Origin: Bacteroidales bacterium
GTDB taxonomy: Bacteria > Bacteroidota > Bacteroidia > Bacteroidales > UBA932
NCBI GenBank assembly: GCA_030695025.1
Contig: JAUYTX010000035.1
Coordinates: forward strand, 1 to 32,737
DNA: 32,737 nt
Direction of reading: 5' to 3'
Shown: one piece after another, positions 1 through 32,737 of the stretch
Numbering within the stretch: the stretch's first letter is position 1
Layout: each line of letters opens with the position of its first letter
Notes under the pieces: generated by a model
Seen by the model: only the letters and a program-made list of their open reading frames with translations
The model's database searches: none
What the model was told of the DNA's origin: nothing
Program-made: the position numbers and the translations under genes

Positions 1-51
1 GATGCCAAGCGTCGCAAAGTTCTGGAAGAGCTCAACGCACTTGCCGAGTAA
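1..51 (+). CDS. 3' end of an unidentified protein gene
   Basis: The first 16 codons read DAKRRKVLEELNALAE and end in TAA at 49-51. The start lies outside the window. The residues are highly charged and would form an amphipathic C-terminal helix, which is too little to identify a family. The last bases of this gene and its stop codon overlap the left arm of the inverted repeat at 47-195. The frame assignment rests only on its coding-like composition and on ending at the repeat border. Confidence 0.5.
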   Translation, partial: DAKRRKVLEELNALAE

Positions 52-195
52 ATCTCCGCGCCACTTTTGGATATATTGCTATATCTCAATAGTTTGAAAA
101 ATAGACCTTGAATTAAAAAAATATAAAATTAAAAAGTCTCATTTGTAATATGCTTGATAACAAATAGTTGAACAAAAGTGGCGCGGAGATTTACT
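47..195. repeat. 149-bp element with 23-bp perfect terminal inverted repeats (dispersed repeat copy A)
   Basis: Positions 47-69 and 173-195 are exact reverse complements of each other over 23 bp; the core reads ATCTCCGCGCCACTTTTG on the left arm. The interior is AT-rich and non-coding. The left 107 bases (49-155) match, in the opposite orientation, a second copy at 16741-16846. Shared blocks are the outer 21 bp, a central AAAATAGAC and an inner AAAAAGTCTCATTT. The right arm lies upstream of the UDP-glucose dehydrogenase gene. The structure resembles a MITE-like or other small non-autonomous repeat, but no target-site duplication is evident. It could instead be a conserved transcript 3'-end structure. 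Confidence 0.75.
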
Positions 196-270
196 GCTTG
201 TCCGAATTTCTTCGTAAATTCACCTTGCATACACAGAATAGCACTACAACAAAACCTTAATCTTAAAATT

Positions 271-1770
271 ATGAACCCAAAAGTTATCAAAAATATTTGC
301 TGCATAGGTGCAGGATATGTGGGCGGTCCGACGATGACAGTTATCGCACAAAAGTGCCCTGACATCAAGGTTACAATTGTAGATGTTAACAAGGAGAAAA
401 TCGCTCGCTGGAACGGTCAGGATCTTGATAATTTACCCATTTATGAGGTTGGTCTTAAAGATATTGTATCTGAAGTAAGGGGTAAAAATCTCTTCTTTTC
501 TGAAGATGTCGAAAGTGCAATTAAAGAGGCGCAAATGATCTTCATTTCCGTAAACACCCCTACCAAAACATATGGACAGGGCAAGGGAATGGCAGCCGAT
601 CTTAAATATATTGAGTTGTGTGCAAGGCAAATAGCCGCTGTTGCAACTGATGACAAGATTGTCGTGGAAAAATCTACAATACCTGTTCGTACTGCACAGA
701 CTCTTAAGAATATACTGGATAATACCGGAAGTAAAGTTAAGTTTCAGATTCTTTCAAATCCCGAATTTCTTGCAGAGGGTACCGCAGTAAAAGATCTGCT
801 CAATCCCGACAGAGTTCTCATTGGAGGGGAAGAGAGTGAAGAGGGTCAGGCAGCAATCGAATCTTTGGCTGCAATATATGCCAGATGGATACCACAGGAG
901 AGAATCATTCGCACAAATGTTTGGAGTAGTGAGCTTTCTAAGCTGACAGCAAATGCATTTCTTGCGCAAAGAATTTCATCAATTAATGCTATTTCGGCAC
1001 TGTGCGAAAAAACAGGAGCTGATGTGGAGGAGGTTTCACGTGCCATTGGTATGGACAGCCGCATAGGGTCAAAATTTCTTACGGCATCTGTTGGATTTGG
1101 AGGTTCATGTTTCCAGAAGGATATTCTTAATCTGGTTTATATAAGCAGAACATTGGGACTTAGAGAGGTAGCTGATTACTGGGAGCAGGTTCTTAAGATA
1201 AACGATTATCAAAAGAGCCGTTTCGCTCAAAACATTATCTCCACTCTATTCAATACAGTATCCGACAAAAAGATAGCCTTCCTGGGATGGGCATTTAAAA
1301 AGGAGACAAACGACACCCGAGAGAGTGCTGCCATTTATGTTGCCTGGGAGTTGCTTCAGGATCAGGCCGAAGTACATATATATGATCCAAAAGTAAAGCC
1401 TGAACAGATTTTCAGTGATCTTAAAACAGTTTCCGGAGGAGCTTTTGTTTGCGGCAAAAGCGATTTGACAAATTCTCAAAATAATCTATCAGAAAGTAAC
1501 AGTTTGTGTGAAGGCAGCTATTTGACAGGGGTTTTCAAATGTAACTGCCCGGGAATCGGAATAGTATATGTCCACAATGACCCATATTCTGCGATGGAGA
1601 GTGCTCACGCAGTGGCAGTTATTACTGAATGGGACGAGTTTGCAGAATATGACTGGCAACGGATTTACGATAACATGAAAAAACCGTCATTTTTATTTGA
1701 CGGCAGAAATCTGCTTAACCACTCTGCTCTTCGGAATATCGGGTTCAAGACTTACGCAATCGGTCGCTGA
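271..1770 (+). CDS. ugd: UDP-glucose 6-dehydrogenase, animal-type
   Basis: This enzyme should oxidise UDP-glucose to UDP-glucuronate with two NAD+ in the cytoplasm, supplying uronic acid for surface polysaccharide. The ATG at 271 gives 499 residues and places the Rossmann motif GAGYVGG directly at the N-terminus; the frame is open upstream to 178, but that stretch lies partly in the repeat arm and looks non-coding. The catalytic Cys280 is in [10 protein letters not shown]. The spacing and sequence ([39 protein letters not shown]) follow the animal enzyme closely rather than the shorter classical bacterial Ugd. About 33 extra residues are inserted around 387-432, between the DPKV motif and the C-terminal domain, and carry four Cys (394, 413, 424, 426). 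It is convergent with the AraC-type gene, 22 bp away. Confidence 0.93.
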
Positions 1771-1792
1771 TAATTAGCATTCCCTCCGCAAT

Positions 1793-2632
1793 TTACCCCC
1801 ATGCTTTGGCAGTACCTTTGCGAATTTCAGTTGGAGGTGCCCCTAAATGCATTTTGCAAAAGCGGTTGAAATGAGAATAATCTGTGAAGTTGTATCTCTT
1901 CATTATCTCAGCAATGCTTTTATTTGTCTCAACTAGTTTTCGATTAATCTCGTCTGCTCTTTTGGCAATTATCCATTGATATGGCGAAACTCCAAACAGC
2001 TCCTGAAATCTTCTGTTGAATGTGCTTGGCGAAAGTTTAGAAGCTACAATTATCTCCTCAAGCCCTCTGTTCCTGTATGAATTCATTATAAACTTATAAA
2101 AATCAAGAACCTCTCTGTCCATTGCAACAAAAAACTGATACAGCTCCTTTTTTGAGAAACACTTTTCAAGAAGTGCAATCAGATCTGTCTGCAATTTGTC
2201 CTGAAGATGTTGAGATATCTCTTTATTATGAGACAACTTCTGCTTAATGTCAAATAGATATGAGTCAACATGAGGATGGGTAGGCAACCATGGCATCTGG
2301 TAAAGAAACTTTGTCCTCTTCAAACCTTTTGTATTCTTTAGCCTGTTGTAAAACTTTAACCATTCATCATTCAGGCAAACCCTTATTATTTTTGCATCTG
2401 AAATAGCCTCAAGTTTATAATCATCTTGTTTTAAGATAAAGAAAGTGTTTTCGCTGTAATAATACTCCTTGTATATTTCTGCCATTATTCTTATCCTTCC
2501 CGACAATACAAATAATATCATATCGCCAAATTTACATCCGATTTTACATGATGTCCCTTTGGTTATAGCCCCATAACAGAAGCCCTTGTTCCCAGGCTCC
2601 ATTTTTGAATCAGCCCTGGTTATGATCTCCAT
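1793..2632 (-). CDS. AraC-family transcriptional regulator
   Basis: The protein has 279 residues. The C-terminal part, about 175-272, is a two-helix-turn-helix AraC DNA-binding domain with the typical second-helix run TFNRRFQELFGVSPYQWI and the closing segment YNFTDYSHFNRFCKMHLGAPP. The N-terminal part, about 1-165, looks like the small cupin-type sensing domain of many Bacteroidetes AraC regulators and has no ligand motif I recognise. The gene converges on ugd. Its 5' side faces the mannose-1-phosphate guanylyltransferase gene across a gap of about 420 bp, so a regulatory role over either polysaccharide-precursor gene is possible but only inferred. An internal ATG at codon 11 is an alternative start. 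Confidence 0.85.
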   Translation of the reverse strand: MEIITRADSKMEPGNKGFCYGAITKGTSCKIGCKFGDMILFVLSGRIRIMAEIYKEYYYSENTFFILKQDDYKLEAISDAKIIRVCLNDEWLKFYNRLKNTKGLKRTKFLYQMPWLPTHPHVDSYLFDIKQKLSHNKEISQHLQDKLQTDLIALLEKCFSKKELYQFFVAMDREVLDFYKFIMNSYRNRGLEEIIVASKLSPSTFNRRFQELFGVSPYQWIIAKRADEINRKLVETNKSIAEIMKRYNFTDYSHFNRFCKMHLGAPPTEIRKGTAKAWG

Positions 2633-2700
2633 GTTGGTTATTATTAAGTATCGGAATAATTATCCCATCTATTTCAGTAGAAGCATTACTGATTAATTAA

Positions 2701-2742
2701 AAAGTGGAATTCCGGTAACCATTTTGTTTATTTTTCCACTTT
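2701..2742. repeat. Inverted repeat in the AraC-manC intergenic region
   Basis: The stretch 2633-3054 has no gene. Within it, AAAGTGGA at 2701-2708 pairs with TCCACTTT at 2735-2742 across 26 bases, and the left side also holds two small palindromes (GGAATTCC and GGTAACC). It lies about 70 bp upstream of the AraC-type start codon and could be an operator. There is no U-tract arguing for a terminator. The rest of the gap is AT-rich with no feature beyond the promoter candidate at 2984-3015. Confidence 0.35.
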
Positions 2743-2983
2743 CAGCAAATCAACACAAATATTTCTGAAAATATCCCGCTATGAATTTAAGAATTAATGA
2801 TGACTTATGAAATAGTTTTACTTGTCATTTTCTGTCATTGTAAAATTAACTTCAGGTTGAAATCTGTTGATTAGTAGCAATTAAGATAAGCAAGTTTCAA
2901 ATAATTAAAAAATCTACTTAATAGGCTGAAAATAAATTGCTTAATAAAAGTTTTGGCAAATTATAAATTCATCCATTTGCTTG

Positions 2984-3015
2984 TTTGTAATCTCTTCATA
3001 TATTGAATATCTTTA
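2984..3015 (+). promoter_or_regulatory. Candidate Bacteroidetes-type promoter for manC
   Basis: TTTG at 2984-2987 and TATCTTTA at 3008-3015 are separated by 20 bp. The Bacteroides consensus is TTTG near -33 and TAnnTTTG near -7 with about 19-21 bp between, so only the last base of the -7 box differs. The predicted start of transcription would leave a leader of about 30 nt before the ATG at 3055. Confidence 0.45.
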
Positions 3016-3054
3016 TACCAAATTTTTAAACTGTTTTTTTCATTTTAGTTCTAT

Positions 3055-4125
3055 ATGAGCATGTATCTTAATTCGACAACGGAGAATCTCGTCGTACTTA
3101 TCATGGCCGGAGGCTCAGGAGAGAGGTTTTGGCCACTCTCAACCAGCGAAAAACCAAAACAGTTGCTCAGGCTAATTGACAGCGAGAGATCTCTGATAAA
3201 GATGACGGTTGATCGTATTCTTCCTCTTACAAGTGCAGAAAGAATTTTTATTGGGACAAATGCCATTCAGGCGAAAGCAGTAATTGAGGAGCTCCCTGAA
3301 CTGCCTGAAAAAAATATTCTTATAGAACCGGCATTCAGAGATACTGCGGCAGCAATCGGATTTGGAGCAGTTGTAATTGAAAAAATGTTTCCCGGATCAA
3401 CAATGATTGTACTTGCATCTGACCACATTATCAAGAGTGAAGAGGAGTTCAGAAATGATGTAATGGCTGCCGTTGAGTGCGCTCAGAGCGAGAATAGTAT
3501 AGTAACGCTGGGTATCAAGCCCTCTAAACCGGAAACCGGTTACGGCTACCTTCAGGTTGAGCATGCAAATAAATCGCCTCTTAAAGTGTTGAGGTTTTGC
3601 GAAAAGCCCTCTCTTGATAAGGCGGTAGAGTATGTAAACTCAGGTAATTATCTGTGGAACAGCGGTATGTTCATTTTTAAAATTGCAGTAATCATGGAGG
3701 CATTTAAAAATTTGCTTCCTGATCATTACAGACTGTTTAAAGAGATTGAGCAGATAGAGGATATTACAAATGAGGCCGGTATTGAAAAACTGACCGCAAT
3801 TTTTTCACAGTTTACCAAAATATCAATTGATTTTGGAATAATGGAGAAATTTCAGAACATCAAGGTTGTACCTTCTGATTTTGGATGGAGTGATATTGGC
3901 AGTTATACGGCGTTGCCTGAATTCTTCCGGTTAAACGAAAACTCAAGCGTAATTAAAGGAGTGACAGTAAATGAAATAGATTCTCATGGAAACATTATTA
4001 TAAGCACAACCGGGAAAAAGATTTCACTCTTGGGCATTGAAGATTCAATAATTGTAGATACTCCTGACAATATTCTTATTTGCAGCAAAAAAGAGGCTCA
4101 GAACATTAAAAAGCTGTTAAAATAA
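3055..4125 (+). CDS. manC: Mannose-1-phosphate guanylyltransferase
   Basis: The enzyme should join mannose 1-phosphate and GTP into GDP-mannose, the precursor of mannose and fucose residues in polysaccharides. The 356-residue protein has the nucleotidyltransferase signature GGSGERFWPLS at 19-29, then KPKQLL, ASDHII, the sugar-binding stretch NSGMFIF and the FGWSDIGS motif typical of GDP-mannose pyrophosphorylases. The length matches the single-domain form; the phosphomannose isomerase domain of the bifunctional enzyme is absent. It stands alone with a candidate promoter just upstream and is followed by a 160-bp gap before the MFS gene. An internal Met at codon 3 is an equally possible start. 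Confidence 0.9.
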   Translation: MSMYLNSTTENLVVLIMAGGSGERFWPLSTSEKPKQLLRLIDSERSLIKMTVDRILPLTSAERIFIGTNAIQAKAVIEELPELPEKNILIEPAFRDTAAAIGFGAVVIEKMFPGSTMIVLASDHIIKSEEEFRNDVMAAVECAQSENSIVTLGIKPSKPETGYGYLQVEHANKSPLKVLRFCEKPSLDKAVEYVNSGNYLWNSGMFIFKIAVIMEAFKNLLPDHYRLFKEIEQIEDITNEAGIEKLTAIFSQFTKISIDFGIMEKFQNIKVVPSDFGWSDIGSYTALPEFFRLNENSSVIKGVTVNEIDSHGNIIISTTGKKISLLGIEDSIIVDTPDNILICSKKEAQNIKKLLK

Positions 4126-4162
4126 GTAGTGCACATTCCAGTGCCAAATTCACAATATTTAA

Positions 4163-4224
4163 GGACAAATCGGGGAAAAGTCAAATCACTTTTGGACAAA
4201 TCAGCAAAAAGTCAATTTCATTTG
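4163..4224. repeat. Two imperfect 31-bp direct repeats
   Basis: Two adjacent units begin with GGACAAATC at 4163 and at 4194 and share the later block AAAAGTCAA. They lie in the gap before the MFS gene, whose GTG start is at 4286. They could be binding sites or a recent slippage duplication. Confidence 0.5.
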
Positions 4225-4285
4225 CAAAAACAAAAACCTTTATTGCGAATTAGCTGTTATATAGTGAAATTAATAACAAACTAGT

Positions 4286-5515
4286 GTGACAACAAACTGG
4301 AAAAAGACTTTTGCAATAATCTGGGCGGGACAACTCTTTTCGACCCTTAGCAGTACAGTCGTAGGTTATGCCGTCATCTTCTGGATGAGCATTGAGACAG
4401 GTTCGGCTGAGGTGCTTGCACTTGCCACAATTGCAACTCTCTTGCCTCAGCTTGTCTTGGGCTTATTCACAGGCGTTTTGGTGGACAGATGGGACAGAAG
4501 AAAAACGATGATTTTTGCAGACCTCTTTATTGCAATGTGCTCGGGAATTATGGCTCTGCTGTTCTGGATGGGAGAAACTTCAACCGGTTACATCTACCTA
4601 CTGTTGGCACTTCGCTCAATTGGTAGCGCATTTCACGTCCCGGCAATGCAGGCCTCTACCCCACTCATAGCCCCTGAATCACAACTGATGAGGGTAGCAG
4701 GTGTTAATCAGTCAATTTTCTCTTTAAGCACAATTGCCGGTCCCGCTATTGCTGCTCTTTTTGTAAGCACACTCTCCATGACTCATGCACTGTTGTTTGA
4801 TGTCCTGGGTGCCATATTAGCAACCATCTCACTTATAATGGTTAAGATACCTAACCCTGTAAAAAAGGAGGGGAGCGAAGAGGCTGGTGCAATGTTGAGA
4901 GAGTTTAAAGAGGGGTTCCGGGCTCTGTTGCATATGCCGGGACTCAAATGGCTCTTTATTTTCATTGTTCTTGCCACATTCTTTATTGTGCCTGTTGCTA
5001 CTATTTTTCCGCTTATGACCCTGGACCATTTTAATGGTTCAACTTACCAGATGAGTCTGATAGAGATCGTTTGGGGAGTGGGAATGTTAGCAGGGGGTGG
5101 AATAATGAGTCTTCCAAGATTCAATTTCAATAAGATTGTACTCATTAATATGATGTACATTATATTAGGCCTCACTTTCTTTTTCTCAGGGTTTCTCTCT
5201 CCTCAAGGGTTTCTCTTTTTCGCAATTTTCACAACAATTGGAGGTATTGCAGCTGCAATCTTCCATGGATCATTTACCGTTGTGATGCAAACATCGCTTG
5301 ACCCGGCCGTAATGGGGAGGGCCTTTTCAATTTTTGATACATTTACAATGATGCCGGCAATGATAGGTTTGCTTTTAACAGGCTATATAGCAGACCATAT
5401 TGGTATAAGCAATGCTTTTATTATCTCAGGAGGTGTGATAGCACTTATAGGGGCAATCTCATTTTTTGTACCTTCACTGATGCATTTGAATAAATCTGAA
5501 AATGTTACAAAATAA
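4286..5515 (+). CDS. MFS transporter, drug/macrolide-efflux-like
   Basis: This is a 409-residue integral membrane protein with about 12 hydrophobic segments, built like the DHA3/MFS_3 exporters. The conserved cytoplasmic loop GVLVDRWDRRKTM lies between helices 2 and 3, and an NQSIFSLSTIAGPAIAAL segment follows. The start is GTG at 4286. No ATG precedes the first helix, and the next Met, near codon 34, would delete it. The substrate is unknown. The gene overlaps the following dehydratase gene by 14 bp, so the two are probably translated from one mRNA. This raises the possibility that the exporter belongs to the sugar pathway, although members of this family are usually annotated as efflux pumps. 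Confidence 0.85.
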   Translation: MTTNWKKTFAIIWAGQLFSTLSSTVVGYAVIFWMSIETGSAEVLALATIATLLPQLVLGLFTGVLVDRWDRRKTMIFADLFIAMCSGIMALLFWMGETSTGYIYLLLALRSIGSAFHVPAMQASTPLIAPESQLMRVAGVNQSIFSLSTIAGPAIAALFVSTLSMTHALLFDVLGAILATISLIMVKIPNPVKKEGSEEAGAMLREFKEGFRALLHMPGLKWLFIFIVLATFFIVPVATIFPLMTLDHFNGSTYQMSLIEIVWGVGMLAGGGIMSLPRFNFNKIVLINMMYIILGLTFFFSGFLSPQGFLFFAIFTTIGGIAAAIFHGSFTVVMQTSLDPAVMGRAFSIFDTFTMMPAMIGLLLTGYIADHIGISNAFIISGGVIALIGAISFFVPSLMHLNKSENVTK

Positions 5516-6602
5516 AACAGTACTGATTACAGGCGGAACAGGCTCTTTCGGCAGCTCTTTAGTGAGACTGCTGATTACTTTCAATCCCAAGGAGATAAGA
5601 ATTTTATCCCGCAATTTTGAAAAGCAGCAAAGCCTTAAATCCGAGATTGAAGAGAGGATTGACGCTATTGGTAATAGAAATACTGAGAGTTTAAGAGGTT
5701 TAAAATTTGTAAGTGGAGATATTTCAGACAAATCAATTGTTAATGAGGCGGTAAAGGGTTGTGATATAATATTTCATACTGCCGCCCTGAAAGATGTATC
5801 CTATTGTGAGCAGCACCCTCTTGAAGCGTTGGAGGTTAATGTTTACGGCACAAACAACTTAATAGAGAGCGCAATAGAACATAGGGTTAAAAAGGTTGTG
5901 GTTGTGAGTACCGATAAGGCAGTTGCTCCGGCCGGGACTATGGGAATAACCAAGGCTATGATGGAGAGGGTTGTGCTTGCAAAATCTTCTGAAATTGAAA
6001 ACCAAGATATTGAAAACCTGAAAATTACGCTTCCTTCAACCTCGTTTGTAATAATAAGGTTCGGAAACCTCATGGGCTCTTCGGGAACTGTTGTTCCTCT
6101 CTTTATCAAACAGGTGAAAGAGGGTAAAAAGCTCACAGTTACAAATCCGCAAATGACCCGATTTATGATGACACTAAGCCAGGCGGCAGAGTATGCCCTA
6201 TTCGCTCTCGAAAAAGGCAATGACGGTGATATAATCATCCGCAACTCTCCTGCTCTCTCGATAGGAAATCTGGCCAGGGCAGTTATTGAACTATATGGTA
6301 AAAATTTGAAAAATGAGGAGTCTGACAGCACCTCACAGATAATAGTCACCGGTTCAAGGCCGGGGGAGAGACTTTTCGAAATAATGGCAAGTGAACAGGA
6401 GATGCTTAAAGCTGAGCAAATTGAGGATTCTATCTATCTGAGAATTCCGGCATTTAAAAGCCCCGGGAACTTATCAGGTTCAGATACAACAAGTGAAACA
6501 AAGCTCTCAGTACCGGATAATGTTACTCAACCCAAAGAGCTTAATTCCAGCAATATAGGCGAGCTCAATATTGAGGAGATTAAAAGCCTGATAAAGAAAT
6601 AA
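5502..6602 (+). CDS. UDP-N-acetylglucosamine 4,6-dehydratase-like (PseB/CapE/FlaA1 type)
   Basis: This is a 366-residue extended short-chain dehydrogenase of the Polysacc_synt_2 family. The nucleotide-binding motif GGTGSFG is at 11-17. The active site reads VVSTDKA at 134-140 and MGITK at 147-151, so the usual catalytic Tyr is Met147; this Met-Lys form is known from WbpM and CapE-like UDP-GlcNAc 4,6-dehydratases. The motif GSRPGERLFE near 315 is typical of the same family. The expected product is a 4-keto-6-deoxy-HexNAc nucleotide for capsule or O-antigen. A Ser/Thr/Asn-rich tail of about 45 residues extends the C-terminus. The gene overlaps the exporter gene and ends one base from the convergent peptidase gene. 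Confidence 0.82.
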   Translation: MLQNKTVLITGGTGSFGSSLVRLLITFNPKEIRILSRNFEKQQSLKSEIEERIDAIGNRNTESLRGLKFVSGDISDKSIVNEAVKGCDIIFHTAALKDVSYCEQHPLEALEVNVYGTNNLIESAIEHRVKKVVVVSTDKAVAPAGTMGITKAMMERVVLAKSSEIENQDIENLKITLPSTSFVIIRFGNLMGSSGTVVPLFIKQVKEGKKLTVTNPQMTRFMMTLSQAAEYALFALEKGNDGDIIIRNSPALSIGNLARAVIELYGKNLKNEESDSTSQIIVTGSRPGERLFEIMASEQEMLKAEQIEDSIYLRIPAFKSPGNLSGSDTTSETKLSVPDNVTQPKELNSSNIGELNIEEIKSLIKK

Positions 6603-6603
6603 T

Positions 6604-9600
6604 TCAATCAACCTTTATAAGCACAGGAGGAGGTAAAAGCATACTCTTGTCGAAAGGAATATCGGCCGATTTTGTCAATACACCGGTCTCTTTCACATCC
6701 CTCGCCTTAAAATCGGCAAATGAGTATGGTTCTCCGGCCAATTGCTTTATTCTTTTAACAATCAGCTCTCTGCTTGGTGCATTAATATAGGCAATGTTGT
6801 TTATCATCAAGCTTCCCGATTCGGGCCTCCACACTCCATATGCATAATAATAAGCCCCTTCATAGGCTCCAACATACGAATACAAAGGGTCACCAATAAA
6901 GTGCTTCCACAAAATTGTAGAGTAGTTATTTGTGAGGTCAACATTACGGAAATGGCTCCAACTCTGCCACGATCTTAAGCTGTTTTGCTCAGTCAGAGGA
7001 ATGGTTGTAGAGTTGGTTACATATTCATCTGCAAGTTTGCCAAATCCGTGACCTGCAGCCTCGTGCTGCAAAACTCCCCTGAAATCGTAGGGGTAAGGTC
7101 TGTCCGAAACCGGAGCAATAGCTATGGCTTTACCATCAGAATACAAGAAAGCAGTTCCGGCGTACCTTGTGCTGTTGGCAATCACAGTAATCAATGTCTC
7201 TGACAATGAAGAACTCAATGGAGCCTTGAGTGCGTACTCAAAACAGAGAGTGTTATTTGTTGACATTGAGGTTGATGGAGCTGGGTTATTGTATTTCGTT
7301 GAGAATTTTGTGTTTTTGGTTGTGGTTGCATCACTTATTCCACTCTCCTGTGAAAAAGCATATATGACATAAACATCAAAATAGCTTCTGTACGTTTTGT
7401 ATGGTTCAATTGAAAAGAAGTGACTTACGGCACTGTTCATATTGGACATAAATTTACCCTGCCCGATATCCTCAATTGTGTACCCATCACCAAGGAATAC
7501 AAGGTCAATTCCGTTACCTAAAGTAGAGCTTTGAACCTTTACATAATCACCATCTTTGTATGGGAAATTGTACTGGCTTATACCGAGGTTTGCTGTCAGA
7601 GTCTTACCGTTAAGTCTAAAAACTATTGACCCACTCCTTGTAACCGGAGTTGTGGAATATGGGTTAAAGGTGACTGTAATGCTTCTGGTTCCAACCCCTG
7701 TCGAGGGCGTAATACTAACCCATGTCGGCTTAGAGTCTATACTCCAGCTTCCCGAAGCCTCCAGTGTAAGGTTAAAGCTCTCTCCTGCGCCTGTTGAGAG
7801 CAATGAAGAGGTTGATAACGACAGAACATCCACAGGTGCAGAACCCTCTTCATATATTATTGAAAAGAAATCATACCCCCACCCGGTTGTTGATGTATAT
7901 GCCGAGAGCCTTCCAACGGGTACAATAAGAGAAGCTCCTGCTGCAATTCCTGTAAAAACTCCCGATAATGGAAACGGATTGGTGATTTTTGAGACAACCT
8001 GCAAAAGCGATGAGCAGCCAAAGAAGGCCTCCGCGCCAATTGTCGTAACTGAAGCCGGTAGTATTATTCCAGGAAGAGAAGTACACCCTTTAAAGGCCGC
8101 AGCTCCCAGAGTTGTAAGCGTATTTGGTAAAATTATATCATTCAGCGCAGTACAGCCGAAAAATGCTTCAGCTCCTATTACCACTAAATTTGAAGGGAGA
8201 ATTATGCTCAGCATACTCATCCCCGGGGTTCCGGTAACCTTAAAGGCACCCTGCGGAAGTGTGTTGTTTGACAATACTCCTGCAGAAATATCAAGAGATT
8301 CAACACTCCTGAGTGTTCCCCTTATAGTGGCGAAGTCATTTTCAGAGATATTACCCTCAATTTTCAGATCTCTGATTGCTGCCCTTTCGCTTAATGGTAT
8401 CATCTGGTCAAGAGACTCTCCGGCCTCAGGGCGAACAAGATATCCGGGATATATGTATTGCCTGACAATGGCGGTATCGGCTTTATTTGAGTATTTTACA
8501 ATAATTCTTGCCGTTCTCTCCGCTCCTGAATTGTTTTGAGAAATTGTAAATATATGCTCGTTTACCGGTAACTCAGCAGATTGGAAAGATTGTTGCCCGG
8601 TTTTAGTATTTTGGCCTGCAGTTTGCGAAACCCAGCCCGAACCACCTTCTACAACAATCTGATAATCTGCATTTGATGTCACCTTAACTATCTTTACACC
8701 GCCAGCCTTCTGAACATACAAGAACGATTTATCAATCTCGATAAAGGTTTTGGGTTTTTGATTTACTAATACGGTATCGGAAATTGTCCCACCCTTTTGT
8801 CTGAAAATGATGGTACTGCCTCTTGAGTCATAAGCACTGTTGGCACTTACATTAAATGTATGTGTTCCTGTCACAAGCCCCTTACTCTCAACATGGGTTA
8901 ACCATGTCACTGTTTGAGGAATTATAATATCAAACTGAATATTTGAAGAGGTCACGATGTTGAATGTACCTCCCACATCTTCCAGATTTACGATTTTAGG
9001 ATTGACAAAAATTGCATCTTTTTGCAATTGGTTAATAGTCAGCGTATCGGCCAGGGCGCTGTTCTTGTCTTTAAATATAACTTTTGCTGATCTGGCGTCA
9101 TATCCGCTATTTGGAGCAACGGTAATCAGGTGAGTGTAGGAGCTGAGTGCCTTTGTCCCTGTGTGTAACACCCATGGTGCGTCTGCGGGTAAGATTACAT
9201 CATATGAGATGTTTGACTTTAGCTCTACCTCTACAGTTGCTCCGGCACTTGGAACATTAACTGTTTTACTTGTAATTATTAGTGCGTCCTTCTGACTCTG
9301 GTTGATTGTTACGCTGGACACCAGAGTTTCTGCTGTCACGGTAATTGTCACGCTTCTTGAGGAGTAGCTGTTATTTGCCCCGATTGTAACATTAACCATA
9401 GCATCTCCTTTGCCTGATAATTTCGAAACTGTACACCAGGGTTCAGATACTTTTACTGTCCATACCGTATTTGATTGAATGGAAATTGAAGTTTGGCCTC
9501 CTGAATCGCCGAATGAAGAGGTCATGACAGAAAGCGTCAGAGTAGGATCTTTTTTACAGCCAGAAACAACTGAAATAATTGATAATGTAGCTATTACGAT

Positions 9601-9636
9601 TAGTAGCTTGTATAGGTATGACTTGTGATATTTCAT
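6604..9636 (-). CDS. Surface lipoprotein: four BACON domains, BspA leucine-rich repeats, a fifth BACON and an M64 metallopeptidase
   Basis: The 1010-residue protein starts with a lipoprotein signal, with lipobox SVVSG and Cys27. Four BACON-like beta domains follow at about 30-117, 118-207, 208-297 and 298-395, each ending near a TxxxNQxQKD-type strand. A BspA/LRR_5 block at about 410-590 contains repeats such as IGAEAFFGCTALNDIILP. A fifth BACON is at about 600-690. The rest, about 700-965, is an M64 (IgA peptidase family) zinc protease with VFLGDGYT and HEAAGHGFGKLADEY at 858-872, where His858, His862 and probably Asp871 bind zinc and Glu859 is catalytic. A surface protease tethered by adhesion modules is the likely role; the substrate is unknown. 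No obvious promoter precedes it, and a long open frame on the opposite strand (7556-8539) is a shadow. Confidence 0.9.
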   Translation of the reverse strand: MKYHKSYLYKLLIVIATLSIISVVSGCKKDPTLTLSVMTSSFGDSGGQTSISIQSNTVWTVKVSEPWCTVSKLSGKGDAMVNVTIGANNSYSSRSVTITVTAETLVSSVTINQSQKDALIITSKTVNVPSAGATVEVELKSNISYDVILPADAPWVLHTGTKALSSYTHLITVAPNSGYDARSAKVIFKDKNSALADTLTINQLQKDAIFVNPKIVNLEDVGGTFNIVTSSNIQFDIIIPQTVTWLTHVESKGLVTGTHTFNVSANSAYDSRGSTIIFRQKGGTISDTVLVNQKPKTFIEIDKSFLYVQKAGGVKIVKVTSNADYQIVVEGGSGWVSQTAGQNTKTGQQSFQSAELPVNEHIFTISQNNSGAERTARIIVKYSNKADTAIVRQYIYPGYLVRPEAGESLDQMIPLSERAAIRDLKIEGNISENDFATIRGTLRSVESLDISAGVLSNNTLPQGAFKVTGTPGMSMLSIILPSNLVVIGAEAFFGCTALNDIILPNTLTTLGAAAFKGCTSLPGIILPASVTTIGAEAFFGCSSLLQVVSKITNPFPLSGVFTGIAAGASLIVPVGRLSAYTSTTGWGYDFFSIIYEEGSAPVDVLSLSTSSLLSTGAGESFNLTLEASGSWSIDSKPTWVSITPSTGVGTRSITVTFNPYSTTPVTRSGSIVFRLNGKTLTANLGISQYNFPYKDGDYVKVQSSTLGNGIDLVFLGDGYTIEDIGQGKFMSNMNSAVSHFFSIEPYKTYRSYFDVYVIYAFSQESGISDATTTKNTKFSTKYNNPAPSTSMSTNNTLCFEYALKAPLSSSLSETLITVIANSTRYAGTAFLYSDGKAIAIAPVSDRPYPYDFRGVLQHEAAGHGFGKLADEYVTNSTTIPLTEQNSLRSWQSWSHFRNVDLTNNYSTILWKHFIGDPLYSYVGAYEGAYYYAYGVWRPESGSLMINNIAYINAPSRELIVKRIKQLAGEPYSFADFKARDVKETGVLTKSADIPFDKSMLLPPPVLIKVD

Positions 9637-9709
9637 AATAGCAATAAAATGGAGATGTGACCATTATTAAGTTTAACAATTAAAGAGGTATTTTGTTACA
9701 TCAAAAGAA

Positions 9710-9745
9710 ACGGAGATGACCGGTGAGTGTCCGAGTCATCTCCGT
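9710..9745 (-). terminator. Rho-independent terminator after the creatininase transcript
   Basis: An 11-bp perfect stem is formed by 9710-9720 and 9735-9745 (core CGGAGATGAC/GTCATCTCCG) with a 14-nt loop. On the minus strand the stem is followed by TTTCTTTTG, so it should end leftward transcription coming from 10811. It lies just before the peptidase start region, separating the two minus-strand genes. Confidence 0.7.
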
Positions 9746-9761
9746 AGGCCCTGGTTATAGT

Positions 9762-9884
9762 TCAGAAGAATGTGCTGCCTGCAAACACAATGTAAGAGTC
9801 ATCCAGGGGCTTGCCAATTAAACAATCAATAATTAAAGTTACTGATGGTAAACACCTGTTGACACCCATTTCGTAAAAGGTCAT
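9762..9884 (-). CDS. Possible 40-residue small protein
   Basis: An ATG at 9884 opens a 40-codon frame that ends in TGA, 24 nt downstream of the creatininase stop and 16 nt before the terminator stem. The C-terminal part reads IGKPLDDSYIVFAGSTFF, which has a coding-like look, and a hydrophobic run SVTLIIDCLI is in the middle. There are two Cys and no signal peptide or domain that I recognise. It fills most of the space between the creatininase gene and the terminator, which would make it the second gene of that transcript. It could also be a decayed gene remnant or chance. No comparison with homologues was possible. Confidence 0.35.
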   Translation of the reverse strand: MTFYEMGVNRCLPSVTLIIDCLIGKPLDDSYIVFAGSTFF

Positions 9885-9908
9885 CACAATATTATCAAAT
9901 TTTACTAT

Positions 9909-10811
9909 TTATTTTGAACGAGCTTCTGTTTTGAGAGGGTTTTCTGACTCTTTAAAAAACTCATTCTGCAGTTTAATGGTTTGAGTATCCACCTTAACGG
10001 CTTTGATCATCTCTTTCAGCTGTCTTACACTGTTTGCAAGTGAAATCTCACCTATCTCTCTCTTCGCTCCTGATGCCTCTCCTGCGTAGTGATTGGGGTA
10101 TTTACCATACCACCAGATGCCTGTGTAAGCGTTCTTCACATTTAGTCTGTTCAGATCGTCTCCGGATTCAGATTTAACTCTCTCCATTTTTACCAAATCG
10201 GGCCTCACAGCAAGCATTACGCTTGTCTCAACCTCATCGGCATGGCCTCCGGTTTTGCTTGATCTAAGCTCAGTAATTTTCTTTTGTGTCTCAGCGTCCG
10301 GCTCGGGTGTGTAGAGGTAAACAGCGTAATCTCTTGGCGATTCAAGCTGTATCTGACCAAAGTAGCGCAGTAAATTGTTGTTTCCTCCGTGTCCGTTGAC
10401 AATAATTATCTTCTTAATTCCGTTTCTTGAGATCTCCTTGCAAGTTTCGTCCAGCAATTTAAATATCAATTCATTACTATATGCAATTGTTCCCGGTTGT
10501 TGCTTGGCTTCAAAAATCTGGCCGGCAAAATAAAACGGAAAAACTATTGCAAACTCCTCTTTAGAAGCTCTGATGCTAATCTCTCTTGCAGTGTACACAT
10601 CTGTACCCAGCGGAAGTTGCTGACCGTGTTTCTCAATTACACCCATTGGAATAATGCACACTCCTTGTGATTTTTCGACTGCAACTTTAAAATTTTCAGC
10701 AGTTAACTCCTCCCACTGAACCGAAATTGCCTGTGCAATTGCTGAGTAGGAGCTTGACATAACAAATATGCCGGACAGCAACAATGTCAAAATTTTAGCA
10801 GATCTATTCAT
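9909..10811 (-). CDS. Exported creatininase-family amidohydrolase
   Basis: This is a 300-residue protein with an N-terminal signal peptide (hydrophobic core LTLLLSGIFVM, probable cleavage after AIAQA near residue 28), so it should act in the periplasm. The mature part is a creatininase/creatinine amidohydrolase fold. The expected metal-binding positions are visible: Glu60 and His62 in GVIEKHGQQLP, Asp71 in LGTD, His141 in VNGHGGNNN and an acidic site in GGHADEVETS (about 190-196). The family hydrolyses cyclic or linear amides; the true substrate here is unknown, and creatinine itself is only one possibility. Most characterised members are cytoplasmic, so the export signal is notable. It is divergent from the EEP gene. 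Confidence 0.87.
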   Translation of the reverse strand: MNRSAKILTLLLSGIFVMSSSYSAIAQAISVQWEELTAENFKVAVEKSQGVCIIPMGVIEKHGQQLPLGTDVYTAREISIRASKEEFAIVFPFYFAGQIFEAKQQPGTIAYSNELIFKLLDETCKEISRNGIKKIIIVNGHGGNNNLLRYFGQIQLESPRDYAVYLYTPEPDAETQKKITELRSSKTGGHADEVETSVMLAVRPDLVKMERVKSESGDDLNRLNVKNAYTGIWWYGKYPNHYAGEASGAKREIGEISLANSVRQLKEMIKAVKVDTQTIKLQNEFFKESENPLKTEARSK

Positions 10812-10870
10812 AGCTTATATTTTTAGGTTTTTCAATTTTTACACACTGCTTTGGTCAATTCTTCAGAAAT

Positions 10871-10878
10871 CAAATGTA
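10871..10878 (-). promoter_or_regulatory. Possible -7 box for the creatininase gene
   Basis: On the minus strand this reads TACATTTG, an exact match to TAnnTTTG, about 60 bp upstream of the ATG at 10811. No convincing TTTG lies 19-21 bp further upstream, so this is a weak prediction. A TATCTTTA at 10900-10907 on the plus strand could serve the divergent EEP gene, with the same limitation. Confidence 0.25.
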
Positions 10879-10917
10879 CAAAAAGCGATCACTATTTTAT
10901 ATCTTTACAACAAAAAG

Positions 10918-11718
10918 ATGGCTAAGAAAATTACACTCTTCCTGTTTCTCTTCACACTGCCTGTTTTTCAGTTGTTGTTTGGGAATGACTCATCCTATCT
11001 CAGAATTATGACCTATAACATACATCACTGCAATCCTCCGGCTCAGAGGGGTGTGATTGATATTGATGCAATAGCTCGTATAATTGCGGCAAGCGGGGCT
11101 GATGTTGTCTTTCTTCAGGAGGTTGATGTAAATACCGCCCGTTCCGGTAAGGGAAATCAGGCTGAGGAGATTGCAAAGAGGGTCGGGCTTGGGTATTACA
11201 AGTTTTATAAGGCTATCGATTTTTCGGGTGGAGATTACGGAGGAGCAATACTTTCCAGATTTCCGCTAACCGAAGAGAGGCTTCACAAATTGCCTGTAAA
11301 AGAGGGAGAGGAGCAGCGGATAATGGGTAGTGCAGTGATTAATCACCCTTCGTTCGGAAAGATAATGGTTGCCTCAACCCATCTGGATCTTGACAAAAAT
11401 TACAGGAAACTGCAAGTAGAGTATATTATCAAATTTCTTGGTTCTCAGAAGATTCCCGTTATAATGGGTGGCGATTTTAATGCCAAACCTCAAAGCGAAG
11501 AGATGAATTTGGTTTACAAAAAATTTATACCATCCGAACTCAATCACAGTCCTACGTTTCCCAATACCATACCAACAGAGCACATCGATTACCTCTTCCT
11601 GAAAAACAGCTCAAAAAGTAAATCTAAGATGGAGTTCATAAACCATAGAGTCCTTAAAGGATTTGATGCTTCTGACCACCTTCCTGTTGTAGCAGTTGTG
11701 AAGTTTTCCATGAAATAG
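10918..11718 (+). CDS. Exported endonuclease/exonuclease/phosphatase-family hydrolase
   Basis: The ATG at 10918 gives 266 residues, starting with a hydrophobic signal segment (about 5-21) consistent with export. The remainder is a complete EEP fold: Asn34 in MTYNIHH, Glu68 in FLQEVD, His155 in STHLD, Asp186 and Asn188 in GGDFNAKP, His222 and Asp224 in EHIDYLF, and Asp253-His254 in SDHLPV. These are the metal-binding and catalytic residues of Mg-dependent phosphodiesterases or nucleases. The substrate could be nucleic acid, a sphingolipid-like phosphodiester or a phosphoinositide; the sequence does not decide. The frame is open upstream to 10768, but those codons lie in the divergent promoter region and would put non-signal sequence before the hydrophobic stretch. 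Confidence 0.85.
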   Translation: MAKKITLFLFLFTLPVFQLLFGNDSSYLRIMTYNIHHCNPPAQRGVIDIDAIARIIAASGADVVFLQEVDVNTARSGKGNQAEEIAKRVGLGYYKFYKAIDFSGGDYGGAILSRFPLTEERLHKLPVKEGEEQRIMGSAVINHPSFGKIMVASTHLDLDKNYRKLQVEYIIKFLGSQKIPVIMGGDFNAKPQSEEMNLVYKKFIPSELNHSPTFPNTIPTEHIDYLFLKNSSKSKSKMEFINHRVLKGFDASDHLPVVAVVKFSMK

Positions 11719-11731
11719 AATGTAAATACTG

Positions 11732-12673
11732 CTATTTAAACAGTTCTAGTTCAGGAATATCTGTTCCTATTACAATTACCTCCGTTCTGGTGACATTTTC
11801 ACAATTTGTCAATTTGGCCTTTTTGTCACCTTTGACAAATTGAATCATATAACCTTTGCCATCTGTACAGTTGATGAAGCCTTTCAGGCGAATTATCTGA
11901 GATGGCACGCTCTTCAAAAATTTTAATAAATTGTCCCTGTCAATCTTATTGGTGCTTTTATAAACCCTTGATGAAATTTCTGAAAGCGGAGCAAGAGTAA
12001 GTCCTTCAGGACTAATGCCCCTTTTCATATCTTCAGAAATCTGAGGCTCACTGTTCGTTTCAACCGAAATCACACTCTGCGTTTGTTCGCCCTGAAGGAT
12101 AATTTCCGGGTCAAAATCTCCCCGCCCAAAGCAGGTGAAGAATACCTGAACATTGGAATTAATCTCAGTAATTGCGTTTTTAATTATATCAGCCTGCTCC
12201 GGGGTAATCTTGTCAAACTTGTTGACCAATACAATGTCTGCAACCCTAACCTGGTTTGTAATACTTCTTATGTATTTATACATTACAGGGAAGGTGACTG
12301 CATCGACAATTGCAACAACCTTAGATAGATAGAAATATTTATTATCATCCAGAAGTGACCCTATTGATATTGGATCTGCCAGCCCTGATGCTTCAATGAA
12401 AATAACATCGGGCTGTGACTCTTTAACCAATCTCTCCAGCTCTTGTCTGAAGTCGGCATACAGACAAATACAAAAAATTGAACCCTTGTTTAATTCAATC
12501 AGGTCAAATTTCCACTTTGTATTCTTAAGATCTTGAGCATCTGTTGACACTTCGGAATATTCATTCTGAATTATTCCAATCTTGTATTTTAGTGAGTAAT
12601 GTGACAGTAAATCTTTAAGAAGAGTTGTCTTTCCACTACCCAAGAACCCTGTTAACAAAACAATCTTTGACAT
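11732..12673 (-). CDS. COG0523/CobW-family G3E GTPase (metal chaperone type)
   Basis: From the ATG at 12673 the protein has 313 residues; a TTG three codons upstream is the only alternative. The Walker A motif GFLGSGKTT is at 9-17, the acidic/ExSG motif IEASGLADP is at about 93-101, and NKFD is the guanine-specificity motif. The usual CxCC metal site of CobW proteins appears here as GSIFCICLYADF, with Cys68 and Cys70. The C-terminal CobW_C domain is shortened. The family delivers metals or helps assemble metallo- and cobalamin-dependent enzymes. The URO-D/MtaA-like gene directly upstream on the same strand suggests that it serves that protein. A strong terminator lies between them, so it may have its own promoter or depend on read-through. 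Confidence 0.83.
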   Translation of the reverse strand: MSKIVLLTGFLGSGKTTLLKDLLSHYSLKYKIGIIQNEYSEVSTDAQDLKNTKWKFDLIELNKGSIFCICLYADFRQELERLVKESQPDVIFIEASGLADPISIGSLLDDNKYFYLSKVVAIVDAVTFPVMYKYIRSITNQVRVADIVLVNKFDKITPEQADIIKNAITEINSNVQVFFTCFGRGDFDPEIILQGEQTQSVISVETNSEPQISEDMKRGISPEGLTLAPLSEISSRVYKSTNKIDRDNLLKFLKSVPSQIIRLKGFINCTDGKGYMIQFVKGDKKAKLTNCENVTRTEVIVIGTDIPELELFK

Positions 12674-12794
12674 ACACCTCAAATATTTTTTACAATCTTA
12701 AAAGTATATAACCAATTTTAAACACATAGTGTTCAAATCAGCAAATATTTTACTGATAATTAAATTTAGTAAAATATTTATACAGAGAAAAAAT

Positions 12795-12826
12795 AAGACA
12801 AGGAAATTAAATAATTCCCTTGTCTT
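12795..12826. terminator. Bidirectional hairpin terminator overlapping the URO-D stop codon
   Basis: A 14-bp stem with one imperfect pair is formed by 12795-12808 and 12813-12826 (AAGACAAGG against CCCTTGTCTT) with a 4-nt loop. A T-run follows on both strands (TTTTTT after 12826; ATTTTTT on the minus strand). The stop codon of the leftward gene (12807-12809) and its last codons (KDKGII) form part of the stem. The gap 12674-12794 otherwise holds no gene. Confidence 0.75.
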
Positions 12827-14288
12827 TTTTATTTGAAATTCTTAACTCAATTGCCTTTTTAATTACTTCAACAGGCGGAATTGTTGATGAGAAGCAGACC
12901 TCTCCATCAATGCAAATAGTTGGTATCTTCTTAACCCCCAACACATTCATCATAGCCAATCCCCTGCTCTCCTTAATTTTAAACTCCTCTGTAATCACAC
13001 TACTGCCCAATGGTTTTGTGGCCTTAAGAACTGCATTCATCATATATTGACAAGGTGCGCAAGAGGCAGAATCGAGTGTTATCACATCTACCTTTACCTT
13101 TGGTAAGGCAGGGTAAGTCTCCGCTTGAGTTTTCAGCTCATTTTCAATATCTCTGTTTGTCTCAATTTCAAATTTATTCGTCTCAACTTCAGAGATTTCC
13201 GGTTCTGCCTGACTCCCTTTATTACTTGCTTTAATATTTTCTTTTGCGGCATTTAAATTCTTGGTGTGCAAAACCTGTGCAATCTCCCTTTTGTACTTAT
13301 CGGTAGCAATATCTTTCACGGCCGTAAGGTTGTCAATGACTGTCCGGTAGGGCAAGTCGCAACCCGGTGCGAGAATAAATCCTCTCTCTCCACCCTTTGC
13401 CAGGCAATCAAGTGTATCCTTCTCACTATCAGTAACAGACCCAAGAAGTAGTGTTGCTGTAAGTTTCAGATTACCTCCAAAACTTATCCCTTTTGACAGA
13501 CAAACATCTTTTACATAATCAAGCGGAATGTTTTCGTCAATAGAAACATTATCGGGCATACAGTTGCACATTGCCTCAATGTTGTGCTGAGCATCTCCGC
13601 AAACGAAAAATGAAGAGTATTTGCCAAGTTTCCTAATATGACCAAAGATATCCTTCATATATTCTGAGACAAATGCATCAAATTGATCAGTTCCTATCTG
13701 GCTGGTCATAGGGTCAACAATGGCAATTATATCGCAACCGGCCTCGGCATATAGCCTGCTCATCTCTTTGGCAACGTTGGTGCAAAATTTCATCAACTTG
13801 TGAACACCGGTTTCGTCCATAAACATTTGCATAAATATATCTGTTCCAAGCAGATGTAATCCAAGAGTGAATGGGCCTGTTACTAGTCCGTAAAGTGCAA
13901 TATTGGGGTGCTGAGCCCTCAATTCTCTTGCCGCTTCAAGCACAATTGCAACTCTACCCTCGGCACCCGGTATTTTGAGCTCGTCCAAGCTGACCCCCTC
14001 TGCAAGCGGATGGCCTACAACCGATGGTGGATTCTCCTTCGCCCATATAACTTTGCAGCCAAGAGCCTCGGCCTCCAGCTGAAGATCAAAAACTACGGGA
14101 ATTCCATCAGGATCGTATTTGTCTATGGCGGCATTCACACCCTTTATAATCAACTCCTTTGACTTTAGATAGCTCTCCGAGTCACAATCAATTAAATACG
14201 CTCCATGAACTCCCACGAATGGAACCCACGGGGCCCTTTCGCACTTTTCAAGCCTTATAGCTTTATATATCAATTCTTTACCTTTCAT
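12807..14288 (-). CDS. Uroporphyrinogen decarboxylase/MtaA-like protein fused to a thioredoxin-like domain
   Basis: The ATG at 14288 gives 493 residues. Residues 1 to about 345 form a URO-D superfamily barrel resembling corrinoid methyltransferases of the MtaA/CmuA type (GLVTGPFTLGLHLLGTDIF, IVDPMTSQIGTDQF, PGCDLPYRT). The zinc site normally has His-x-Cys plus a distant Cys; here the first position is Phe228 in FFVCGD, leaving Cys230 and Cys310. A charged linker (about 346-396) leads to a thioredoxin-like domain (about 397-485) with CxxC at Cys410 and Cys413 and a cis-Pro segment KKIPTICI. True haem-pathway decarboxylase activity is unlikely. A redox-coupled, corrinoid-linked methyl transfer is plausible but inferred. 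A CobW-type GTPase gene lies downstream on the same strand. Confidence 0.85.
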   Translation of the reverse strand: MKGKELIYKAIRLEKCERAPWVPFVGVHGAYLIDCDSESYLKSKELIIKGVNAAIDKYDPDGIPVVFDLQLEAEALGCKVIWAKENPPSVVGHPLAEGVSLDELKIPGAEGRVAIVLEAARELRAQHPNIALYGLVTGPFTLGLHLLGTDIFMQMFMDETGVHKLMKFCTNVAKEMSRLYAEAGCDIIAIVDPMTSQIGTDQFDAFVSEYMKDIFGHIRKLGKYSSFFVCGDAQHNIEAMCNCMPDNVSIDENIPLDYVKDVCLSKGISFGGNLKLTATLLLGSVTDSEKDTLDCLAKGGERGFILAPGCDLPYRTVIDNLTAVKDIATDKYKREIAQVLHTKNLNAAKENIKASNKGSQAEPEISEVETNKFEIETNRDIENELKTQAETYPALPKVKVDVITLDSASCAPCQYMMNAVLKATKPLGSSVITEEFKIKESRGLAMMNVLGVKKIPTICIDGEVCFSSTIPPVEVIKKAIELRISNKKDKGII

Positions 14289-14304
14289 AATTACTCGCTT
14301 TACA

Positions 14305-14312
14305 CAAATATA
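14305..14312 (-). promoter_or_regulatory. Candidate -7 box for the URO-D-thioredoxin gene
   Basis: On the minus strand this reads TATATTTG, a full match to TAnnTTTG, ending 17 bp from the ATG at 14288. Transcription would begin only about 10 nt before the start codon. This supports the ATG over the in-frame TTG at 14315, which would lie upstream of the box. No clear -33 TTTG is present at the right distance. Confidence 0.4.
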
Positions 14313-14537
14313 CAAATTTCAAACACAGCCATTGCATAACTCTTCAAAATTGCTTAATTTTATTAGTTGCAGATAAGCCCGAAACTTTCACTGCATCATT
14401 TTTTCAGTGCTTATTTTCAGCTCTTTTTAAAACTCATTTTTTTACAAATTAAAGCAAATATTGAACTTTCAATATTACAATTTGGTTATACAGTTCAGTC
14501 TATCATCAAGACATTCATAAACACAATGGTTAAGACT

Positions 14538-14577
14538 ATTTATTAAGACAATCGTTCCGACAATTTATTAAGACAAT
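14538..14577. repeat. Direct repeats upstream of sucC
   Basis: The 15-mer ATTTATTAAGACAAT occurs at 14538-14552 and 14563-14577 (period 25), with a third shorter relative (GACAATTATTTAA) running up to the sucC start. They lie 13-52 bp before the ATG and could be regulator sites. The rest of the gap 14313-14537 is AT-rich and shows no gene. Confidence 0.5.
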
Positions 14578-14589
14578 TATTTAATTCAT

Positions 14590-15735
14590 ATGAAAATACA
14601 CGAATATCAGGCAAAAGATTTCTTTACCCAATACAGCATTCCCGTTGCTGAGGGTATCGTCTGCAGGGATGTGGATTCCTGCCTTGAAACCTACAAAAAT
14701 CTCTTTTCTGAGGTTGTTGTAATTAAGGCTCAGGTTCATACCGGTGGGAGAGGAAAGGCCGGAGGGGTAAAGATTGCAAAATCTCCACAGGAGGTCAGGC
14801 AGCATGCCGAGGCTATTTTGGGCATGGATATCAAGGGCTTTAAGGTCGATCGGGTAATGGTTGCACAGGGTGTCAATATTGCATCTGAGTATTACCTCAG
14901 TTTTGTGATTGATCGCAATTCCAGGTCTGTGGTACTTATCATGAGTCGTGAGGGGGGTATGGATATTGAGGAGGTTGCTGCTACTGCTCCTGAGAAAATT
15001 ATTAAAATTGCCATCGATCCGTTAATTGGTATTCCTGAATTTCTTGCAAGAAAGGCAGCATTTATGCTTTTTGACAGCTTTGATGTTGTAAAACAGGCCG
15101 TTCCTCTCATTCAAAACCTCTACAAACTCTTTACCGAAACAGATGCTTCGCTTGCTGAGATCAACCCCCTAGTAGTTACAAAGGAGGGCAAGCTGATTGC
15201 CATTGACGGAAAGATGAATTTTGATGACAATGCCTTGTATCGTCAACCTGAAGTGGAGGCTCTGTTTGAGCCAGATGAGGAGGAGAAGAGGGAGCAGGAT
15301 GCCAAATCCAAAGGGTTCAGCTATGTTCACCTTAAAGGGAAGATCGGATGTATGGTTAATGGTGCCGGCCTGGCAATGGCCACAATGGATATGATTAAGC
15401 TGTATGGTGGTGAACCGGCCAACTTTCTGGATATCGGAGGAAGTTCCAACCCCAATAAGGTTATCGAGGCAATGAAGTTGCTTACGAGTGACCCTGAGGT
15501 AAATGTGGTTTTGATTAATATTTTCGGAGGTATTACCAGATGCGACGATGTTGCAAGGGGTCTGATAGAGGCATTCAAGTATCTTAAAACTGATATTCCT
15601 GTGGTTATTCGCCTCACGGGGACAAATGAGGCAGAGGGCAGAGAGTTGCTCAAAGGCACCTCTTTTCACAGTGCCCAAACAATGAGCATGGCAATAAGCA
15701 AATCGGTTGAACTTAGTAAAAGCAGAATCAAATGA
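14590..15735 (+). CDS. sucC: Succinate-CoA ligase, beta subunit
   Basis: This is the ADP/GDP-forming beta subunit, which with SucD interconverts succinyl-CoA and succinate with substrate-level phosphorylation in the TCA cycle or reductive succinate metabolism. The 381-residue length and order are canonical: the N-terminal [12 protein letters not shown], the ATP-grasp [24 protein letters not shown] with the Mg-binding Asn, and the C-terminal CoA-ligase domain with FLDIGG and [11 protein letters not shown]. The last codons overlap sucD by 4 bp (ATGA), so the subunits are translationally coupled. Confidence 0.97.
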
Positions 15736-16595
15736 GCATACTTATAAATAAAGATACAAGACTGGTAGTGCAGGGCATTACCGGCAGAGACGGAGGTTTT
15801 CATGCAGCAAAAATGGCGGAATACGGAACAAATGTGGTTGCGGGTACATCTCCGGGTAAGGGAGGTCAACATGCTTTGGGAATTCCTGTGTTCAACAGTG
15901 TTGCCGATGCTGTCACTAAGGAGGGTGCAAATACCTCTGTAATTTTTGTTCCTGCACCTTTTGTCAAGGATGCAATAATGGAGGCTGCCGATTCGGGAGT
16001 TTCACTTATCATTTGCATTACCGAAGGTGTTCCTACACTTGATGTAGTGGAGGCCAAACGATACGCCGACCTTAAAGGTGTTTCGCTTATTGGCCCGAAT
16101 TGCCCGGGACTTATCTCTCCCGGCAAATCACTTGTTGGAATCATGCCCGGCAACATCTTCAAGGAGGGCAGAACAGGCGTTATTTCAAGAAGCGGCACAC
16201 TTACATACGAGGTGGTTTATAACCTTACGCTTAGCGGAATAGGGCAATCAACAGCAATAGGTGTCGGAGGCGACCCTGTGGTAGGCCTTTACTACCTCGA
16301 ACTACTTAAAATGTTTGAGAATGACCCAGAAACCGATTCAATCGTTTTAATTGGTGAGATCGGAGGCGACGCCGAAGAGCAGGCAGCGCAATACATAAAA
16401 GATCACATTACCAAACCCGTTGCCGCCTTCATTGCCGGAGTCACAGCACCTGCCGGCAAACGCATGGGTCATGCAGGCGCCATTATTTCAAGCGGAACCG
16501 GAACGGCCAAAGAGAAAACAGACGCCTTTGCAAAAGCAGGTGTACCCGTCGCCTCCGAACCCGCCCAAATCCCCGACCTGCTTCGAGCACAATAA
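15732..16595 (+). CDS. sucD: Succinate-CoA ligase, alpha subunit
   Basis: This 287-residue subunit binds CoA in its N-terminal Rossmann domain ([12 protein letters not shown]) and carries the phosphohistidine His247 in RMGHAGAI, matching the position in the E. coli enzyme. [10 protein letters not shown] and SRSGTLTYE are further family signatures. It overlaps sucC by 4 bp and forms a two-gene operon. GC content rises near the 3' end. A hairpin without a U-tract follows at 16647-16675. Confidence 0.97.
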
Positions 16596-16646
16596 AATGT
16601 CTTACTGCTTTTGTGTAACCACTTTATTTAATACTACTTACACTCT

Positions 16647-16675
16647 AATGGTTTTCCTTAAACAAGAAAACCATT
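16647..16675. other. Hairpin downstream of sucD
   Basis: A 10-bp perfect stem pairs AATGGTTTTC (16647-16656) with GAAAACCATT (16666-16675) across a 9-nt loop. It lies 51 bp after the sucD stop. No T-run follows on either strand, so it may stabilise or process the sucCD mRNA 3' end rather than act as a classical terminator. The region 16676-16740 shows nothing else. Confidence 0.45.
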
Positions 16676-16740
16676 CACATGTAACACGCTCATATACTAT
16701 TTGATACACCAAATCAGTTAGACAACAAACCGCCGGGCCG

Positions 16741-16846
16741 AAGTGTATTATAAATGAGACTTTTTGAATTTGAAAACATTTTTGACAAAGTCTATTTTGT
16801 ATATGCCTGAAATACAACGATATGTCCAAAAGTGGCGCGGAGATTA
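16741..16846 (-). repeat. Dispersed repeat copy B
   Basis: Read on the minus strand, this 106-bp stretch aligns over its whole length with 49-155. The outermost 21 bp (core ATCTCCGCGCCACTTTTGG) and the inner block AAAAAGTCTCATTT are nearly identical, and the middle is about two-thirds alike by eye. As in copy A, it begins within or immediately after a TAA stop codon, here that of the radical SAM gene. The second, inverted arm found at 173-195 is missing here, so copy B looks like a half element. Confidence 0.7.
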
Positions 16847-17920
16847 ACGCAGCTTCTGGTAGTGGCAAAACATTAGCTCTTCGTTTTCGTTGCGTAGGTG
16901 CATGCCGTTGCCCAAGCAGTAGCGGAATTGCTTGCAATCCTGGCAGATTCCGTTTTTTGCCCAGCTTCGGTCACGAAACTTTTGAAACCCGTTGTTCCAG
17001 ACATCTATGAACGAATCTTTGTAGATGTTGCCCTGGTAAAAATTTGCCCTAATACTCGGGCAACCCGATATGGAACCATCTGCCAATACCGAAGCAACCG
17101 TAACACCTGCCTGGCAACTGTAAAACCCATCTCTCACCTCGGCCTCGTAACCTCCCAGAAACCCTTCACATCCATATGAAACTTTAATTAAACCCTCTTT
17201 TCTGGTCTGAGCAATAAACTCCATTAACCTTTTAAACTGCTCGCTGCTCAAAGTGAGCTGGCTGTCTCCGGCTGCCCTGCCTGCCGGAAATACTGTAAAC
17301 AGCCTCCACTGCTTTACACCAATTGAAATGAGAAAACCTCTGAATTGCTCAAGCGAATCTAAATTCCTGGGATTTGCACAAGTGACAATATCCCACACCA
17401 CCTCACTCTCATTTGTCAGCATCTTAACTGCTTCCAAAGCATTTGCGTAACTGCGGGCATTGCAGCGCATCCAGTTGTGTTCCTGCTCAAACCCATCAAG
17501 ACTTACAGTCATTGTGTGCAAGCCCGATCGCATTAGTGATTCGAGTCTGTCACGTGTCAATGCCAGCCCGTTGGTAACCACTCCCCACGGGAAACCTCTG
17601 CGGTAAAGCTCAAGGCCGCACTCCTCAAGGTCTGCCCTGAGTAGTGCCTCTCCACCGGTGAAAATTATTAAAACTTTATTTGGATTTACGTGCGGTGTGA
17701 TTTCATCAATTACCTTGAAAAAATCGCCGGCCGGCATATCGTTCACAGCTGAATTGTGTTTGCAGTCGCTTCCGCAATGGCGGCAATTAAGATTACACCT
17801 TAAGGTACACTCCCAGAAAAGTGTGCGAAGAGGGTGTTCGTTTACAACTCGTTTGTATTGCAGGCGAAACAGCTCCAACCCTGCTCTTTTTCTGAGAATG
17901 ATCCCTTTGGCTGCGGACAT
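16844..17920 (-). CDS. Radical SAM/SPASM enzyme of the rSAM/lipoprotein system
   Basis: The 358-residue protein has the radical SAM cluster motif CNLNCRHC (Cys42, Cys46, Cys49), the glycine-rich FTGGEALLR, and a C-terminal SPASM-like region with Cys-rich stretches (SCQAGVTVASVLADGSISGC, then GICQDCKQFRYCLGN and a final FCHY) that should bind auxiliary Fe-S clusters. Such enzymes modify peptides or proteins. About 230 bp upstream on the same strand is a small lipoprotein gene; this pairing corresponds to the rSAM/lipoprotein families defined in TIGRFAMs (TIGR04133 with TIGR04134, from memory). The probable substrate is therefore the lipoprotein, though no chemistry is established. The stop codon lies in the dispersed repeat copy B. 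Confidence 0.88.
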   Translation of the reverse strand: MSAAKGIILRKRAGLELFRLQYKRVVNEHPLRTLFWECTLRCNLNCRHCGSDCKHNSAVNDMPAGDFFKVIDEITPHVNPNKVLIIFTGGEALLRADLEECGLELYRRGFPWGVVTNGLALTRDRLESLMRSGLHTMTVSLDGFEQEHNWMRCNARSYANALEAVKMLTNESEVVWDIVTCANPRNLDSLEQFRGFLISIGVKQWRLFTVFPAGRAAGDSQLTLSSEQFKRLMEFIAQTRKEGLIKVSYGCEGFLGGYEAEVRDGFYSCQAGVTVASVLADGSISGCPSIRANFYQGNIYKDSFIDVWNNGFQKFRDRSWAKNGICQDCKQFRYCLGNGMHLRNENEELMFCHYQKLR

Positions 17921-17991
17921 CGTGTAAAAATGTTGAATGCGGAAATTGTGTTTAAAATGCGGGCTAAGTAGTTTGTTATTTGTGTTTTATC

Positions 17992-18140
17992 ATGAATAAT
18001 TCAACTGTGCAAATCTTCCTTCAAGATTTGTTATGAACGAATTATTTTGTGCGAATTTTTTTGTTCAAAATTTTATGAATGAATTATTCTTTAAAAAATT
18101 TCTGTACAAATCTTTCTGAACGAATTACTCTTCGAGAGCC
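17992..18140. repeat. About 3.5 imperfect repeats of a 42-bp unit
   Basis: Units begin at about 17992, 18033, 18075 and 18117 with ATGAATAAT/TGAACGAATTA-type starts and share TGTGC(G/A)AAT and TTCAA(G/A)ATTT blocks. The period is 41-42 bp. Read on the plus strand, units 2 and 3 form a 28-codon frame (18033-18119) made of two similar 14-residue halves beginning MNELF; this is more likely a by-product of the repeat than a gene. The array sits between the lipoprotein stop and the radical SAM start, so both genes are on the opposite strand to that frame. Confidence 0.6.
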
Positions 18141-18151
18141 TTATCACATTA

Positions 18152-18610
18152 TTATTTACTATTAAGTTTCACGGTAATCTCTTTGGTGGCTTCTCCTTTA
18201 TACCACGATGAAGATCCGTCTTTAAGCTCTGTCGTTTTAATTTCAACGGTTTGCTCTTTTGTTGCGAATTCTCCGTTCAGAGAGCCGTCAACATCTTCAA
18301 ATGTCAGGCTGAAAGATATGTCTCTGGGGAATTCTCTAATGTAGCTTTTGACAAACTGGCCGTTTGCATCGGTAGTTAGAGTTTTAAAGTCGTAATAGCT
18401 GTCTTGTGGCAATCCCGATTTACCGATTGTTACCTGAATACCGGGTATTGGCATATTTGAATTATCGGTAACCCTTCCTTTGACTGAATAGTTTGCATTT
18501 GGGGTGCCATATTCAACAGGCATATCCCAAGGTTCGCAGGAGCTAAATCCAAGAACAGATAAAAAAGCTGTAAGAAGCCATCCGCTCACTTTTTGGTACC
18601 TGATTTTCAT
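18152..18610 (-). CDS. Small lipoprotein, partner of the radical SAM enzyme
   Basis: From the ATG at 18610 the protein has 152 residues. The signal peptide ends in the lipobox LGFSSC with Cys25 as the lipidated residue; longer starts (to 18658) would put extra residues before the signal. After EPWDMPVEYGTP comes a carboxypeptidase-regulatory-like beta domain (YSVKGRVTD, PIPGIQVTIG, TDANGQFVKSY), followed by a C-terminal strand-rich tail. The YGTPNANYSVKG stretch and the adjacent radical SAM gene identify it as the lipoprotein of the Bacteroidetes rSAM/lipoprotein system. It is likely exported to the outer membrane. It may be modified in the cytoplasm first, but the modified residue cannot be guessed. 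A pentanucleotide array lies 56-170 bp upstream. Confidence 0.82.
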   Translation of the reverse strand: MKIRYQKVSGWLLTAFLSVLGFSSCEPWDMPVEYGTPNANYSVKGRVTDNSNMPIPGIQVTIGKSGLPQDSYYDFKTLTTDANGQFVKSYIREFPRDISFSLTFEDVDGSLNGEFATKEQTVEIKTTELKDGSSSWYKGEATKEITVKLNSK

Positions 18611-18643
18611 GATATTATAATTATGATGATTAATTCTGAACCC

Positions 18644-18651
18644 TAAATATA
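18644..18651 (-). promoter_or_regulatory. Possible -7 box for the lipoprotein gene
   Basis: On the minus strand this reads TATATTTA, one base off TAnnTTTG, 34 bp upstream of the ATG at 18610. The -33 position would fall at about 18671-18675, inside the edge of the pentanucleotide array; no TTTG is seen there. Confidence 0.25.
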
Positions 18652-18665
18652 ATTGCAAATCTTAA

Positions 18666-18780
18666 ATGACACGATGCGATATGATATGATATGATATGAT
18701 ATGATATGGTATGATATGGTATGATCTAATGCGAACTAATGTGATTCGATATAATGCGACCTAATGTGATTAAATTAAAT
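18666..18780. repeat. Degenerate pentanucleotide (ATGAT)n array, about 23 units
   Basis: From 18666 to 18780 the sequence keeps a strict 5-bp register. The centre has five exact ATGAT units (18681-18705) followed by alternating ATGGT and ATGAT (18706-18725). The flanks hold variants such as GCGAT, CTAAT, GTGAT and TAAAT. No gene is present. The array lies directly upstream of the lipoprotein gene and could affect its transcription by changing length. Confidence 0.8.
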
Positions 18781-18842
18781 CAACTCACTTATACATAAGA
18801 TGCAAAAAGGTGTAGTTTTGTTGCATTTGAAACAATAAAAAA

Positions 18843-18900
18843 ACCTCCACCTGAAGTATTTACCAGTAAAGGCAAATCGTCGGGCGGAGGTCGTTTTTTT
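18843..18900. terminator. Hairpin terminator downstream of ferritin
   Basis: ACCTCCACC at 18843-18851 faces GGCGGAGGT at 18883-18891. On the minus strand all nine pairs form (one G-U) and the stem runs into TTTTTTTATTG, so it should stop transcripts coming from the ferritin gene. On the plus strand there is one A-C mismatch, but a seven-T run also follows. The 31-nt loop holds a small inner palindrome TTTACCAGTAAA. Confidence 0.65.
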
Positions 18901-18917
18901 GATTTTTTAAAAAAGAT

Positions 18918-19052
18918 TGCTACATTTTAATGTTATGCATTTTTAAACAATGTATTTACAGTTATGTAATTAGCTGAATGCATTTGCATTAAAAGGCAGC
19001 AGATCCGTTTCTTTACTGTTATCGGGTGCTACATTTAATGTTATGCAGTTTT
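18918..19052. repeat. Direct repeat of the ferritin 3' end
   Basis: The segment TGCTACATTT(T)AATGTTATGCA plus T-rich bases occurs at 18918-18944 and again at 19027-19052. The second copy includes the ferritin stop codon and last codons. The gap between the terminator and ferritin has no gene. This looks like an old local duplication, about 109 bp apart. Confidence 0.6.
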
Positions 19053-19556
19053 GGTTGCGTCAACAAATACTCTGGTTGCAAGCTCTTTGTCAAGCATATA
19101 GATTGCAGCTCCGTTATCACCTACCAGTTTAAGTTGGTCGATAATTGCCAAAGCTGCCTCCTCCTCTTCTGCTTGCTCGTCAATGAACCACTGAAGCATA
19201 TTAGCTGTTGCATGATCTCTCTCTTTCAGAGCAACTTCGTAGCAATTGTGAATCATGTCGGTAACTTTGCATTCGTGCTCATAGGTGCTGTCAAACACAG
19301 CCTGTATATTTTTCCAGTTGCTCTCAACGGCAGCTATCGGTTCAACCTTAGCCTCACCTCCGCGACTGATTATGTAATCAAATATCTTTAGTGCGTGCGA
19401 CATCTCTTCCTGATATTGAACTCTCATCCAGTTTGCAAAGCCTGCATAGCCTTTCTGAGCAAAATAAGAAGACATTGAAAGATATAGATTTGCACTCCAA
19501 AACTCGGCATTAACCTGCTTGTTTAGAATATCCTGAACATTTTTATTGAATCTCAT
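19041..19556 (-). CDS. ftnA: Non-haem ferritin
   Basis: This is a 171-residue bacterial ferritin, which oxidises Fe(II) and stores it in a 24-subunit cytoplasmic shell. The ferroxidase residues fall at the expected places, one residue later than in E. coli FtnA: Glu18, Glu51 and His54 (in QEEMSHA), Glu95, Gln128 and Glu131. Glu50, Glu127 and Glu130 could provide the third iron site. The length is typical, and the start ATG is supported by the conserved N-terminal helix. The histidine kinase gene ends 76 bp upstream on the same strand. A terminator lies about 150 bp downstream. Confidence 0.97.
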   Translation of the reverse strand: MRFNKNVQDILNKQVNAEFWSANLYLSMSSYFAQKGYAGFANWMRVQYQEEMSHALKIFDYIISRGGEAKVEPIAAVESNWKNIQAVFDSTYEHECKVTDMIHNCYEVALKERDHATANMLQWFIDEQAEEEEAALAIIDQLKLVGDNGAAIYMLDKELATRVFVDATKTA

Positions 19557-19632
19557 GATTATAATAGTTTTCGTTAATAATTTGGTTTGACTATAAAGTT
19601 ACAAAAAATTTGCCAAGAGAGCCTTGTCAGGA

Positions 19633-21795
19633 CTAATTGGCAGATTTTTTCAAACGAAAACTGAACTGCGAACCCTTTCCTACTTCAGACTCAAGCCACA
19701 TCTCTCCTCCCAACAATCCAACATACTCTTTAACAATAGATAATCCAAGCCCGGTGCCTCCATATACACGCCTTCCATTTGATTCAACCTGAGCAAAACG
19801 TTCAAAGATTCTCTCCTTATCCTCTTCCGAAATACCTATTCCGGTGTCTTTAACATACAATTGAACTGTCTCTCCCTCGTCAATGCATCCAATTTCAATA
19901 AAACCCTCGGGCGTAAACTTGATTGCATTATTCAAAAGGTTTGTAATAATCTGCTGTATCTTAATCTTATCTGATAAAACATCTATTGATTTGTTTTTTG
20001 GCAAGGCCAGTTTCAAATCAACTTTAAGGTTTTGCTTTTTGAAAAAGTAATAGGTCTCTCTTAAAGTAAGAAGCACATCAAAGTTCTCTTTGATGACAGA
20101 GACTTGACCAGACTCAATTTTTGCGATGTCCATAATATCATTTATGGTTGACAACAATCTGTGTGCGCTGGTGTTTATAATTTGGGCATACTCCCTGTGT
20201 TCTCTGTTTTCAATATCTTCAGAAAGCATTTCAGAGAAACCGATAATACCGTTAAGAGGAGTCCTGATTTCGTGACTCATATTTGCCAAAAAGGCAGTCT
20301 TTAATCTGTTACCCTGCTCTGCACTCTCCTTTGCCTCCTTGAGTCTGTTCAACATTGTAATACGCTCAATAAAAATCCCGATTGTATTCGCAAAAATCTC
20401 AAACAGCATTAAATCCTCTTCGGTATAAGCCTCTTCGTCATGATAATCCTGAACTGCTGCAACCCCTATCACCTCTTTAAGAGAAGAGTCCATCAGGGGT
20501 GCTCCCAACCATACTGGAGAATACTCTCCTACCGATTCCAACGGAAACTGCTCTGCAATCTCTTTTTCGGTCTGGCTGTTTATTAGCATTCCCTTGCCTG
20601 TCATCCTAACAAAATCGGTCAATGAGTTGTGAAGAGAATAATTTTCAATGTCATCAACAGTATCGTATTCATCTACGTAGTAAGGAAATTTGTATTTATC
20701 CTTCTCTTTATCGTATAGGGCAATATAGAAATTGTCTGCTTTAATAACCTTCTTCATATGGAAGTGGATCTTCTCTATGAAAATTTTCAACTCCTGGTCA
20801 ACAAGCGAAAGCCTTGATAGATAAAGTAATACCTCCTGAAGTTCTCTCTTTTTGTGCTTGACTGTAACATCGCGTATAATTGCACCTACACCCAGTTTGT
20901 TTTTCCCTAAATTAATCGGGAATTTGGTAGTTTCAGTAATTTTCCCATTGAACAGCTCCTCAAAAATTACAATATCCCCAGTGGTGATAACTTCATTGTC
21001 TGTCACAATATAACGATTGCTGTGACTTTTGTCATAAACCTGCAGATCAGTCAACCCTATAAGTTGCTCTCGTGTTTTGCCTGCCATCTTGCAAAACATA
21101 TCGTTTACAACAATGTATTTACCATTTTCGTCTTTCATAAACATCATGTCGCTGTTTCTGTTTACAAAAGAGTCATATCTGGCTTCACTTACTTCCAACT
21201 CCTCTTTGACTTTGTGGTTATTCATCCGGTTTATCAGAAGTCTGCCTACCAAAATAGCAAAAAGAGGATAAATTACTAAAATGGGCAATGTCATTGTCTG
21301 GAAAGTGTTTGCACGAACGGCCTCTCCCTTGACAAGGAATATTGAGAGAAACATACAGAAATGGGCCAGGAAACTGACAATAACCAGATCTACCATATAG
21401 TTTCGTTTTCTCCAGGAAGGTCTGTACATTTTCCACAGAATTCCCACAGATGCAGATGTAATTATTGTTGCAATACCCATCCAAACACCGGAGCCTCCCA
21501 TAAAGAAACGGTATATACCAATAACAATTGCTGCAATTATTGTGGCAAAAGGGCCAAAAAACAGCCCGGCATTTACCAGCAGAACCGTTCTTGTGTCAAA
21601 AACCAATCCGGGTGAAAGAGTCCAGGGTGTATTCATCAAAAGAACACCTACAGCTCCAATGATTAAGCCGGCGTAAACTTTGTTCGCCCGGCTTCTGAAT
21701 TTCTTTTCGCTCTCCCAAACTATATCATAAATCAGGGTAAATGCCAGCAAAATGGCAACATTTTGAAGCAACCCTACAATTAATGATTTATCCAT
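19633..21795 (-). CDS. Sensor histidine kinase with LytS-like membrane domain, PAS and GAF
   Basis: The 720-residue protein starts with about six hydrophobic segments (residues 1-195) resembling the 5TM-5TMR_LYT sensor module (GLIIGAVGVLLMN, VLLVNAGLFFGPFATIIAAIVIGIYR, GGSG). A PAS domain (about 205-325) and a GAF domain (about 335-480) follow. The HisKA domain carries the phospho-accepting His508 in MSHEIRTPLNG, and the HATPase region (about 610-718) has the N box (NLLNNAIKFTP), DTGIGI and GGTGLGLSIV. No receiver domain or response-regulator gene is in the window, so it is an orphan here. The ligand is unknown. The divergent patatin gene is 101 bp away. Confidence 0.92.
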   Translation of the reverse strand: MDKSLIVGLLQNVAILLAFTLIYDIVWESEKKFRSRANKVYAGLIIGAVGVLLMNTPWTLSPGLVFDTRTVLLVNAGLFFGPFATIIAAIVIGIYRFFMGGSGVWMGIATIITSASVGILWKMYRPSWRKRNYMVDLVIVSFLAHFCMFLSIFLVKGEAVRANTFQTMTLPILVIYPLFAILVGRLLINRMNNHKVKEELEVSEARYDSFVNRNSDMMFMKDENGKYIVVNDMFCKMAGKTREQLIGLTDLQVYDKSHSNRYIVTDNEVITTGDIVIFEELFNGKITETTKFPINLGKNKLGVGAIIRDVTVKHKKRELQEVLLYLSRLSLVDQELKIFIEKIHFHMKKVIKADNFYIALYDKEKDKYKFPYYVDEYDTVDDIENYSLHNSLTDFVRMTGKGMLINSQTEKEIAEQFPLESVGEYSPVWLGAPLMDSSLKEVIGVAAVQDYHDEEAYTEEDLMLFEIFANTIGIFIERITMLNRLKEAKESAEQGNRLKTAFLANMSHEIRTPLNGIIGFSEMLSEDIENREHREYAQIINTSAHRLLSTINDIMDIAKIESGQVSVIKENFDVLLTLRETYYFFKKQNLKVDLKLALPKNKSIDVLSDKIKIQQIITNLLNNAIKFTPEGFIEIGCIDEGETVQLYVKDTGIGISEEDKERIFERFAQVESNGRRVYGGTGLGLSIVKEYVGLLGGEMWLESEVGKGSQFSFRLKKSAN

Positions 21796-21896
21796 AAAGT
21801 TTAAAAGGCCTGTCTAAGTGAATCCCATGATAAAAATAGGTAAAAAAATATTCATACAGTATATTTATTTTACTGGCGATAATTTTTTTTCTGATA

Positions 21897-22985
21897 ATGA
21901 TTTTATTTAGTAAATTCGTGATAATTGAAAATATTGAATCTAAGCAACTTAATCTATCATTTAACTTGAAAACAATTCTATCTATTGATGGCGGAGGCAT
22001 CCGGGGGGTACTGCCCGCTGCAATAATTTCGCACCTCGAGAGGCGTTTGCAGAAAGAAAATAAAAATCAGGATCTTAGGGTTGCGGATTTTTTTGATCTG
22101 TTGTCAGGTACATCGGCCGGAGGTATTTTGACCTGTCTGTATCTGACTCCTAAAAACGGTAAAATAGATAACAGGCCCAAATACACCGCAAAAGAGATTC
22201 TCGATTTTTACACCGAGCTGGGGCCTGTGCTATTCAGGCGTTCACCGGCGTATCTTCTAAAATCGGGATTTGGGTTGTTCAGAAGCAGGTACAGCGAAGA
22301 TGCCCTGTATGAGTTCTCACATAGAATTGTAGGAGATACATATATATCCGGGGTGTTGAAAGATTGCCTTATTACCGCTTATGATCTAAGTAGCAGAAAG
22401 GCGCTTCTCTTTAGCAAGTATTCAACTGTTAAATATGGCGATATGGCCGATTATAAGCTATGCGACATTGTAAAATCGACATCTGCCGCTCCAAGCTATT
22501 TTATACCTGCTCAGATATTTGCAAAGGATCTTTCACCAAGGCATCTTGTTGATGGAGGGGTATATGCAAACAACCCTGCAATGTGTACCATTGTTGAGGC
22601 AAAAAAATTGTGGCCAACACTTGAAGTTTCAGATTTGTTTATGATTTCTGCGGGAACAGGAAAGGTTATAAAGCCATATCACTACCACAAAACAAAAAAA
22701 TTTGGATATATCCACTGGCTTAACCCCATACTGGACATATTAATGTCGTCTGTTGCCGAAACAATTGATTATCAAGCTCAACAACTTTTTAGAATAAATG
22801 GAGTTCCTGAGAACTACATTCGTATAGAGCCCCCTCTTTTAACTGCAGACATAAGAATTGACAAGGCCTCCAGGTTAAATATTAAAAAACTGGAATCAGC
22901 CGCACAACACTACATTGACCACAACTCCGAACTCTTTGACTCACTATGTAAGAGACTTTCAGAAAAAGTGGCCAAAAATGATTAA
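21897..22985 (+). CDS. Patatin-like phospholipase
   Basis: This 362-residue cytoplasmic-looking acyl hydrolase has the full patatin active site: the oxyanion-hole motif DGGGIRG at 31-37, the nucleophile Ser73 in GTSAGG, and the catalytic Asp219 in VDGGVYANNP. It has no signal peptide. Phospholipase or acyl-ester hydrolase activity is expected; the lipid is unknown. Only 24 bp separate it from rfbA, so it is probably the first gene of the rhamnose operon. Anti-phage CapV effectors belong to this fold, but no cyclic-nucleotide synthase is nearby. The ATG at 21897 is the furthest upstream; a later start near residue 24 would still keep the active site. Confidence 0.88.
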   Translation: MILFSKFVIIENIESKQLNLSFNLKTILSIDGGGIRGVLPAAIISHLERRLQKENKNQDLRVADFFDLLSGTSAGGILTCLYLTPKNGKIDNRPKYTAKEILDFYTELGPVLFRRSPAYLLKSGFGLFRSRYSEDALYEFSHRIVGDTYISGVLKDCLITAYDLSSRKALLFSKYSTVKYGDMADYKLCDIVKSTSAAPSYFIPAQIFAKDLSPRHLVDGGVYANNPAMCTIVEAKKLWPTLEVSDLFMISAGTGKVIKPYHYHKTKKFGYIHWLNPILDILMSSVAETIDYQAQQLFRINGVPENYIRIEPPLLTADIRIDKASRLNIKKLESAAQHYIDHNSELFDSLCKRLSEKVAKND

Positions 22986-23009
22986 ATTCGCATTCTAAAA
23001 CAGCTTATT

Positions 23010-23885
23010 ATGAAAGGCATCGTACTTGCCGGAGGTTCCGGTACGCGACTATATCCGATAACTAAAGGGGTTTCAAAACAACTTCTGCCAATTTACGATA
23101 AACCAATGGTTTACTATCCCATTTCGGTCCTTATGCTGGCTGGAATCAAAGAGATATTGATAATCTCGACCCCTGAAGATCTTCCGGGTTTCAAGAGGTT
23201 GCTGGGTGATGGCAGTGATTACGGGGTAAAATTTGAATATGCCCCTCAACCCTCTCCGGACGGGCTAGCTCAGGCTTTCATAATCGGAAAAGAGTTTATC
23301 GGTAATCAAACAGCCTGTCTTGTTTTGGGAGACAATATTTTTTATGGTCAGAATTTTACCGGAATGTTAAAAGAGGCTGTAAGAGATGCTAAGGAGAGAG
23401 GCACTGCAACAGTTTTCGGTTATTATGTGAACGACCCGCAGCGCTACGGAGTTGCAGAGTTTGATAAAAACGGAAAGGTCCTGAGCATTGAGGAAAAGCC
23501 TCAGAAACCTAAGAGTAATTACGCAGTTGTAGGGCTATACTTCTACCCAAATAAGGTAATTGAAGTTGCACACAGCATTAAGCCATCGGCAAGAGGCGAA
23601 CTGGAAATTACAACTGTAAATCAGGAATTTCTTAAAGAGGGTAAACTTAAGGTTCAGACTTTAGGCCGAGGATTTGCATGGCTGGATACAGGCACACACG
23701 ATTCACTTTCAGAGGCTTCCGGCTTTGTCGAGGTGATTGAAAAAAGGCAGGGGCTAAAGATTGCCTGTCTTGAAGAGATTGCCTTTAATCAGGGATGGAT
23801 TACAAAAGAGAGACTTTTACAGATATCGGAATCGATGTCAAAAAACCAATACGGACAATACCTTAAAGACCTTACCATAAGATGA
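23010..23885 (+). CDS. rfbA: Glucose-1-phosphate thymidylyltransferase
   Basis: This is the first enzyme of dTDP-L-rhamnose synthesis, joining dTTP and glucose 1-phosphate. The 291-residue protein has the signature [20 protein letters not shown] from residue 8, then [20 protein letters not shown] and the typical [11 protein letters not shown]. The length is standard for RmlA. It overlaps rfbC by 4 bp (ATGA), showing tight operon structure. Confidence 0.97.
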
Positions 23886-24448
23886 ATATCATAAAGACAC
23901 AACTTGACGGTGTTTTATTAATAGAACCAAAAGTATTTAACGACAGCAGAGGCTATTTTTTTGAGTCTTTCTCGGCAGCTAAATTTGAGCAGGAGGTTTG
24001 CAATACCCGCTTTATTCAAGACAATGAATCAAAGTCCTCTTACGGAGTTCTCAGGGGTTTACATTATCAGCTCTCCCCATTTTCACAAAGCAAACTGGTA
24101 AGGGTTGTTACAGGTGCAGTGCTTGATGTGGCAGTAGATATCCGTAAAGGTTCCCCTACTTTCGGACAATATGTGTCAGCAGTGTTGAGTGAAGAGAATA
24201 AAATGATGATGTTTATTCCAAGAGGATTTGCACATGGATTTCTGGTTCTGAGTCCGGATTGTGTTTTCAGCTATAAGTGTGATAACTACTACAACCCGGC
24301 AAGTGAGGCATCAATAATCTGGAACGACCCTGCAATTAATATTGACTGGCAGATTCCGGTAAATGATATAATTTTAAGTGAAAAAGATAAATTGCACCCG
24401 CTGTTAAAAGATGCAAAGCTGTTCGATTACAGCGAAAATCTTTACTAA
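23882..24448 (+). CDS. rfbC: dTDP-4-dehydrorhamnose 3,5-epimerase
   Basis: This 188-residue cupin-fold epimerase converts dTDP-4-keto-6-deoxyglucose to the rhamno form. The catalytic His61 is in LRGLHYQ and the acid Tyr131 is in [21 protein letters not shown] near residue 21 and [10 protein letters not shown] near 111 are family motifs. It overlaps rfbA and is followed by a 75-bp gap before rfbD. Confidence 0.97.
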
Positions 24449-24523
24449 GTAAAAATTTTCATGTAACAGCTTATCAAGTACAAATTTATAAAGTACCTTT
24501 TTTCAAGAATAAATACTCTGCAA

Positions 24524-25408
24524 ATGGCAAATATTCTAATAACAGGATCAAAAGGACAACTTGGGAGTGAACTCAGGGAGTTGCTGATTGCAGATAAAAT
24601 TCACAATTATCACTTTACTGACCTGCCCCAACTTGATATAACAAACGAAAGTGATGTGGTAAACTATCTTGATATCAATAATATAGAATTAATTATCAAT
24701 TGTGCCGCCTATACCGCAGTTGATAAGGCAGAGGAAGATCCACAAACTGCAGCACTTGTAAACGGCTCTGCGCCGGGAATACTGGCACGCCACGCAGCAA
24801 AAAGAGGAATATCACTTATTCACATATCAACAGACTATGTCTTTGACGGAAAGGCATCGTTACCTTACAAAGAGGATCACCCAACTGAGCCATTCTCAGC
24901 TTACGGAAGAAGCAAACTTGAGGGAGAGAGAGAGATTATTGATGCCGGAGGAGAGTACATAATTATCAGGACATCATGGCTATACTCTGCTTTCGGGAGT
25001 AATTTTGCCAAGACAATTCTTAGGCTTTCATCTGAAAGAGAGTCAATTGATGTTGTTTTTGATCAGGTTGGAACCCCTACCTATGCTACTGATTTGGCAA
25101 AAGTTATCATTCAGTTGTTAACCAGAAAATTTAACCGTGAAAGCGGGCAAAACCCTGTCTCAGGAATTTATCACTACTCCAACGAGGGTGTGTGTAGCTG
25201 GTACGACTTTGCAAATGAAATAGTTAAATTGAGTGGAAACACTTGCAGGGTTAATCCTGTTACAAGTGACAAATTCCCCACAAAAGCCTTTAGACCTCAA
25301 TACTCGGTATTGGATAAGGGAAAAATCAAATCCCATATGGGAATTGAGATTCCCCACTGGAAGGAGTCTTTGAAGGATCTTTTTTTAAAAATATACGACA
25401 ACGAGTAA
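24524..25408 (+). CDS. rfbD: dTDP-4-dehydrorhamnose reductase
   Basis: This 294-residue NAD(P)H-dependent reductase carries out the last step to dTDP-L-rhamnose. The nucleotide motif GSKGQLG is at 8-14, the catalytic stretch ISTDYVFDG contains Thr103, and Tyr127 and Lys131 sit in AYGRSK. RTSWLY and FDQVGTPTYA are typical RmlD segments. It is fourth in the patatin-rfbA-rfbC-rfbD-rfbB order. Confidence 0.96.
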   Translation: MANILITGSKGQLGSELRELLIADKIHNYHFTDLPQLDITNESDVVNYLDINNIELIINCAAYTAVDKAEEDPQTAALVNGSAPGILARHAAKRGISLIHISTDYVFDGKASLPYKEDHPTEPFSAYGRSKLEGEREIIDAGGEYIIIRTSWLYSAFGSNFAKTILRLSSERESIDVVFDQVGTPTYATDLAKVIIQLLTRKFNRESGQNPVSGIYHYSNEGVCSWYDFANEIVKLSGNTCRVNPVTSDKFPTKAFRPQYSVLDKGKIKSHMGIEIPHWKESLKDLFLKIYDNE

Positions 25409-25456
25409 CTATAACCTAAAGATTAAATAATAGTTACGAAGAATAAACATAATACT

Positions 25457-26515
25457 ATGAGAAATATTCTGATAACAGGTGGTGCCGGATTCATAGGATC
25501 CCATTTGGTTAGATTGATGGTAAATAAATATCCTCAGTATAACATCATTAACCTTGACCTGCTAACCTATGCCGGAAATCTGGAAAATCTCAGAGATGTA
25601 GAAAAGTGTTCAAATTACAAATTCATCAAAGGTGATATCTGTGATTATGACCTTGTTGCAAGCTTAATTAAAAATCACAATATTGACTCTGTTATTCATC
25701 TGGCAGCAGAATCTCATGTTGACAGATCGATAGTTGACCCCTTCTCTTTTGCAAAGACAAATGTAATGGGGACATTAACCCTTTTGCAGGCTGCAAAAAA
25801 TGTATGGAAAGAGAGGAGTCCAAATTTTGAAGGTAATCTTTTCTATCATGTATCTACAGACGAGGTTTACGGCTCTCTTGAAGATGAGGGAACATTCTTC
25901 ACAGAGGAGACAAAATACGACCCCCACTCTCCCTACTCCGCATCAAAGGCATCAAGTGACCACTTTGTAAGAGCCTATCACGACACCTACGGCTTGCCGA
26001 TTGTAATATCAAACTGTTCAAATAATTATGGTAGCTACCAATTTCCCGAGAAGCTTATACCGCTCTTTATTAACAATATAGTAAACAATAAACCGCTACC
26101 TGTTTACGGTAAGGGTGAAAATGTCAGGGATTGGCTCTATGTTCAGGACCACGCATCTGCTATCGACCTTATTTTTCACAAAGGACGCAATAGCGAAACA
26201 TACAACATAGGAGGGTTTAACGAATGGAAAAACATAGATCTGATTAAAGTTATTATTAAAACCGTTGATAAATTTCTGGGCAGAGAGGCGGGTACAAGTG
26301 AAAAACTGATTACCTATGTTACAGACAGAGCCGGTCATGACCTGCGTTATGCCATTGACTCCTCTAAACTTCATAACGAACTGGGTTGGAGCCCTTCGCT
26401 TCAGTTTGAGGAGGGAATCGAGAAGACTGTAAAATGGTATCTTGAAAACAAAGAGTGGATGGATAGAGTTACAAGTGGGGATTATTTGAAATATTACAGA
26501 GAGATGTATGGCTAA
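25457..26515 (+). CDS. rfbB: dTDP-glucose 4,6-dehydratase
   Basis: This 352-residue extended SDR makes dTDP-4-keto-6-deoxyglucose. GGAGFIGSH is at 8-16, the dehydratase triad Thr134-Asp135-Glu136 is in STDEVYG, and Tyr160 and Lys164 lie in YSASK. HLAAESHVDRS and NNYGSYQFPEKLIP are typical of RmlB. The 3' end overlaps the WbuC-family gene by 8 bp. Confidence 0.97.
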   Translation: MRNILITGGAGFIGSHLVRLMVNKYPQYNIINLDLLTYAGNLENLRDVEKCSNYKFIKGDICDYDLVASLIKNHNIDSVIHLAAESHVDRSIVDPFSFAKTNVMGTLTLLQAAKNVWKERSPNFEGNLFYHVSTDEVYGSLEDEGTFFTEETKYDPHSPYSASKASSDHFVRAYHDTYGLPIVISNCSNNYGSYQFPEKLIPLFINNIVNNKPLPVYGKGENVRDWLYVQDHASAIDLIFHKGRNSETYNIGGFNEWKNIDLIKVIIKTVDKFLGREAGTSEKLITYVTDRAGHDLRYAIDSSKLHNELGWSPSLQFEEGIEKTVKWYLENKEWMDRVTSGDYLKYYREMYG

Positions 26516-26906
26516 GACAATTATTGATGATGAATTTCTTGATAAGCTGAGCAAAGAGGCAAAGGCATCTCCAAGACTCAGAATGAATTATAATTTTCAT
26601 GAAACCCTGGAGGCAAAGGCTCAAAGACTTCTCAACGCCATTGAGCCCGGCTCAGTATTGCCTCCACACAGACATAACCACACGGCCGAGACATATATTG
26701 TTCTTCGCGGGTCACTTAAGGTTAACTTTTACAAAAGTGACGGTTCTCTGGAGTCAACCCATTTTCTTGACCCGTGTGAGGGAAAATACGGTATTGAAAT
26801 TCCTGCCGGCGTTTATCACAATTTAGAAGTAATTGACCGAAATACAGTCATTTTCGAAGCAAAAGAGGGGCCTTACACTCCGGTTTTACCCGAAGATACC
26901 CTTTAA
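26508..26906 (+). CDS. wbuC: WbuC-family cupin metalloprotein
   Basis: The 132-residue protein is a small cupin with a likely metal site HRHNHTAETY (His54, His56, Glu61) and His104 in GVYHNLEV. The C-terminal EAKEGPYTP is typical of the WbuC family, which is found in O-antigen loci and has no settled function. The ATG overlaps the end of rfbB by 8 bp, so translation is probably coupled. It may act on a sugar nucleotide or protect the pathway; both are guesses. Confidence 0.85.
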   Translation: MAKTIIDDEFLDKLSKEAKASPRLRMNYNFHETLEAKAQRLLNAIEPGSVLPPHRHNHTAETYIVLRGSLKVNFYKSDGSLESTHFLDPCEGKYGIEIPAGVYHNLEVIDRNTVIFEAKEGPYTPVLPEDTL

Positions 26907-26984
26907 AGTTAGAAATTGTATTTTGGTACACCACCTTGGCACATTTTGTGTATATTTGCCAGATATTTTAAAACCCTAATATCT

Positions 26985-27974
26985 GTGAAGAATTTTGCCC
27001 TTATAGGAGCAGCCGGATACATTGCCCCAAGACATATGAAGGCCATTAAAGATACCGGAAATAATCTTTGTGCTGCCTACGATGTATTTGATTCAGTGGG
27101 AATTATCGACTCATACTTTCCGAATTGTTCTTTCTTTACTCAGTTTGAGCTACTTGAAAGGCATTTGAATAAGATGAAGCACTCCCCTGTTAATTCTGAA
27201 AATGGTTGTTCACAGGTTCTTGATTACGCCGCAGTTTGTACTCCAAATTATCTTCACGATGCCCATATAAGATTTGGACTGAGGGCCGGAGCAGATGTTA
27301 TTTGCGAAAAGCCTCTGGTTTTAAACCCATGGAATATTGATGCTCTTATGAAAATTGAGCAGGAGACAGGCAAAAGGGTATATAACATTCTGCAACTAAG
27401 GCTTCACGATGCGATTATTGCTTTGAAAAAGAGAGTCGATGAAGCTCCCTCAGATAAAATATTTGACGTAGATCTTACATATATAACATCAAGAGGTAAC
27501 TGGTACTATACCAGCTGGAAGGGTGATGAGAGAAAGAGCGGAGGTGTTGCCACAAACATTGGTGTTCACTTTTACGACATGTTGACATGGGTATTCGGAA
27601 AGGTTAAAAAGAATGTTGTTCATGTATCAAGTCACGATAGGGTGGCAGGATTTTTGGATTTAGAAAAGGCTCGTGTACGATATTTTTTAAGTATAAACGA
27701 AGACAATCTGCCACAAGAGGCAAAGGCTGCCGGAAAAAGAACTTATCGCTCTCTTATGATGGAGGGTACAGATGTTGAGTTCTCTGATGGGTTTACTGAA
27801 CTTCATACAAATTCTTACATCAAAATAATGAATGGCCAAGGATTTGGACTGGAAGAGGCAAGAGGCTCAATTGAGATTGTTCACGATATAAGATATGCAA
27901 CTCCACAGGGGCTTAAGGGTGATTATCACCCCTTTGCAGCATTAGAGTGCACAAAACATCCATTTGGTTGGTAA
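26985..27974 (+). CDS. wlbA: WlbA/WbpB-type UDP-GlcNAcA 3-oxidase, first copy
   Basis: This Gfo/Idh/MocA oxidoreductase should oxidise C3 of UDP-N-acetylglucosaminuronate on the way to 2,3-diamino-uronic acids. The first residues KNFALIGAAGYIAPRH are close to Bordetella WlbA as I remember it. EKPLVLNPWNID has the probable catalytic Lys109, and His195 is in ATNIGVHFYDML. The start is GTG at 26985, giving 329 residues; the upstream open frame to 26916 encodes an unrelated-looking leader and is rejected by comparison with the second copy. The next gene is a strongly similar paralogue. Its partners, the 6-dehydrogenase, aminotransferase and acetyltransferase, are not in the window. Confidence 0.85.
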   Translation: MKNFALIGAAGYIAPRHMKAIKDTGNNLCAAYDVFDSVGIIDSYFPNCSFFTQFELLERHLNKMKHSPVNSENGCSQVLDYAAVCTPNYLHDAHIRFGLRAGADVICEKPLVLNPWNIDALMKIEQETGKRVYNILQLRLHDAIIALKKRVDEAPSDKIFDVDLTYITSRGNWYYTSWKGDERKSGGVATNIGVHFYDMLTWVFGKVKKNVVHVSSHDRVAGFLDLEKARVRYFLSINEDNLPQEAKAAGKRTYRSLMMEGTDVEFSDGFTELHTNSYIKIMNGQGFGLEEARGSIEIVHDIRYATPQGLKGDYHPFAALECTKHPFGW

Positions 27975-27998
27975 AAAGAACGAAAAAAAATTATTGAT

Positions 27999-28973
27999 TT
28001 GGAAAAAGTAAAACAATTTGCCTTAATGGGAGCGGCAGGATACATCGCTCCAAGACACCTTAAGGCAATAAAAGAGACAGGAAATAATCTGGTGGCTGCC
28101 GTTGATCCGTTTGACAGCGTGGGAATTATGGATAGCTATTTTCCGGAGTGCTCATTTTTTAGAGAGTTTGAACTCTTTGACAGACATTTGTCAAAGTTAA
28201 AGAGCGATGGCACAGGCGCTGATTATCTTTCGGTGTGTTCTCCTGATTATCTTCATGATGCACATATCAGATACGGTCTGAAGATCGGATCTAACGTTAT
28301 ATCGGAAAAACCGCTGGTGCTGAATCCGTGGAATCTGGACGCTTTGGAGAAGGCTGAGAAGGAGAGTGGTCAAAGGGTATTCACAATTTTGCAGATGCGT
28401 TATCACAAGTCGATAATTGACCTGAAAAACATGGTAGAAAATGGCCCTCAGGATAAGATTTATAATATGGATCTTACATATATCACCTCAAGAGGCAGCT
28501 GGTTCTTTACAAGCTGGAAGGGAGATGTTCGCAAAAGCGGAGGTATTGCCACAAACATAGGTATCCACTTTTACGATATGCTCAACTGGGTATTTGGTGA
28601 TGTCCAAAAGAGCGTGGTTCATGTGAAGAGTCATGACAGGGTTGCCGGGTACATTGAGTTCAAGAGAGCAAGAGTGAGGTATTTCCTTAGCATAAATGCA
28701 GCCACTTTACCTGAAGAGATTTTGTCAAAAGGGCAACGAATTTACAGGTCGTTTAATCTTGATGGTCAAGAGATTGAATTCACCGATGGTTTCTCTGATC
28801 TGCACACTGAGTCTTACAAAAAAATACTGCAGGGTGAAGGTTTTGGGATAACAGAGGCTCGAAAATCAATTCAGATAGTGTACGACATCCGTAATTCAAC
28901 TCCTGTAGGGCTTAAGGGTGATTATCACCCGTTTGCTGCCAAGGAGGTTGCACAGCATCCATTTGGCTGGTAG
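27999..28973 (+). CDS. WlbA/WbpB-type oxidoreductase, second copy
   Basis: The 324-residue protein is collinear with the preceding gene, with matching motifs GAAGYIAPRH, EKPLVLNPWN (Lys104), TNIGIHFYDML (His190), SHDRVAGY and GDYHPFAA. It lacks a short insertion that the first copy has near residues 66-78. The start is TTG at 27999: the first ATG (28027) would cut off the strand before the Rossmann glycine motif. Two copies may act on different nucleotide sugars, form a heteromer, or be a recent duplication. The gene ends 15 bp from the convergent copper ATPase gene. Confidence 0.83.
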   Translation: MEKVKQFALMGAAGYIAPRHLKAIKETGNNLVAAVDPFDSVGIMDSYFPECSFFREFELFDRHLSKLKSDGTGADYLSVCSPDYLHDAHIRYGLKIGSNVISEKPLVLNPWNLDALEKAEKESGQRVFTILQMRYHKSIIDLKNMVENGPQDKIYNMDLTYITSRGSWFFTSWKGDVRKSGGIATNIGIHFYDMLNWVFGDVQKSVVHVKSHDRVAGYIEFKRARVRYFLSINAATLPEEILSKGQRIYRSFNLDGQEIEFTDGFSDLHTESYKKILQGEGFGITEARKSIQIVYDIRNSTPVGLKGDYHPFAAKEVAQHPFGW

Positions 28974-28988
28974 TAAGTACCATGCCAT

Positions 28989-31217
28989 TTATCTGCTAAG
29001 ACGCAAACTATTAAGCACTACCGATACTGAACTGAAGGCCATAGCCGCTGCTGCGATCATGGGACTTAAAAGTATGCCTGTGAATGGATAAAGTACTCCG
29101 GCAGCAATAGGGATTCCAATAATATTGTAGATAAAAGCCCAGAAAAGATTCTGTCTGATAAGTTTTACAGTTCTTTTTGAGAGGTCAAATGCCTTTGGTA
29201 ACAAGGCTATATCAGATGTTATAAGAGTCATCATTGCAACATCCATCGCTATGTCGGTACCTTTCCCCATTGCTATACTTACGTTTGCTCTGCTAAGTGC
29301 CTGAGAGTCATTAATCCCGTCTCCGGCCATTGCAACAACCTTACCCTGAGATTGAAGTTCAACAATGTAGTTGTCTTTATCCTGAGGCAGTGCACCTGCC
29401 GTAAAGTGGCTTATACCAACTTTTGACGCAACATAATTTGCATTCTTCTGGTTATCTCCGGTGAGCATATGAACCTCTATGCCCATCTCATGCAGCTTTG
29501 CAATTGCCGTAGCAGATGTATCCTTGATCTTATCGGAGACTGCAACTATTACCATCGGTACATATCCTTTGCCAAATACTGCAATGCTTTTCCCTTCTCC
29601 CGATAGCTTTTCAGATAATGATGTAGCCCTGTTTGCGATATCAGATACATTGGCAGCGACCTGTGTATTCATCATTCTGATGCTTCCAAGCCAGAATTTT
29701 TTATCATCATACTTTGCCTCTGCGCCTAGTCCTGATATTGTTGTAAAATTTGAAATCTGAGACCTCTTTTCAGGGGCTCCCCAATTCTGTTTTATGTAAT
29801 CGGTAATGGCAGAAGCAAGCGGATGCTCAGAAACCTCCTCCATAGCAAATAGTACGGGAAGATACCTCTCCCTTTCGTTTTCATCTTCTGTAAGCCACTG
29901 CCAGTCTGTAACTACCGGCCTGCCCTCTGTAATTGTACCGGTCTTGTCCAAAACCACTGCGTTTACCCTTCTCATCTGCTCCAGGGCGGAGGCATCTTTA
30001 ATAAGGATATGCTGCTGGGCCCCCTTGCCGATTCCCACCATAAGTGCCGTTGGTGTTGCCAGGCCAAGAGCGCATGGGCAGGCTATTACAAGGACAGAAA
30101 TGGCAGAGAGCAACCCTTTTGCAAAGAGCTGTTCACCGCCGGCTAAAATCCAGACAGCAAGGGTTATAAGCGAAATTGAAATGACCACAGGTACAAAAAT
30201 TGAAGCAATCTTGTCTGCAATTCTCTGAACGGGAGCTTTGCTGCCCTGTGCCTCTTTTACTGTTTTAATTATCTGTGCAAGAAGTGTGTCTCCTCCAACT
30301 TTTAATGCCTCAAATGTGAATGTGCCCTTTTGATTTATTGTACCGGCCAATACATTGTCCCCCACTCTCTTGTGGGCAGCTAAAGGCTCACCTGATATCA
30401 TACTTTCGTTCACATACGATTCACCGCTTTTAAGAACTCCATCCAGGGGAACCTTCTCTCCCGGCTTTACCACAATTACCTCTCCAACCAAAATCTGAGA
30501 TATTGGAACCTCAACTGGCTCTCCGTCTCTCAGTACTATTGCAGATTTTGGCTGTAGCCCCATTAGCTTCTTTATGGCAGATGATGTGTTGCCCTTTGCC
30601 CTCTCTTCCAGAAACTTACCCAGCAGAACAAAGGCAATTATCATTGTTGCAGCTTCGTAATAGACCATTGGCTCAATGCCTCTGGCTATCCAGAATTCCG
30701 GGAAAAATGTATTGAATACACTGAATAAGAAGGCAATAGCTGTACTTAGAGCAACCAGAGTATCCATATTTGCACTGCCTCTCAGTACTGCCTTAAAACC
30801 GTTTACATAAAAGCTTCTGCCAAAAATTGCAAGTACTGGCAGCGAAAGCAGCATCATTGGTATGTTCAGATAGTGGTGATGCATGAAAAACATTGACATC
30901 ACCATTATAGGCATCGAAAAGGCCCAGGCGAGTATGGTTCTGTTTTTAAGTTTGCGGTAGTGGCTCTCGCGTTGCTCCTCCTTTAGTTTTGCTGCATTCT
31001 CTCCCTCCTCTACTATCATGTCGTAGCCAAGTTGCTGAACACTCTGTTTAAGTTTGATGGAGTCAGTAAGTTGTTCATCAAACTCCAGAGTCACACTGTT
31101 GTCGGCAAAATTAACTACCGCCTTTTTTACCCCCGGTTGTGCATTCAAGCCCTTCTCAACACCCATTGCACAGGATGCGCAGCTCATTCCGGTTACTGTA
31201 TAATTTTTCTTTGCCAT
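28989..31217 (-). CDS. copA: Copper-exporting P1B-type ATPase
   Basis: This 742-residue ATPase should pump Cu(I) out of the cytoplasm. One N-terminal heavy-metal domain has GMSCASC (Cys13, Cys16). After paired membrane helices comes the transport site CPC at 380-382 (ACPCALGLATP). The phosphorylated Asp424 is in DKTGT, the nucleotide domain has SEHPLASAI, and the hinge is GDGINDSQAL. The final two helices end with SSVSVVLNSLRL, typical of CopA. It is 7 bp downstream of the DUF1858-DUF2249 gene on the same strand, so the two are likely co-transcribed. Confidence 0.95.
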   Translation of the reverse strand: MAKKNYTVTGMSCASCAMGVEKGLNAQPGVKKAVVNFADNSVTLEFDEQLTDSIKLKQSVQQLGYDMIVEEGENAAKLKEEQRESHYRKLKNRTILAWAFSMPIMVMSMFFMHHHYLNIPMMLLSLPVLAIFGRSFYVNGFKAVLRGSANMDTLVALSTAIAFLFSVFNTFFPEFWIARGIEPMVYYEAATMIIAFVLLGKFLEERAKGNTSSAIKKLMGLQPKSAIVLRDGEPVEVPISQILVGEVIVVKPGEKVPLDGVLKSGESYVNESMISGEPLAAHKRVGDNVLAGTINQKGTFTFEALKVGGDTLLAQIIKTVKEAQGSKAPVQRIADKIASIFVPVVISISLITLAVWILAGGEQLFAKGLLSAISVLVIACPCALGLATPTALMVGIGKGAQQHILIKDASALEQMRRVNAVVLDKTGTITEGRPVVTDWQWLTEDENERERYLPVLFAMEEVSEHPLASAITDYIKQNWGAPEKRSQISNFTTISGLGAEAKYDDKKFWLGSIRMMNTQVAANVSDIANRATSLSEKLSGEGKSIAVFGKGYVPMVIVAVSDKIKDTSATAIAKLHEMGIEVHMLTGDNQKNANYVASKVGISHFTAGALPQDKDNYIVELQSQGKVVAMAGDGINDSQALSRANVSIAMGKGTDIAMDVAMMTLITSDIALLPKAFDLSKRTVKLIRQNLFWAFIYNIIGIPIAAGVLYPFTGILLSPMIAAAAMAFSSVSVVLNSLRLSR

Positions 31218-31224
31218 AATGTAA

Positions 31225-31800
31225 TCAACTTTTAGCCACTCTGTTAAGAAATATTGTTCCCTCTCTTTTGCTCCAGATTTTGAAACCCTTTACTGAGAGT
31301 ATATCAAGAATTGGGGTAGGCAGAAACGGAGAGGAGAATTCAAAAATCTGACCCTCCTGCAACAAGTTGCTTAACCTTAAAATCTCTGCCATGGGTACAT
31401 CGCCCGACTCAAGAGTCTTTACAGCATCGTATCTGACTGTTATCTTTTCGGGCGAAAACCAGTCAGGCTGCTCACCTCTGTATTTGTCCGAAAAATTCTC
31501 CAACTCACTTCCTGTCGCAGCACCTGATGCAACACCTGACACAGCACCCGATGCATTAATAACTCCGGCATCAGAATCTGACAAACCGGCGGCTATCCTC
31601 AATTTTTTTACAACCTCTGTGGCCTCAATACCGGCAATGGTTGCCGCCTGCTGAATTGTGGTAACCCTTGCAATTGTTCTGCGAAGAATCGGGTTCTTTA
31701 GCTTTGCAAATGCAGGTGATATCTCTGAAAGAACATCCTCAAGTTGGGGATAATCTTCCAACAGTTCGTAAACCTTTGTCTGAAATGTTATCGGCCTCAT
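31225..31800 (-). CDS. DUF1858-DUF2249 protein
   Basis: This is a 191-residue cytoplasmic protein in two parts. Residues 1-70 resemble DUF1858, the N-terminal module of ScdA/RIC proteins (VYELLEDYPQLEDVLSEISP, LRRTIARVTTIQQAA). Residues about 110-185 resemble DUF2249 (ITVRYDAVKTLESGDVP, LLQEGQIFEF, GFKIWSKREG). The Ala/Gly/Ser-rich linker (about 74-97) is low in complexity. The start overlaps the DUF438 stop by 4 bp, so translation is coupled. Such proteins are found with hemerythrin or NO-stress genes; a redox or metal-stress role is inferred. Confidence 0.8.
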   Translation of the reverse strand: MRPITFQTKVYELLEDYPQLEDVLSEISPAFAKLKNPILRRTIARVTTIQQAATIAGIEATEVVKKLRIAAGLSDSDAGVINASGAVSGVASGAATGSELENFSDKYRGEQPDWFSPEKITVRYDAVKTLESGDVPMAEILRLSNLLQEGQIFEFSSPFLPTPILDILSVKGFKIWSKREGTIFLNRVAKS

Positions 31801-32737
31801 TTTGTTGTATATGATAGCAATCTCTGGTCTCCCTGGAGTTTTCTGAACTCAGTTATGTCCTGGGTAACCTCAATGACTCCAAGGTATTCGTTGTCTTTGC
31901 CTCTGAGGGCTGTATATTCAATGTAAACGAATCTTCCCATAAAGTTAGAGAGCCAGAATTTTGCCTGATTCTCTTTTCCGCTCTTGAAATCCACAAGAAT
32001 CTGTTCAACAATATTTACACTTCCCGGAGGGTGGCATAGCCTAACATCTCTTCCGATTATTGAGCGGTTTCTCTCAAATACCCTGTTTGGGCTGTGTGAG
32101 AAAAATTTAACCTTATCATTTGCATCTACATAAGTGATATCGATAGGAATTGTTACAAACAGTGCCTCAAGCTCTTTCATGTCAAAACTCCCCGAACTTA
32201 ATCTTATTGGGGCACCATCGGAATAAGATACCCCCGAAACCGCCGGGCCACCCTCCTCCATCTGGCTCTTATTAAAACTCTCAACAACATGCTCTTCCGG
32301 TTTCCACTCATCTCTCGTATCATATAAACAGTAGCCGTAAACAGGGGTTTCCATATATATCTGATACCAGTTCTCCTCTGAAAACTTCTCAAGACACATT
32401 GGAATCAAAATTTCCTCCTCTTTCATTATCATACTCTCAACTGCCTCAACTGCAGGGCCGAGCAATAACACCACAACAGACATCAACTCCTCTTTGGTTG
32501 TAATGCTCCCCGGTTCAAGCGCCTCAATAGAGGCCTTTAGCTGTTCCCGAATCTCGTCATGTTTGCCCCACATCACCTTGGGAGGGCCTGTGATGGCCGC
32601 CTTCTCAAGAAATGGGAATAGCAGATACTCTTTGCGCTTGTAGTGTTTGTCGAGGTCGTAAAGGCTGTTAAAGAGTCCTTTCAATTTAAGGGTAAGAGCC
32701 GAAATTTCGTCATCGGCTCCGTTTGAAACAGTCGGAA
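31797..32737 (-). CDS. DUF438/hemerythrin-like/PAS protein, 5' end outside window
   Basis: The frame runs open to the end of the window (codons upstream of 32684 read VSNGADDEISALTLKLKGLF), so the true start is beyond 32737. The visible part starts in a DUF438/hemerythrin-type helical region with possible metal ligands (DLDKHYKRKEYLLFPFLEK, WGKHDEIRE, MIMKEEEILIP) and ends in a PAS domain (about the last 120 residues: IDITYVDANDKVKFFS, VRLCHPPGSV, RFVYIEYTALRGKDNEYLGV). It overlaps the DUF1858-DUF2249 gene by 4 bp. Proteins of this make-up are thought to sense O2, NO or haem through PAS and di-iron sites; here this is inferred. Confidence 0.83.
   Translation of the reverse strand, partial: PTVSNGADDEISALTLKLKGLFNSLYDLDKHYKRKEYLLFPFLEKAAITGPPKVMWGKHDEIREQLKASIEALEPGSITTKEELMSVVVLLLGPAVEAVESMIMKEEEILIPMCLEKFSEENWYQIYMETPVYGYCLYDTRDEWKPEEHVVESFNKSQMEEGGPAVSGVSYSDGAPIRLSSGSFDMKELEALFVTIPIDITYVDANDKVKFFSHSPNRVFERNRSIIGRDVRLCHPPGSVNIVEQILVDFKSGKENQAKFWLSNFMGRFVYIEYTALRGKDNEYLGVIEVTQDITEFRKLQGDQRLLSYTTK

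Follow-up and report, generated by a model that had tools for sequence, protein, structure and literature searches.

A radical SAM/SPASM enzyme and its neighbouring lipoprotein in Bacteroidales: a predicted splicease-like modification at an X-Tyr-Gly-x-Pro tag

Introduction

The SPASM enzymes perform many reactions on peptides, and anSME, SuiB, SkfB and PqqE are all peptide- or protein-modifying SPASM or related enzymes. Among the described systems, the closest to the locus studied here is the PlpX/PlpY splicease, which was reportedly presented with its spliceotides by Morinaka in 2018. Passages of two later papers give MYG and LYG as the natural sites of PlpX/PlpY, with GYG accepted and no requirement for a RiPP leader, and the splicease tags published there contain GYGLP, as in ...GYGLPI (PMC10533398; PMC11002830). 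According to one of these passages PlpXY is context-sensitive, most of the FtsZ insertions in the published table being unmodified (PMC10533398). A variable X and several sites per substrate are reported for PlpX in parts of PMC10533398 and PMC10373908, and the latter describes splicing as broadly distributed and the resulting residues as protease-inhibitory, with Scott 2022 cited.

The gene pair analysed here lies in a window of 32,737 nucleotides (the whole stretch of DNA that was analysed) from a Bacteroidales bacterium. The original prediction, made from the sequence alone, had proposed a radical SAM-SPASM enzyme and, as its probable substrate, a lipidated protein of 152 residues encoded next to it.

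Results

A lipoprotein and a radical SAM/SPASM enzyme are encoded side by side

The two adjacent genes were found at 16844-18610 on the minus strand, as predicted (Table 1), with the lipoprotein gene first and the enzyme gene 231 bp downstream. Both proteins are members of the families that had been proposed for them: the enzyme scored 587.8 bits with TIGR04133 (E 5.8e-177, cut-off 425) and the lipoprotein 132.2 bits with TIGR04134 (E 1.5e-38, cut-off 39.8), which is its only NCBIfam match. The enzyme was also over the Pfam cut-offs of Radical_SAM (PF04055, 69.2 bits) and SPASM (PF13186, 38.5 bits). This domain pair is one hallmark of the spliceases; another, XYG in the substrate, is present in the window lipoprotein as EYGTP. 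The window's own genome (2.25 Mb in 104 contigs, 91% complete) holds one over-cut-off member of each family. The description of a lipidated protein with a signal peptide is compatible with the signal read by eye and with the lipobox-like Cys25, the sole Cys of the protein.

Table 1. Coordinates of the gene pair and of its features in the window.
Feature	Positions	Strand	Basis or conservation
Radical SAM/SPASM protein TIGR04133, 358 aa, predicted splicease-like modifying enzyme	16844..17920	-	profiles and model
Radical SAM motif C42xxxC46xxC49 of the enzyme	17774..17797	-	invariant in 43 rows of A2 and 61 rows of A3
SPASM domain, residues 269-330, with CX2CX5C but not the final Cys of CX2CX5CX3C	16931..17116	-	
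TIGR04134 lipoprotein, 152 aa, predicted substrate	18152..18610	-	profile and sequence
Signal peptide with ...LGFSSC25 lipobox (Cys25 at 18536-18538)	18536..18610	-	by eye; Cys25 invariant in 37 rows of A4
X-Tyr-Gly-x-Pro tag E33-Y34-G35-T36-P37, predicted modification (splice) site	18500..18514	-	Y34 and G35 invariant in A4 (37 rows)
Beta-sandwich domain, transthyretin / carboxypeptidase-regulatory-like	18155..18499	-	AlphaFold2 and Foldseek
AT-rich spacer between lipoprotein and enzyme genes, 231 bp	17921..18151	.	sequence

The solved folds nearest to the AlphaFold2 model of the enzyme (mean pLDDT 95) were anSMEcpe (4k39), then SkfB, DesII, SuiB and PqqE. The model of the lipoprotein (mean pLDDT 86.8) runs from a signal helix through a strand-free linker, which carries both the lipobox Cys and the EYGTP tag, to a beta-sandwich. 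Foldseek matches of this model were weak (E 2e-5 and weaker) and pointed to intradiol-dioxygenase, carboxypeptidase and transthyretin-like folds; CarboxypepD_reg reached 28.6 bits, under its threshold of 32.3.

Repeats had been said to flank both genes and to have no equivalent elsewhere in the window. A GATAT array (18678-18725), unique within the window, and a 25-bp repeat pair (18723-18771) do lie upstream of the lipoprotein gene, and a 14-bp short repeat (18038-18074) lies between the two genes. The claim failed on the other side, since Tandem Repeats Finder detected no repeats between 14581 and 18038 and hence no array on the far side of the enzyme gene, and a further array occurs in the window at 14508-14581. 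The repeat argument adds nothing to the substrate interpretation.

The enzyme and the lipoprotein are linked across genomes

The main sample consisted of 393 genomes of the window's order. An enzyme at E 1e-60 or better, which defined an enzyme-positive genome, was present in 97 of them, 87 of these being over the curated TIGR04133 cut-off. A family lipoprotein (at least 45 bits) was held by 82 of the 97 enzyme-positive genomes versus 4 of the 296 enzyme-negative ones, a linkage far beyond chance. Either a failure to match the two profiles or unlinked genes in other genomes would, by the original prediction, have refuted it, and both checks turned out in its favour. When the same genomes were searched with alignment A1, family members scored at least 47.8 bits and the other matches at most 37.7 bits, with a gap between. 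The order was sampled in place of the phylum because, in a phylum-wide draw of 296 genomes, the enzyme was found at E 1e-60 in only 2, the window's own among them. TIGR04134 matched at E 0.001 in 46 genomes of that draw and was over its cut-off in 2 (the window's own and G124); the matches below the cut-off, many of them in frames of at least 600 residues, were left out as family members.

The surroundings of the gene were analysed in 116 loci with 118 enzyme ORFs, among the matches listed and including one genome of the phylum from outside the order. With a profile that was built up from the window lipoprotein, relatives were detected in 92 of the 116 loci, usually upstream of the enzyme and on the same strand, the genes often overlapping or abutting. 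Parabacteroides distasonis (L153), a commensal that can be cultured, has the pair. ORF clustering of the enzyme loci showed no widely recurrent third family resembling a pathway partner: the large clusters other than the pair corresponded to other-frame ORFs over the enzyme gene, an ABC ATPase-like cluster of 11 loci, and clusters of tagged substrates.

A Tyr-Gly tag is conserved next to the signal peptide

In the region searched, YG was present in 112 of the 114 profile lipoproteins and YGxP in 98. The residue X of the 112 XYG sequences was Cys (41), Glu (33), Met (9), Lys (7), Ala (6), Gln (6), Leu (4), Gly (2), Ile (2), Val (1) or Phe (1). As background, 332 other proteins of the loci contained 12 YGxP in 112,015 residues (0.107 per 1000 residues), so that about 1.6% of 150-residue proteins would be tagged by chance. 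C25, Y34 and G35 are the invariant columns of A4, whose 37 rows are biased as they were picked by the score of a profile itself built from YGxP-selected rows. The invariance of P37 in A1 was discarded as evidence because the A1 rows had been selected by the motif. Among the matches listed, all 38 family lipoproteins of at least 45 bits in loci of named genomes contained YG.

The position of the tag varies. In the CYG class (41 of 112) X is a Cys, and 39 of these proteins are lipobox-like by a simple sequence rule; the AQYG class (6 of 112) has the tag after Ala-Gln, as following a signal peptidase I site. With either placement the mature protein would begin with the altered residue. More generally, the preceding Cys stands 1 to 12 residues and more from the tag. 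The residue two after the Tyr is Thr36 in the window lipoprotein and Gly in KYGGP (L087, L091), LYGGP (L226), MYGGP (L228) and VYGGP (L280). A P-x-A-x-[YF] sequence after the tag is conserved in many family lipoproteins. An LG motif of the signal peptide, seen in 68 of 109 family, 16 of 52 other YGxP and 5 of 78 control lipoproteins, is a lead only, the rows being not independent.

The tag is retained in neighbours outside the lipoprotein family

An exported-looking YG neighbour was found for 107 of the 118 enzyme ORFs, a union count (93 by the family profile, 13 by YGxP and 1 by YG); under a strict signal filter the count was 92 of 118, but listed lipoproteins were missed. At nine loci (L061, L064, L067, L072, L073, L079, L084, L085 and L089) the neighbouring lipoprotein is rich in Lys and Glu, looks like a coiled coil on visual inspection and has between one and three YGxP tags, most of them VYGSP. 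A charged lipoprotein at L102 carries KYGVP, KYGVP and KYGIP, and tags are often repeated in one protein among these non-family neighbours. Tagged lipopeptides span about 50-75 residues with little other sequence, those of L096, L093 and L091 having 51-62 residues. By eye, non-family and family proteins share little besides the tag and some likeness of the signal peptide. In the enzyme tree the nine loci are set apart by a branch (97) and are nested in a group of 29 rows to which the window enzyme also belongs (SH-aLRT 95, a quick method). Across that subtree the fold of the substrate appears to have changed while the tag stayed, and what the enzyme's neighbours have in common is the tag, not the lipoprotein fold. 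The original prediction had recognised neither this nor the identity of the tag with the XYG motif of the spliceases.

At 11 of the 118 enzyme ORFs no YG neighbour was detected in the fetched loci. Three are low-scoring and under the cut-off (L147-L149), three lie at contig edges (L074, L123, L143) and five are complete enzyme loci (L077, L082, L101, L108, L146). An apparent tail of a lipoprotein gene is retained at L077.

Lipoproteins in genomes that lack the enzyme

The four enzyme-negative genomes of the order with a family lipoprotein fall into two pairs. Two have lost the Tyr: at the tag position, the protein of G599 has AGNGSP (Asn for Tyr, Gly kept) and that of G662 has DNKTP (neither Tyr nor Gly), the following residues being retained in both. 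G662 is 75% complete, so that its enzyme may be merely missing from the assembly. The other two keep YG: G520 has two lipoprotein copies, both with YG, and no enzyme, and in G317 a lipoprotein with CYGTP stands beside an enzyme gene remnant of which N-terminal and C-terminal pieces are recognisable. In the wider phylum, G124, which has no enzyme match, encodes a protein just over the TIGR04134 cut-off (42.9 bits) without YG. In enzyme-positive genomes, 16 of 17 unlinked family copies, picked by eye, have YG, the exception being L193 in G423. Residues conserved together with the gene pair had been anticipated; the Tyr-Gly of XYGxP is a clear candidate, but its retention in two of the four enzyme-negative genomes means that the expectation held in part. 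The presence/absence pattern is suggestive: it agrees with the lipoprotein being the substrate but is not clean.

Relatives beyond the Bacteroidota and the enzyme tree

A scan of named genomes gave at least 80 loci among the matches listed, 56 of them near family level. Twenty-eight of these 56 had a family lipoprotein, and 24 further ones had a nearby same-strand ORF of fewer than 200 residues with YGxP, export not having been checked for each. The remaining L234, L235, L237 and L245 showed neither; L234 and L235 have YG without Pro, and L237 is a complete enzyme locus without a YG neighbour. Enzymes 32-38% identical to that of the window occur in Clostridia, Lachnospiraceae, Erysipelotrichaceae, Coriobacteriia and a planctomycete, next to proteins of other kinds tagged VYGPP or LYGPP. 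A single protein carries up to five tags at L269 and L284, zinc-ribbon-like proteins (CxxC pairs) with CIYGPPP accompany the enzyme at L274 and L275, and no tagged neighbour was found at L268. Records from Fibrobacter (L248), Neomarinimicrobiota (L249) and Spirochaetaceae (L252) include tagged lipoproteins. Among the matches listed, the nine relatives at the greatest distance (L285-L293) had no exported-looking YGxP neighbour. One of them, L289, has YGSP in a short ORF that overlaps the enzyme gene out of frame.

In Nostoc (L151), an enzyme of TIGR04103, the nif11-class maturase 3 family that served as the PlpX-like family in this analysis, scored 853 bits; it follows a Nif11 precursor ending in LYGLPPELF and precedes a small protein, taken as the PlpY position; from this locus we infer that PlpX belongs to TIGR04103. 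A near relative of the Nostoc enzyme, in Xenococcaceae (L283), is accompanied by three Nif11-like precursors. The precursors beside these cyanobacterial enzymes end in LYGLPPELF, PYGLPPNLFFQ, LYGLPPSPVM and IYGVVISE, the tags at L283 being IYGVV, PYGLP and LYGLP. The window enzyme scored 107.4 bits with TIGR04103 (cut-off 725) and is not a member; closeness to this profile was dropped as evidence because other families score as high (TIGR04053 117 bits; TIGR03913, NirJ2 and AhbD about 110 bits).

The enzyme tree comprised 48 rows, with the outgroup that the searches offered; PlpX and the characterised AhbD, NirJ, PqqE and anSME were left out. A 32-row group containing TIGR04133, the distant relatives, the PlpX-like enzymes and the DUF1843-linked ones formed one side of a branch with support 98/94. 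When four long or odd rows were dropped, the same branch had 96/95 and was recovered in 95% of 200 bootstrap replicates. A supported branch thus groups TIGR04133 with the PlpX-like enzymes, and MftC, TIGR04053 and L285-L293 fall outside it. Four of the 32 group rows had no XYG neighbour shown (L155, L237, L268, L282).

Discussion

The linkage and the conserved Tyr-Gly tag strongly support the original proposal that the lipoprotein is the substrate of the radical SAM enzyme. The cassette would encode an envelope lipoprotein together with the enzyme that modifies it in the cytoplasm, ahead of export. This enzyme would recognise the short X-Tyr-Gly-x-Pro tag beside the signal peptide, and from its conservation across unrelated-looking neighbours this tag is very probably the site of the reaction. 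By analogy with the splicease, the reaction itself is likely to be tyramine excision: radical SAM chemistry would remove the Tyr except for its carbonyl and the chain would be rejoined, lighter overall by one tyramine (C8H9NO, about 135.07 Da). The spliced lipoprotein would then be exported by Sec and lipidated onto the envelope. Since these two steps would place the product on the envelope, a dedicated protease or exporter would be unnecessary. By sequence, the signal peptides are of the lipoprotein type in most substrates, and a widely recurring third gene is lacking, which suggests a protein that is made in the cytoplasm and stays a whole envelope protein; we infer both the sequence of these steps and the function at the envelope.

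Three other explanations were weighed against this one. The pairing could be an accident of genome order and the enzyme a cofactor enzyme of the AhbD/NirJ kind, whose AhbD and NirJ2 profiles indeed score about as high on it as TIGR04103. Such an accident is scarcely credible in view of the distribution of the lipoprotein (82/97 versus 4/296 genomes), of genes that often abut or overlap on one strand and of loci in which no pathway-partner-like third family is widely recurrent. The tag might also serve for recognition or structure only, the enzyme modifying another residue or molecule. Both homologues in which the Tyr was lost still have the post-tag P-x-A-x-[YF], an indication that some of the motif is there for the lipoprotein's own sake, and two enzyme-negative genomes retain YG. 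A purely accessory role of the tag is nevertheless very improbable, given that the non-family neighbours have the tag and little else in common, that lipopeptides of 51-75 residues hold little else, and that in G599 and G662, where the enzyme is lacking, the Tyr, and in G662 the Gly too, was replaced next to intact following residues.

The same Tyr-Gly could be the target of another radical chemistry, such as a cyclophane or crosslink from the Tyr, hydroxylation, decarboxylation or epimerisation. The auxiliary-cluster cysteines differ from those of the PlpX-like enzymes, the closest solved folds (anSME, SkfB, SuiB, PqqE) include no splicease, and Thr36 of the window protein is compatible with a cyclophane. 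By the usual rule, closing a three-residue cyclophane takes a beta-carbon two residues after the Tyr, yet this residue is Gly in the substrates of L087, L091, L226, L228 and L280. Sactipeptide and ranthipeptide maturases use core Cys residues as thioether donors, but the window lipoprotein has no core Cys besides its lipobox Cys25, and the variable distance between Cys and tag does not offer the usable spacing that a thioether needs. The near-invariant Gly after the Tyr, moreover, fits the splicease rule, and a different chemistry at the tag seems unlikely.

If tyramine splicing is correct, it can be tentatively proposed that many Bacteroidales display lipid-anchored, ketoamide-bearing proteins, perhaps as membrane-tethered protease traps, an idea suggested by the protease inhibition reported for spliceotide ketoamides. 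The spliced residue would be the lipidated N-terminal Cys in the CYG class and the first residue after the signal peptidase I site in the AQYG class, so that splicing would remodel the N-terminus of mature envelope proteins. The targets of such traps would be foreign or host proteases, with specificity set by X, and the leader function would fall to the signal peptide, which has LG[FILYVM] ahead of the lipobox.

The tyramine-splicing reading gives a concrete and testable reaction, reducible to a single mass shift, to a family that so far carries no more than the label 'radical SAM-associated putative lipoprotein'. If it is true, backbone splicing extends from small peptides to whole envelope proteins and occurs in roughly one in four of the genomes sampled from the order (97/393), many carriers being animal-gut bacteria by their record names. 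It would bring to cell surfaces a bioorthogonal, possibly protease-reactive group that ordinary proteins lack, and would provide leader-free splicing enzymes, perhaps without a partner protein. Our literature search, whose reach did not include the principal splicease survey, found no paper linking TIGR04133 or TIGR04134 to splicing, and priority is uncertain.

As regards the known families, both window proteins belong to TIGR04133/TIGR04134, names that carry no chemistry, and the TIGR04134 profile misses some TIGR04133 partners which also bear the XYG tag. The anSME, SuiB, SkfB and PqqE enzymes are among the nearest solved folds but are 15-20% identical to the window enzyme in structural alignments, and to our knowledge their substrate motifs do not match XYGxP. 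The enzymes of the TIGR03913 / DUF1843 systems (GDL-motif peptides) share the tree branch of the PlpX-like enzymes, and one DUF1843 peptide has PYGP (Azospirillum, L154) and another PYGA (Aureibacter, L297); unlike the lipoproteins, these peptides are small with no evident signal, and in further copies the motif is replaced by Tyr-Ala or absent. Compared with PlpX/PlpY, the Nif11 / nitrile-hydratase leader is absent and replaced by a lipoprotein signal peptide, and the TIGR04133 substrates are lipoproteins apparently kept whole. A PlpY-like partner was searched for with the Nostoc small protein, a single and weak phmmer query, among the small ORFs of L036-L150 and L214-L293, and matched only L283. 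The CxxxCxxC motif is preceded by 29-49 residues in TIGR04133 versus 18 in the two PlpX-like enzymes, and the fourth Cys of CX2CX5CX3C, present in the PlpX-like enzymes, is missing from TIGR04133, which contains extra invariant cysteines. What both systems share is a radical SAM/SPASM enzyme, an X-Tyr-Gly target with variable X and near-invariant YG, a frequent Pro two residues after the Gly, and repeated sites per substrate. In view of these shared traits and of the differences in PlpY, in the N-terminal region and in the cysteines, the TIGR04133 enzyme is best described as one that would work like a splicease and is not to be filed under TIGR04103.

Tandem arrays and copies of the enzyme-lipoprotein unit

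A GATAT pentanucleotide array lies at 18673-18727 of the window, upstream of the lipoprotein gene and 63-117 bp from its start. The array gives 8 overlapping matches (at most 3 mismatches) where 0.01 would be expected, and changes in its length could vary promoter spacing and so lead to phase variation. A second tandem array (14508-14581; 2.8 copies of a 25-bp unit) is located directly upstream of the ORFs at 14590-16595. Loci L104 and L114, which belong to two genomes from the same genus (G591 and G655), each carry two tandem enzyme-lipoprotein units. Relics of the enzyme gene were detected in two other genomes (see the table).

Features and their positions in the window or in the fetched loci (L)
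Feature	Record	Positions	Remark
Enzyme-gene relic, short fragment	L301	4513-4668	57-aa frame; G598, genus of the window
Enzyme-gene relic	L186		ends alone recognisable; G317, enzyme-negative, keeps tagged lipoprotein
CIYGPPP protein with CxxC pairs	L274	3509-3817	adjoins TIGR04133-like enzyme
CIYGPPP protein with CxxC pairs	L275	3671-3943	adjoins TIGR04133-like enzyme
Signal-peptide stretch with pre-lipobox motif	window	18536-18570
DUF1843 peptide	L154 (Azospirillum)	2308-2520	beside TIGR03913-type enzyme
DUF1843 peptide	L297 (Aureibacter)	2147-2860	beside TIGR03913-type enzyme

Signal peptides of probable substrates and other tagged proteins

The pre-lipobox motif LG[FILYVM] was present in 68 of the 109 TIGR04134-type lipoproteins and in 16/52 other lipoproteins carrying the XYGxP tag, versus 5/78 controls, in rows which are not independent and provide a lead only. 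Because the motif is commoner in tagged lipoproteins than in controls, the substrate signal peptide may also act as a leader. In L269, L277, L278 and L284, from records of Coriobacteriia, Erysipelotrichaceae and Lachnospiraceae, exported-looking proteins with 2-5 VYGPP or LYGPP tags each adjoin TIGR04133-like enzymes, those of L269, L278 and L284 scoring below the family cut-off. The L274 and L275 proteins are devoid of an evident signal, and their CIYGPPP sits between zinc-ribbon-like CxxC pairs. The two tabulated DUF1843 peptides contain PYGP or PYGA; in other DUF1843 peptides, Tyr-Ala is found or such a motif is absent. DUF1843 peptides beside TIGR03913-type enzymes are perhaps also splicing substrates.
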